NCBI GenBank assembly: GCA_003576905.1
Contig: QEVG01000003.1
Coordinates: 1 to 51,356 of the forward strand
Reading direction: 5' to 3'
Length of the DNA stretch: 51,356 nt
Source of the DNA: Planctomycetota bacterium
Lineage (GTDB): Bacteria > Planctomycetota > Phycisphaerae > UBA1845 > UTPLA1
The notes below the pieces were generated by a model. The model was not told where the DNA came from and searched no databases. It saw only the letters and a program-made list of their open reading frames with translations. Every line of letters starts with the position of its first letter. Position 1 is the stretch's first letter. Shown here one piece after another: positions 1-51,356 of this stretch. The position numbers were made by a program, and so were the translations under genes.

Positions 1-80
1 CGGGCGGCAAGGTCGCCGGCTGCATCAAGACGATCATCGACCGCCTCGAAAAGGGCGAGGCGATCACGAAGGTCGCCTAG
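1..80 (+). CDS. rplJ: 50S ribosomal protein L10, C-terminal fragment
   Basis: Only the last 25 codons are in the window. Reading from base 3 gives an open frame that ends ...EKGEAITKVA with TAG at 78-80. The tail is charged and helical, as expected for the end of L10, which anchors the L7/L12 stalk on the large ribosomal subunit. The identification rests mainly on position: rplJ almost always lies directly upstream of rplL, and a clear rplL starts at 275. The sequence of so short a fragment is not diagnostic on its own. It is truncated by the window edge, not biologically. Confidence 0.72.
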   Translation, partial: GGKVAGCIKTIIDRLEKGEAITKVA

Positions 81-274
81 AAATCATAAACCATTTGTCC
101 GGTGGGCCTCGGCCCACCGCTCGGCATAGAAGAATTACGTCGAATCGACAGCCCCATTTGAGAGGCCCCGCCCTCGCGGGGTCGGGTTAAACGAGATCAA
201 CGGGATCTCGGCTATCGAGTCGGTAAAACCAGGCCGCATCCGGCCGAAAGATAAGAAAGGGTTTTGAAGTCATC
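81..274 (+). promoter_or_regulatory. rplJ-rplL spacer with three successive hairpins
   Basis: This 194-base spacer contains three inverted repeats in a row. The first pairs 101-107 with 112-118 around a CTCG loop. The second pairs 164-171 with 176-183 around CCTC, with one G-U pair. The third pairs 192-198 (CGAGATC) with 204-210 (GATCTCG). None is followed by a T-run, so they do not look like complete intrinsic terminators. They may serve as processing sites, attenuators or mRNA stabilisers that set the high L7/L12 to L10 ratio; that role is inferred. An AAAGGG ribosome-binding element at 256-261 lies rather far (13 bases) from the rplL start. Confidence 0.45.
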
Positions 275-700
275 ATGGCGGAAGCACCAGCGAAGGAATT
301 CAGCGCGGCGGTTAAGGATCTCGGCGACAAGATCGTGAACCTCACGGTCAAGGACGCCCAGTCGCTCGCGGACTATCTCAAGGACACATACGGCATCGAG
401 CCCGCCGGCGGCGGCGCGGTGATGATGGCCGGACCTGCGGCCGCCGGTGGCGGCGCCGCGGCGGAGGCCGAGGACGCTCCGACGATGTTCGACGTCATCC
501 TCAAGGACGCAGGCGCGAACAAGATCAACGTCATCAAGGTCGTCCGCGCGGCCACCAGCCTCGGTCTCAAGGAGGCCAAGGACATGGTCGATGCCACGCC
601 CAAGACGGTCAAGGAAGGGCTCTCCAAGGACGACGCCGAGAAGCTCAAGAAGGAACTCGAGGAAGCAGGCGCCAAGGTCGAGGTCAAGGGCAAGGCCTGA
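275..700 (+). CDS. rplL: 50S ribosomal protein L7/L12
   Basis: The 141-residue protein is the multicopy stalk component of the large ribosomal subunit, which recruits and activates translation GTPases (EF-Tu, EF-G, IF2). The N-terminal dimerisation region (about 1-45, with [20 protein letters not shown]) is followed by a flexible Gly/Ala-rich hinge (about 48-68) and the conserved C-terminal domain starting at [20 protein letters not shown] and continuing through [19 protein letters not shown]. It is somewhat longer than the roughly 120-130 residues usual in proteobacteria, mostly because of the N-terminal region and hinge. The ATG at 275 gives the expected MAEAPAKEF start. It follows rplJ on the same strand, the canonical order, and ends at a terminator. 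Confidence 0.97.
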
Positions 701-735
701 CCCGCGACTACGCCCCATCGCATTTGGCAAAATTG

Positions 736-776
736 AAAGACCGCCGGGAGCACGATACGCTTCCGGCGGTCTTTTT
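736..776 (+). terminator. Bidirectional intrinsic terminator between rplL and the S41 protease
   Basis: A 12-bp stem pairs 736-747 (AAAGACCGCCGG) with 763-774 (CCGGCGGTCTTT) around a 15-base loop. On the plus strand the stem runs into TTTTT. On the minus strand the mirror stem is followed by TTTCAATTTT. It therefore probably ends both the ribosomal-protein transcript and the convergent protease transcript that stops at 814. Confidence 0.9.
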
Positions 777-813
777 CGTTCTCGCGGTGGGCCGCGTAGG
801 TCGATGCTCCGGC

Positions 814-3168
814 TCAGCGGCTCGCCGACTCTTTCATCACCGTATCCGAACGCGAAATCGCCCGCATCTCACGCGGCGGCATCGCCCAGGGCTGGTTCGA
901 TAATAGTTTGATCCGCATGATGTTCAGGGCGCTCTCAAGCTGCGGATCGACATCGGGATTCGGGTCCTCCGGGAGCTCATCTTCGGGCTGGCTCGTCGTC
1001 CGCCGCTCCAAGACTTCCTTTGGAATCGCCGCTCCGTCCTTGCCCTTGAGCAGGTCGCGCTCCCGGCGCAGCCGGAGAATCTTGTTCTGTTCGCTCGGAA
1101 TGACCTTCACCTCGATGTGCGGCTCGACGCCCCAGCTTTCCGCCTGCGGCTTTCGGTGCAGGCAGTACCACGGATCCTCCGGCAGGTCCGCATCATACAC
1201 GTAGTAGTACGCGGTCGTGAGCTTCAGATATGCCCGATTGTCGGCGATCGGGATCAGGTTCTGCACGCTGCCTTTGCCGAAGGTCCGCGTGCCGATGATG
1301 CACGCCTCCTTCAACCCGGAAACGGCCCCCGCGACGATCTCGCTGGCGCTGGCGCTGTATTCATTGACCAGCACGATCATCGGCACCGCGGCGAAACGAC
1401 GGCCGGTCTTCGCCGCGATCTCCATGTTCTGCTGCCGGCTTCGCCCCTTTGTCTTGACGATCGGTTCGTCATGATCGAGGAACAGTTCCGACATCTTCAC
1501 GGCGCTCGTCAGAAGTCCGCCGGGATTGAAACGAAGGTCGAGAATCAGCCCCCGGCATCCCTGGTCCTGAAGCTGTTCAAGCGCAGCCTGAAGTTCCTCC
1601 ACGGTCTTGTCCATGAAGCCGCTCACGCGGATATAGCCGACCCGGCTGGCAGGATCGATCATGAAATCCCAGCCCGTCGGGTTCGAATCGTCGCGTTGAT
1701 TGCCCCGCACCGTCTTGAGCTTGATCTGTTCCCGGGTCAGGACGTAGTCGGTGACCTTCTCCGTCAACCCGTCCTTGATCGTGAGAGTGACCTTTGTACC
1801 CGGCTCCCCGGTGATCTCGCTCACCGCCTGGTTGATGGTCATGTCCAGCGTGCTCTTGCCGTCCACGGCCATGATCAGGTCACCCGGCTTGATGCCCGCC
1901 TTGTAGGCCGGCGAGTCTTCCAGCGGTGTTTCGACCCGGATGTACTTGCCGTCCCCCTGCGTGATCTGGATCCCCACGCCGACGAATTCGCCCCGCGTGT
2001 GCTTGTTGAACTCCTCAACTTCCGCCGGCCAGATTACCGACGTGAACTCATCCAGCGGCTCCAGCATGCCCGATACAAACTCGTCAACCAGCACCGATTC
2101 AGGCAGCTTCAGCCCGCTTTCGGCGTTGGCCACGAGAATCCGCTCAAAGACGTTCTCCACGTCCCGGGCACGCAGCGCCGGCTTGCCGTCGACGCGCGTC
2201 TGCTTGAGCCCCTCCAGTCGACGCACGAAATGGCTAACCCGGTCCTCCTCCGCGAGCGTCGGAAACGCCTCGGAGATTGATTCCGCTTCGGCCAACAGAC
2301 GGAGGTGCTCGATGCCTTCGATGCAGAGTCTCTTCAGATCCACGTCCTCGACATAGTCATCTTCGAGCCGTTCGAGAATCTGCGGGATCGCATCGGGCGT
2401 AACCTCGCGAAGCTGGCGGCGCCATTCGCCCTTGGGGCCGTACACAAAATCGAGGTGCGCCCGCTTCGCGCAGAACTTGAACCCCTCTTCGTACTGCTTT
2501 TCCTTCGGGTACAGCGTCTGGAGATAGCTGTAAAGGGCGAGCGCGTCCGCCCATTCGTTCTTCTGCTTGTGCCGGTCGATCTCGATCAGGACGTTATCAA
2601 TGATTTCCTTCAGCCAGGGCTCCTTGCGAAACGCGTCTTCGCTCTTCGCGTTGTACATCGCGTTCAGAGAGTCGCGAAGCGCCTTGCTCCACTTGTACCC
2701 GGCGCCCTCTTCCTCTTCCTCGTCGTCGCCCGACGCATCCTCCTCGGCCGAGGGGTCCTTCTTCTCGGCCGGCTTCCTCTTGGCCGAGGCATCGGTCATC
2801 GGCGGATTCAGCGCCGCTTCCTTTGCCTCTCGCACGTGCTTCTGCACCCGGCTCACGAAGTACTCGTAGGTCTCCTTCCGAAGCTCTTCGCGGCTCGCGG
2901 CCAGTTCCTGGGCCTTTCGCATCCAGGTAATCGCGCTGACGATTTCCTCGTGGCCCGGCTCAATCCTCTGAAGCTGCTCCAGCGTCGGAAGCGCGCTGGC
3001 GAAGTCACCCGCGAGGATCTGGTCTGAGCCCTTCAGCCACAGTTCACGCGCCTGGGCCGATGCAAGCTGCGGCTCACGGACCTGCCCCGCCGCGCCGGTC
3101 GCACAGACGACAAGCGCCACGAGGCCAACCAGGTGACCGCGCCGCAGATTCTTCAAATGCCTGAGCAT
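814..3168 (-). CDS. S41 family C-terminal processing protease with PDZ domain (CtpA/Prc type)
   Basis: The 784-residue protein has a signal peptide (about 1-29), a long helical N-terminal region (30-380) with an acidic, low-complexity stretch at about 138-156, a PDZ domain (about 393-470, GVGIQITQGDGKYI to AGIKPGDLIMAVDG) and an S41 protease domain (about 510-690). The Ser/Lys dyad is visible: Ser607 in NEYSASASEI and Lys632 in RTFGKGSVQ, 25 residues apart as in D1-processing protease. Such enzymes cleave exported proteins near their C-termini in the periplasm. The ATG at 3168 has a GGAG element six bases upstream. The protein is larger than typical CtpA (about 400-450) because of the N-terminal extension, so it resembles Prc in size. 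Its substrates cannot be inferred. Confidence 0.93.
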   Translation of the reverse strand: MLRHLKNLRRGHLVGLVALVVCATGAAGQVREPQLASAQARELWLKGSDQILAGDFASALPTLEQLQRIEPGHEEIVSAITWMRKAQELAASREELRKETYEYFVSRVQKHVREAKEAALNPPMTDASAKRKPAEKKDPSAEEDASGDDEEEEEGAGYKWSKALRDSLNAMYNAKSEDAFRKEPWLKEIIDNVLIEIDRHKQKNEWADALALYSYLQTLYPKEKQYEEGFKFCAKRAHLDFVYGPKGEWRRQLREVTPDAIPQILERLEDDYVEDVDLKRLCIEGIEHLRLLAEAESISEAFPTLAEEDRVSHFVRRLEGLKQTRVDGKPALRARDVENVFERILVANAESGLKLPESVLVDEFVSGMLEPLDEFTSVIWPAEVEEFNKHTRGEFVGVGIQITQGDGKYIRVETPLEDSPAYKAGIKPGDLIMAVDGKSTLDMTINQAVSEITGEPGTKVTLTIKDGLTEKVTDYVLTREQIKLKTVRGNQRDDSNPTGWDFMIDPASRVGYIRVSGFMDKTVEELQAALEQLQDQGCRGLILDLRFNPGGLLTSAVKMSELFLDHDEPIVKTKGRSRQQNMEIAAKTGRRFAAVPMIVLVNEYSASASEIVAGAVSGLKEACIIGTRTFGKGSVQNLIPIADNRAYLKLTTAYYYVYDADLPEDPWYCLHRKPQAESWGVEPHIEVKVIPSEQNKILRLRRERDLLKGKDGAAIPKEVLERRTTSQPEDELPEDPNPDVDPQLESALNIMRIKLLSNQPWAMPPREMRAISRSDTVMKESASR

Positions 3169-3393
3169 GTGTTCTCCAGTTAAGTCATTCCGCCGACTCG
3201 CCTAAGGGTCGTCATCTTTGGCGGGCCGTTGGACTAAAAAGTCCTGTGTGCGGGCCTCTTCGCCGTCTGGGCGGCCTTCTGGGGTCGGATAACCCCCCAA
3301 TAGGTCCGGCCTACTCTCCTTTTTTGGGGCGTCCGGCATAACCAATCGGCAATTAAAGGACTCCCCGCCCCGCCCTCACCTTTCAACGAAAGG

Positions 3394-3405
3394 CCGACCG
3401 GTCGG
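3394..3405. promoter_or_regulatory. 12-bp perfect palindrome at the protease transcription start (candidate operator)
   Basis: CCGACCGGTCGG is a perfect inverted repeat beginning about seven bases after the predicted start site of the promoter at 3419-3448. Palindromes of this type and place are common repressor operators, including those of TetR-family proteins. No regulator gene lies beside it, so the binding protein is unknown. Confidence 0.45.
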
Positions 3406-3418
3406 TTCACTTGCTTCA

Positions 3419-3448
3419 ATTATATGATTTGGATTTTCGAACCATCAA
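3419..3448 (-). promoter_or_regulatory. Sigma70-type promoter for the S41 protease
   Basis: On the minus strand TTGATG (3448-3443) is separated by 18 bases from a perfect TATAAT (3424-3419). The predicted transcription start is near 3412. No other gene start lies between it and 3168. Confidence 0.65.
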
Positions 3449-3634
3449 GAATCTAGGACCCTTCCATGGCCGCTGGACCCTCAATCGCCGATCAAAAACG
3501 GGCATTCCGGTGCCCCAATCCCGGTTTCGCTCACGCGACAAGCGGCACTGACCTGCCCTTCAAAGTCATGCCGGACCGGCGGGACAACACTTCCAAATCG
3601 ACTGCCGAGCGCCTCTCCTCCGGGGCCTTCCCTG

Positions 3635-4027
3635 CTATTGTTCCGACGCCTGCGCCTCCGCGACGGAATCGAATACCCGGAACAGGAGCGTCAGTCGCGT
3701 CATCTCCAGGAGCTCGCGAATCGCCGGCTGGGGAGCACACAACCGAACCTCGCGCCCCTGTTTCCTGGCCCGAAGGTAGCCGGCGACGAGACCGCCAAGG
3801 CCCATGGATTCGATGAAATCGAGGTTTGACATGTCGACGATCAGAACGCGCTCCGCCCGCGAGACGAGATCAAGAACCTGGCGACAGACGCTCTCGGCCA
3901 CTTCCATCGTGCACGACCCGCTCATCCGCGCGATGATCACCCCATTCTCACTCGCGCGCGACTCGAGCAAGAACGGGGTCTGCGCGATGCTCGCATGCGT
4001 CCCTGGCTTTCCCGGATTCGGCTTCAT
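3635..4027 (-). CDS. STAS-domain anti-sigma factor antagonist (RsbV/SpoIIAA-like), divergent phosphoacceptor loop
   Basis: A 130-residue cytosolic protein with a single STAS fold (about 25-125). The core strand RVLIVDMSNLDFIESMGLGGL corresponds to the region of SpoIIAA/RsbV that carries the phosphorylated serine in a DS(S/T)GL loop. Here the loop reads IESMGL, so the acidic residue is Glu and only one hydroxyl residue remains. Such proteins bind the kinase/anti-sigma factor when unphosphorylated, releasing the sigma factor or another target. Its ATG overlaps the stop of the HATPase gene by four bases, so the two are translationally coupled. The single Ser may still be phosphorylated, or the protein may act constitutively; sequence alone does not decide. 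Confidence 0.85.
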   Translation of the reverse strand: MKPNPGKPGTHASIAQTPFLLESRASENGVIIARMSGSCTMEVAESVCRQVLDLVSRAERVLIVDMSNLDFIESMGLGGLVAGYLRARKQGREVRLCAPQPAIRELLEMTRLTLLFRVFDSVAEAQASEQ

Positions 4028-4437
4028 CGGTTGAACTTCACCATGCGAACGCAGTTTCCCGAACCGCCAAACTCAACTTCGTCCAGATACGCCCGCATCA
4101 GCATAATTCCCCGGCCGTGCGGGCGGTCAATGAAGCCCGGCTGCGTCGGATCCGGCACCTCGTCCGGGCAGAATCCCTCCCCTTCGTCGGAGACCTCGAT
4201 CTCGACGGCCTCGTGCGTCACGCGGTATCTGACAAGGATATGCTTGCCTGGGTCGCACTTGTTCCCGTGGCGGAACGCGTTTGTAATTGCCTCTTCGAGG
4301 GCCAGCTTGATGGCGAATGCGGCGTTCTCACAGTAGCCGTTGGCTACAACCTCCCGAAGGATCAACTCCTCCGGCTTCTTGGCCGCCGCCAGGTCATTCT
4401 CAACCGTGATTTCCTTGAATTCCCTCAAACGAGTCAA
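4024..4437 (-). CDS. Anti-sigma regulatory factor, Ser/Thr kinase of the HATPase family (RsbW/SpoIIAB-like)
   Basis: A 137-residue GHKL ATPase domain. The N box EEAITNAFRHGNKCDPG binds Mg-ATP, and the G1 (SDEGEGFCPDE) and G2 (PHGRGIMLMRAYLDEV) boxes complete the nucleotide site. In partner switching this protein phosphorylates a STAS antagonist and, when free, holds a sigma factor or effector. No sigma factor gene is next to it, so its target is elsewhere or is not a sigma factor. It lies between two STAS genes, one overlapping by four bases downstream and one 73 bases upstream, on the same strand. The length is normal for the family. Confidence 0.9.
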   Translation of the reverse strand: MTRLREFKEITVENDLAAAKKPEELILREVVANGYCENAAFAIKLALEEAITNAFRHGNKCDPGKHILVRYRVTHEAVEIEVSDEGEGFCPDEVPDPTQPGFIDRPHGRGIMLMRAYLDEVEFGGSGNCVRMVKFNR

Positions 4438-4510
4438 CCCCGCGGATCGTAATTCCGGGCTCGAGCGCCCCGCCCTCGACGAATTCCCTGGCGATTCTGC
4501 ACGTCCAGCC

Positions 4511-4876
4511 TCACGACTCCTGGAAGCTGGCCCGTGCCTTTTCCTGCGAGGGATGAATATCGAATATCTTGTTTAAGCGGGTGATCTTGAATACTTCAAA
4601 GATCTGGGGGTTGATATCGCTCAGCTTCAGCCGCCCCTTTTTCTCCTCGACTTTCTTCTTGAGCGTAATCAGCATGCCGAGGGCCGCGCTAGAGAGATGC
4701 TCGACGTTTTTGAACGAAAGCAACAGGTTGCCCGCCGACTGTTTGTCAACGACGACGGCCAGCTCCTCCTGGATTTCGTGGATGCAAAGTTCATCCAGGA
4801 TCTTGCGGTCCGCGAACTCCACAAGGGAGACGCCTCCCATGTCACTGACCTTTAATCGTGCCGCCTGAGACGCCAT
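4511..4876 (-). CDS. STAS-domain anti-sigma factor antagonist
   Basis: A 121-residue STAS protein, probably the main substrate or partner of the HATPase encoded downstream. The phosphoacceptor loop reads HLSSAALGML, with two adjacent serines, matching the SSAxL variant common in this family. The C-terminal half (KKKVEEKKGRLKLSDINPQIFEVFKITRLNKIF) is the usual basic helix and last strand. The ATG at 4876 has GGAG seven bases upstream. A TTGGCG/TACAAT promoter with 17-base spacing lies at 4935-4963, making this the first gene of a STAS-HATPase-STAS operon. Two antagonists for one kinase suggest two inputs, or a decoy, feeding the same switch. Confidence 0.92.
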   Translation of the reverse strand: MASQAARLKVSDMGGVSLVEFADRKILDELCIHEIQEELAVVVDKQSAGNLLLSFKNVEHLSSAALGMLITLKKKVEEKKGRLKLSDINPQIFEVFKITRLNKIFDIHPSQEKARASFQES

Positions 4877-5243
4877 GTTCGGACTCCAGACCCGCTGTTT
4901 TTACAATCGGCAAATCGGTACGCGATCGAAAGTTATTGTAGCCCCCTGCCCGAACCACGCCAAGGGACGGGCTCCGGCGACCCCGCCGCCGCCCACAAGC
5001 CATTCCCCCTTTCAAAGAAGTGTGCGGCCGTTCGCCGCGCCAAAGTGCCGAAGCATCCTGACAGATGGCCTGCGATGCAATCAGACCGGGATGCTGTCAA
5101 GCCCGCCGCACGAATCCAGCAATCCGGCAGAAAAGCATCGGGTTGTCGCAAGCCCGCAACCAAACGACAATCACTCCCCGTGATCGGGAATTCACAGTGC
5201 CGCGCCCGCCAGGGCGCAAGAACATCCATACGAGGATTGCGGA
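4877..5243. other. Divergent intergenic region between the partner-switch operon and the S9 peptidase
   Basis: No gene is supported in these 367 bases. The left part holds the minus-strand promoter described at 4935-4963. The right part serves the plus-strand peptidase, with a GAGGA ribosome-binding element just upstream of 5244. An inverted repeat, TTGTCG (5143-5148) and CGACAA (5165-5170), lies about 75 bases before that start. No clear promoter for the peptidase was found. Confidence 0.4.
4935..4963 (-). promoter_or_regulatory. Sigma70-type promoter for the STAS/HATPase/STAS operon
   Basis: On the minus strand TTGGCG (4963-4958) and TACAAT (4940-4935) are separated by exactly 17 bases. 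The start site would be near 4928, leaving a leader of about 50 bases before the ATG at 4876. Confidence 0.7.
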
Positions 5244-7361
5244 ATGAATCGCCGCGTTCGATGCCAGCCCTTCCAGCTTCTCATGATCTTGGGATATGTC
5301 TCGACCCTTTTTCCCACGGCCAATGCCCGCGCTGCCGAGGTCTTTACACCGCGCGACGTGGCACGTACCCGGTACTGCGCATCCCCCGTGATTTCTCCGG
5401 ACGGCGCGCGCATCGCCTACCTCCTGATGATCCCGCGCGACCCTTATGAACAGGATCACGTCGACTTCGAGGATGGCCCCGCCTATGCCGAACTGCATGT
5501 CCTGTCGGTGTCCGACAATGCCGACCGGCCCTTCATCGCCGGCCCTGTTTCCATCAGCGGCCTGGCATGGACGCCCGGTTCAGACGCGGTCACATTTCTG
5601 GACAAACGCGGTAAGGACAAGAACAAGAGTCTCTACCGCATTCCGATTGACGGGGGCGAGGCGCGCCGCATCCTCACACACGACACCGACATTGCCTCCT
5701 ACTCCCTCAGCCCGGACGGTTGCCGCGTCGCGTTCCTGGCGTCGGATGAAGGTCCCGACGACCGCCGGGAATTGCAGGAGAAGGGCTTCAAGGCGGAGGT
5801 CTACGAAGAAGACGTTCGCTTCACGCGCGTCTGGATCGCCGGCCTCGAAGACCACGACACATCCAAACCACGCATGCTGGAACTGCCCGGCTCCGCCGTA
5901 TCCGTTCACTGGAGCCCGGCCGGCGACCGCCTCGCCGTCGCCCTCTCGCCCACCCCGCTCATCGACGACGAGTACATGAAGACGCGCGTTCACATCGTTG
6001 AGGTCGAATCGGGCAACATCGTCTGCCGGCTCGAAAACCCCGGGAAGCTCGGGGCAGTCGCCTGGTCGCCGGACGGCGGCCACGTCGCGATGATCTCCGC
6101 CGAGGACATCAACGATCCGTCCGAAGGCCGGCTGATGGCGGCCCCCGCTGACGGCGGCTCGCTCAAAGACCTGCTTCCGGATTATCTCGGACATGTGTCC
6201 GCAATCGCGTGGCAATCCGATGACACCGTCATGTACATCGGAGACGAGGGGCTTTCCACGGCCTTCGGCAAGGTCGGCCTGTCCGCACAGAATCGTAAGG
6301 TCATCGTCGACCCCGGCAAGATCGTGCTCACCGCGTTCTCCCTGTCGCGCGATGGAATGAAGGGAGCTTTCAGCGGCGAAAGCGCCGCCCACCCGCCGGA
6401 AGTGTTCTACATGGAACACGGCGATCCGGCTCCCCGGCGGCTTACCACATCAAACCCCTGGCTCGACGAGCGCCGCTTCGCTCAACAGGAGGCCGTCACC
6501 TACAAGGCCCGCGACGGACTGGAGCTCCAGGGCGTGATGATCCGCCCTCTTGACGAAAAGCCGGGCGAGAAATACCCGCTCATCCTGTATGTGCACGGGG
6601 GCCCGGAGGCCCATGAACGTAACGGCTGGCTGACGAATTACTCGCGGCCGGGTCAGGTGGCCGCGGCCCGCGGTTTCGCGGTCTTCTACCCCAACTACCG
6701 CGGCAGCACCGGCCGCGGCGTCGCGTTCTCAAAGCTCGGCCAGGGCGACGAAGCCGGAAAGGAGTTTGACGATCTCGTCGACGCGGCTGAGCACCTCGTT
6801 AGCGCCGGACTCGTCGACAGGAAACGCGTCGGCATCACGGGCGGTTCATACGGGGGCTATGCCGCGGCGTGGGGCGCGACTGCCCAGTCGGAACATTTCG
6901 CGGCAAGCGTCATGTTCGTCGGCATCAGCGATACGGTTTCCAAGAAGGGCACGACCGACATCCCGAACGAGGACTACCTCGTTCACACCCGAAGCCGTCT
7001 GTGGGAAGACAAGTGGCAGTTCTGCCTGGAACGCAGCCCGATCTACCATGTCACCAAGGCCCGTACGCCAATCCTCATCCTGCACGGCAAGGACGACCCG
7101 CGCGTACACCCCAGCCAGTCCATGGAGTTGTATCGCCACCTCAAGACCCTCGGCCAGGCGCCGGTTCGGCTCATCTGGTATCCCGGTGAGGGACATGGGA
7201 ATCGAAGGGCCGCGGCAAGGCTCGACTACAATCTGCGGATGCTGCAATGGATGGAGCACTACCTCAAGGGCCCCGGCGGCGAGCCGCCTCCCATGGACAT
7301 CGACTACGGCCTGAAGGATTCCGCCACGAACAAGGCCGCCGCACGCGATCGGAAGGACTGA
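5244..7361 (+). CDS. Exported S9 family (prolyl-oligopeptidase-like) serine peptidase
   Basis: A 705-residue protein with a signal peptide (about 1-31, ending near ANARAAEVF), an N-terminal WD40-like beta-propeller (about 35-400; repeated SPDG segments such as ISPDGARIAYL, LSPDGCRVAFLA and WSPDGGHVAMIS) and a C-terminal alpha/beta-hydrolase domain (about 430-685). The triad is Ser535 in GGSYGGYAA, Asp618 in HGKDDPRVH and His651 in GEGHGNRR. These enzymes hydrolyse peptides, often after Pro or acyl-blocked residues; substrate choice cannot be told from sequence. The ATG at 5244 follows GAGGATTGCGGA. The next gene starts five bases after its stop, so the two probably form an operon. Confidence 0.92.
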   Translation: MNRRVRCQPFQLLMILGYVSTLFPTANARAAEVFTPRDVARTRYCASPVISPDGARIAYLLMIPRDPYEQDHVDFEDGPAYAELHVLSVSDNADRPFIAGPVSISGLAWTPGSDAVTFLDKRGKDKNKSLYRIPIDGGEARRILTHDTDIASYSLSPDGCRVAFLASDEGPDDRRELQEKGFKAEVYEEDVRFTRVWIAGLEDHDTSKPRMLELPGSAVSVHWSPAGDRLAVALSPTPLIDDEYMKTRVHIVEVESGNIVCRLENPGKLGAVAWSPDGGHVAMISAEDINDPSEGRLMAAPADGGSLKDLLPDYLGHVSAIAWQSDDTVMYIGDEGLSTAFGKVGLSAQNRKVIVDPGKIVLTAFSLSRDGMKGAFSGESAAHPPEVFYMEHGDPAPRRLTTSNPWLDERRFAQQEAVTYKARDGLELQGVMIRPLDEKPGEKYPLILYVHGGPEAHERNGWLTNYSRPGQVAAARGFAVFYPNYRGSTGRGVAFSKLGQGDEAGKEFDDLVDAAEHLVSAGLVDRKRVGITGGSYGGYAAAWGATAQSEHFAASVMFVGISDTVSKKGTTDIPNEDYLVHTRSRLWEDKWQFCLERSPIYHVTKARTPILILHGKDDPRVHPSQSMELYRHLKTLGQAPVRLIWYPGEGHGNRRAAARLDYNLRMLQWMEHYLKGPGGEPPPMDIDYGLKDSATNKAAARDRKD

Positions 7362-7365
7362 CGCC

Positions 7366-8097
7366 GTGACCGCCCCAACCCGGACAATTGGCGTGGGTGT
7401 TGTCATGGCCGCACTCGCCCAGGGATGCGCCCCGGCGCACACCGAGGTGACCGGGTTTGTTGATCCTGATTTCGTCAAGCGCCCGTTTCGAAGGCTGCTG
7501 GTGGCGCCGAGATATGAAGATCTCGCCCTCAGGACGGCAACGGAAGATGCCTTCGCCCGGTGCCTCTCCGGCAGCGGGGCCAGGTGCGTTCCATCCATGA
7601 GCATCCTCCTGCCGACGCGCGAGCTGGCCGACAAAGAGCTGTTCCCGCTCCTGGCCGAAAAGCGGATCGACGCCGTCCTGCTCATCCGCGTTCTCGATGC
7701 CTATCAGGAGCGCGAATACGTCCCCGAACGCGTGGACGTCGACACCGACTACTTCCTTACCGCACGGCAGTTTCGCCCGTCGCGAACCGGTAGTTATGGC
7801 CGTGCGTACTCACACACCCGCGTCACGCGGAGCGGTGGCTACTACATCGAATACCCCCGGGTCCGGCACGAACTGACGCTCTACGACGTGGCCACGAAGC
7901 GCATGGCATGGTTTGCGACGTCCCTCACCCGGGGGGAGGCAAACGCAACAGGCGGACAGATGATCGATTCATTTGCGCAAGAGACGGTTTCGCGCATGAT
8001 GATTGACGGCGTGATCGACCCTTCGCTGGACTCACCCGGCGGCGCGACAACGCGTCCGGCCTCTCAGCCCGCGTCGCCGGCTCAATATCCATCGTAA
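7366..8097 (+). CDS. Small exported protein, possible lipoprotein, function unknown
   Basis: A 243-residue protein read from a GTG at 7366, five bases after the S9 peptidase stop, so it is probably translated from the same message. The N-terminus (VGVVMAALAQGCAPAH) is a short hydrophobic segment ending at Cys; the -2 Gln makes it a poor lipobox, so lipidation is uncertain. The mature part alternates strands and charged turns, contains FRRLLVAPRYEDLALRTATE and a Tyr/Gly/Arg-rich stretch around 143-166, and ends in a Pro/Ser/Thr-rich tail. The pattern resembles periplasmic proteins that carry a conserved patch for envelope assembly, but I do not recognise the family. Its 3' end overlaps the convergent small gene by 16 bases. 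Confidence 0.75.
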   Translation: MTAPTRTIGVGVVMAALAQGCAPAHTEVTGFVDPDFVKRPFRRLLVAPRYEDLALRTATEDAFARCLSGSGARCVPSMSILLPTRELADKELFPLLAEKRIDAVLLIRVLDAYQEREYVPERVDVDTDYFLTARQFRPSRTGSYGRAYSHTRVTRSGGYYIEYPRVRHELTLYDVATKRMAWFATSLTRGEANATGGQMIDSFAQETVSRMMIDGVIDPSLDSPGGATTRPASQPASPAQYPS

Positions 8098-8336
8098 AGC
8101 GCCCAGCCGACCATCAGCATCGCCTCCGCCACGGCGATACCTACTGCGGCCCAGCCCAGATGCTTCTGGGGTCCATGCCGAATCGCCGAAACACCCCCGA
8201 TGATCGCCACGGGTATCCCCAGCGCGATGGCGCCCTGACCGAGCGCCGCAAGGGGATGCCCTCAGCAGAATCTCTGCGTCAGCACGATTCCCGCGATCGG
8301 CAGAAACGAAGTCATCAGCGCCGAAAAACCGCTCAT
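8082..8336 (-). CDS. Small membrane protein with one in-frame TGA: candidate selenoprotein or point-mutated gene
   Basis: From an ATG at 8336 preceded by a perfect AGGAGG (8343-8348, six-base spacing) the frame runs 24 codons, meets TGA at 8264-8262 after ...LTQRFC, and continues in the same frame for 59 more codons to TGA at 8084-8082. Both halves read as membrane protein: a helix before the TGA (about 5-20) and two after it (about 30-47 and 56-77, with GIPVAIIGGVSAI and AAVGIAVAEAMLMVGWAL). The second half resembles the Gly/Ala/Ile-rich helices of small DUF4190-like proteins. Beginning 15 bases after the TGA is a hairpin with a GGUCA loop like that of bacterial SECIS elements. If decoded, residue 25 would be selenocysteine beside Cys24 (a CU pair). 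The alternative is a CGA-to-TGA nonsense change or a base error. It lies 64 bases after the epimerase on the same strand. Confidence 0.6.
8211..8264 (-). promoter_or_regulatory. SECIS-like stem-loop directly downstream of the in-frame TGA
   Basis: After the TGA (8264-8262) on the minus strand, GGCGCTC (8247-8241) pairs with GGGCGCC (8235-8229), with one U-G pair, closing a five-base loop GGTCA (8240-8236). The loop begins 21 bases after the TGA. An outer helix pairs GGGCATCCCC (8261-8252) with GGGGATACCC (8220-8211), nine of ten positions. Bacterial SECIS elements are known to need a stable upper stem, a small loop with a G at its start, and a TGA-to-loop distance of about 16-37 bases; all three hold. 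GC-rich coding sequence often forms stems by chance, so this remains a candidate. Confidence 0.4.
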
Positions 8337-8400
8337 CAAGTTCCTCCTGAGTGTGTCCGCGCACCCGCAAGTATATCGAATGGCAGCCTGCCGCCACACG

Positions 8401-9594
8401 CTACAACGGCACTTCGACGACGGGCAGCATCGACAGCCGCGTCAGTCGATCTTCACGCACCTCCACGCCCAGCCCCGGCCCACGCATCGGCGTCCACCGC
8501 CCTCCCAATCCGAAGCGAAGCGATCGGCCCACGATGTCCTCGCTCAGGAGGAACCGCCCGAAACTCCCCTCCGCGAACCGCACGCCCGGCACGAGTTGAA
8601 GAAACCACCGCCCCGCTGCCGAAAGGATGCTCGTCTCGCCCACCATACACCCGAGCTGAACATCCACGTTGTTCTCCAACGCCATTTCCGCCAGCCGAAG
8701 CGAGGGTATCAGCCCCCCGTTCTTGCTGATTCGGATATTGAACCACGATGCGGCGCTCCAGTCGATCAACTGCTCGCCGTCGTCGATTGTGACCAGCGAC
8801 TCATCCGCCATGAGCGGAATGCTCGTTCGACACGTCAATTCGACCCATTCATCAAGTGCCCCGCGGGCCAGAGGCTGTTCCACGCTTACGATCGGCAGGC
8901 TCTCCCACGCCTGGAGCCGCTCGGTCGCCTGATCCAGCGTCCAGCCCGCGTTCGCGTCGAGCCGCAGCGTCGTCGCGCCCCGCTCCAGCGATCTCCCCAG
9001 CCGCGCCGCGCACGCCCGGACCCGCGCATCATCTTCCGCATCGCCCACCTTTACCTTGAAATGCGTCAGCCGCCCCCAGCGCATTTTGCGAATTGAGCGT
9101 GCCGCCCGATCCGGTTCGCTCGCCGAAATCACGCCGCCGAACCGTGCCGTCTCCACGCTGCCCGGCGCGCCCAGCCGCGTCTCGCTCACCCATCCCGCCA
9201 GCGATTCCAACGACTTGCCGAATGCCCGGCTGTATGCATCGAGCATGGCCAGTTCGACCGCCGCCCGCGCCGCCGTTACGACCGTCCCCTCGTCATCCAC
9301 CTGCGGCAACGCCGCCGCCGCCTCGATTGCCTCGCCAAACTGCGTCGGGCCGCTTTCCACCAGGCGCGGAACGAACACCTCGCGAATCGCCGCCAGCACG
9401 CTCGCAGTTGTTTCCCCCGTCACGTACGGCCGCGGATGCGTCTCTCCATACCCCACGACGCCGTTCGCCAGCTCAACGGCCACCACAAGCGGCTCCGCAA
9501 CCGCCCGTTCGGCCGCCGCATGCGAGAACTTCCGGCGCATCGGGATGGCAAGCTGCCAGATTCGAAGTCGAGAAATCGGAAGCCGCGTGGGCAT
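8401..9594 (-). CDS. Enolase-superfamily enzyme, muconate-lactonizing / dipeptide epimerase subgroup
   Basis: A 397-residue protein with the N-terminal capping domain (about 1-130) and a TIM-barrel carrying the full MLE-subgroup active site: Lys180 and Lys182 in HFKVKVGD, metal ligands Asp213 (LRLDANAG), Glu239 (SVEQP) and Asp264 (LMADESL), and the opposite-face base Lys291 (ISKNGG). Two lysines on opposite faces indicate a 1,1-proton transfer or cycloisomerisation; Ala-Glu-type dipeptide epimerases share this layout and are the commonest such enzymes in bacteria, but substrate cannot be fixed without specificity-loop comparison. GAAGG directly abuts the ATG at 9594, an unusually short spacing. 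It lies between a GT4 gene upstream and the small membrane gene downstream, all on the minus strand. Confidence 0.88.
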   Translation of the reverse strand: MPTRLPISRLRIWQLAIPMRRKFSHAAAERAVAEPLVVAVELANGVVGYGETHPRPYVTGETTASVLAAIREVFVPRLVESGPTQFGEAIEAAAALPQVDDEGTVVTAARAAVELAMLDAYSRAFGKSLESLAGWVSETRLGAPGSVETARFGGVISASEPDRAARSIRKMRWGRLTHFKVKVGDAEDDARVRACAARLGRSLERGATTLRLDANAGWTLDQATERLQAWESLPIVSVEQPLARGALDEWVELTCRTSIPLMADESLVTIDDGEQLIDWSAASWFNIRISKNGGLIPSLRLAEMALENNVDVQLGCMVGETSILSAAGRWFLQLVPGVRFAEGSFGRFLLSEDIVGRSLRFGLGGRWTPMRGPGLGVEVREDRLTRLSMLPVVEVPL

Positions 9595-9706
9595 CCTTCT
9601 ATTGAAACGCCAATCCTCAAAAAACGAAAATGGGACGGGGCTTGGTTGGGCCGCGAGCGCGCCTCACCGGCATAGTACGACTCGCGATTGGGTATCGCAC
9701 GCGCGA

Positions 9707-10936
9707 TCAGACGCCCCGCGGCCCACTGATCAGCTCTTCGATCAGTGCCACCCACTTCCGGGCGGACAGTTCCGAATCGAACCGCGCTGCGAACAACTGA
9801 CGCGCCGCGGCGCCCCCCGTTTCGCGCTCGTCGGGCCGGTCGCGGTAGCGCGTTATTGCTTCGACCAGCAGATCGGGTTCACCCTGCCGGACATGCCGTC
9901 CCGCCCCGCCGGCGATCAGCCATTCGGCGATCTCGCTCTTCTTGTTCCCGACGAACACCGTCGGCCGCCCCGATGCGAGGATGGCATATATCTTGTACGG
10001 AAGCGCCTTGTCGTACATCGCGTCGTGCTGCGAGATCAGACATACGTCGGCGGCCGCCAGAACATCGCCAAGCCGCTCCGCCGGCTGATACGGAAGCAGT
10101 TGCGCGCCTTCCGGTAGGTGCGACGCGAGCTGCCCACGCTGCGGGCCGTCGCCAATGAACTGGAAAAGCACGTCCGCATCAGGCGCCAGCCGCCGCGCCG
10201 CGTCGAGGATCGTCTCGAACGGGTGTGAGAGGCCCATGTTTCCTGCATACTGCACGACGAATCGCCCGGACGGATTATGTGCCCGTGCGAACGCATTTGG
10301 GGTTGCGACTGACAGCTTTGACGCATCGAAGCCGTCGTGGATCGTGGTAACCTTTTCGACGGCAAGGCCCCGCGTCGTCTGAATGCGCTCCGTCATTCGT
10401 TCTGCAATGCTCACGACCCTCGCCGCCGCGCGCATCACGCGTGTGTCGGCCGCCAGCCACCGGCGGTACAAAAGCGATCCCTCGCGCGTCTTTCCCAGCG
10501 CCGCCGCAAGGTCGGGGTAGAGGTCGAGCACCTTGTACACGAATGGGCACTGGTGCGCGCCCGCGATGCGCCGCGCAATCTCCGCCCCCTGGGGCGGCGC
10601 GGTCGTGGCCACAACAAGATCCACCGCCTCCAGTACCCGCGCAGCGCGAACCGCACTTCGTTGAAAGGCCGCGAATCCCAATGCCCGGCGGATCAGGTTT
10701 GTCCGGCTCACCGCGGGTCGATTCACCCGAATGACGCCTACGCCTTCGTGTTCGCCCGCCGCCGGATACACAACGGTCGGATCGATCCACGATCGATCGC
10801 CGGCAATTACCGTCACCTGCCAGTCCGGCCGCATCCGCGCGATCTTCGGAAGATGATCCGCGGCGACAACCGCGCTGGCACAGATGTCCGGATGGTAAAA
10901 CTCGTTCAAAAAGAGTATGTGCGGGCGACGGGCCAT
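9707..10936 (-). CDS. Glycosyltransferase family 4 (WbuB-like)
   Basis: A 409-residue retaining GT-B glycosyltransferase. The N-terminal Rossmann domain opens with HILFLNEFYHPDICASA; the donor-binding C-terminal domain contains FVVQYAGNMGLSHPFETILDA, FIGDGPQ and the KALPYKIYAILASGRP loop with the E-x7-E-like region that contacts the nucleotide sugar. It probably adds a sugar to a lipid-linked or surface glycan in the cytosol; acceptor and donor are unknown. Its closest recognisable style is the WbuB group of O-antigen/capsule loci. It begins the minus-strand group that continues into the epimerase 112 bases downstream, and is divergent from the MFS transporter. Confidence 0.9.
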   Translation of the reverse strand: MARRPHILFLNEFYHPDICASAVVAADHLPKIARMRPDWQVTVIAGDRSWIDPTVVYPAAGEHEGVGVIRVNRPAVSRTNLIRRALGFAAFQRSAVRAARVLEAVDLVVATTAPPQGAEIARRIAGAHQCPFVYKVLDLYPDLAAALGKTREGSLLYRRWLAADTRVMRAAARVVSIAERMTERIQTTRGLAVEKVTTIHDGFDASKLSVATPNAFARAHNPSGRFVVQYAGNMGLSHPFETILDAARRLAPDADVLFQFIGDGPQRGQLASHLPEGAQLLPYQPAERLGDVLAAADVCLISQHDAMYDKALPYKIYAILASGRPTVFVGNKKSEIAEWLIAGGAGRHVRQGEPDLLVEAITRYRDRPDERETGGAAARQLFAARFDSELSARKWVALIEELISGPRGV

Positions 10937-11115
10937 CGAACGACATCATACCCGACCGCCTGCGAACCGCGCGATCGAGTCGCGATCCGCCCCAGGACTT
11001 GTCCAACCGTGCCGATTCGCCCGCGCCGTCGCGTCTCGCAGGTCACGCGTACGCGCGCCGCTGGACGCGTGAGCGCCCACCGGGCACTCCCGTTGACAGA
11101 AGGGTGTCCGCGCAA

Positions 11116-11144
11116 TTGACGCCTTGCCGGGCGACCAGTACCTT
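11116..11144 (+). promoter_or_regulatory. Candidate promoter for the MFS transporter
   Basis: TTGACG (11116-11121) is separated by 17 bases from TACCTT (11139-11144). The start site would be near 11151, leaving a short leader before the ATG at 11175, which argues for that start. A perfect TTGACA also occurs at 11093-11098 but has no matching -10 element. Confidence 0.45.
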
Positions 11145-11174
11145 TCACCCGGCCGATCGCCCCCGGAGTGCCTG

Positions 11175-12518
11175 ATGTCGAATCTCTCCTCGTCTTCAGA
11201 CAGCCCCCGCTTGACCGGTGTTCAATGGCTGATCTGCGTTATCGCCGCCCTCGGCTTCGCTTTCGACATCTACGAGCTGCTGATGCTGCCGCTTATCCTC
11301 GCGCCGGCCCTGAATGAACTGGCCGGCCTCAAGCCTGGCACGCCGGAATTCAACCAGTGGCTGGGAATGCTCTTTTACATTCCTGCCGTCTGCGGCGGCA
11401 TCTTCGGTCTCATCGGGGGCTACCTGACTGATCGTCTGGGCCGCCGTCGCGTGCTTGTCTGGAGCATATTGCTCTACGCATTCTCAGCGTGTGCCGCGGG
11501 CTACAGCACCAGCCTGATCATGCTGCTTGTTCTGCGATGCACCACTTTCGTCGGTGTCTGTGTCGAGTTTGTCGCCGCAGTCGCTTGGCTCAGTGAGCTT
11601 TTTCCGAACCCGCGCCAGCGCGAACAGGTGCTTGGCTGGACCCAGGCGTTCAGCTCTATCGGCGGTCTTATGGTCGCCGGGGCCAACTACCTGGCCGTTC
11701 ATTGGGGACCGCACCTCCCGGCAATCCATGGAGGTCATGAAGCTTGGCGATACACCCTTATCTCGGGCGTGATTCCCGCAATTCCGCTGATCGTCATTCG
11801 CCCGTTCCTTCCGGAGTCTCCCGCCTGGGCCGCCAAGAAGGCCGCCGGCACGCTGAAGCGACCGAGCCTCTGGGCCATATTCAGTCCGGAGCTTCGCCAG
11901 ACCACGATTATTACAACGCTGATGTTCGCTTGCAGTTACGGCACAGCATTCGGCGCGATCCAGCAGTTGCCGCAGATTGTCCCCGGCCTGCCCGCCGTCG
12001 CTGAGCTGGCCAAGCCTGCCCAGCAAAAAATCATCGCAACGGTTCAGAGCTGGCAGGAGGTCGGCGGGCTCATCGGCCGCTGCCTCCTGGCTTTCCTCGC
12101 GGTCCGCATCGTCAGTCGCCGCAACCTGCTCCGGGTGTTTCAGGTTCCCGGCCTGTTCATCGTGCCGTTCGTGTTTCTCTACCCGGCGCAGAATTACCTG
12201 ATGATGCTCAAGGTCGGCATTCTCGTGGTCGGCCTGCTGACGGTCGCGCAATTCTCATTCTGGGGAAACTACCTCCCGCGCATGTACCCGACCCACCTGC
12301 GCGGCACGGGGGAGAGCTTCGCCGCGAATGTCGGCGGACGTATGATCGGCACGAGCGCCGCCCTGCTCACTGCGACGCTTGTAAACCACATGCCCGGCGA
12401 AACAGGCCCCGCCCGGTTCGCCCAGGCCGCGGCCCTTGTCGGGTTCAGCGTGTATGCCATTGGGCTGCTGCTGTCGTTTTTCCTCCCCGAACCAAAGCAG
12501 GACGCGCTTCCCGAGTGA
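11175..12518 (+). CDS. MFS transporter
   Basis: A 447-residue inner-membrane transporter with about 12 hydrophobic helices. The cytosolic loop 2-3 motif is clear (GGYLTDRLGRRRVLVW) and the second half carries NYLPRMYPTHLRGTGESF, the loop motif of the sugar/organic-acid branch of the family. The charged segment of helix 1 (GFAFDIYELLMLPLILAP) suggests a proton-coupled carrier of an anionic or small organic solute; the substrate is unknown. I use the ATG at 11175, which has GGAG six bases upstream, in preference to a TTG at 11124 that lies inside the predicted promoter. It converges on the MnmE-like gene. Confidence 0.9.
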   Translation: MSNLSSSSDSPRLTGVQWLICVIAALGFAFDIYELLMLPLILAPALNELAGLKPGTPEFNQWLGMLFYIPAVCGGIFGLIGGYLTDRLGRRRVLVWSILLYAFSACAAGYSTSLIMLLVLRCTTFVGVCVEFVAAVAWLSELFPNPRQREQVLGWTQAFSSIGGLMVAGANYLAVHWGPHLPAIHGGHEAWRYTLISGVIPAIPLIVIRPFLPESPAWAAKKAAGTLKRPSLWAIFSPELRQTTIITTLMFACSYGTAFGAIQQLPQIVPGLPAVAELAKPAQQKIIATVQSWQEVGGLIGRCLLAFLAVRIVSRRNLLRVFQVPGLFIVPFVFLYPAQNYLMMLKVGILVVGLLTVAQFSFWGNYLPRMYPTHLRGTGESFAANVGGRMIGTSAALLTATLVNHMPGETGPARFAQAAALVGFSVYAIGLLLSFFLPEPKQDALPE

Positions 12519-12531
12519 ACCGTCGGGCCAA

Positions 12532-13596
12532 TTAATCCAGGTGATGCGGAAGGAATGCTGTCGGCGCTTCTTCAGCCAGGAGATCGAGGCACAGCTCCAT
12601 CTCGATCCGCCTTTCAAGCACGTCGATTCCCTCTCCCGTGACGGCCGACAGGCGAATGGCCCCTTTCGGCACGTTTGCGCTGCCCGCCGCGGCGAGATCA
12701 CACTTGCTAAAAACCTCTACGACCCGCCGAGCAGACACCGGCCGCGCCCTCTGCCGCTCCGCTTCTTCTGGCAGTCTGGGTCGGCAAGCGTCAGTCAATG
12801 AAATCACCAGGTCCGCCTCTGCCGCCCTGACTTGCCCGCGCACAATCGCCTCTGCCTCGATCGCGCAGTCCGTCTCGCGAATCCCCGCCGTGTCCGTCAG
12901 CGTCACCGGCCATCCGCGAATCAGCGCCGTCTCGCTCACCCAGTCCCGCGTGGTCCCCGGCGCGTCCGAGGTTACTGCGCGCTCGTGCCCGATCAGCCGG
13001 TTCGCCAGCGTGCTTTTTCCCGCGTTCGGCGGGCCGACGATTGCAATGTGAATGCCCCGCACGAGTCGAATCGCAACCTCGCTGCGCGCGCGAAACGCCG
13101 CGCGTGCCTCGGCCGAGTCGCTGTTCCACCGCGCAAGGTACTCCGGCAGGATGCGCCGCTGCGCAAGCAGCCATCGCGTCAGCCGGACGCTTTGCGACGC
13201 GACCAGCGCCCGGTCCACGTCACGCTCGATCTTGCCGTCCGGCGCGGTCGCCGCAACGTATGCTTCGGACCCCACCACGCGCGCCCCGTGCGCCTCCAGC
13301 CCGGCCAGCACGCGCTGCGCGATGCGGATCCCGCCGTGTGTGCAGATCTCCGCTGAAGACGACGCTTCTCCACAAAGTGTCACAATGGCGTCGTCGATAA
13401 ACTCCCGCCCGATCAGTATCCTGCATAACCTCGGTCGGTCCGGCGTCAGGAGTGCCGGCTCGTCCCTGCGGGCGTGCCGCAGAACAGCCGAAAGGATCGT
13501 GCCGATGTCCGGGCCCGCGACGCCGATGACCGCGATCGCCCCGGGGGCGGGCGGCGTCAGGAGTGCCGCAATGGTGTCGCTTTCCTTCCTTACCAT
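12532..13596 (-). CDS. MnmE-like GTPase, C-terminally truncated and divergent
   Basis: A 354-residue paralogue of MnmE (TrmE), the GTPase that with MnmG modifies U34 of certain tRNAs. The start ([21 protein letters not shown]) matches the MnmE N-terminal domain and the G domain is intact: G1 GPPNAGKST (188-196), a TTRD switch, DTAG, and SKCD as G4. Two things are missing: the GEFTKRAFLNGK-like segment of the N-terminal domain is replaced by [13 protein letters not shown], and the last roughly 70-100 residues, including the C-terminal GKFC cysteine, are absent; only about 25 residues follow the G domain. It may be a specialised GTPase rather than a tRNA enzyme. The ATG at 13596 overlaps the coaX stop by seven bases. 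The first in-frame start (13686) lies inside coaX and is less likely. Confidence 0.8.
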
Positions 13597-14396
13597 GCGT
13601 CCGGCACGGGTGAAAAATGCTTGCGATAGGCGAGGGCGATTCCGCGCACGCAAAGGTCGGGCACGATGCGATCGATGAAGTCGCACTCCTTGCCGATCAT
13701 CTCGGCGTTTCCCCCCGTGGCGATCAGAATCGGCCAGCGGCCCAGGTGCGTCGCATAGCGCTCAACGATCTCGCGCAGCGCCCCCGCCACGCCATACAGA
13801 ATCCCGTTGCAGATCGCCTCCTGCGTCGTCGTCCCGAACACGGCCCCCGTCGCCTCCACCGTCACGTCGGGCAGCGCGGCCGTACCCTCGTGCAGGGCCC
13901 GCGCCTGAAGCGACAGCCCCGGAAGGATCGCACCGCCGAGAAACACCCCCTCCTCGTTGACACAGTCGATCGTGATCGCCGTGCCGAAGCTCGCGACCGC
14001 GCAGGCCGCACCCACTCCGGCGTACGCCGCCGCGGCGCTGCAAACCCGGTCGATACCGACCTTCTCCGGCGCCTCGACCGCGAGCGACATTGGCCGGTGA
14101 AGGTCCTCGCCCACCACGTTGAATGGATCGGAGAAGCACGCTTCGTAGCGCTCGCGCAACCGCGCAAGTGCCTGTGGTACGACACTCGCCGCCGCCGTCG
14201 CTTTCAGCCGGTCGGACGGCAGCGCCTCCCAGCACTGCTGCGCGTGCTCGATGACCTCGTCCATCTGGTCCAGCGAGAAACGGTCGTTCGTCCGAATCGT
14301 GCCGGCAAGGCTCGTCGCCACCGACACGTGGGAGTTGCCGACCTCGAAAATCAGCAGGTTTGAATTCGCTTTCGGATCGGTCGGCAGTTCGGCCAT
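13590..14396 (-). CDS. coaX: Type III pantothenate kinase
   Basis: A 268-residue enzyme that phosphorylates pantothenate, the first step of coenzyme A synthesis. Family signatures are seen in order: the N-terminal phosphate loop [14 protein letters not shown], the GIDR motif ([17 protein letters not shown]), the [10 protein letters not shown] strand, and [23 protein letters not shown]. The usual Asp of the D-x-GN(S/T) loop is Glu18 here. Type III enzymes need a monovalent cation and are not inhibited by CoA; that is family knowledge. The gene overlaps the MnmE-like GTPase downstream by seven bases, so the pair is translationally coupled. The addA gene ends 117 bases upstream on the same strand. 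Confidence 0.93.
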
Positions 14397-14512
14397 ATCG
14401 GTACACCTCGAAATTGCCGGATTCTATACGTCTTCCGGCCCGAAGGCACGCCTCCCCCGCCGAGCGCCCCGCATGCGCGCGCCAGCGCGACACGTCCCGC
14501 TTTCAAACACCC

Positions 14513-17500
14513 TCAAGGATGAAACGACACGACCTGCCGCGCCGCGAGGAAGGCCAGATGCGTCCGAACCACCGCCTGCCCCCGCGTCTGCTCAACGGCG
14601 TGCGCGTAAATCGAAAGCTGACCGCGATACAGCGCCGCCCGGTCCTCAAGTTGCACGCCCGAGACGCGGTCCGTCTTGTAGTCAAGAATCTCCCAACCCT
14701 CCCCCGAGTCGAACAGACAATCGACTATGCCTCGCACGAGCATGAGATCCTGTTCATCCAGCGGCCGCGCCTCCGGCTTGTACCGCGCCGGGTCAATTCC
14801 GATCACAAAGGGCCACTCGCGCAGCACCACCGCCCGCGCATCACGGACCCTCCTCCCGAGCTCGGTCGCGAAAAACCACGCCACGGAATCGAGATCGATC
14901 GCCTCCGACTCGCGCTGCGAAAACAGGCCCTCCGATAACATCGCGTTCAATTGCCTGCGCAAATCGGCCGTATCGCACGGCCGCGCGAGCGCCACCCTCT
15001 GGAAAAACTCGTGCGTGATTGTCCCGCGCTGCGTCGCCTCCAGCTCCCCCGGCGCGCCGTCCAGCGCCGGCAGGTCAAACCGAAACGACACGCCGCCGCC
15101 CGTCCCCTGATCCCGAAACGCCGCCGCAGGCTCCTCCGCGTCCTGCCGTGTCTCCCATCGTCTCTTCAATTCACTCGCCGCCGCCACCGCAGGGACCCGC
15201 GTCAGCTCCTGCGCCGGGTACCTTGAGTTCAAACGCCTCTCCATCAGCTCGATGACGCCCCGCTCGGCCAGCGTCTCGGTCCGCGCGAGCGGCTGGTAGG
15301 CGGCGTACCGCGTGAGCAGTGCCTTGGACGAGCTATGCCCGGTCGGCGCGAGCCGCCACTCCTTCATGTCCGCGAGTCGATAGCGACGCGCCGCGAAAAG
15401 TCGGGGGGCAACCGCCGCGCCGCCGGCATTGTCGTCGAACGCCGCGTCCCGTTCGCTAAGGCAAAAGATCGCCGGTGCGACCCAGTCCAGCATGCACGTC
15501 GCGCTCTGTCGATCTGCGAGCGGCAGCGGCCCGATGTGCCCGGCAAATCGGCTCCGCGCCAAGTCCCCTTTGGACTCTGTCTGCGTCCCCACCAGGACAA
15601 GCCGCTCACGGGCACGCGTCATGGCGACGTACAACACGCGCAGCTCCTCCGCCCGCGATTCATTCTCAATCGCCCGCGATACCATCCGGTGCGGCAGTGT
15701 CGAATAGCGGATTCGCTTCGTTTCATCCACCGCTTCGAGCCCCAGGCCCAAGCGTCGGTCCAGCAGCACCATTCCGCGCGCGTCGCTCAGGTTGAACCGC
15801 TTGCCCAACTCGCCCACGATCACGACCGGAAACTCCAGTCCCTTGCTCCGGTGAATCGACATCACGCGCACGACGTCCTCCGAGCCCGCCGAAACCACGC
15901 CGGGAGCGAGTTCCTCCTCCGCGTCGCGCATTCCGTCCATGAAGCTGAGAAAGTGGTACAGCCCCTGCCGCCGAAACGTCCCGAATTGCCGCGCGTACTC
16001 ATGCAGGCGGATCAGGTTCGCCCGGCGCTGCACTCCGTCCTTTTGCCCGCTGACGTACGCCAGGTACCCGCTTTCCGAGTAAATCTCCCACAGCACATCG
16101 GCCAGCGCGCGCCGGCGGATGCGCCCGCGCCATTTCTCAAGGATCGCGAATACCTCGACCAGCCGCTGCCGCAGGGCCGCGTTCTCCCCGCGCGCAGAAT
16201 ATGCTCGAACCGCCTCGTGAAACATCACGCCCGCCGCACGCCCTTCATGGGTGGATCGAATCGCCGCGAGCTCCGAATCGCTGACCGGCGCCCCGATGAG
16301 CGGCGACCGCAACACGGCCGCTAGCGGAATGTCCTGCTGCTGATTGTCCAGTACCGCAAGCAGCGAGAGGACGTCCAGCACCTCGACCGCCTCGAAGAAT
16401 CCCCCTGTGACTTCGCTGTACGCGGGGATGCCGCGCCCGGCCAGCGTGCGCATGAGCAGCCCCGACCGCGCCTGAAGCGATCGCAACAGGATGACGATGT
16501 CGCGATAAGCATATCCCTCACGCAGAAACGCCTCGATCCGGTCGGCGATCACGTACGACTCACGCTCCAGCCGAAGCCAGTCCGCCGCGCTCTCGCCTCC
16601 CAAACCAGTGTCTTCCGCAGAGTCGTCCTCCGAGTCGTCGCCGCCCCCGCGCGAGATGTCGTCGAGGATGTGCAACTCCGCCGGCGGGCGGCCCGCACTT
16701 CGCTCAAAGTCGGCCTCCGCACGACCCGCCTTCAGCCGCGTCCCGGCGTCATAGGCAATCCCCCCCATGTCCGTTGTCATGATCCGCTCGAAGACCGCGT
16801 TGACGGCCTCAAGGAGCGCCGGCCGGCTGCGAAAGTTCTCGGATAGCTCGATGGCCGCGCCCGAAACGCTTCCGCGTCCGCCCTGCTCGAAAGCTTCCTT
16901 CCGCTCCAGGAAGAGCCGTGGCTCGGCCAGCCGGAACCGGTAGATGCTCTGCTTGACATCACCTACCGTAAAAAGATTGCCACGGCCGTCCGCGCCTGAT
17001 TCGCGGCTCACCAGTCGAAGGATCTCCGCCTGTACAGGGTTGATGTCCTGAAACTCGTCAACCAGAACGTGCTCAAACTGCGCCCGCAGCCGGCGGGCAA
17101 CGCCATTCTCCTCCGCGCGGAGCAGGTCAAGCGTGCGACGCTCGAGGTCTGTGAAGTCCATGACGCCCAGGTCCGCCTTGGCCGCCTGATACGCGGTGCG
17201 TACATCCCGGACCAGCGCGATCAGCGTCCGTACATGCGGCGACGTCCGCGCGATCCCTTCGGCCCAGTCTGACAGCGAATACCTCCCGAACGCCCCTTGA
17301 AGCCGCCGTCGAAACAGTGCATCCCGAAGATTGCGCACGAGGTCCGCCGCCATTGAAAACGCCTGCATTTCGTTGGGTGGCAGATCCTTGATCTTTTTCG
17401 TGAGCCGCGGTGCCTTGGGAAACGCGTACCCACCGATCTCCTTCTGAAAAAGCTCGTCGAGTTGGGCGTCTGTGGAGGCCGATTCGAGCCTCCGCGACCA

Positions 17501-18289
17501 CCCTTCAATCGCCGCTCCGTATTCCGTGAGTGCGGCCACCGAGTCCTTCACGGAACTCGGTTGGCGCGCAAGCATCTCGATATAGCTCGAAAGCGTGGCG
17601 CGTTGTGTATCCAGCTCACGGCGCAGCTCATCAATAAGCCTCCCCCGCCATGCCACCCCCGGTCCGCCAACGGGCGGAACACGATACGCTTCCTCCGCCG
17701 CCGCCAGCCAGCCCTCAGGATCGAGGATGGACGCCAGGAAGGAGTCCACACCCAGCACGCGCCCGATCAGCGGATCGGCCCCGCCGGCGGAATACGCGGC
17801 CATCAGGTTAAGAAACGACTCGCCCTCCGTGTCGGTCCGTGCCTCCCAGGCGTCAAAAACCTTCTTCGCCGACTCGCGGCGCAGCAGCCGGGCGTCCCCC
17901 GGATCAAGGATCGGCGTCTGTGGATCAAGGTCCGCGTGGGCGAAGTACCTTTCAAGGATCCTGCGGCAAAACGAGTGCAGGGTCGAAATGTGCGCCGCGT
18001 CCAGCAGGGCAAGCTGCTGATGCAGCCGCGCGTCCGCCGGTGCGCGCTCCAGCCGCGCCCGCACGGCGCGGCCGATCCGCTCGCGCATCTCGTTCGCCGC
18101 CGCATCGGTGAAGGTCACCACGAGCAGCGCATCCACGCCGCACGGAGGCCGCGCGTCCGTTACAAGGTGCGCGCAGCGCTCCGCGAGCACCGCCGTCTTG
18201 CCGCTGCCCGCCCCCGCCGAGACCAGCACGCTCACGTCGGTCGTGTCGATGGCCCGCTTCTGCGGTTCTGTCCACCGGATGCCGCCCAT
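14513..18289 (-). CDS. addA: AddA-type helicase-nuclease subunit (UvrD-like helicase with RecB-family nuclease)
   Basis: A 1258-residue SF1 helicase with a C-terminal nuclease, the partner of AddB in processing double-strand DNA ends for recombination. Helicase motif I is SAGAGSGKT (24-32), motif II VDEFQDINPVQ, motif III region GDVKQSIYRFR, and motif VI VAMTRARERLVL. The RecB-type nuclease site EILDYKTDRV lies near the C-terminus and is followed by the expected QLSIYAHAVE helix. I start at the ATG at 18289 (MGGIRWTEPQ); the open frame continues 63 codons further back but that part overlaps addB and is low-complexity. AddA starts 20 bases after the end of addB, so the two form an operon in the order addB-addA. 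Confidence 0.93.
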   Translation of the reverse strand: MGGIRWTEPQKRAIDTTDVSVLVSAGAGSGKTAVLAERCAHLVTDARPPCGVDALLVVTFTDAAANEMRERIGRAVRARLERAPADARLHQQLALLDAAHISTLHSFCRRILERYFAHADLDPQTPILDPGDARLLRRESAKKVFDAWEARTDTEGESFLNLMAAYSAGGADPLIGRVLGVDSFLASILDPEGWLAAAEEAYRVPPVGGPGVAWRGRLIDELRRELDTQRATLSSYIEMLARQPSSVKDSVAALTEYGAAIEGWSRRLESASTDAQLDELFQKEIGGYAFPKAPRLTKKIKDLPPNEMQAFSMAADLVRNLRDALFRRRLQGAFGRYSLSDWAEGIARTSPHVRTLIALVRDVRTAYQAAKADLGVMDFTDLERRTLDLLRAEENGVARRLRAQFEHVLVDEFQDINPVQAEILRLVSRESGADGRGNLFTVGDVKQSIYRFRLAEPRLFLERKEAFEQGGRGSVSGAAIELSENFRSRPALLEAVNAVFERIMTTDMGGIAYDAGTRLKAGRAEADFERSAGRPPAELHILDDISRGGGDDSEDDSAEDTGLGGESAADWLRLERESYVIADRIEAFLREGYAYRDIVILLRSLQARSGLLMRTLAGRGIPAYSEVTGGFFEAVEVLDVLSLLAVLDNQQQDIPLAAVLRSPLIGAPVSDSELAAIRSTHEGRAAGVMFHEAVRAYSARGENAALRQRLVEVFAILEKWRGRIRRRALADVLWEIYSESGYLAYVSGQKDGVQRRANLIRLHEYARQFGTFRRQGLYHFLSFMDGMRDAEEELAPGVVSAGSEDVVRVMSIHRSKGLEFPVVIVGELGKRFNLSDARGMVLLDRRLGLGLEAVDETKRIRYSTLPHRMVSRAIENESRAEELRVLYVAMTRARERLVLVGTQTESKGDLARSRFAGHIGPLPLADRQSATCMLDWVAPAIFCLSERDAAFDDNAGGAAVAPRLFAARRYRLADMKEWRLAPTGHSSSKALLTRYAAYQPLARTETLAERGVIELMERRLNSRYPAQELTRVPAVAAASELKRRWETRQDAEEPAAAFRDQGTGGGVSFRFDLPALDGAPGELEATQRGTITHEFFQRVALARPCDTADLRRQLNAMLSEGLFSQRESEAIDLDSVAWFFATELGRRVRDARAVVLREWPFVIGIDPARYKPEARPLDEQDLMLVRGIVDCLFDSGEGWEILDYKTDRVSGVQLEDRAALYRGQLSIYAHAVEQTRGQAVVRTHLAFLAARQVVSFHP

Positions 18290-18308
18290 TACGCCCTTCC
18301 GATTCGCC

Positions 18309-21300
18309 CTATGGGGCGTCCTTTTTCCAGCCCAGCTCGGCGAAGACCTCCGTCCGCCGCATGCGCAAGACCCGCCGCTTGAACATGTCAATCCGCTCCA
18401 CGCGGCACACGCCGCGATACAGGCAGTCCGTGCATGGCGAGTACGTGCCCAGCAGGATAGGTGACACAGATATGTCACCCGAGAGCCAGCGATCGGCCAG
18501 CTCAGCCATCCGCCCGCGGACGTGGTCCATCAGCGCTGCCAGCATTTCCTTCGGCGCCACGTCCGTCGTGTCGAGATGACCGGGTGCCCCTTCCGTCGTC
18601 AGGTAGGCGGCCAGCGCCGCGCTACGACCGGTTTCCAGGTCCCGGTCGAGGTGTGGAATCCAGTCGACATCCACGATTCCGCGCGGCCGATACCCCGCCA
18701 GCGGGTTGAACGCCGCGTCGTCCGCCTCGGACGGATGATCCACCGGCGAAGGCCCTGACAGCAGCGGAAGATAAAACGCCGCACCGGGCGTTACCGGATC
18801 GCCGGCGAGCCGCGCGCCGTGATCGCGCAACACGAGCAGGTACGCCATCAACTGAAGCGCCAGCCCGTGATACACCTCTTCCAGCCTCAGTATCTTGCCA
18901 AACGATCGCTTGTAGTCGAAGACGACGCCCAGCGTAGCGTCTCCCGCCCGCAAGAGATCAACCCGGTCGATCTTCCCGCGCAGCTCGACGAACCGGTCCT
19001 TCGACAGCGGCAACCGAAGCGCGGGCAGCGATTCCTCCGAGCCGTCACCGAATGGGACTTCGGTCACCGCCGGGGCGAGCGTCGTGGCGGAGAGGGATCG
19101 CTTCTGCCCGAGTGAAGCCGCCGGCAGTTCCTTCTCGCCGCGCCAGATCAGCCCGCGCTGACGCCCCGGGTCCATCCGCATCTCTTCCGCGTACCTCGGC
19201 ATGACCTCGCGGCACAGCCGCGAAAGGTCGGCCGCCAGCTCCTTTGCATCGACTTCGCGCAGCGTCCTCCCCGTCTCCGTCAGTTCGTTGACATACTGCT
19301 CCAGGATCGTGTGATACATCCGCCCGAGGTCGATGCTCGACACCTCGTGCCGGGGCCGAGGCTCCAGGCGAAGCCCATACCCCGCGAAATGCCGGAACGG
19401 GCACCGCGCGAACTGCTCCAGCGCGGTCACGCTTGTCCGATTCGGAGGCGGCCACAGTCCCCGGGTCGCCCCCGGCGTGAGCTTCGCCTCCGGCACGTCC
19501 GCCAGGCCGCGAAGCGCCGCGCCAACCGCCGCCGAGAGCGCGGGCCTCCGCCGCGCCCATTCGTACAGCGCCTCCCAGGTCACCGCCTCATCGTCCGGAT
19601 TCCTCGAACCCTCGGCAAGCGTCCGCATGCCCGACGCAATGCCGGATGCCAATTGTTCGACACTGCTGACGTCCGCCGCGGCGCTCGCGCATCCGGTCTG
19701 CCGCCGAAACCACGCGGCGCAATCCTCCTCTGCCGCCTCCGGCAGCGCCGCCCGAAGGTCCTGCCAATACGGCGACGGCGCCAGCGGCTTCCCCGCCTCG
19801 TCCGCCTGCGGAAAACTGACCCATAGAAACTCGCTCGGACGCGTAAACGCGATATACGCGAGCATCCGCTCGTCAAGCAGCCGCAGCACCCGCGACGGGC
19901 CGAGCTTCACGCCGCCTGCCTCCAACCGAAGTCGAAAATCGTCGGAGAGAATCGGATCTTCCGCCGTCCGCGACGGAAACGCGCCCTCGCCGAAACCCAG
20001 TACGAATACCGCCTTCACCGGCGGATGCCGGCTGCGCTCGATCGAACTGACCAGCACCTGGTCCACGGTCGCCGGCACCAGCCCCACCGTGAACTCCGCC
20101 AGTCCGGCCTCGAGCACTTCGCGAAACTGCCACCCGGAAAGCGCATCGGCTCCCAGCGTTTCCGCCGCTTCGGTCAGCATCCGCGTCAGGTCGGCCCAGA
20201 CCTGTTCATGCTCGCGCGCCTCGTCCAGCTCCCCGCGTGCCGCGGCATCGTCGCACCATCGCGCCAGCGCCCGTCGCACGCCCATTCGCTCCATCACCGC
20301 CACAAGGGAATCGATCCATCGTCGGCATGTCCGGCGTCCGCCCCCGACCGATTGCGACGCATGGCCCTGCGGACCCACTGCCGTGTCATCCCCCTCCGGC
20401 GCCCACGAGCCGAGTTTCGCCATCAGGTCCGTACGCGCAGCGTTCACCCGCCGGAGTACGTCCGCCGCGGCAGGTGTCTTCGCAAGTTCCGGACGCGCGG
20501 GGTTCGGAGGATATTTCCACGGATCGCGCCACAGTCCCGCCCGCACCATGCCGTGGGCCAGGACATAATTCTCCAGTGCCTCCGCGTCGGCATCCTCAAT
20601 CCCCGAAAGCCCGGACTTCAAGACCACCGCAACGGAAGAATCAAACGCCCCGCCGTCCGGCATCGACAGCAGCCCCCGGACCAGTTGCACGATCGGGTGA
20701 TGAATGGTCGGCCGCCGCCGGTCAATAAAAAAGGGAACGCCCCGCGCCGCCAGCGCCGCCGATACCAGGTCGTGATAGGGCGTCAGGTCCCGCATCACGA
20801 TTGCGATGTCCCGGTAACGCATGGGCCGGTCGGCCGCGTGCACCAGGTCGACCAGTGCCGCCACGGCGCTTTCCACTTCCGCACGCCGGTCGGGCGCCTG
20901 GATGAAATGCACTTGAACGGGCTCTCTGCCGCCCACCACGCCGGCCGCACCCTCTGACTTCCGAGGTGCGAACAGGTTCGATTCCAGCCGAAGCAGTTGT
21001 GACGCGCCCGCAAACCGAGGCGCCTGCCGCGGCGTCAGCAGCAGCGGCTCCTCGAGCGCCACGCCCGATTCCGCCAGTTCGCGAGATAGAACGTCCCAGG
21101 TCCGCTCGGTCCGCGCAAAGAGCGAAACTGGATCGGCGGTGCCCGCGCCCAGCGCCGTGCGCCCCGGGTACATGAGCAATGCCAGATCCACTTGCGCCGC
21201 GCGCCGCGCCAGCGCCGCGACCATCCGAACCTGCTGCCGCGTCAGTCCCGCAAACCCGTCGATCCAGATTCTGGCGCCATCGGGCCACTTTAAATGCACG

Positions 21301-21872
21301 AGCCGCGCTCGCGCAAGGTCCAGCACGCCCTCGGGATCGACCCGCTCCGATCCCAGGTATTCCAGGTACGCTCGGTACAAGAGGGCCGTGTCCGCCAGAC
21401 GCGGCGCCGATGGGTCGCCGTCCGACCGCGCGGCGTCCGCGGCGGCCTCCAGTTGCTCCGGCGTGACCGCCTCCTGGATCAACTCGACAATGGCCCGTGC
21501 CGCGGATTTGAGAAAACCCGGGCGATCCGCCACCCGAGCGAACTCCTGAAACTGCTGCCGGCTCTGGCCGATCAGATACCGCAAGGCCATGACCCGCCCG
21601 TTCGCGGAAAGCGCCGCGAGCGCCGGCCCAGTCGACTCATTCAGAATGCGATGCGCCAACCGCCGAAAGCTGATCACCTCGCAGCGGCCCAGCGCAGGCG
21701 GCGCGAGCATCGAAAGAAGCGCCCGCTCCATCTGCAAACCCGCCTGCTCCGGCACGATCAACAGCAGGCGCGGACCTTCCGTACGGCTTCTGCGAAGCTC
21801 CGTGCAGATCTCACTTAGGCAGTGATGTGTCTTGCCACTGCCCGCCCTGCCCGCAATCAGTCGGACCGCCAC
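18309..21872 (-). CDS. addB: AddB-type helicase-nuclease subunit with 4Fe-4S nuclease domain
   Basis: A 1187-residue protein with an N-terminal Walker A (AGRAGSGKTHHCL, about 8-20), a long degenerate SF1 helicase region and a C-terminal RecB-family nuclease (VVFDYKRSFGK). The iron-sulphur staple typical of AddB is visible: one Cys in FARCPFRHFAGYG and a CxxCx5C cluster near the end (SPCTDCLYRGVCRV). With AddA it makes the AddAB complex, which unwinds and trims DNA ends and recognises a Chi-like site before RecA loading. The nuclease motifs of both subunits are intact, so the complex should be a two-nuclease AddAB. It is the first gene of the addB-addA pair and is divergent from the glycosyl-phosphate transferase gene. 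Confidence 0.9.
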   Translation of the reverse strand: MAVRLIAGRAGSGKTHHCLSEICTELRRSRTEGPRLLLIVPEQAGLQMERALLSMLAPPALGRCEVISFRRLAHRILNESTGPALAALSANGRVMALRYLIGQSRQQFQEFARVADRPGFLKSAARAIVELIQEAVTPEQLEAAADAARSDGDPSAPRLADTALLYRAYLEYLGSERVDPEGVLDLARARLVHLKWPDGARIWIDGFAGLTRQQVRMVAALARRAAQVDLALLMYPGRTALGAGTADPVSLFARTERTWDVLSRELAESGVALEEPLLLTPRQAPRFAGASQLLRLESNLFAPRKSEGAAGVVGGREPVQVHFIQAPDRRAEVESAVAALVDLVHAADRPMRYRDIAIVMRDLTPYHDLVSAALAARGVPFFIDRRRPTIHHPIVQLVRGLLSMPDGGAFDSSVAVVLKSGLSGIEDADAEALENYVLAHGMVRAGLWRDPWKYPPNPARPELAKTPAAADVLRRVNAARTDLMAKLGSWAPEGDDTAVGPQGHASQSVGGGRRTCRRWIDSLVAVMERMGVRRALARWCDDAAARGELDEAREHEQVWADLTRMLTEAAETLGADALSGWQFREVLEAGLAEFTVGLVPATVDQVLVSSIERSRHPPVKAVFVLGFGEGAFPSRTAEDPILSDDFRLRLEAGGVKLGPSRVLRLLDERMLAYIAFTRPSEFLWVSFPQADEAGKPLAPSPYWQDLRAALPEAAEEDCAAWFRRQTGCASAAADVSSVEQLASGIASGMRTLAEGSRNPDDEAVTWEALYEWARRRPALSAAVGAALRGLADVPEAKLTPGATRGLWPPPNRTSVTALEQFARCPFRHFAGYGLRLEPRPRHEVSSIDLGRMYHTILEQYVNELTETGRTLREVDAKELAADLSRLCREVMPRYAEEMRMDPGRQRGLIWRGEKELPAASLGQKRSLSATTLAPAVTEVPFGDGSEESLPALRLPLSKDRFVELRGKIDRVDLLRAGDATLGVVFDYKRSFGKILRLEEVYHGLALQLMAYLLVLRDHGARLAGDPVTPGAAFYLPLLSGPSPVDHPSEADDAAFNPLAGYRPRGIVDVDWIPHLDRDLETGRSAALAAYLTTEGAPGHLDTTDVAPKEMLAALMDHVRGRMAELADRWLSGDISVSPILLGTYSPCTDCLYRGVCRVERIDMFKRRVLRMRRTEVFAELGWKKDAP

Positions 21873-22044
21873 GCCGGCCTCGCTTCAAGGTTGCCGCGCT
21901 CGCCCAGGCCTCGCCACTTTGCCCGTTCCGCGGGCGGCCCGGCACTTCGCGCGGAGTCGGCCTACGATTCGCTCAACTCGCAATCATCCGCCCCTCCGCT
22001 AGAATGTCTGGCAAGGCATCGATCGTCAAGAAAGGGCCCGCCCC

Positions 22045-23541
22045 TTGCTCGTCGCACAAATCACACCCTTGGTCAGTGCGCCCGGCCCGGAACCCGCAGT
22101 ACCCGAGTGGCTCAGCTACTTTTTCCAGTTCAAATCCTACGCGGCGCTCTTCGTCGCAGGCGCGATCGGCACGGCCATCCTCACTCCACTCTACATTCTC
22201 GTTGCCCAGCGCCTGGGCTGGGTGGACATGCCCGGCGGGAGAAAGCGCCACGACCGCGCCACCGCGACAATGGGCGGAGTCGTCGTCTTCCTGGTCGTCT
22301 TCACCGGCGCGCTGGTTTCGCTTCAGCTCAACAACCTCGTCGGCGAGATGCTCCGCGCCAGGGCCGGTTACGTCTACGGCCTGATGATCTGCACGACCGC
22401 CATGATCCTCCTTGGCATTGTCGACGATCGTTTCGGCGTGTCCCCGAGGGTGAAGCTGCTCGTTCAGGGAGTAGTCGCCCTTGCCGCCGTCCTTCTCGGC
22501 TTCCGCGTCGATGCCATGACATTGCCCGGCTACGACTCCATTACCCTGCCCCCGATCCTCGGCGGCCTCCTTTCCCTGGTTTGGATCATCGGCATCACCA
22601 ACGCCATCAACCTGACGGACGGCCTCGACGGTCTCGCCGCGGGCATCTGCCTCCTGGCCTCGGGGGTAAACGCCATCGTCGCCATCTGGCTCGGAAATCA
22701 TTACATGACGGTGATGATGGTGCTCCTCGCCGGGTCGCTGCTCGGGTTCCTCCGCTGGAACTTCCACCCGGCCCGCGTCTTCCTCGGCGACACCGGGTCG
22801 CTCGCCCTCGGGATGTTCCTCGCCCTGGCCTCGCTGCATTCGGCGCAGAAGGCTCACACCGTTGTCCTCATTCTCGTGCCGCTCTTCGCCCTTGGTTACC
22901 CCATTTTCGACACGCTTCTCGCTGTCGCTCGGCGCATGGTCCGCGGCCAGCCGCTCTTCGCCAGCGACCGCGACCACATCCACCATCGCCTGTTGGACCG
23001 TGGTCAGACGCCGACCCGCGCCGCGCTTCAGATATACGTCGTCAGCCTCCTGATCTCATTCGCCTGCCTGGCGGCAATGACCGCGAACCACTTCGTACTC
23101 GGCCTGCTCGTTGCGGGTGTCTTTGTTATGGCCCTGTTCGCAGCCCGCGTCCTCGGCTATCTCGAATGGGGCGGCTGGACGGCCCACTGGACCGGCCGGC
23201 AGGAAACGCGAATCCTCCACGCCGCCGCCCAGCTTGCCCGCCTGAAGATCGAACAGGCCCGCACGCCGGATGAAGTGCTCCGCGCCCTCGCTGTGATCGC
23301 GCCCGAGATCGGCTGCATGGAGATCAAGCTGGCTGTCGGCGATGCCGTTTACGCCTGGAACGATGCGCCCGGCCCGCCGGCTGCCGGTGCGGCGGGGCCT
23401 GCGGTTTTCGAAATGCCCCTCGCGGACCGGGCACGCGCGCTGCTTTCGTTCGCGCAATCGGATTCACTGGACGTGGAGCGACGCGGGATTCTCGAGGAGT
23501 TGTGTACACTGGCCGCGTCGCGGCTTGCGTCTCCGGCCTGA
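22045..23541 (+). CDS. WecA/TagO-type polyprenyl-phosphate N-acetylglucosaminyl-1-phosphate transferase
   Basis: A 498-residue polytopic enzyme of the MraY-like family. It transfers a sugar-1-phosphate to undecaprenyl phosphate at the cytosolic face, starting a surface glycan. Motifs in order: VDMPGGRKRHDRATATMGG, the DD pair in GIVDDRFGVSPRVKLLVQ, NAINLTDGLDGLAAG, FLGDTGSLALG and DRDHIHHRLL. After the last helix there is a soluble tail of about 110 residues (from about 388) that is not part of the basic fold; its role is unknown. The start codon is a TTG at 22045 with AAGGG upstream; no ATG occurs before the first membrane segment. It converges on the PP2C phosphatase, 35 bases away. Confidence 0.9.
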   Translation: MLVAQITPLVSAPGPEPAVPEWLSYFFQFKSYAALFVAGAIGTAILTPLYILVAQRLGWVDMPGGRKRHDRATATMGGVVVFLVVFTGALVSLQLNNLVGEMLRARAGYVYGLMICTTAMILLGIVDDRFGVSPRVKLLVQGVVALAAVLLGFRVDAMTLPGYDSITLPPILGGLLSLVWIIGITNAINLTDGLDGLAAGICLLASGVNAIVAIWLGNHYMTVMMVLLAGSLLGFLRWNFHPARVFLGDTGSLALGMFLALASLHSAQKAHTVVLILVPLFALGYPIFDTLLAVARRMVRGQPLFASDRDHIHHRLLDRGQTPTRAALQIYVVSLLISFACLAAMTANHFVLGLLVAGVFVMALFAARVLGYLEWGGWTAHWTGRQETRILHAAAQLARLKIEQARTPDEVLRALAVIAPEIGCMEIKLAVGDAVYAWNDAPGPPAAGAAGPAVFEMPLADRARALLSFAQSDSLDVERRGILEELCTLAASRLASPA

Positions 23542-23576
23542 TCGGGTGGGCGAGCGGTTCAAACGCGATTGCAGCC

Positions 23577-24896
23577 TTACAGCACTTTCGCCACCAGCAG
23601 CGTTCGGTCATCGTCTGCCGGCTGGCCGTCGACAAACTTTTCGAGTGCCTCAAGTACGGCATCAATCAGTGGCTTCGCCGCGAACGTGCACTGCTCAAGC
23701 GCCGCGTCCAGCCGCTCCACCCCGAACATCTGCCGCTGCGGATTGTGCGCCTCCGTGATGCCGTCCGTGTAAAACACGATCTGATCGCCCGGCCGCAGCA
23801 CGCGCGCCGTGTCCTCGTACGTCTCCTCCGCCGTCACGCCCATCGGCAGGCCCCCGACCCCATCGAGCGACGCCATTGTCCCGTCGATGCAGCTCTTGAG
23901 CCGCGGCGGATTGTGCCCGGCCGAAGCGTAGCGCAGCTCCCGCGTCTTCGGATTGAAGATCCCGTAAAACGCCGTGACGAAGCTCCCCGAATTGCCCGTG
24001 TACAGCGACGAGAGCTTCTCGTTCAGATAGTTCAGCATCCGGCTCGGCGGCGTCGGCGGACCCGGCTGGGTATGGGCGATGCTGTGCGTGATCGCCATCA
24101 TCACGGCCGCCGGCGTCCCGTGCCCGCTCACGTCGGCGATCAGGATGCCCCACGTCCCGTCCGGCAGGGGGAAGAAATCGTAATAATCCCCGCCCGCCCG
24201 ATGCGACGTCTGGTAATACGCCGCGAGATCCAGGTTTCCGATCTTCGGCAGCTCCGACGGCAGCAGCGAGCGTTGGATGCTCTCCACCAGCCTGAGTTCG
24301 CGGTCGACTTCTTCGAACGCCTGCTGCGCCTGCTGCTTCAGCACCAGGTTATGCGTCGCCCGTCCAAAAAGACCCGTTCGCCAGACCAGTTCCGGCAACT
24401 GCTCCTCGTCGTACGCGCCGGCCGCCTTCTGAAGCAGGATGACCATGTTGAGCGCCACGCCCCCGTCGTAAAGCGGCAGCGCGGCCAGGCTCCGATACCC
24501 TTTGAAATGCTCAAACGCGGGATCATTCGACGACACGTCAAGATAATTGATGACCCTCGGCACGTCTCCATATAGGAGTTCCTTGAGCAGCCCACGATCC
24601 AGCACGGGCAGCCTGTCCGGATGCAGCCACGGATTTATCTCTTCCGTCCACAAGGTGCTGCGCGTGATGCGATACCAGGGCGGTGAAACGTCGCGGCGAC
24701 TGACCGCGATCATCCCGTCCGTCGGCATCAGCACATCCATTCGGGCGGCATAGGCACGCACCATGGCCTGCGGGTCCGTCTGGCTGCTCATCTCGCGCAG
24801 CGTCTCCACGACCTGGTCCAGGCGTTCGCGCCAGTGTCCCTCCGGTAGTTCGCGACGGATTCCCAATGGAATTGCCCTCTTTTCAATGTCCGGCAC
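23577..24896 (-). CDS. PP2C-family (SpoIIE/RsbU-like) serine phosphatase
   Basis: A 439-residue protein with an N-terminal sensor-like region of about 200 residues (GAF-like, LPVLDRGLLKELLYGDVPRVINYLD), a coiled helix (about 205-235) and a C-terminal PP2C_SIG domain. Metal-binding motifs are intact: GGDYYDFFPLPDG, LIADVSGHGTPAAVMMA, YASAGHNPP and VFYTDGITEA. Such phosphatases remove phosphate from RsbV/SpoIIAA-like STAS proteins in response to a signal sensed by the N-terminus, and so could act on the antagonists at 3635-4876, though about 19 kb separates them. I use a GTG at 24896 with GGGAG ten bases upstream; the GTG at 24944 lies upstream of a TATGAT element (24933-24928) and is less likely. 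Confidence 0.92.
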   Translation of the reverse strand: MPDIEKRAIPLGIRRELPEGHWRERLDQVVETLREMSSQTDPQAMVRAYAARMDVLMPTDGMIAVSRRDVSPPWYRITRSTLWTEEINPWLHPDRLPVLDRGLLKELLYGDVPRVINYLDVSSNDPAFEHFKGYRSLAALPLYDGGVALNMVILLQKAAGAYDEEQLPELVWRTGLFGRATHNLVLKQQAQQAFEEVDRELRLVESIQRSLLPSELPKIGNLDLAAYYQTSHRAGGDYYDFFPLPDGTWGILIADVSGHGTPAAVMMAITHSIAHTQPGPPTPPSRMLNYLNEKLSSLYTGNSGSFVTAFYGIFNPKTRELRYASAGHNPPRLKSCIDGTMASLDGVGGLPMGVTAEETYEDTARVLRPGDQIVFYTDGITEAHNPQRQMFGVERLDAALEQCTFAAKPLIDAVLEALEKFVDGQPADDDRTLLVAKVL

Positions 24897-25044
24897 GCGA
24901 CAGTCACTCCCGCCGCGTAATGGGCATATCATAGCGGGCCGCACACGCGACCGCCCGCCGCAGTGGCAGCCGGATCAACAACGTCGATCGAAAGCAGATG
25001 GATCGGATTCCGCCGCGGATGTGCGGCTCGCCCTCGCCGCCAGG

Positions 25045-26169
25045 TTAATCCCTCGGCTGCGAGGCCTCGAAGAGCGCCCGGAAATTGCCCTCGCCGAATC
25101 GCTGACTGCCGCACCGCTGGATGAACTCGATAAAGAGCGGACCGGCATGAGGCCGCCTGAACTGAACCGCCTGGTCCTGGCAGAACGCCTGGTAGAGATG
25201 ACCCGAACGGTCCCCGTCGGCGAGGATGCCCAGACGGGCAATCTCATCCATCGAGTGTGCCAAGCCAGTGACGCCCTGCGACGCAAGCCGCCCCGGCAGT
25301 TTCTCATAGTACGCCGCCGGGGTCAGCATGAACTGGATCCCGTTCCGGCGGCAATGCTCCACCGCATGGGCGATATCCGCGACCGCGATCGCCATGTGCT
25401 GAATGCCCGGCCCCCGGTTCATGTCCACGTAGAGCTGTATCTGCGACTGCTCGAACCGCGGCCGCATCGGTTCGTTCGTGGCGAATCGAATGCCGCTGGA
25501 GCTGTCCCCCATGGCGATTGACTTCAACCCGCTTCCGATCCCCGGCCTGATATCCTCGGTATGAAACGACACGTTCCATTGCCGGGTAAACCCCATGACA
25601 TGCTCATAAAACGCGATCACCGGCATGAGGGTCCGCGTATTGGCCGTCAGGTGATCGATCCCCGTCATCCCCAGCGGGTTCGCCGCCGGGTCGAACGCCG
25701 CCCTTGCTTCCATTCCCGGCGCCAGCATGCCGGTCTGCCCTTCGATCTGCACAAACCCGAACTCCACGTCTCCGATCGGCGTGGCAATCGCGATATGCCG
25801 CCACCGGCCGGACCCCGCCGGCTCCTCCCGGATCAGATCGACCGGTGTCGCGTTGCGTTCGAGGAGCTGTTCCTCCGCACGAACGACATCCTCAACGAGA
25901 AAGTTCACGCGCGAGACCCCCTCCGGGTGCTTCTCGAGATAGCGCCGAACCGCGGACCCCGCATGCACGGCTTCCTGAACGATCAGGGCAAGGTCGCCGC
26001 ATGCGAGCAGGTGCCGCCGCGTCCCGGTTGCTTCAATCACCGACCCCGTCGTTACGCCGACGTATTGAAACCCGAATCCCCGGCCCAGGTAGACGAGCCA
26101 GGGCGCGGCGTCATAAACCGAAAGCTCGAGACTGTGCAGTTTCTGAATGCCAGGACCCGGCCGAGACAT
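25045..26169 (-). CDS. hppD: 4-hydroxyphenylpyruvate dioxygenase
   Basis: A 374-residue non-haem Fe(II) dioxygenase of tyrosine catabolism, converting 4-hydroxyphenylpyruvate to homogentisate. The two vicinal-oxygen-chelate halves are seen, and the iron ligands are His173 (GIDHLTAN), His258 (GIQHMAIAV) and Glu348 (FIEFIQRCG). The C-terminal FGEGNFRALFEA signature is intact. 4-hydroxymandelate synthase shares the fold and ligands, so the product is not completely certain. No other gene of the homogentisate pathway lies nearby. It is on the same strand as the aminotransferase upstream but 147 bases apart. Confidence 0.9.
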   Translation of the reverse strand: MSRPGPGIQKLHSLELSVYDAAPWLVYLGRGFGFQYVGVTTGSVIEATGTRRHLLACGDLALIVQEAVHAGSAVRRYLEKHPEGVSRVNFLVEDVVRAEEQLLERNATPVDLIREEPAGSGRWRHIAIATPIGDVEFGFVQIEGQTGMLAPGMEARAAFDPAANPLGMTGIDHLTANTRTLMPVIAFYEHVMGFTRQWNVSFHTEDIRPGIGSGLKSIAMGDSSSGIRFATNEPMRPRFEQSQIQLYVDMNRGPGIQHMAIAVADIAHAVEHCRRNGIQFMLTPAAYYEKLPGRLASQGVTGLAHSMDEIARLGILADGDRSGHLYQAFCQDQAVQFRRPHAGPLFIEFIQRCGSQRFGEGNFRALFEASQPRD

Positions 26170-26316
26170 GTGCGCACTCCTTCGCGAAGGACCGCGTCAA
26201 TCCGTTTGCGGCGGCGGCCCCCGTCGCCCGCGCAAATAGTCTAACCATTGGCCTCCGGGAGGTCGACAACTTTCCCGGCCAGGGCGAGCTCGCGAAGCGC
26301 ACGCTGGTTCAGGCAA

Positions 26317-27447
26317 TCAGTGCCCCGGCAGGTGCTCGATGAGGTGATCGATCTCATCCTCGGTGTTGTAGAAATGCGGGCTTACCCGAAGCCGCCCCTC
26401 GCGTGCGGCGATCACCGTGCGATACTCCTGCCGCAGATGCGAGACAATGCGCCCGTGGTCGTGCGTCGCCGAAACAAACGCGACGATTCCGCTTGCCTCG
26501 GCCGCGTCACGCGAGCTTACGACGCGGTACCCCTTCTCGCGCACCCCCGTAGCCAGTCGATCCGTCAGCGCTTTCACACGCTCCCAGATCTTGTCGACCC
26601 CCATCTCCAGCAGCCATTCGATCGACGCGCCCAGCCCCCAGATTCCCGCGAGGTTGTAGCTCCCGCCATCGAAGCGCCGGGCGTCATCGCGAAAGTCCAG
26701 GTTGTAATCGCAGAAGTTCAGCGGGTTCTTCACGCTGAGCCAGCCGACGCTCGACGGCTTCAGTAATCCGAGCAGCTCGTGCCGGCAGTAGAACACCCCG
26801 GCCCCTTCCGGGCCGAGCAGCCACTTGTGCCCGTCGGCACTGAGAAAATCTATCTTCATGGCCCGAACGTCGATCGGCGTCACGCCCAGCGCCTGAATCG
26901 CGTCGACACAGAACAGGACGCCCTTCTCCTGGCACACCGACCCCAGCCGGGCGAGGTCCGCGCGAAATCCGCTGGCGAATTGAATCGCGGATATCGTGAC
27001 GACGCGCGTCCGGTCGTCGATCAGCTCGACCAGCCTCTCGATCGGGACGCGCCCCTTGTCCTCGGGCACCATCTTGAGCTGAACACCCGCCTGCCGGAGG
27101 TGCATCCACGGATAGATGTTGGCCGGAAACTCACAGCCGGCCGTCACAACGTTGTCGCCCTTCGACCACGACAGGCCGTTGGCCACGTAGCCCAGCCCCT
27201 CGCTCGTGTTCTTGACGAACGTCACTTCCTCGGGATGGCAATTCAGCAGCCGCGCGGTGAGCTGTCGCACGCGCTTGCTTTCGGGATAAAGCCCCCCGCG
27301 CGCGTAGGCATGATTCTCCGCTTCATCGACGAATCGCCGCATCGCGGCGGCCGCCCGTCCGGAGAGGGGCGCAACCGCTGCGTGGTCCAGGTAGTTATAG
27401 TGCCGAGTAATCGGCATTTCGGCCCGAATGGCGTTGATATCCAGCAT
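26317..27447 (-). CDS. Class V aminotransferase-fold PLP enzyme (cysteine-desulfurase-like)
   Basis: A 376-residue fold-type I PLP enzyme. The Schiff-base lysine is Lys208 in SADGHKWLLGPEG, and the cofactor pocket is seen in FVKNTSEGLGYVANGL and CVDAIQALG. The C-terminal small domain contains FDGGSYNLAGIWGLGASIEWL and a final RVSPHFYNTEDEID helix. The family includes cysteine desulfurases, kynureninase-like and isopenicillin-epimerase-like enzymes; the active-site Cys loop of IscS/SufS is not evident, so desulfurase activity should not be assumed. The ATG at 27447 has GGGAG six bases upstream. The longer frame upstream is basic and Ser-rich and lies in the leader of the promoter at 27614. Confidence 0.85.
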   Translation of the reverse strand: MLDINAIRAEMPITRHYNYLDHAAVAPLSGRAAAAMRRFVDEAENHAYARGGLYPESKRVRQLTARLLNCHPEEVTFVKNTSEGLGYVANGLSWSKGDNVVTAGCEFPANIYPWMHLRQAGVQLKMVPEDKGRVPIERLVELIDDRTRVVTISAIQFASGFRADLARLGSVCQEKGVLFCVDAIQALGVTPIDVRAMKIDFLSADGHKWLLGPEGAGVFYCRHELLGLLKPSSVGWLSVKNPLNFCDYNLDFRDDARRFDGGSYNLAGIWGLGASIEWLLEMGVDKIWERVKALTDRLATGVREKGYRVVSSRDAAEASGIVAFVSATHDHGRIVSHLRQEYRTVIAAREGRLRVSPHFYNTEDEIDHLIEHLPGH

Positions 27448-27613
27448 TGCTCGCGCTCCCGGCTGTCCCCCGGCGGCGGCGGAAGCCTCTCCCTCCGCGC
27501 CGCGACCCGGCGATGATTCCCTGTGTTCGCTCCGGACCGTCGCGATTTCTTCAGGCCATCGCGACCGGCTCGTCCGACCGCGCCGCCCGGATGAACGCGA
27601 CGCCCCTACTCGT

Positions 27614-27619
27614 ATTATA
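27614..27619 (-). promoter_or_regulatory. -10 element of the class V aminotransferase promoter
   Basis: TATAAT reads on the minus strand at 27619-27614. The best -35 match, GACTAA with an 18-base spacer, is weak, so the promoter may need an activator or depend mainly on its -10. Confidence 0.4.
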
Positions 27620-27715
27620 CGCCACGAGGACGAAAGGTTAGTCGACACGTTCAAAATGCGATTTCGGATGCCCTCGTTCGTGGTCGGTTCCGAGAACCGC
27701 GCGATTTCCCAATGG

Positions 27716-27745
27716 AAAAGCCCGTGGCGGCTCGCTCCACGGGCT
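27716..27745 (-). terminator. Intrinsic terminator of the first PEP-CTERM gene
   Basis: On the minus strand AGCCCGTGG (27745-27737) pairs with CCACGGGCT (27727-27719) around a nine-base loop and is followed by TTTTCC. The gene stops at 27797, about 50 bases before the hairpin. Confidence 0.75.
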
Positions 27746-27796
27746 CACGGAAATCGGTGCGGCTCTCAACCGGAATGAAGCGCGATGCGGAGTCGG

Positions 27797-28888
27797 CTAA
27801 TCCCGCGTCTTTGCGCGTTGCTTGCGCGCGCAGGTGATGGCGGCCAGGGCCGAGCCTACAAGCAACATCGTGCCGGGCTCTGGAATCGTGGTTAGGTCCT
27901 CGATCGCGGGCTGTTCCTCGGAAATCTCGAGGTTCAGCGCCTCAAACCCCGGCACCGACGTGGGCATCCCGTTTTGGATGAACCCCAGCGGGTCATTCTG
28001 AAACGCCGTAATAAACATCTGCTGCATCAGGAAGTCCATCTCCGCGTCCGTGACCGCTTCGCCGGACGAAAGGCGAGTGAGGATCTCATCGACCTTCATC
28101 TTGTTCGAGTCAATGCTGCCGGTCGCGCCCGAGATGCTCCGCGGAAACGCCGCGGCCTCGGTCTGTCCCAGCATCTGGGCAAGGCTCGCGAATGCGTCAA
28201 ACAGAACATGGCCCGATAGCTCGACCGGACCCGTGTCGAAATCCGTCACCTGTTCATCGTGCACCACGAATCCGTCGGCCGTGTATTGTCCGACATTGGT
28301 AATCTGCATGCTGAAGTCGTAGAAGCCCAGCGCGTTGATGCGCCCGTCTGCCGAGTAGATGATGTTGCCGGTCCACTCGAAGTCCTGCACGCCCGTGTTC
28401 ACCGTCACGTTGTAGCGTATCGGCGCCGGCCGGAATGAGGTCTGCCCGCTGAACACGTCAAAGCCGCGCTGGCCCGTCTCCGACTGGAAGAACAACTCGG
28501 GAATCAGCACCGTCGTATAGCCGATCTGGTCGTGAATGCCGACCGGCTGGTTCGTGTTGACCAGTGTCGGATCGACGCCCAGTTGCAACTTGATCGGCCC
28601 CAGATCCAGCGTGTTCGGATTGTCAAACGTGTCCGTGCCGAAGAAACGGAACTGCTCGTACGTGTAGCCCCGGCCCGTCCGGTTGTACCGGATCGCATGG
28701 TCATAAATATTGTTCTCGAAAAGCGGCCCGCCGTCCGGGAAGAGACTGAACGTCCGGTCGCCGACGAACTCGAGTCCGCGAAACAGCGTCTGCTGCCAGC
28801 CCGTGTACTGCCCGAAGACGGGCCCGCCGGAGTATCCCACGCTGACGACCGCCAGCACGCCGCCGATGAACAAACGCCGATTTCGCAT
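27797..28888 (-). CDS. PEP-CTERM sorting domain protein, secreted, function unknown
   Basis: A 363-residue exported protein. The N-terminus (RRLFIGGVLAVVSVGYSGGPVFGQ) is a signal peptide; the C-terminus (TTIPEPGTMLLVGSALAAITCARKQR) is a PEP-CTERM anchor with the PEP motif, a hydrophobic helix and a basic tail. Such proteins are processed by exosortase and usually delivered to the surface together with exopolysaccharide. The middle is rich in Gly, Asp, Asn and aromatic residues and predicted to be strand-rich, without a family I recognise. The ATG at 28888 has GGGAGG a few bases upstream. It is a single-gene unit by its terminator, between the aminotransferase and the M20 dipeptidase genes on the same strand. 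Confidence 0.92.
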   Translation of the reverse strand: MRNRRLFIGGVLAVVSVGYSGGPVFGQYTGWQQTLFRGLEFVGDRTFSLFPDGGPLFENNIYDHAIRYNRTGRGYTYEQFRFFGTDTFDNPNTLDLGPIKLQLGVDPTLVNTNQPVGIHDQIGYTTVLIPELFFQSETGQRGFDVFSGQTSFRPAPIRYNVTVNTGVQDFEWTGNIIYSADGRINALGFYDFSMQITNVGQYTADGFVVHDEQVTDFDTGPVELSGHVLFDAFASLAQMLGQTEAAAFPRSISGATGSIDSNKMKVDEILTRLSSGEAVTDAEMDFLMQQMFITAFQNDPLGFIQNGMPTSVPGFEALNLEISEEQPAIEDLTTIPEPGTMLLVGSALAAITCARKQRAKTRD

Positions 28889-29038
28889 GATCAGGACCTC
28901 CCGTTGGGCCGCTGCCGCGGTGCGTGCGCACCTTGCTTGACCTCACGGGAATATCGGCGACATCACCGGCCGCGATGAGAACGGCCCCCCGGAATATCAG
29001 GCCCCCCGGGAACACGTCCAATAAGCAGTGCAACACCC

Positions 29039-30409
29039 TCATATCAGCCCGAATAACGCCGCGGACGCCTTCATGCCTGACTCAAAGTCCCTGATGTGAA
29101 AGAACTCGTTCGGCGAATGCGCATTACAGTTGGGCATGCAGTACCCCATCATGAGGCTGTCAGCCCCAAGCACCTGTTTCAGCATCGGGAGAATCGGCAG
29201 GCTCCCTCCCTCGCGGATGAACACCGGCTCCTTTCCGAACCCGATCGCCACCGCCTGCCGCGCCGCCTTCATCCCCGGCGACTGCACGTCCGCCAGGTAC
29301 GGATCGCAGCTGGCATGCGACTTGATCTCGAGTGTCACAGTGTCCGGCACTCTCGATCGAACCGCCTCCTCGAAGAGCCGCTCGATCTCCTCCGCCTTCT
29401 GGTCCGGAACGAGCCGCATCGACACCTTTGCCCCCGCCATTGACGGGATGATCGTGCTCGAGCCCTCCTTCATGTACCCGCCGTAGATCCCGTTCACGTC
29501 GAACGTCGGCCGCGCCCAGCGGCGATACAGCATCGAATAACCCTTCTCGCCCCATGTCCTCGGACTGCCCACGTCCTTGATGAAGGCCGCCTCGTCAAAC
29601 GGCAGGCCCTCCATCATCTTCACTTCCTCCGCCGACATCTCCTTGACGCGGTCATAAAACCTCGGAATCGTCACCCGCCCGTTCTCGTCGTGGAAGGAAG
29701 CGATCACCCTTGCGAGCACGTTGGCCGGATTCGCCGCGACACCGCCGTACGTCCCGCTATGCAGGTCCTTTTTGGGCCCGCGTAGGATGATCTCCTTATA
29801 GATCAGTCCCTTCGTCGCCGCCGTGACCGCCGGGACGCCCTCGCCGAACTGCGCGGTGTCGTGGATGACGACGTAATCGCAGGCCAGCCGCTCCCGGTTC
29901 GCCTTGACCAGCTTCGCGAGATTCTTCGAGCCGACCTCCTCCTCGCCTTCGATGCAGAATTTCAGGTTTACCGGCAGCGTGCAGGCCGTCTTCATCCACG
30001 CCTCGGCAGCAAGAATCGCGCACAGCACCTGCCCTTTGTCGTCCGCCGCCCCGCGACACACGATCCTTCCATTCTGGACCGTCGGTACGAACGGACCCGT
30101 CTGCCACAGCGATACATCGCCCTCCGGCTGAACGTCGTAGTGCCCGTAAACCAGCAGCGTCTTGCGGCCCGGCTGTTGCGGCCCTTCCGCAATCACCGCA
30201 GGCCAGCCGTCCGTCTCGACGATCTCCGCCTTCAATCCGGCCAGGCGGCATCGATCACATGTCCACTGGGCCGCCTTGCGCATGTCGCTCGCGTGATCCG
30301 ATTGCGCCGAGATGCTTGGTATCTTCAGCCACTCGATCAGTTCCTGGCGGAACCGATCCTTGTGGTCATCGAGATAAGCAATTGCTTTCTGTATGGCTTC
30401 ATGTGACAT
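29039..30409 (-). CDS. M20 family metallopeptidase (dipeptidase)
   Basis: A 456-residue cytosolic zinc dipeptidase. Conserved metal-site segments are seen: LVYGHYDVQPEG (first His/Asp), RGAADDKGQVLC (bridging Asp), CIEGEEEVGSKN (catalytic Glu pair) and VVIHDTAQFGEG. A lid domain is inserted between about residues 200 and 340. The best fit is the M20A/M20 dipeptidase branch acting on short peptides or acylated amino acids; the exact substrate is unknown. It is divergent from nuoE, sharing the region 30410-30621. Confidence 0.9.
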   Translation of the reverse strand: MSHEAIQKAIAYLDDHKDRFRQELIEWLKIPSISAQSDHASDMRKAAQWTCDRCRLAGLKAEIVETDGWPAVIAEGPQQPGRKTLLVYGHYDVQPEGDVSLWQTGPFVPTVQNGRIVCRGAADDKGQVLCAILAAEAWMKTACTLPVNLKFCIEGEEEVGSKNLAKLVKANRERLACDYVVIHDTAQFGEGVPAVTAATKGLIYKEIILRGPKKDLHSGTYGGVAANPANVLARVIASFHDENGRVTIPRFYDRVKEMSAEEVKMMEGLPFDEAAFIKDVGSPRTWGEKGYSMLYRRWARPTFDVNGIYGGYMKEGSSTIIPSMAGAKVSMRLVPDQKAEEIERLFEEAVRSRVPDTVTLEIKSHASCDPYLADVQSPGMKAARQAVAIGFGKEPVFIREGGSLPILPMLKQVLGADSLMMGYCMPNCNAHSPNEFFHIRDFESGMKASAALFGLI

Positions 30410-30555
30410 GCCGGGCTCCCCGTATCGAGTCGTGTGGTTCGCGGTCCAGCCCGCCCCATTCGCGCGGCTGGACCCGCGGACGACCGCGATTTCAACCCGC
30501 CCTTTTAATCGAATTCGCCGCCCTCCACAATTTACCGCGCCGAGCGGACCGGGTG

Positions 30556-30584
30556 TTGCCGCTGGCCGAAGCGCGCCATACGAT
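30556..30584 (+). promoter_or_regulatory. Sigma70-type promoter for nuoE
   Basis: TTGCCG (30556-30561) and TACGAT (30579-30584) are separated by exactly 17 bases. The start site is near 30591, about 30 bases before the ATG at 30622, which supports that start over the much longer upstream frame. Confidence 0.65.
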
Positions 30585-30621
30585 TAGGCCCGGTCCGGCA
30601 GTCGTCCCAGGAGCTTCCCAC

Positions 30622-31254
30622 ATGGCATGGCAGGCGGTTGATCGCGCATCCCCGGTTATCGACGAAAAGGCTCCCGCGATTCTCAGCGATGCCGTGCGCG
30701 ACAAGATTCGATCGTTTCTTCCCCGTTACGAAACGCGCCGCGCCGCCCTGCTGCCCGCGCTGCACATCGTTCAGGACGCGCTGGGCCATGTCAGCCCCAG
30801 GGCCATGGTCGAGATCGCCGAAGTGCTTGAGATTCCGCCCAGCCAGGTCATGGACACGATGAGCTTTTACACCCATTTCTGGGATCACCCCAAGGGTAGA
30901 AAAGTCGTCGTTGTTTGCCGCAGTCTCTCCTGCCAGGTGATGGGCTCGGATGCCCTGCTTCAGGCCGTCAAGAGCGAACTCGGAATCGACGAGCACGGCA
31001 CAACCAAGGACGGCCAGTACAGCCTCCTTACCGAAGAATGTCTTGCCGCCTGCGACCACGCTCCCTGCATGCTCATCAACGAAAAAATGCACAAGTGCGT
31101 CAAACCCGAACAGGTCGGCAAGATTCTTAAGGACGCAAGGAACGATCAGATCGCGTATCCCCGGTCCGACCTGTTCGACAAGCCTGCTGAAGGGCCGGTC
31201 GCCACGACCGACCTGCCCAGGACGTCGGACGTCAGGGAAATGAAAGAGTCGTAA
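30622..31254 (+). CDS. nuoE: NADH-quinone oxidoreductase subunit E (24-kDa, 2Fe-2S)
   Basis: A 210-residue subunit of the NADH-oxidising module of respiratory complex I, or of a related NAD-linked hydrogenase or dehydrogenase. The thioredoxin-like domain binds one 2Fe-2S cluster through Cys in VCRSLSCQ and in EECLAACDHAPC. The N-terminal helical region (about 20-85, RAALLPALHIVQDALGHVS) is the contact with NuoF. The C-terminal 35 residues are an extra charged tail. The ATG at 30622 has AGGAG nine bases upstream. Unusually, two unrelated membrane-protein genes separate it from nuoF on the same strand. Confidence 0.95.
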   Translation: MAWQAVDRASPVIDEKAPAILSDAVRDKIRSFLPRYETRRAALLPALHIVQDALGHVSPRAMVEIAEVLEIPPSQVMDTMSFYTHFWDHPKGRKVVVVCRSLSCQVMGSDALLQAVKSELGIDEHGTTKDGQYSLLTEECLAACDHAPCMLINEKMHKCVKPEQVGKILKDARNDQIAYPRSDLFDKPAEGPVATTDLPRTSDVREMKES

Positions 31255-31344
31255 GCCGGTGCGGCGGCCCGCCGGCGCCCGTACGTGAACGCTTCGCGCT
31301 TGCACCTCACAAATCGCGCGCACCGCGCTTTGGCGACGGAAGTG

Positions 31345-32592
31345 ATGACATCCATCCCAGTCAATCCAGCCGGCGCGCCCGCCGCCACGCGAAATCACGC
31401 GATCGGCTGCTTGCTGCTTCTACTCGTTGCGATTTATCTCGTCGCCGGGCCGTACGCCCGCTTCTCCGACTGGCACGTGGACGCCGCTGAAAACCCCGGA
31501 ATGGCCGAGGCCCTGGCCTGGCACGAGGGCCGGCTTGATCTTCCCCACCGAATGCACGACTCGGCCCTTTACGACGGTCGCGTCTATAACGTCTTCCCAC
31601 CCCTCTTTACACTTCTCGCGTGGTTCGCGACGTGGCTCGGCCCCGCCCTCGGAGCCCCCGACGGACAGTTTCCCTCCGCGTGGCTTGTCACGCTCGTGGC
31701 ACTGCCCGTCGCCGTCACTGGCTACGCCGCCTTCCTTTCCGCGAAGATCCGGCCCGGCTGGGCGGCCTTGTTTGCCGCAGGCTGGATTCTCGGCACACCG
31801 ATCCTTCCCGCCCTTGCCACCGCGCGCGAAGGGGGCATCAACCACATAAGCCACCTGCTCTCCCAGACCGGTCTTATGCTCATTGCAATCAGCCTCTTCA
31901 GCGGTCGGCGCTTCGCATGCGGCCTCATCGGCATTCTTATTGCCGCGTGGTCGCGCCCTCTCTGTATTCTCTTCGCCCTCCCGCTGCTGAGACGCGCGTC
32001 CACCGCCGAGCCGCCGCGCCGCAAGCGCCGAATGATCGCCCTTGCCGTCACGGTGCTCGTTTCCCTGGCACTGCCGATGGGCCTGAGCTGGGCAAAGTTC
32101 GGCTCGCCCATCGACAGCGGATACAAGTACCTCTATCAGGGCCGTGACGACGATCTCGCCCAGGCCGGCCGCCGTCGACTATTCTCGCTCGACTATGTCC
32201 CGAAGAATCTCTGGTACATGAACATCGAACTCCCCGGCTGGGAGTCCGGCGATTACGGCCTCCGCCCCGACGTAAGCCCCTACGGCGCGAGCATCTGGTT
32301 CACCATGCCCATACTTGTTCTCATCCTCATCGATTTCCGCCGCGTGTGGCGCGACTCGATCGAGCGTTGGACGATGCTCGCCTCATTCGCCGTCGTGGGC
32401 GGACTGCTCTGCTTTCACAACACCGGGTACATCCAGCCCGGCTATTACCGCTTTGCCCTCGATTTCATCGCCCTCTGGCTCGTGATCATCGCCCGCCACT
32501 TCACTGCCGATCCCTGGCGCGCCCGCCTAACGATCGGCGCCTTTGCCTGGAGCATTCTCTACTTTAATCTGGTCACGCAGATGTATTCGTGA
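31345..32592 (+). CDS. Polytopic membrane protein of unknown function, paralogue of the next gene
   Basis: A 415-residue integral membrane protein with about 10-11 hydrophobic helices. The signature EGRLDLPHRMHDSALYDGRVYNVFPPL lies in the first large extracytoplasmic loop, the place where membrane glycosyltransferases (GT-C fold) bear acidic catalytic residues (here WHVDAAENPGMAEALAW), so a lipid-linked glycosyltransferase is possible but not shown. It is about 30-40 percent similar by eye to the following gene. I use the ATG at 31345 (GGAAG three bases upstream) over a GTG at 31285. It begins 90 bases after nuoE. Confidence 0.8.
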   Translation: MTSIPVNPAGAPAATRNHAIGCLLLLLVAIYLVAGPYARFSDWHVDAAENPGMAEALAWHEGRLDLPHRMHDSALYDGRVYNVFPPLFTLLAWFATWLGPALGAPDGQFPSAWLVTLVALPVAVTGYAAFLSAKIRPGWAALFAAGWILGTPILPALATAREGGINHISHLLSQTGLMLIAISLFSGRRFACGLIGILIAAWSRPLCILFALPLLRRASTAEPPRRKRRMIALAVTVLVSLALPMGLSWAKFGSPIDSGYKYLYQGRDDDLAQAGRRRLFSLDYVPKNLWYMNIELPGWESGDYGLRPDVSPYGASIWFTMPILVLILIDFRRVWRDSIERWTMLASFAVVGGLLCFHNTGYIQPGYYRFALDFIALWLVIIARHFTADPWRARLTIGAFAWSILYFNLVTQMYS

Positions 32593-32608
32593 GCACGGAG
32601 CCGATGAC

Positions 32609-33907
32609 TTGAGCCAGACGCCCGCACACGATGCCTTGCCTCAGGCCCCCCCTGCCGAGCCGCGCTGGCGCGTCGCCGCTTGCTTTGCCCTCATGCTCGT
32701 CGCCATTCAACTCGCCCTCGGCCCCAAGATCCGGCTCTCACAGTGGGGAATCGCCGCGGAGTCGAATGCCGCCGTCATGGAGGGCGCCGCCTGGCTCCAG
32801 GGAAGGCTCGACCTCCCCAATCAGGGCACCGACCCCGCCCACAAGCGGATGCACGACACCGCCTGTTACGATGGCAAAGTCTATAACGTCTTCCCGCCCC
32901 TTCTTGCGTTTCTGACTGTTGCGCTTGCCCCGCTTCACAAATTCCTTCTCGGCCGCGCCGACATCTGGGTTCAGTCCACACACCTGCTCTTCGTTTTCTG
33001 GCCGCTGCCCATTACGGGTTTCTTTGTCTTTCGAAGACAGGTCGGCGATTCCGCTTGGGCCGCCGTGCTCACTGTCGCATGGATGGGCGGCACGGCGCTG
33101 TTGCCGAATATTGCCGGCGCCTCGACCGGCCTGCTGGGACAGATCAACCATGTCCTGTCACAGGTCGGCCTCCTCATCCTCGCCGCCGACTGCCTCGGCC
33201 GACGGCGAATCTGGCCGAGCCTGATCGGTCTCGCCATTTCCACGTGGACACGCCAGATGACGGCCCTCTTTGCCCTGCCGCTCCTGTGGGTCGCCTGGAA
33301 GGAAAAAAAACTCGGCCGCTGCCTTGCCGGTCTCGCCGTGGTCGCCGCCCCGCTCTTGATCCTGAACCACCTGAAGTTCGGTTCACCCCTCGATTTCGGC
33401 TATCGCCACATCTATGTGAACCGCGACGAAGAGCCGCTCGCCCGGCGATGTCGCCAGCACGGGCTCTTTTCTCCCCATTTTCTCCCCGAAAACTTTTACT
33501 ACATGCACATCGCCCCGCCCCGCGTTGACGAAGTCTCGCTCACGCGAATTCACGTCCTTTCGGCCGGTCAGCACGGTACCAGCATCTGGATCACCTCGCC
33601 GTTTCTCGTTTTTGTCCTGATTTCCGCCGGACCGTGGCTCCGGGACCCCACCCGCCGCGCCTTGATGCTGGGCACTTTGCCTGTCATGCTCGGCAACTTA
33701 TGCTATCACGGGACGGGGTTTCTCCAGGATGGTTACAACCGCTTCGCCCTGGACTTCCTCCCGATCTGGCTGGTCGTTGCCGCGCCTTGGACCCGAGGAG
33801 GCTGGCGAACATGGCTCTTCCTGGGCTGCGTGGCGTGGAGCCTTCTGTATTTCCAACAGATAACGCCGAATCAGGCGATTCTGGCTTCGGCAGTGGGTGG
33901 TGAATGA
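32609..33907 (+). CDS. Polytopic membrane protein of unknown function, paralogue of the preceding gene
   Basis: A 432-residue membrane protein with the same layout as its neighbour: first helix ACFALMLVAIQLALG, then GIAAESNAAVMEGAAWLQGR and the shared RMHDTACYDGKVYNVFPPLL loop, then about nine further helices. The loop signature is nearly identical in both genes and points to a common, probably GT-C-like or transport, activity. The start is a TTG at 32609 with GGAG eight bases upstream; the upstream in-frame ATG lies inside the previous gene. Its stop overlaps the nuoF start by four bases (ATGA), so nuoF translation is coupled to it. Confidence 0.8.
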   Translation: MSQTPAHDALPQAPPAEPRWRVAACFALMLVAIQLALGPKIRLSQWGIAAESNAAVMEGAAWLQGRLDLPNQGTDPAHKRMHDTACYDGKVYNVFPPLLAFLTVALAPLHKFLLGRADIWVQSTHLLFVFWPLPITGFFVFRRQVGDSAWAAVLTVAWMGGTALLPNIAGASTGLLGQINHVLSQVGLLILAADCLGRRRIWPSLIGLAISTWTRQMTALFALPLLWVAWKEKKLGRCLAGLAVVAAPLLILNHLKFGSPLDFGYRHIYVNRDEEPLARRCRQHGLFSPHFLPENFYYMHIAPPRVDEVSLTRIHVLSAGQHGTSIWITSPFLVFVLISAGPWLRDPTRRALMLGTLPVMLGNLCYHGTGFLQDGYNRFALDFLPIWLVVAAPWTRGGWRTWLFLGCVAWSLLYFQQITPNQAILASAVGGE

Positions 33908-35268
33908 GCAAGTACGAACCGGTCCTCCTGAAAAACGTCGGCGTCGAGGGCATTCGGTCCCTGAAGGTTTACCGCGAACGCGGCGGATACTCCGCCGCCG
34001 AAAAGGCCCTGAAGAACCACACGCCCGAGGAGATCGTCGAGATTATCAAGGCCAGCAACCTTCGCGGCCGCGGCGGCGCGGGCTTCCCCGCCGGCATGAA
34101 GTGGTCCTTCCTCCCGCCGGACAGGAAGATTACCTATCTCTGCGTAAACGCCGACGAATCCGAGCCCGGCACCTTCTGCAACCGCGTCCTCATGGAGCAA
34201 GACCCCCATCAGCTCCTCGAAGGCATCATCATCGCCGGATACGCCACGCGCACCACTACCGCCTACATCTACATGCGCGTCGAATTTCACGAGCAGTTTC
34301 ACGTGCTTCAGAAGGCCCTCGACGAAGCCTACGCCGCCGGTCTCTTCGGTAAGAAGCTCTTCGGCACCGACTACCAGCTCGAATGCCACATTCACCGCGG
34401 CGCCGGGGCATACGTCTGCGGCGAGGAGACCGGGCTGATCGAAAGCCTCGAGGGCAAGCGCGGCTGGCCGCGCATCAAACCGCCGTTCCCCGCGATCGAA
34501 GGGCTTTTCCGACGGCCCACCGTCGTGAACAACGTTGAGACGATCTGCTGCGTTCCGCACATCGTCGAACGCGGTGCAAACTGGTTCAAGTCGATCGGAA
34601 GCGAGAGCTCGGCCGGACCCAAGCTCTACACGATCAGCGGCCCGGTGAAACGGCCAGGCTGCTACGAGGCGCCCCTCGGCATTTCCTGCCGCGATTTGAT
34701 CTTCGGAGACGAATTCGGTCAGGGCATGATCGATGGCAGAAAGGTCAAGGGCTGCATTCCGGGCGGACTGTCGGTCGGCATCCTGACCGAGGCCGAACTC
34801 GACTGCAAGCTTGACTTCGACGACGTCCGCAAGTACGGCCTGCTCGGTCTCGGCACGGCCGGCGCAATCGTCATTCCCCACGACGCCGACATACGGCAGG
34901 TCCTTGCCAACGTCGCCAGGTTCTATTCGCACGAAAGCTGCGGCCAGTGCACCCAGTGCCGCGAGGGCACCAACTGGATGTACAAGATCGCCATGCGCAT
35001 CGCACTGGGCGCCGGCCGGATTTCCGACCTCGACCTCCTCGTGGAAGTAACACGCAACATGGGAATGATGCCCGGTCTGTCGATCTGCGGCCTGCCGGAC
35101 GGCGCCGCCTACCCCATTCGAACCATCGTCGAGAAATTCCGCGACGAGTTTGAGCAGCACATCCGCCGCCAGGAGCCAGGCCGCGTCGAGCATGTGCTCA
35201 AGCGATTGAACCCCGCCGTGTACGAATTGCCGATTCTCGGCCAGCGCGGCCCGCGATGGGTGGCCTGA
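33904..35268 (+). CDS. nuoF: NADH-quinone oxidoreductase subunit F (51-kDa, FMN and 4Fe-4S)
   Basis: A 454-residue flavoprotein that oxidises NADH in complex I or a related enzyme. The NADH/FMN site is seen in LRGRGGAGFPAGMKW, VNADESEPGTFCNR and GAGAYVCGEETGLIESLEG. The N3 4Fe-4S cluster ligands are in ESCGQCTQCREGTNWM, with the fourth Cys in MPGLSICGLPDG. Length and order match the family. It is coupled by an ATGA overlap to the second membrane-protein gene, and no nuoG follows: the next gene is on the other strand. The other subunits of the complex must be elsewhere. Confidence 0.96.
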   Translation: MSKYEPVLLKNVGVEGIRSLKVYRERGGYSAAEKALKNHTPEEIVEIIKASNLRGRGGAGFPAGMKWSFLPPDRKITYLCVNADESEPGTFCNRVLMEQDPHQLLEGIIIAGYATRTTTAYIYMRVEFHEQFHVLQKALDEAYAAGLFGKKLFGTDYQLECHIHRGAGAYVCGEETGLIESLEGKRGWPRIKPPFPAIEGLFRRPTVVNNVETICCVPHIVERGANWFKSIGSESSAGPKLYTISGPVKRPGCYEAPLGISCRDLIFGDEFGQGMIDGRKVKGCIPGGLSVGILTEAELDCKLDFDDVRKYGLLGLGTAGAIVIPHDADIRQVLANVARFYSHESCGQCTQCREGTNWMYKIAMRIALGAGRISDLDLLVEVTRNMGMMPGLSICGLPDGAAYPIRTIVEKFRDEFEQHIRRQEPGRVEHVLKRLNPAVYELPILGQRGPRWVA

Positions 35269-35289
35269 CGGCGCCAAGCCTCAACGCGG

Positions 35290-37680
35290 TCAGCGGAGGC
35301 CTTCCCGGTACGCTTCCCCCCGCGTGTACAGGTCCAGTCGCTTGCGGTAGGCCGCCGCCGACTGCTTCTGACCCATTTGTGTCGCCAGCTTGATCGCTTC
35401 CTGCTCGACACGGACCGCATCCGGAAACCGCCCCGCCGCCGAGTAGGCCGCCGCGAGCGTGTCTAGCAGTTCCGGGTCGCGCTGGTCCGTTCTTTCACAT
35501 GCGAACTCCGCCCACCTCACCGCTTCGTCCGGCTTTCGATCCGCGTCGCGCGGTGCGGTCGCCAGTGCCCAGGCCAGGGCATTGGCCAGAAGCGGCGACT
35601 CCTTTCGATGCATCAGGCCCTCACGAAGCAGTTCCTGTGCTTCCGCGTACTTCCCCTGCACCAGGAGATCCACCGACCAGGCCACGTACGCCGGCTCGAA
35701 TCCAGGCTTTTGGCCCAGAAGCTGCCGCCATTCCACCACCGCCGCCGTTTTGTTGCCCGTCGCGGACAGGATCAGCGCGAGCAGATGCCGAAGCCCCGCC
35801 TTGTCGGGGTGGGCCGCGGTCTCCTGTCGCAACAGCTCGACGATCCGAGGCGTTTGCGATGTCCCCTGCTCCGAGATGCCCACCTGCGCGTAGCGCTCCG
35901 CCTCGACAAATGAGCCGGCCCGCGCCAGAAGCGCCGCGTTCTTCGCGACGATTCCCACATAGTCCTCCAGCGCAGTCGCCTCTTCCGCCATGCCCACAGA
36001 CTTGAACGCCTTCCCGAGCCGATCGAGATGCTCCGGCCGAAGCGCGATGCGTCCGCCCGCGCCGTCCGGTATCCCGCGTCGCTGGTCCGCCATCAGCCGC
36101 GCCAGTTCCCAGACAAACTCCTCGGCTGTGATGGGGTCCCCCGCGTCGATTTCCCCTGCCTTGCGGTACTCCTCGATCGCCGCGTCGTACTTTTCCAGGC
36201 ACGTTAAAGACTTTGCCAGCGCCAGACGTGTTTCACGGTGATCGGGCCGTGCCTTGCTCAGGCCCTGGAGATACCGCGTCGCGTCCTCGACCCGGCCGCG
36301 CTCCAGAAGGAGGTTTCCAAACAGAAGCACCGCTCGGGAGTCATTCGACCCGGAGCTCAGCACCTCCTTAAGAAGGCTCTCGGCCTCGTCATAATTGCCC
36401 AGGCACATGAGCGCCTTGGAAAGGTCTACCATCGTATTGAACTGATACGGGTTCTTCTGAAGTACCGTCCGAAATTCCTGCGCTGCCTCCGAGAAAAACC
36501 CGCGAATGCCGAGCAGCACTCCGAGCGCATGCCGCACGCTGAGCTCGGATTCGTTCTTCTGAATCGCCCGCTGTAGAATCACGATCGCCCGGTTGACCTC
36601 ACCGGCCCGCGCGAGCCGCTCCGCAAGTATCAGCAGTTCCTGCCCGCCTGCCGCGCGGCTGAGAAGCTCGATGATCAGCGGGTCGCCGACCAGCGGCGGT
36701 TGTCCTCCGGCCTTCTGAATCTCGAAAAACCGTCCGGCATCCGCCGATCTCCCGGTCGCTTCGAGGAGCCGCCCCATCGCCCCGTTGGCCGCGGCATACT
36801 TCGGTGCCAGCTCAAGCGAATCTTTGAGATGCTTCTCCGCCTTTTCGTAGTCCTTCTCCTGCATCGCGAGTTCCCCGAGTCCGAGGTGCACGCGCGCGTC
36901 CTTGGGCGCAAGTTCCAGTGCTTTCGTGTACAGCGCCAATGCCTTGCCCGGGTTGGAACGCTGGAGCAGGTCTGCGAGTTCAACCTTGGCCGGCGTGAAC
37001 TTCTCGTCGACCGCGATCGCCTTCTCCAGCGCCAGAATCGCGTTGTCGGTGTTGTATGTCGCCTTATACGCCAGCCCCACGAAGTACCACCAGCGCAATA
37101 CGTCCGGCTGGCGCTTTGCCGCTCGCTCGAAACAGGAAATCGCATCGAGCGCGTTGCCGACCGCGTAGTAGTACATCCCAAGTTCGCCGATCCGCTCCGA
37201 GTCTTCCGGCTCTGTCGCGGCCGCCTCGTACGCCGCCGCCACTTCCGCCCGCATGGGGAGCGATAGTCCCACGAGGTCAATCCGCGGCAATTCAAAATCG
37301 CCTACCTTCCGGGGTTCGAGCGCCGTGGGGGGAGGTTCGTCAGAAATCACAGGTGTCCGCGGCCGGGCGGGAGCAACCGCGACCCTGCCCGATTCCGCGG
37401 GCGGACCAGGCCGCTGGTCATCGCCGGCCCGCTCCTTTCCTGCTTCTTCCGACGGCTCAACGGGAGTGGCTGACGGGTTCTTACCCCGTTCCGCTCCCAC
37501 CGGCTCGGAACTGTCAGCCGCCGTCCCTGGAAGGGGTTGACCTACCCCGTTGGCCGTGGGAGCCACGTCCTTCGTTGGTGTTGAGTCCTCCTTGCAGGAG
37601 GGCAGGGAAACCAATAGTACTAGTGCCAGAATGCATATCGCAGCGAGTCTCAGGTTTGTGGGAAGCACAAAATACCTCAT
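35290..37680 (-). CDS. TPR-repeat lipoprotein
   Basis: A 796-residue exported protein. The N-terminus RLAAICILALVLLVSLPSCKED ends in a good lipobox (LPSC), so the mature protein is probably anchored by a lipid at Cys. After a Pro/Ser/Glu-rich linker (about 35-125) it is built from tandem tetratricopeptide repeats (about 145 to 780; for instance KYDAAIEEYRKAGEIDAGDP and NPYQFNTMVDLSKALMCLGNYDEAESLL). TPR superhelices bind other proteins; the partner is unknown. I use the ATG at 37680; earlier ATGs (37698 and 37716) would lengthen the signal region. It converges on nuoF, 21 bases away. Confidence 0.85.
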   Translation of the reverse strand: MRYFVLPTNLRLAAICILALVLLVSLPSCKEDSTPTKDVAPTANGVGQPLPGTAADSSEPVGAERGKNPSATPVEPSEEAGKERAGDDQRPGPPAESGRVAVAPARPRTPVISDEPPPTALEPRKVGDFELPRIDLVGLSLPMRAEVAAAYEAAATEPEDSERIGELGMYYYAVGNALDAISCFERAAKRQPDVLRWWYFVGLAYKATYNTDNAILALEKAIAVDEKFTPAKVELADLLQRSNPGKALALYTKALELAPKDARVHLGLGELAMQEKDYEKAEKHLKDSLELAPKYAAANGAMGRLLEATGRSADAGRFFEIQKAGGQPPLVGDPLIIELLSRAAGGQELLILAERLARAGEVNRAIVILQRAIQKNESELSVRHALGVLLGIRGFFSEAAQEFRTVLQKNPYQFNTMVDLSKALMCLGNYDEAESLLKEVLSSGSNDSRAVLLFGNLLLERGRVEDATRYLQGLSKARPDHRETRLALAKSLTCLEKYDAAIEEYRKAGEIDAGDPITAEEFVWELARLMADQRRGIPDGAGGRIALRPEHLDRLGKAFKSVGMAEEATALEDYVGIVAKNAALLARAGSFVEAERYAQVGISEQGTSQTPRIVELLRQETAAHPDKAGLRHLLALILSATGNKTAAVVEWRQLLGQKPGFEPAYVAWSVDLLVQGKYAEAQELLREGLMHRKESPLLANALAWALATAPRDADRKPDEAVRWAEFACERTDQRDPELLDTLAAAYSAAGRFPDAVRVEQEAIKLATQMGQKQSAAAYRKRLDLYTRGEAYREGLR

Positions 37681-38042
37681 AGTGCCGTACTCTAACATGA
37701 ATCCGCAATTCGACATACGTTTCCGCCGTTCCGCCGGGCGGTACGGTGGCCCACTGCCACCCCATGCCAGGCCTGTGAAACGTTCCCGGGGCCATTGCCG
37801 GGGAATCGTGCGAACCAACCCGCCTCCGAACATTCTGGAAAAATGACGGGGCTGATGTCTTGAATTCGAACCAGGAATCTGATAAATTACGGTCTGCGTG
37901 GAGGAAGGTAGCGCGAATGCGCTCTCTACGACGGTGAGCCGACGCAGTTGAATCTACGCCTGCCCAGATCGGGCAGGGGGCTCACAATAAAGAAGCAATC
38001 TTTGAAGCAGGCGTATCCGTAGATCGCCTAGGAGGAAGGTCC
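37681..38042 (+). promoter_or_regulatory. Promoter and structured leader of the second PEP-CTERM gene
   Basis: A sigma70-type promoter (TTGAAT 37860-37865, 17 bases, TAAATT 37883-37888) precedes a leader of about 150 bases with several helices. GTGAGCC (37935-37941) pairs with GGCTCAC (37979-37985). Inside it CCTGCCC (37959-37965) pairs with GGGCAGG (37971-37977). AAAGA (37989-37993) pairs with TCTTT (37999-38003). TACGCCTGC (37955-37963) is also a perfect 9-bp match for GCAGGCGTA (38007-38015), and ATCTACG (37952-37958) for CGTAGAT (38018-38024). These alternatives exclude the inner hairpin, as in a regulatory switch. The string GGAGGAAGGT occurs twice (37900-37909 and, as the ribosome-binding site of the gene, 38031-38040). 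Confidence 0.55.
37917..37937 (+). CDS. Possible six-codon leader peptide (Arg-rich)
   Basis: An ATG at 37917 opens a frame reading MRSLRR and stopping with TGA at 37935-37937. A strong ribosome-binding string (GGAGGAAGGT) sits just upstream at 37900-37909, a copy of the one used by the main gene. Three of six codons are Arg, and CTA and CGA are rare in so GC-rich a sequence, so ribosome pausing here could influence which leader helix forms. The peptide is too short to prove by sequence; it is listed as a candidate only. Confidence 0.3.
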   Translation: MRSLRR

Positions 38043-38705
38043 ATGAGAAAGTTCGCACTTTGCCTGGTGGCTGGCGTGTTTGCCGCCTCAAGCGCTCAGC
38101 TTGTCAGTGCAGACGTTATCTGCCCTGACCAGACCCCGAAGGTTTATGAAGTCGTCCCCGGTACGGCTGGTCCGAGTATCCCGGACAACAGTCCTGCTGG
38201 CGCTTCGCTCAGCATCGTTGTCCCGGAGGACGATCCTGCCTGCCCGCTCATCTGGGACCTGAACGTCGATGTCCTCATCCGCCACACTTGGCAGGGCGAC
38301 CTCACGCTTCGCCTGACCCATGTCGATTCCGGCACGAGCGTTGTCCTTATGGACCGACCCGGCCGCACGACCAGCGGCTTCGGCTTCTCGAACGACAATC
38401 TGGGCAATCCGGCGACGGGTGCCCGCTTCATCTTCGATGACGAAGCTGCCGCCGTCTATGACACCGGTTCGCCCGGCGCTCCGGTCAACAACCCGACCGG
38501 TCTCTGGCGACCTGAGAATTCGCTGTCGGCCTATGATCAGCTTGCAAAGGCCGGCACATGGACGCTTTCGGTTACCGACAGCGCCGGCGGCGATACGGGC
38601 CGAATTGAGGCCTTCTCGCTGCACTTCATCAATAAGGTTCCCGAGCCCGCGACCCTTGGCCTTCTCGCCATCGGCAGCCTGGCTCTGATCCGCCGCCGAC
38701 GCTAA
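38043..38705 (+). CDS. PEP-CTERM sorting domain protein with P-domain-like fold
   Basis: A 220-residue exported protein. The signal peptide (FALCLVAGVFAASSAQLVSA) is followed by a jelly-roll domain (about 40-193) whose strands VLIRHTWQGDLTLRLTHVDS and AGTWTLSVTDSAGGDTG match the P (proprotein-convertase, P/Homo B) domain, without any protease domain. The C-terminus VPEPATLGLLAIGSLALIRR is a PEP-CTERM anchor for exosortase. P-domains stabilise or target enzymes; alone, the protein may bind sugar or protein at the cell surface. The ATG has GGAGG ten bases upstream. A structured leader precedes it, and a strong terminator follows. Confidence 0.93.
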   Translation: MRKFALCLVAGVFAASSAQLVSADVICPDQTPKVYEVVPGTAGPSIPDNSPAGASLSIVVPEDDPACPLIWDLNVDVLIRHTWQGDLTLRLTHVDSGTSVVLMDRPGRTTSGFGFSNDNLGNPATGARFIFDDEAAAVYDTGSPGAPVNNPTGLWRPENSLSAYDQLAKAGTWTLSVTDSAGGDTGRIEAFSLHFINKVPEPATLGLLAIGSLALIRRRR

Positions 38706-38738
38706 TTGCAGCTCGGTGTCGTAAAGTGACCTTCTACG

Positions 38739-38776
38739 AGGCTCCGGTCCGCTGGGACCGGAGCCTTTCCTTTTTT
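38739..38776 (+). terminator. Intrinsic terminator of the second PEP-CTERM gene
   Basis: A perfect 12-bp stem pairs AGGCTCCGGTCC (38739-38750) with GGACCGGAGCCT (38755-38766) around GCTG, followed by TTCCTTTTTT. It is not a good terminator for the convergent kinase gene, which lacks a T-run on the minus side. Confidence 0.93.
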
Positions 38777-38806
38777 ACCTTTAACCTTGCCTCCCAACTG
38801 ACAAAT

Positions 38807-40090
38807 CTACTTGGAAAAGTACAGCGCCGCCAGGGCCACCGCCGCCCCCAGAGTCAACAGCAAGGCTGTCCAGCCCAGCCACGCCGGTACCAGTCGCGGC
38901 CCCTGTTGCAGACTGTCATCCAGTTCGATCGTGCGATCGAGGTCATCATGCACCAGCGCCCGTAACAGATCAGTCCCCAGAAGGTCCGCCGATTGATAGC
39001 GATGCCGTGAATCGGCCTGAAGACATTGAACGAGAATCTCGCACAGCCGAGAGGGCCATTCCGCCGGCAGCTGCGCCCGCGTCACACTGATCGCCGTTTG
39101 CTGCGCCTGAATCATCCCGCTGCGCGATTTCGCCTTGATAAGCCGATCCCGAGTCAGAGCGTAGTAAAGGGTCAAGCCAAGGCTGTAAATGTCACTTGCG
39201 GCCGTCGGAGGCTCGCCCCGGGCAATCTCCGGCGAAATCCAGCCCGGCGTCCCAAGCGTCCGATCCGCCAACTCCGCAATCCCCGCAGCCCCGGCGACGT
39301 TCGCCAGGCCGAAATCCGTTACCTTCACCCGGCCCTTGGTGTCTATCATGATGTTGCCGGGCTTGACGTCCCGGTGTACCACGCCGAGCGCATGACCCGC
39401 CGCGAGGCCCTTGGCCGCGTGTGCGATCGTGTAGCATGCCTGGTAGATCGGCAGCGGCCCCGACTGCTCGATCAGCGCGGCAAGCGTCACGCCATGCACG
39501 CGTTCCATCACGAAATAGTAGATCCCATCCTGCTGCCCCACCTCATAAACCGTGACCACGTTCGGATGAGTAATCTGCGCCGCGACACGGGCTTCCTGCA
39601 AGAACATCTTCAGCCCCAGCGGCTGATGCAGCGGATCGATGCGCCGCGGAAGGATCTTCATAGCAACGACGCGCTGAAGGTCCTCGTCGTAGGCCTCATA
39701 GACATGGCCCATCGCGCCAAGGCCCAGCACCGAGCGCACTTCATATTTCCCCAGCCGCTTGCCTACCCATTCGCCCGGGACCGGTTGCGGCGCACGGGAG
39801 TGTTTCGCTGCGATCCGCCCCATGGTCGAGCCATGGTCCGCCGCCGCGAGCATCGTCGAGCCAAGTTGCGTCCACGCCGTAGCCGCCGCGTCCAGCGCCC
39901 CCGCTACGTCCCCCGGTGCGGCCGTGGTGTCGCGCCAGATATGCCGGCAATGCCGACATTGCACGCGCCGGCCCGCCGTCGGCCGCAAGGGGATGTATTG
40001 AACTCGGCAACTGGGACACACGAGCGGAACGGGCTTCCAGCCCGCGGGCGGCGGCGGCAATCCTCGCTTCGGTCTTTTTGAATCTGTCAT
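38807..40090 (-). CDS. Serine/threonine protein kinase with N-terminal zinc ribbon and C-terminal membrane anchor
   Basis: A 427-residue Hanks-type kinase. A small zinc ribbon (Cys25/Cys28 and Cys45/Cys48, VCPSCRVQY and CRHCRHIW) is followed by the kinase domain (about 115-375): glycine loop GLGAMGHVYEAY, Lys145, HRDVKPGNIMID catalytic loop, TDFGLANV and GTPGWISPE. The C-terminal hydrophobic helix (WLGWTALLLTLGAAVALAALYF) anchors it, kinase inside. Such kinases are many in Planctomycetota and sense unknown signals; there is no extracytoplasmic sensor domain, so input probably comes through the ribbon or a partner. It is divergent from the unknown gene at 40228 and converges on the PEP-CTERM gene. 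Confidence 0.92.
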   Translation of the reverse strand: MTDSKRPKRGLPPPPAGWKPVPLVCPSCRVQYIPLRPTAGRRVQCRHCRHIWRDTTAAPGDVAGALDAAATAWTQLGSTMLAAADHGSTMGRIAAKHSRAPQPVPGEWVGKRLGKYEVRSVLGLGAMGHVYEAYDEDLQRVVAMKILPRRIDPLHQPLGLKMFLQEARVAAQITHPNVVTVYEVGQQDGIYYFVMERVHGVTLAALIEQSGPLPIYQACYTIAHAAKGLAAGHALGVVHRDVKPGNIMIDTKGRVKVTDFGLANVAGAAGIAELADRTLGTPGWISPEIARGEPPTAASDIYSLGLTLYYALTRDRLIKAKSRSGMIQAQQTAISVTRAQLPAEWPSRLCEILVQCLQADSRHRYQSADLLGTDLLRALVHDDLDRTIELDDSLQQGPRLVPAWLGWTALLLTLGAAVALAALYFSK

Positions 40091-40227
40091 GCACCCATCG
40101 CCGACTGCTCGGGCCCCGAGGACTCACTACCCCGGCGCCAGTCTTACCGGGCCGATTGTGTTCGCCCTCCGCAACCTCCGAGTATAGACGCTTGGCCGCC
40201 GTCCGCCGACCTGCTATCGTCCCGGCC

Positions 40228-40851
40228 ATGCGGCCGCCCGAAGCCCCACCTTCGCCCGAAAATCAGGACGCCTGGCGCTCCTACGCGCTTCACTACCTTC
40301 GCGATCAACTCCGTGCCGACGCCCCGGCCGTTCTCGGAGATGCCCACCTTTTCCCAGCGTCGCCGCTCGATGGAGAGAGCGCCGTATTCGTTTTTCCCTT
40401 TTCGGCCCGGCATGGTTCGGCGCTCGATCACGATTATTACGTCGTCGTTGGCCGTACCGAGCCCAACTATTATCCCGCATACGGCCTCACGCCACAGGAG
40501 GCCTTCGAATTACACCTCGGCACACGCTTCATGCTCGTCTTGGGAGTCGCCCAGCGCCCCCCCGCTCCCGAGGACGATTTCGACATGAATCGCGACGCCC
40601 GGCTCATCGTCGACCGGGTTGCCCCCGGCGTACCGATCGAGGACCTCGCCCTTGTGGCGTCATTCGATGTCGAGGGTCTGATGCACGCCGTTCTCAAGTG
40701 CCGCATTAAGGACACTGACGCCTATATTATGGCCGCGTCCGCGCCGATGGGCTTCTGCACGCGCACCGATCTGCCCCCTCAGGTTGCCTACCGCCTGCAC
40801 ATTGGCCACGCCCTGCGCCGCGAGCCGAAACCTGCAGACGATGACGCCTGA
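40228..40851 (+). CDS. Conserved-looking hypothetical protein
   Basis: A 207-residue, probably cytosolic protein without signal peptide or membrane segment. It has a clear alternating strand/helix pattern, with VFVFPFSARHGSALDHDYYVVVGRTEPNYYPAYGLTP split around an aromatic and His-rich centre, then EAFELHLGTRFMLVLGVAQ. I do not recognise the family. The ATG at 40228 is preferred because the longer frame before it lies in the leader of the divergent kinase and is basic and low in sense. Its stop is five bases before that of the convergent ligase-like gene. A zinc or nucleotide role is possible but not shown. Confidence 0.7.
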   Translation: MRPPEAPPSPENQDAWRSYALHYLRDQLRADAPAVLGDAHLFPASPLDGESAVFVFPFSARHGSALDHDYYVVVGRTEPNYYPAYGLTPQEAFELHLGTRFMLVLGVAQRPPAPEDDFDMNRDARLIVDRVAPGVPIEDLALVASFDVEGLMHAVLKCRIKDTDAYIMAASAPMGFCTRTDLPPQVAYRLHIGHALRREPKPADDDA

Positions 40852-40856
40852 CCGCC

Positions 40857-43517
40857 TCATTCGCCCGGCCCGCGCCGCGCCCGCTGCGCCAGCTCAAAAA
40901 GCCGCCGCGTGCCTGGCGGCCGGCTCCCTTCCGGCAGCCGCAAAAACACGTCCACCAGCTCCGCCGCCATCACCGACACTTCCAGATCAACTTGCACCTG
41001 CGAATGCCGATTGCCCGCGAGGCTCCAGTTGGCCCGCCGCGCCGCCTCGCGCAGTTCCGCCCCGTTCGCAAGATGCATGAGCGCCGAGAAGCGAAGAAGC
41101 TGACGCAATTCCGGCGTCCGATTCCGAAGCCGCACGGGGTCCAGGTCAAGTTCCGCGGCGGACATGCCCGGCGCGGCCGCGACCTGAAGCACCGCCGCCT
41201 CCTCCGCCCTCAGAATCATACGATATGCCGCCTCGTAATCCGCCGGCCGGCTGTCAAATCGCATGCGCGCCGCCAGGTACCACGCGTCGGCCTCGACAAC
41301 CCCCGCCCTTCGATAGGGCGACTCTGCCGCCGCCAGCGCGTCGTACAGCCGCGCCGCCGTCGCCGCCGTCGCCGCCGCCTCGGGAATCCTTGTCTGCGTG
41401 GCAAGACGCACCGACTCAAGGCGCAGGGTCTCTGGCGAAAGCCCATCCTGCCATGGCATCTCTGTCGGCGTCGCTCCGTCCCGCATCGCCGCCGCGACCA
41501 GCTCCGACCACTGTGCTTCCACCTCCGGCCCGGCGAATTCCCGAAGCGCGTAGCTCACCAGCACCGAATCGATCGGGCTCGACCGAAGCGCCCGACGAAT
41601 CGCCAGCACGTTCTCAATCGGCGACAGCCCGCCCATGTGCACTCGCAGCAGGTTGCCCGCCCGGTCATACGGATTCACCTCTTCGAGGTATGCCTGCACG
41701 GAAGCAAGCGACCCCTCCCGATCTCCGGACAGAAACAGCGCCTCCGCGAGGCGGTACTCCGCATCCCGATATGCCCGGCACCGCGCCACGACCTGCCGCC
41801 AGGTCTCCACGGCCTTCGCCCCATTCGTCGCCCTTCCCCTGTCCGCCTCCTGTGTCGCCGTCGCCCGACGATCGCGCAGCGCGTCGGAATAAAACTCCCC
41901 CAGGTCCGTTCGCAACCAGATCCAGTTCCTCGCCCCCAGTCGATCGCTCGCCTGTATCAGCTTCGCTTCCGCAGCCGTCCGATCCGTCGAGAGCGCCATC
42001 CGCCCCGCCTCATGCGCCAGCCCCGACCGAACATCGCGAATCACGACAACCGCGATCCCGGCCGCCGCCACCGCAAAAAGACCGCGAACACCAACCGGAA
42101 GCCGCGCTGATATCGTTGCCGACTTCTCCTCATCCGCCCCGCCCCCTCGCACGAGCGCAGCCAGCACCCCGAGCAGCGTCCAATACCACGCCGGCATGAT
42201 CGGGTGCCGAAGATTCACGCTCGCGCTCTCCGTCACGACGACCGTTACAAGCCCGGCGGCAAGTGACAGCGCAATCAGGCTCTCCGGATCAGCCGGCCGC
42301 CGCCGCATCCGGCGCGCCGCAAGGATAATTGCCGCCAGCGGCAGCCCAAGGTACGCCAGCGCCCCTGGAACGCCCAACTCGAACGCCGCCTGAAGCCACT
42401 CATTGTGCGCGTCGTAGTCCGCCCGCCCATGCGTCAGCCGAGGCTCCTCGGCGCGCCGCAGCGCCATCGCGTCCGTCATCGCGTACCCGAACATGTCCGG
42501 GCCATGACCCGCAAGCGCTCCGTGCTTCATTTCCGATATGATGTGTTTCCAGTACTGCGCCCGAAGCCCGAGCGACCGCGCGAAGTTCAACCGCGGGCTG
42601 ATGAAGCCCTGTTGTATCAGCGCGCCTACGACCACAACCGCCGCCATCCCCACAGCGATCGCCGCCAGCCGCCGCCGATGGATCCCGGCGCGTGACTTGA
42701 TTATGACACCTGCCGAGAACATCAGCCCCGCCGCCAGTCCGATCCACGCCCCCCGCCGCGCCGCCGCCATGAGCAGCCCAAGGGACAATGCAAACACCAG
42801 GACGCACGCCGCAGCCGGGCGGACGCCGATCGCCGGCCGCGCCTCCGCAACCACCACGCGGCCCAGAAGCAGCGCCGCACAGGACGCGGCCCAGAGCGCC
42901 CCCAGCGAGCCTGTCACCGTCGTCGCCCCGACGGGCATATCCATGAACGGCTCACCCAGCGCAATCCGGTTCACAATCGTAAGCACGCTAGCAGTGCCCG
43001 CGACAATCCCCGCTCCGATCACCAGCCGCGAAATCGAGCGGCCTTGAACGATTCGGCCGACCAGTGCCGCCCAGCCAGCACCGCTCACGAACCAGAAGAG
43101 CCAGCCTGCCGATACCGACCACGTCCCGTTGACTGTAGCAGAGATCGCCCCGGACGCGGCGACCGCCCCCGCCAATACCTCGAACCACGCATCGCGCAGC
43201 CACCCGCCCGACGGCGGCTCCCCCCTTAGCCCACCGCCGCGCGCGCCATCCCAACGCCCTCGAATCGCGACAAGCACAAGCCCCCCGGTTAGACATACCG
43301 GCAATGCGTACCATCGCAGGTCCGACGTGCCCGTCATCGGCACGGGCACGGTAAACAACCGCGCAATCAGCGAAGGCGGCCAGCGCCCATCGGGCGAACT
43401 GACGCGAAGCTCCGGTACGTCATTCAGCAGAAAGGTCGCCCAGAACAAAAGCACGACCGCGCAGCCCGGCAACAGCCAGTCGCTTCGTTCCACGGGAGCA
43501 GGCGCCTTCTTGCTCAT
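40857..43517 (-). CDS. O-antigen-ligase-like (Wzy/WaaL superfamily) membrane protein with C-terminal helical domain, first paralogue
   Basis: An 886-residue protein with about 12 hydrophobic helices in the first 500 residues, then a soluble region of about 380 residues. The Wzy_C-like segment ADYDAHNEWLQAAFELGVPGALAYL with an upstream AGHGPDMFGYAM motif is the signature of the O-antigen ligase/polymerase family, which joins glycan units on the outer side of the membrane. The C-terminal part is helical and TPR-like (AEYRLAEALFLSGDREGSLASVQAYLEE). It has a close-by tandem paralogue upstream (43601-46405). A role in exopolysaccharide or surface-glycan assembly fits the other glycan genes in the window. 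The start at 43517 gives MSKKAPAPVERSD. Confidence 0.85.
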   Translation of the reverse strand: MSKKAPAPVERSDWLLPGCAVVLLFWATFLLNDVPELRVSSPDGRWPPSLIARLFTVPVPMTGTSDLRWYALPVCLTGGLVLVAIRGRWDGARGGGLRGEPPSGGWLRDAWFEVLAGAVAASGAISATVNGTWSVSAGWLFWFVSGAGWAALVGRIVQGRSISRLVIGAGIVAGTASVLTIVNRIALGEPFMDMPVGATTVTGSLGALWAASCAALLLGRVVVAEARPAIGVRPAAACVLVFALSLGLLMAAARRGAWIGLAAGLMFSAGVIIKSRAGIHRRRLAAIAVGMAAVVVVGALIQQGFISPRLNFARSLGLRAQYWKHIISEMKHGALAGHGPDMFGYAMTDAMALRRAEEPRLTHGRADYDAHNEWLQAAFELGVPGALAYLGLPLAAIILAARRMRRRPADPESLIALSLAAGLVTVVVTESASVNLRHPIMPAWYWTLLGVLAALVRGGGADEEKSATISARLPVGVRGLFAVAAAGIAVVVIRDVRSGLAHEAGRMALSTDRTAAEAKLIQASDRLGARNWIWLRTDLGEFYSDALRDRRATATQEADRGRATNGAKAVETWRQVVARCRAYRDAEYRLAEALFLSGDREGSLASVQAYLEEVNPYDRAGNLLRVHMGGLSPIENVLAIRRALRSSPIDSVLVSYALREFAGPEVEAQWSELVAAAMRDGATPTEMPWQDGLSPETLRLESVRLATQTRIPEAAATAATAARLYDALAAAESPYRRAGVVEADAWYLAARMRFDSRPADYEAAYRMILRAEEAAVLQVAAAPGMSAAELDLDPVRLRNRTPELRQLLRFSALMHLANGAELREAARRANWSLAGNRHSQVQVDLEVSVMAAELVDVFLRLPEGSRPPGTRRLFELAQRARRGPGE

Positions 43518-43600
43518 TCAGTTTGCCTATCCACTCCCGCGAGTCGAAAAAACGTCCCTGTGAGGGTCACTTTTCGGCCTTGGTTCCGCGCGCCCGCAAT

Positions 43601-46405
43601 CTACTGTGGCGCACTGCCTCCGTACTGGTGCATCAGCCGGACAAGTTCGCCGAAGCTTGCCGGGCGACGCGCCTCCGGAAGCGCCGAGTAGCGCTGCACG
43701 AGCTCCGCCGCCAGTCGGCCCAGTTCCGCCTGAATCGCCGCCGCGTCCCGCTGCAGCGCCATCGGCATGCTCCATGTCACCCGCAGCGACACCTGTCTCG
43801 GGCTTGCCTTTTGCGTCATATGCATCTGCGCCGAAAACCGCCACACGTCGCGAAGCCGCTCCGGCGCTTCGAGGGGCATCACATGCCCCCCGACCCAGGG
43901 GTCGCCCGGCTCGCCCTTGATCGTTCGATCGTATCGCAGGCCCTGCACGGCCACCCGTTCCGCCTTCTCAATCCGACGATACGCCTCCTCGAAACGGCCC
44001 GCGTCGAGATCGAACAAAAACCTCGCCGCAAGATACCATGCGTCCACCTCGGCGGGCGATACGCGCCGAAGCGGCGAATCGCGCTTCGCCAGGCCCGCGT
44101 ACGCCTCCGCCGCGGCAAGCTGCGTCCGCTCGGCCGCCGCCAGGTTTCCCCCCGCCAACTCCTGAAACGCCTCGACGCGGAGAATCTCCGGCGCCATCGG
44201 CTCTCTCCACTCCGTCGGCTCACGCGTCGCGATGTCTTCGCGCGCTGTCTGAACGCGGCCCGGCCAAGCCGCTCCCACGTCCGGCGCGGACAGCGCCTCC
44301 CGCGCCTTGGCGAGCAGAATGTTGTCCCACCGGTCGCTCCGAAGCGCTCGCAGTACGAAGTCAAGAATCTCCGCCGGACGCAGCTCCGCGATCTGAAGAT
44401 AAAAGCTGATCGCCTCTTTGTAATAGGGCTTGTAGTCCCGAAGATACTCTTCCAGCGTCGCACGTGACCCGGGCGTGTCGCCCAGGAGATACTGCGTCTC
44501 CGCCAGCTTGTACCCCGTGTCGAGATACGCCGGACTGCGCTCATAGATCACGCGCCACCAGCGCAGCGCCTCCTCTCCGGCCTCGCGGGCCGCGGTCGCG
44601 ACGGCCGGTTGACTCGCCGCCTCGGGCGACTGCCGCGCCACGCGCGCGATGTTCGTGAGCGAATTCGCAAGGTAACTGCGCGTCGACAGCCACCGATTCG
44701 CCCCGAACCTCCCCAGCGCATCGCGAAGGTGTCCCACGGCTGCCCGGTCATCGCGGTACATCAGCGCACGCCCCTTCGCATGCTCCAGACCGGCACGGAA
44801 ATCGGCGACCACGACGAATAATATCCCCGCCGCCCCCGCAATACAGGCAATCCGCGCGAGTGCATGGATTCCCGCCGCCGCGGTCGCCTCCTCGCGCGAC
44901 GCCGGATTTGCTCGTTCCAGTCTTCGTCGACCCTTTCGCGCGCTGTCCCCGCGGTCCATTTCTCGATCAGCCGAGCTATCTGCCACCGCCGGCCCGGCCC
45001 CACTCCCGCCGGGCCGCCGAAGAGTTCCCACCGTAACTCCCACCAGCGTCCAGAACCACGGCGCGACGATCGAATACCGAAGGTTGATGCTGCTCAGTTC
45101 GGTCACGAACACGGCCACAAGCCCCGCACCGCCGCCGAGGAGAAGCGCCCGCGCGCTCGCGTCCGTCACCCGGGGCCACGCGACCGCCACGAGCGCGATC
45201 GCCGCGACGGGAATCGCGATGTACGCCGCGCCGCCCGGCACGCCCCACTCGAAAATCGCCTGGAGCCATTCGTTATGCGCGTCGAAGTCCACACCGCCGT
45301 GCAGTCGGAGCGGCGTCTCCGCCCGCATCGGCGCAAGAGTCGTCGTCATCAGACAGCAGAAGATATCTGGCCCGTAGCCAAAGAGCGGCGCGTCCATCGA
45401 CATCTTTGCCATGGTCTCGTAGTAGATGTACCGCAGCTTCAGCGGCACGCTGATCACGCGCTCGATGCTCAAGCTCTGCTGTACCACGAACGCCACCCCC
45501 GCGCACAACACGACTGCGAAAAACCCGAGAACCGCACCGCGCATCGTCCGAGACGGATACCGATGCCAGGCGATGACGCCCGCCACATACGACAGCGCTG
45601 CCGCCAGACCGATCGCCGCCCCACGCCTTGCCGCGAAGGCCATCAGAACCAGACTGCACAAGGCCACGAAACCTGCCCATGCCACGGCCGCGCCGCCCGG
45701 CCGCGCCGCTATCTCGCCCCTTCGGGGCGAAACCAGCCGCCCGGAAAGCCACCCGATCGCCGCCCCCGCCCAGAGCGTTCCCAAGCCCGCGGTCACCGTC
45801 ACCGGCCCGACCGGAAGCTGAAAAAAACGCTCCCCCAGTGCCAAACGGTGCCATAATGATAACACTGACGCGACAACCGCCACGACCGACGCCGCTACGA
45901 CCACGCGCCCCGGCCGGGCGACTGCCGCGAAACGCGCAATAACCTCGGCCCAGGCCAGCCATGTCGCCAGCGTAAAAAGATATCCCCGTGAGATCTCCCA
46001 CGTCCCATTCACCGCCGCCGATGTTGCGCCGGCCGCCAGCGTCAAGATGACGAGCCCCTCCAGCCAGTACCGCCCCGCCGCCCCGCGCCATCCCCCCGCC
46101 CCGGCGACTTTCTCCACCGCCGCCTTTTCCCAAGCGCCCGTTGGCAACCCGAACAGCGCCAGGATCGCAAGCAACGCCGCTAGCCCCACCGGTGTCGCGT
46201 ACGCACGCAGGTCCGAGACATCCGTCATCTCGACCGGCGCTGCCAGAAGCCGATCGATCAGCGCCGGCCACCGCTCACCTTCCACGGATTCCGGGCTCTT
46301 GGAAACGTCGCAAAGCAGAAGGGCCGCGCAAAATAGCACGATCACGACGACCGCGCCGAAAAGTGCGGATACACGGGACGGTTTGACCGGAGACGGAGGT
46401 CGCAT
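43601..46405 (-). CDS. O-antigen-ligase-like membrane protein with C-terminal helical domain, second paralogue
   Basis: A 934-residue protein built like the gene downstream: hydrophobic helices to about residue 500, then a helical soluble domain. The shared signature FGYGPDIFCCLM and VDFDAHNEWLQAIFEWGVPGGAAYI lies in the same place, and N-termini also align (LRAYATPVG versus LRWYALPVC). The C-terminal domain carries TPR-like segments (LDTGYKLAETQYLLGDTPGSRATLEEYL). The pair probably arose by tandem duplication and is separated by 83 bases. The ATG at 46405 has no ribosome-binding site, and a TAATAA lies seven bases upstream, so translation may start on a nearly leaderless message. Confidence 0.85.
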   Translation of the reverse strand: MRPPSPVKPSRVSALFGAVVVIVLFCAALLLCDVSKSPESVEGERWPALIDRLLAAPVEMTDVSDLRAYATPVGLAALLAILALFGLPTGAWEKAAVEKVAGAGGWRGAAGRYWLEGLVILTLAAGATSAAVNGTWEISRGYLFTLATWLAWAEVIARFAAVARPGRVVVAASVVAVVASVLSLWHRLALGERFFQLPVGPVTVTAGLGTLWAGAAIGWLSGRLVSPRRGEIAARPGGAAVAWAGFVALCSLVLMAFAARRGAAIGLAAALSYVAGVIAWHRYPSRTMRGAVLGFFAVVLCAGVAFVVQQSLSIERVISVPLKLRYIYYETMAKMSMDAPLFGYGPDIFCCLMTTTLAPMRAETPLRLHGGVDFDAHNEWLQAIFEWGVPGGAAYIAIPVAAIALVAVAWPRVTDASARALLLGGGAGLVAVFVTELSSINLRYSIVAPWFWTLVGVTVGTLRRPGGSGAGPAVADSSADREMDRGDSARKGRRRLERANPASREEATAAAGIHALARIACIAGAAGILFVVVADFRAGLEHAKGRALMYRDDRAAVGHLRDALGRFGANRWLSTRSYLANSLTNIARVARQSPEAASQPAVATAAREAGEEALRWWRVIYERSPAYLDTGYKLAETQYLLGDTPGSRATLEEYLRDYKPYYKEAISFYLQIAELRPAEILDFVLRALRSDRWDNILLAKAREALSAPDVGAAWPGRVQTAREDIATREPTEWREPMAPEILRVEAFQELAGGNLAAAERTQLAAAEAYAGLAKRDSPLRRVSPAEVDAWYLAARFLFDLDAGRFEEAYRRIEKAERVAVQGLRYDRTIKGEPGDPWVGGHVMPLEAPERLRDVWRFSAQMHMTQKASPRQVSLRVTWSMPMALQRDAAAIQAELGRLAAELVQRYSALPEARRPASFGELVRLMHQYGGSAPQ

Positions 46406-46740
46406 GTACGGATTATTAAGAGAGCGGCCATCGAAGCAACAGAGGAACTGACGACGCCGCCCATTCCCGCGTCAACTTCCGGCGCGTAAAAACGCCGGAG
46501 GCCGCCCCCCCGAGCAGCCCCCGAACGCGAATAACCGGATAATGTCAGCAGGCAGCAGGCACTTTGCGGTCATCGGCCAGGCCGCGGCAAGATCGATGAC
46601 CCCGTTGACATCCCGGCACTCCATGCCGGAAAGTGTCCGCTTCCTGCACACCGCTCCGCGGTACCCTCTCATCGGATGCCGTTGATTTCGCTTGAGATAA
46701 TTTGCTTGGGATGCGCCTATCGCGCGAAACATGCGCGGGC
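46406..46740. other. Intergenic region upstream of the second ligase-like gene and downstream of bpt
   Basis: These 335 bases hold no supported gene. A 9-bp stem (46489-46497 with 46506-46514, approximate) lacks a T-run on either strand. On the minus strand TTGCTT (46439-46434) and AT-rich TAATAA (46418-46413) may form the promoter of the ligase-like gene, with a spacer of 15 to 17 bases depending on the register. Confidence 0.35.
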
Positions 46741-47460
46741 TTATGCCCGAACCCATCCACCCGAAGGGTCAAGCAGCTCATGCGGCCGGAAGCACGCCTT
46801 GTAGTTCATGCGCCGACAGTCGCGGATGTAATAGCCGAGATACCAGTACGGAAGCCCTCGTCGGCGGCACTCATCGATCTCGAACAAGCCCCCGAGTATT
46901 CCGAGACTCCGCCGCGACTCCGCCGGTTCAAAATAGAAATACACGCTCGAAAGCGAGATCGGGCACACATCGACGATGCCGACCGCCACAAGCCGCGAGC
47001 CGACGTGGTACGTCATTTCCAGCGTTTCGGTTCCCGAGCGATAGAGAAACTCCTCCAGGTCCTCGCGCCGGTCGCTCATGCTCCCGTCGTGCTGCTCCCG
47101 AAGATACCGGGCGAACAGCGCGTGCTTCTCATCCGTCAATACCGGCGGCCCGATGCGCATCTCCACGTCGACGTTTCGCCTCCGCACCCGGCGCTGCGAC
47201 CGGCTCGGCTCGAATTCCTGCACCGCAACGCGAATCGGCACGCACTCCCGGCACCCCTCGCAGACCGGCCGATACACGACATCCCCGCTCCGCCGGAATC
47301 CCGCGTCCATCAGCCGCTGGTATTTTTCCGGCGCAAGGGCGCCCGGAATCGCGTATTCATATACGGCCCGGCGGCCCGGAAGGTACGGACACGGCGCTGC
47401 CGAACCCCGGCTTATGAAGAGCCCCGCAGACCGGTGTTTTCGCGCCGCTGGCTCGTCCAT
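46741..47460 (-). CDS. bpt: Aspartate/glutamate leucyl (arginyl)-tRNA-protein transferase
   Basis: A 239-residue enzyme of the bacterial N-degron pathway. It transfers an amino acid, Leu in the Bpt branch, from tRNA to the N-terminal Asp or Glu of a protein and so marks it for ClpS/ClpAP. Family motifs are intact: PCPYLPGRRAVYEYAI, YRPVCEGCRECVPIRV and the C-terminal VYFYFEPAE and YLGYYIRDCRRMNYK. The length fits the Bpt family (about 235-250). The ATG at 47460 is used because the 51 upstream codons lack the family sequence; a ribosome-binding site is weak. It is divergent from the TlpA-like gene. Confidence 0.93.
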   Translation of the reverse strand: MDEPAARKHRSAGLFISRGSAAPCPYLPGRRAVYEYAIPGALAPEKYQRLMDAGFRRSGDVVYRPVCEGCRECVPIRVAVQEFEPSRSQRRVRRRNVDVEMRIGPPVLTDEKHALFARYLREQHDGSMSDRREDLEEFLYRSGTETLEMTYHVGSRLVAVGIVDVCPISLSSVYFYFEPAESRRSLGILGGLFEIDECRRRGLPYWYLGYYIRDCRRMNYKACFRPHELLDPSGGWVRA

Positions 47461-47645
47461 GACGACTAGGATAACATGCCCCCAATCCCCGCAGGACCGT
47501 ACCGGCCAGGCCCGCCGGGAGGGTCCGGGCGTGGGCCGCTGCTGGTTGAAAGGGCTAACCTGCCCCGCCCGTCCGGCATCTAACAACCCAAGGACGCACT
47601 GACGACGCCGCACGATTGCGGCCCATGAACCCCAGGAATGATAAC

Positions 47646-48713
47646 ATGCTCCAGAAGATCGTACTCGCCGTGGTCGGACTCAATCTGCTCCTCGCTTCGC
47701 CCACCTGGGCAACCCCCAAGATCGGCGACAAGGCCCCGGCCGTGAAGATCGCCAAGTGGATGGCAAGCCCACCGCCCGCGCTGCCCGGCGCCAAGGAAGC
47801 CGAAAAACATGTTTACCTCGTCGAGTTCTGGGCCACCTGGTGCGGCCCCTGCCTCCGCAGCATTCCGCACCTCGGCGATCTGCACAAGAAATTCGGCAAG
47901 GATGGGCTCATCGTTCTGGGAATCAGCAACGAAGAAGCGGACATCGTGAACGACTTCTACACCAAGAAGCTCCCCGCCCGGAAGCTCGAGATGCCCTATT
48001 ACGTCGGCTGCGACGACGAAAACGCGACCTCCGAGGCATGGATGGACGAAATCGACGGGATTCCCTACGCCTTTCTCGTGGACCGCGCGGGCGTCGTGGT
48101 CTGGTCGGGCAATCCGCTCGGCGAAACCGACGAACTGGACCATGCCATCGAGCAAACTCTCGCCGGCAAGTACGACATTGACACCGCAAAAAAGGCCGCT
48201 GCCACCAAGGAGAAGTACCAGGAGCTGATCAATCAGCTTCAGGCCGCCTACCAGTCGCAGGACAAGGACGAAGTCTTCAAGACGCTCGATGCGCTGATTC
48301 TCCTCAAGCCGAAAGACGCGCAGCCCTACCTCATTCGCCGTGAAATGCTCCGGCAGTTCGACATGGCCGACCAGATTCCCGAGTGGGAAAAGAAGACCGA
48401 GGCCGCCATGCAGGACTCCGCCCCCGGCTTGCTCGACCTGCTCGAGATCGAGCTCAATAAGCCCCTGTCCGAGCGCAACGCCGGTCTGCTCTATCGCAGC
48501 GCAACGCGCGCCGTGGACCTGACCAAGAGCCGCGACGTCGACGCACTGATCATGCTCGCGTCGGTCCAGTGTCAGCTTGGAATGCTCGATGCCGCCATCG
48601 CAACCCAGAAACAGGCCCTCGACCTTGCCGTCGGCGAAGAACGTGAGACCGCCGAAAAGACGCTGAAGTTCCTCGAAGAGGCCAGGGGACTCTCCGCCAA
48701 GGCCGGAAAGTGA
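47646..48713 (+). CDS. Exported TlpA-like thioredoxin-fold protein with C-terminal helical repeats
   Basis: A 355-residue exported protein. A signal peptide (LQKIVLAVVGLNLLLASPTWA) is followed by a thioredoxin-fold domain (about 25-175) with the redox motif WATWCGPCLRS (Cys66 and Cys69) and the TlpA-type IPHLGDLHKKFGKDGLIVLGI strand. The second half (about 185-345) is helical and TPR-like (SQDKDEVFKTLDALILLKPKDAQPYL). It probably reduces or checks disulphides in envelope proteins and may bind partners through the repeats. The ATG at 47646 has AGGA nine bases upstream; ATGs at 47616 and 47625 are less favoured. It is divergent from bpt. Confidence 0.88.
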   Translation: MLQKIVLAVVGLNLLLASPTWATPKIGDKAPAVKIAKWMASPPPALPGAKEAEKHVYLVEFWATWCGPCLRSIPHLGDLHKKFGKDGLIVLGISNEEADIVNDFYTKKLPARKLEMPYYVGCDDENATSEAWMDEIDGIPYAFLVDRAGVVVWSGNPLGETDELDHAIEQTLAGKYDIDTAKKAAATKEKYQELINQLQAAYQSQDKDEVFKTLDALILLKPKDAQPYLIRREMLRQFDMADQIPEWEKKTEAAMQDSAPGLLDLLEIELNKPLSERNAGLLYRSATRAVDLTKSRDVDALIMLASVQCQLGMLDAAIATQKQALDLAVGEERETAEKTLKFLEEARGLSAKAGK

Positions 48714-48786
48714 TCCCCCGATCAGCGGCGAAGGCGCATTTTGGCAAATGGACAGGGCGACGCCCGTCAGTGGCGTGGCCGCCGAT

Positions 48787-49815
48787 CTACCATGCCGTGA
48801 GATCGCCGACGATCTCTTCGACAAGGTCCTTTACCGTCACGATTCCCTCGCACCGCCCCGTGGAACTCTCAATCGCCGCCATCCGGTGCCGCTCTTTCTG
48901 AAGCCTCGAAAGTGCGTCGAGGATCGGCGTCCCGGGCCCGATGCGCACGATAGGCTGCATGACATCGCCCACGCGCGTCGCCGGCGCCGCATCGACGATA
49001 TCCAGCAGGTGCACGACCCCCACGACGTGCCGCCGCTCCGATTCGTACACCGGCATGCGCGCGTAGAGCGAATGCCGAAGCACGGCGTCGATCTGGTCGC
49101 GCCGCTGAAGCGCCTCCAGCATCACGACGCGCGAAAGCGGTGTCATGACCGTCGACACCGGTACGCTCCGAAGCTTGTGCACGCTTTCCAGCATCGAGAT
49201 CTGCGTCCGTGTCAGGTTTCCCTCGGCGGCCCCCTCGTGCAGTAGCTGGTACATCTCCACCCGCGAGCCCAGCACCGCCGCCGGCGACGGTTGCGTCGGC
49301 AGCCGCCGCAGCACAAACTGCGACAGGCCGCGCTGCACGCCGATCAGCCCCGTCATCCGAAAGAACCACCGCGTCAGCAATAGGATGTTTGCGACCCGCG
49401 GCATGAGCCGGTCCGCGTGCCGCTGAAAAATATTCTTCGGGACGATCTCGCCGAATATGAAGATAATCGGTGTCAGGATAAGTGCCGTGTACAACTCCGC
49501 CCGCGCGCCGGCCTGCTTCGCCGTCAACCCGGCGTCGGCAGCCTGGATGAACAGCACGGTCAACGACAATGGCGCAAGGTAATTTGCGAGGTTCGTGCCC
49601 AGAAGCGTCGTCGACAACAGCGAGGGCCGGTCTGCTAAAAGGTCAAGCAGCGCCGACGCCGCCCGATCGCGCCGATGTGCCGCCACCGACAGCCGCAGCC
49701 GGTTCAGGCAGTACATTCCCGTCTCCGCCGCGCTATAGATGCCCGAAAGCACCACGCAGACCGCGCACAGCGACAACCAGAAGGCAGACTCCACCGTGGT
49801 TTGGGCGAGCATCAT
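48787..49815 (-). CDS. CNNM-type membrane protein with DUF21 and CBS pair (short form)
   Basis: A 342-residue protein with an N-terminal DUF21 membrane domain (about 10-185, four hydrophobic helices; SGIYSAAETGMYCLNRLRLS) and a pair of CBS domains (about 205-335) that bind adenosyl ligands. It lacks the C-terminal CorC_HlyC domain of its neighbour. CNNM/CorC proteins are Mg2+ transporters or exporters; which direction and ion apply here is not known. The ATG overlaps the stop of the upstream CorC-type gene by four bases, so the two are coupled and may form a hetero-oligomer. Confidence 0.88.
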   Translation of the reverse strand: MMLAQTTVESAFWLSLCAVCVVLSGIYSAAETGMYCLNRLRLSVAAHRRDRAASALLDLLADRPSLLSTTLLGTNLANYLAPLSLTVLFIQAADAGLTAKQAGARAELYTALILTPIIFIFGEIVPKNIFQRHADRLMPRVANILLLTRWFFRMTGLIGVQRGLSQFVLRRLPTQPSPAAVLGSRVEMYQLLHEGAAEGNLTRTQISMLESVHKLRSVPVSTVMTPLSRVVMLEALQRRDQIDAVLRHSLYARMPVYESERRHVVGVVHLLDIVDAAPATRVGDVMQPIVRIGPGTPILDALSRLQKERHRMAAIESSTGRCEGIVTVKDLVEEIVGDLTAW

Positions 49816-51179
49816 TCCGTCTTCTCCGCCGGATGTCCCGTCTCCGCCCGTTCCGTCAGTTCCTCGCCCCGCACCGGCCGCGCAGCGCCGAGAAGCAGCG
49901 AAAGGTCCGCGTTCTCCTCGATCGCATCATCGAGGATCACCTTCACGCGGATCACGCGCCGCTTTCGAATCGACACGACCCGGATCACCGCATGCCCGAT
50001 CCGCACTTCGTCTCCGTGCGCCGGAAGCCTTCCAAGCTGCTCCGCCAGCAACCCGCCCACCGTGTCGATCCGCGTATCCTCCAGCGGCAGTTCGAACGCC
50101 CGCCGGAAGCCATCCACGTTCAGCCCCGCGTCGACCAGGAATACCGTGTCGCTGATGCGCACGACCGGCGGCCCCTCCAGCGGCTCATCCGGCACCGCCA
50201 GATCACCCACGATGCACTCGACGACGTCCTCCATCGCCACCACCCCGGCGAGCCCGCCGTACTCATCCACGACGATCGCCAGTTTCGTCCCCGTTCGGCG
50301 GAAGTGCGCGAGCAGCGCCTCCACCTGCGCCTGCTCCGGTATGAAATGCACCGGCCGCACAAGTTCGCGCAGCGGTCGTTCCGGATGGAGGAAGAAATCC
50401 CGCGCATGAATCACGCCTACCACGTTGTCGATTCCGCCCTCATACACCGGAATGTGCAGCAGTCGGCTCGATTTGAACTGCTCCGCCAGCCGCGCCCGCC
50501 CGTCTGAAAGGCTGAACGCGACGAAATCCACCCGGGGCACCATCAGCGCCGAAACACGCATGTCCGATAGTTCCACGACATGATGAATAATGACGTTTTC
50601 CCGATCGTCGATCAGCCCCTCGTTCTGGCAGATGCGGACCAGTTCCTGAAGCTCCTCCGGGGTCACTGCCGTTGACCGCCCCGACGTGCCCGTAAGAAGT
50701 CGTGTGAGCGGCTCCACGAACAAGTTTTCCAGCAGCCACCGGATCGGCTTCGTCGCGACGAGCAGCCCCTTGAGCGGGACCGCCACCACCGGCGCAAGTC
50801 CCGCCGCAAGGGCCAGCGCAACTTGCTTCGGGATGATCTCAGCGCAGAACACGGCCACGACGAATCCGCCCACGCCCAGCACCGCGCTCCACAACGGCGA
50901 ACCCTGCGCCAGCCGCACCGTCGTCACACCCAGCATCGAATAGAGGAGAATGTTGACGGCCGTGTTCGAGAGCAGAATCGTCGACAGCAGCCCCTGCGGC
51001 TGTTCACGAAGTTGAATCACCGTTGACGCGCCGAATCGCCCCGAAGCATTCAACTCCGCGAGATGCTTGCGCGTCAGCGCGAACAGCGCCGTCTCGCTGG
51101 CCGAGATCATGCCGCTGAGGCCCATCAGGATCAGGATGGCGATCAGGTGCGGCAGGTTTTCAATAAGACGCTCAGCCAT
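49812..51179 (-). CDS. CorC/HlyC-type membrane protein with DUF21, CBS pair and CorC_HlyC domain
   Basis: A 455-residue protein. The DUF21 membrane domain (about 1-190, LMGLSGMISASETALFALTRKHL), the CBS pair (about 205-335, VSALMVPRVDFVAFSLSDG and KLAIVVDEYGGLAGVVAMEDVVE) and the C-terminal CorC_HlyC domain (about 355-435, FRRAFELPLEDTRIDTVGGLLAEQLGRLP) form the complete CNNM/CorC layout. These act in Mg2+ or Co2+ homeostasis; the older name hemolysin does not describe the function. It is the upstream gene of a two-gene operon with the shorter paralogue. It is divergent from the partial permease at the window end. Confidence 0.92.
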   Translation of the reverse strand: MAERLIENLPHLIAILILMGLSGMISASETALFALTRKHLAELNASGRFGASTVIQLREQPQGLLSTILLSNTAVNILLYSMLGVTTVRLAQGSPLWSAVLGVGGFVVAVFCAEIIPKQVALALAAGLAPVVAVPLKGLLVATKPIRWLLENLFVEPLTRLLTGTSGRSTAVTPEELQELVRICQNEGLIDDRENVIIHHVVELSDMRVSALMVPRVDFVAFSLSDGRARLAEQFKSSRLLHIPVYEGGIDNVVGVIHARDFFLHPERPLRELVRPVHFIPEQAQVEALLAHFRRTGTKLAIVVDEYGGLAGVVAMEDVVECIVGDLAVPDEPLEGPPVVRISDTVFLVDAGLNVDGFRRAFELPLEDTRIDTVGGLLAEQLGRLPAHGDEVRIGHAVIRVVSIRKRRVIRVKVILDDAIEENADLSLLLGAARPVRGEELTERAETGHPAEKTE

Positions 51180-51302
51180 ATTTGTGGGCGGCCCGTCCGC
51201 GGTTTTGATTTTACGGCCCGTCCCCCTTACTGTCGAACTGAGGTCCGGTCGCGACAGCCCTGCCGCGACGGCCGCCCTGACTACGACTCACACACGCTGA
51301 AA

Positions 51303-51356
51303 ATGGACTATCTCTGGCTCACACTTCTTGGGCTCGCCGCCGGCGCCAGTGGCGGC
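51303..51356 (+). CDS. Start of a probable sulphite-exporter (TauE/SafE, TSUP) permease
   Basis: Only 18 codons are in the window: an ATG at 51303 followed by a hydrophobic segment reading DYLWLTLLGLAAGASGG. A first helix that ends in a Gly/Ala/Ser-rich AGxxSGG-like turn is typical of TSUP family permeases, which move sulphite or small organic anions. A ribosome-binding site is not evident. The frame is cut by the window edge, so the call is tentative. Confidence 0.45.
   Translation, partial: MDYLWLTLLGLAAGASGG

Follow-up and report, generated by a model that had tools for sequence, protein, structure and literature searches.

Selenoproteins usually have cysteine homologues, which the deep-Sep filter requires although they are not strictly defining, and selenoprotein catalogues rest largely on known families and on Sec/Cys pairs. 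In PMC12013277 the authors of deep-Sep point out that selenoproteins lacking Cys homologues may escape their method. For the hairpin that accompanies a recoded UGA, the part of PMC13188914 that sets out the bacterial SECIS rules gives a loop of 3–9 nt, a stem of 4–16 bp, a G at loop position 1 or 2, a spacing of 16–37 nt and an MFE of ≤ −7.5. Several bacterial selenoproteins with a CU or UG motif in the same source (SaoL, SaoC, HgcA, MbdU and KCU-star) share with the gene described here an in-frame UGA, a downstream hairpin and a Sec beside Cys or Gly, and selenoprotein candidates of two planctomycetes appear in supplementary table S9 of PMC4807772.

We analysed a stretch of 51,356 nucleotides from a Planctomycetota bacterium (contig QEVG01000003.1; the window), in which an original prediction, made from the letters alone, had proposed a possible new selenoprotein. 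The proposal is supported by UGA in 96 of 97 family members, by a covarying hairpin and by Sec machinery in the genome. On this sequence evidence the gene is very probably a genuine bacterial selenoprotein gene with Sec at codon 25 (probability about 0.96), and it is the founding member, for the present work, of a family of small membrane proteins of Planctomycetota.

The gene and its relatives

The features of the locus are as follows.
8082–8336, minus strand: putative selenoprotein gene, 84 residues, Sec as residue 25, stop codon TGA at 8084–8082 (from the sequence and its homologues)
8343–8348, minus strand: Shine–Dalgarno box AGGAGG, 6 nt 5′ of the ATG (from the sequence)
8262–8264, minus strand: in-frame TGA, very probably read as selenocysteine (residue 25); TGA in 96 of 97 members and invariant in profile A4
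8229–8247, minus strand: SECIS-type hairpin, 7-bp stem GGCGCUC/GGGCGCC with loop GGUCA (from covariation, recodings and codon constraint)

The gene starts with the ATG at 8336 and runs through 24 codons, the last of them a Cys codon (TGC), to the TGA at 8264–8262, followed by 59 codons and a TGA stop. The AGGAGG box and the 24 and 59 codons around the in-frame TGA, as claimed in the original prediction, were confirmed on the minus strand, and its description of the gene was right in every particular checked. The gene upstream (8401–9594) lies on the same strand, 64 nt ahead of the ATG, and its product, judging by its sequence, looks like an enolase-superfamily dipeptide epimerase.

A search with the read-through protein matched 41 places in 38 of the 114 genomes of the order. 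At 40 of them the matched stretch contained a TGA opposite codon 25, and at the remaining one (genome G030) the codon was TGC. Profile A1, built from these homologues, found more members in the same order and, among 392 sampled genomes of other classes of the phylum, nine with TGA; for one other order, which overlaps that sample, TGA was in the match for 26 of 154 genomes. Four weak A1 rows seemed to start past the Sec, and there the TGA sits just before the match. With the broader profile A4, 82 of the 397 genomes in the class gave matches at E ≤ 0.01, the weakest of them being chance or doubtful. After row-by-row inspection we accepted 97 members in 91 genomes, 96 with TGA and one with TGC, so that Cys was found at residue 25 in one of the 97 and Arg, Gly or Trp in none.

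Left out of the 97 were L127 and L184 (G794), L141 (G090), L143 (G608), L176, L177, L185, L180–L183, L210, L214, L215 and L216, on the grounds that there was no TGA at the place, or no hairpin or surrounding protein; of these, L215 and L216 count as doubtful cases, not firm exclusions. Fourteen weak A4 rows without TGA (E from 6.5e-5 to 0.009) also lie outside the 97, and further Cys forms are possible. L215 (G164) has Trp (FYWDPP) at the place of the Sec, its TGG codon being one base from TGA; judging by its sequence, it is plausibly a distant relative with Trp, and a few non-Sec relatives may exist. L176, L177 and L185 have RGGH instead of CUGH in frames longer than 500 residues, with a C-terminal stretch like the family hairpin (GIALGIQFRGGHMLSAFG), and may represent a relative without Sec that is joined to another domain.

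The family searches covered samples of Planctomycetota together with plasmids and viral contigs, and the plasmids and viral contigs gave no family matches. The named relatives are metagenome-assembled genomes of Phycisphaerae, Phycisphaerales and Planctomycetota. A scan of genome contigs with the single protein came back empty because the patterns across the Sec used Cys codons. With alignment A2 the same contigs yielded 14 loci, of which L085–L091 are members whose genes were already among those counted (L085 and L030 are the same gene). Two other kinds of A2 match were set aside: L092, from Bacteroidales, showed no C[UC] motif, and L093–L098, from Asgard archaea, belong to a different protein (CCGHPLDLLG, encoded with Cys codons and without a membrane helix in the vicinity), presumably an HdrB-type CCG domain, and are chance look-alikes.

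Two members stand in tandem at L040 (G030), a Cys form at 105–485 and a Sec form at 498–740. The former, the sole Cys form among the 97, carries a His-rich C-terminal tail (HDHKHGHG...HDHDHDH).

Across the 49 rows of A4, all with Sec, the Sec is the only invariant column, and G16, G26 and G33 are nearly invariant. The residue before it was Cys in 72 of the 97 members, Gly in 20, Thr in two and Ser, Val or His in one each, and in the second branch it is Gly throughout (14 members). Gly follows the Sec in 93 members, then most often His (42), Asp (28) or Ser (8), then Pro (76). The window gene does have the Cys codon before the TGA on which the original prediction based a CU pair, but the pair is not conserved, and on these sequences the family motif is U-G-[H/D/S]-P rather than CU.

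When a lone gene shows an in-frame stop, the cause is often a mutation, a pseudogene or an error, and the original prediction had itself named a C-to-T change of an Arg CGA codon, or a base error, as the competing explanation. Those two are excluded by the same codon across 91 genomes. More generally, it is exceedingly improbable that an Arg or other sense codon was lost here through a nonsense mutation private to this genome, through decay into a pseudogene or through a base error: 96 of 97 members keep a TGA at the corresponding position, the protein is conserved on either side of that codon, and no member has Arg there. Annotation programs would call the UGA a real stop, which would leave a 24-residue peptide and the rest untranslated in frame, or else regulated readthrough without Sec; the frame 3′ of the UGA is, however, conserved as protein in both A1 and A4.

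The hairpin downstream of the UGA

A 7-bp stem with a GGUCA loop 21 nt from the TGA, as described in the original prediction, is present at 8247–8229 on the minus strand. Its match to bacterial SECIS geometry also held: loop length (5), stem length (7), the position of the G (GG), spacing (21 nt) and energy (MFE of the stretch −14.2 kcal/mol) all conform to the rules as published in PMC13188914, and covariation supports the element. Such a hairpin argues against a real stop at the UGA. A search of the window with Rfam at gathering scores gave no family matches, and the SECIS was therefore assessed by those rules (PMC13188914) and by covariation.

The window gene by itself makes the hairpin no more than suggestive: 0.8% of 5,000 synonymous recodings also produced a 7-bp stem and GGU at this place, and 3.2% of 1,000 reached its energy. 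With the homologues the evidence is decisive. Among 78 gapless sequences of the first branch, 91.4% of stem cells are standard pairs and five of the seven pairs have changed on both sides, with 75 cells showing both-side changes as compared with 30.2 in shuffles. The covariation score was 0.392, against 0.190±0.012 in shuffles, none of 500 of which scored as high, and sliding the partner strand by 1–3 columns brought pairing down to 28–50%. At the exact place, a hairpin of at least 4 bp with the loop G occurs in 76 of the 78 sequences, whereas synonymous shuffles, which keep every protein and draw codon usage pooled from the long frames of the loci rather than per genome, gave a mean of 14.3 and a maximum of 24 (n=1,000). 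The two exceptions are L017 and L034. L017 (G013) has a 7-bp SECIS-like hairpin with the loop GGUC, shifted upstream of the usual place. The hairpin tests were run without L138, whose sequence stops 22 nt past the beginning of its TGA codon; A3 and A5 omit L213 as well as L126 and L142, in which the loop is nearer by one codon, and A3 also omits the Cys copy.

Beneath the loop, codon choice is frozen. Leu32 is encoded by CTC in 71 of 71 first-branch sequences (background 0.361) and Gly33 by GGT in 70 of 74 (background 0.159), while all four Gly codons are in use at Gly26 and Gly40. The hairpin codons of the first branch are thus under strong synonymous constraint. The 14 sequences of the second branch instead have CTT-GGA beneath a UGG loop, on 8-bp stems of very different sequence; 92.9% of their stem is paired, with a covariation score of 0.613 against 0.160±0.045 and none of 500 shuffles as high. 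In the Cys copy of G030 the loop reads GGA and just 3 bp form at the place of the hairpin, as expected if the signal decays after Sec loss, although this is one case. Of the two signals pointed out in the window gene, the hairpin is an element common to the family; the Shine–Dalgarno box is not, as start regions vary.

Selenocysteine machinery

The genome of the window (4.7 Mb in 65 contigs, 97% complete) carries all four of selA, selB, selC and selD, which the original prediction had proposed searching for. ARAGORN found no tRNA in the window itself; the tRNA-Sec lies elsewhere in the genome (C17:72941-73034), at 66 bits, above the Rfam cut-off, and is called SeC by ARAGORN with the anticodon tca. 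SelB (C63:4497-5651) scored 295.9 bits against a cut-off of 242.25 and adjoins SelA (C63:6458-7813, 521 bits). SelD (C48:154742-155659, locus L105) scored 359.9 bits and has an in-frame TGA of its own (SCAGU-AGK), with a hairpin bearing a 3-nt loop, GUU, 33 nt after the UGA. It is plausibly a second customer of Sec insertion in this genome, likewise with an in-frame TGA and then a hairpin, but it is an unrelated enzyme. The gene described here is on C29, away from the sel genes on C63, C48 and C17.

Codes in which UGA means Trp or Gly exist in some bacteria, and such a reassignment would equally let the frame be read through. It is hard to reconcile with the window gene and many relatives themselves terminating with TGA, with a conserved hairpin that trails the recoded UGA and leaves the terminal one outside it, and with the tRNA of anticodon tca being tRNA-Sec; we give a reassignment to Trp or Gly practically no weight.

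Within the order, 100 of the 114 genomes had a tRNA-Sec of at least 60 bits or SelB over its cut-off, and 14 had neither. The gene was present in 38 of the 100 and in none of the 14 (Fisher p = 0.0022), the 60-bit line having been drawn after the list was seen and the 14 including some incomplete assemblies, with four at ≥90% completeness (G034, G037, G038 and G041). Six of the 38 gene-bearing genomes are without a 60-bit tRNA-Sec (G013, G049, G076, G079, G083 and G085), and all six have SelB over the cut-off. The absence of the gene from the 14 genomes without machinery, in addition to the conserved downstream frame and the hairpin, makes a real stop highly improbable.

A selenoprotein is the preferred reading, and we infer that Sec is actually inserted at codon 25 of the window gene. 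SelB and the Sec-tRNA would decode the UGA as selenocysteine, and the downstream hairpin, its loop starting 21 nt 3′ of the UGA, would direct the insertion. In another family of the order, a member begins 44 nt (G042, L202) and 34 nt (G043, L203) after selB on the same strand, and the two genes probably form one operon there.

Predicted topology, possible function and comparison with known families

AlphaFold2 with A1 predicted three helices in the window protein.
8268–8330, minus strand: predicted helix 1, residues 3–23, transmembrane by composition
8175–8255, minus strand: predicted helix 2, residues 28–54
8088–8165, minus strand: predicted helix 3, residues 58–83, absent from short forms

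The model of the long form had a mean pLDDT of 76.3 (moderate) and a pTM of 0.47; short forms gave two helices at a pLDDT of 66.3 (low). The Sec lies between the end of helix 1 and the start of helix 2, and the predicted fold is a helical hairpin in short forms or a three-helix bundle in long forms, with the Sec in the turn. Mean net charges of +0.96 at the N-terminus, −0.88 in the turn and +1.96 at the C-terminus of the short forms (n=26) suggest that the N-terminus is cytoplasmic; for the long forms (n=70; +0.74 at the N-terminus, +0.39 in the turn and +1.3 behind helix 2) the indication is weak. If the N-terminus is cytoplasmic, the turn with the Sec would face outwards.

Comparisons with known proteins gave no coherent match. 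Foldseek with the model returned no matches at E ≤ 0.001, the best VIA-align hits (Z 8.2) were to unrelated helical bundles, with nothing significant, and a PDB sequence search with A1 gave two matches, at E 0.34 and 0.94. Each Pfam family matched at most one of 41 members (best E 0.0087) and at most one of the 49 in A4; each family of NCBIfam release 20.0, which recognised the SelD of the genome as a control, matched at most two of the 41 (best E 0.0012) and at most one of the 49. No function can be read from a known active site, with nothing invariant other than G26, G33 and the Sec. Nor does gene context give a general function, since no neighbour is common to the family: at most five loci share one, in a few genera of family f8. 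In one genus (L032 and L035, in G049 and G048), the short-form gene adjoins an opposite-strand membrane protein with HTVLGPDHYLPF, presumably a NicO/UreH-type transporter motif.

Selenol-based redox chemistry at the membrane surface is our tentative reading of the activity, held at somewhat less than even odds. The selenol would, for example, reduce peroxide or another oxidised small molecule, and the resolving thiol would come from another molecule, because the adjacent Cys is dispensable while the Sec is not.

We also weighed a membrane protein that handles soft metals or metalloids in the manner of MerT, with Sec or Cys-Sec as the metal ligand. Helix 1 of MerT contains a vicinal CC with xxPL after it, and profile alignment puts CCGHPL on CCWLPL; a Sec form of MerT (PF02411) stands in the table of PMC13188914; and the single Cys copy in G030 has its His-rich tail. 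Against this, the profile comparison, in which 27 of 30 MerT loci were used (L150, L166 and L171 dropped), scored 15.8 at a probability of 0.9%, with four of 60 block-shuffled MerT controls higher and a reversed MerT control at 11.2. PF02411 was unmatched in 41 members at E ≤ 1 and in 49 at E ≤ 0.1, no metal-resistance neighbour is conserved, and the second Cys is missing from 25 of the 97 members. Homology to MerT is not supported: the profile score lies within the shuffled controls and Pfam gave no match; metal handling of this kind is unlikely, and the redox role is the more likely of the two.

A part in selenium homeostasis, for instance in taking up or sensing selenium or in supplying it to Sec synthesis, would fit the position of the gene immediately after selB in G042 and G043, both of one genus, and the near-absence of a Cys form (one of 97). 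It fits poorly with the 62 of 100 Sec-using genomes of the order that are without the gene (fewer by the later profile searches) and with its distance from the sel genes in the window's genome, and we consider it quite unlikely. A broader scheme is doubtful. In it, the transmembrane family would be essentially Sec-only, Cys being inadequate for the task at the membrane turn; it would be co-expressed with SelB in at least one genus and might keep selenium or redox balance for the Sec system, instead of representing a Cys enzyme improved by Sec.

Compared by name, domain and motif, neither the 87 families in the table of PMC9312934 nor the 119 in that of PMC13188914 include a small membrane family with the present motif, and the literature on selenoproteins in Planctomycetes, Planctomycetota or Phycisphaer yielded no such family among the matches listed. 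The family thus looks like one absent from the published catalogues, as far as name, domain and motif set it apart, an unnamed earlier sighting being possible. Its absence would be explained by the blind spot of deep-Sep for families without Cys homologues, as the authors' remark has it (PMC12013277). For a short family of uncultured bacteria with almost no Cys form, the expected fate is removal by such filters, or annotation as a peptide of 24 residues and a truncated frame. If our reading is true, a blind class of selenoproteins without Cys forms exists, Sec extends to the turn of a membrane hairpin, and the family offers a test case for why Cys fails at a membrane turn.

By name, domain and motif, no entry in the table of PMC13188914 is a membrane hairpin of 50–90 residues with U-G-[HDSN]-P. 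MerT (PF02411) resembles the family in being a small membrane protein with a vicinal CC in helix 1 and xxPL at the same spacing, while its Sec motif is catalogued as C/SxxU (PMC13188914), against CU or GU here. Compared with bacterial SECIS elements, the present family has two loop classes, GGUNC on CTC-GGT and UGG on CTT-GGA, and two such classes in one family are material for studying recognition by SelB.
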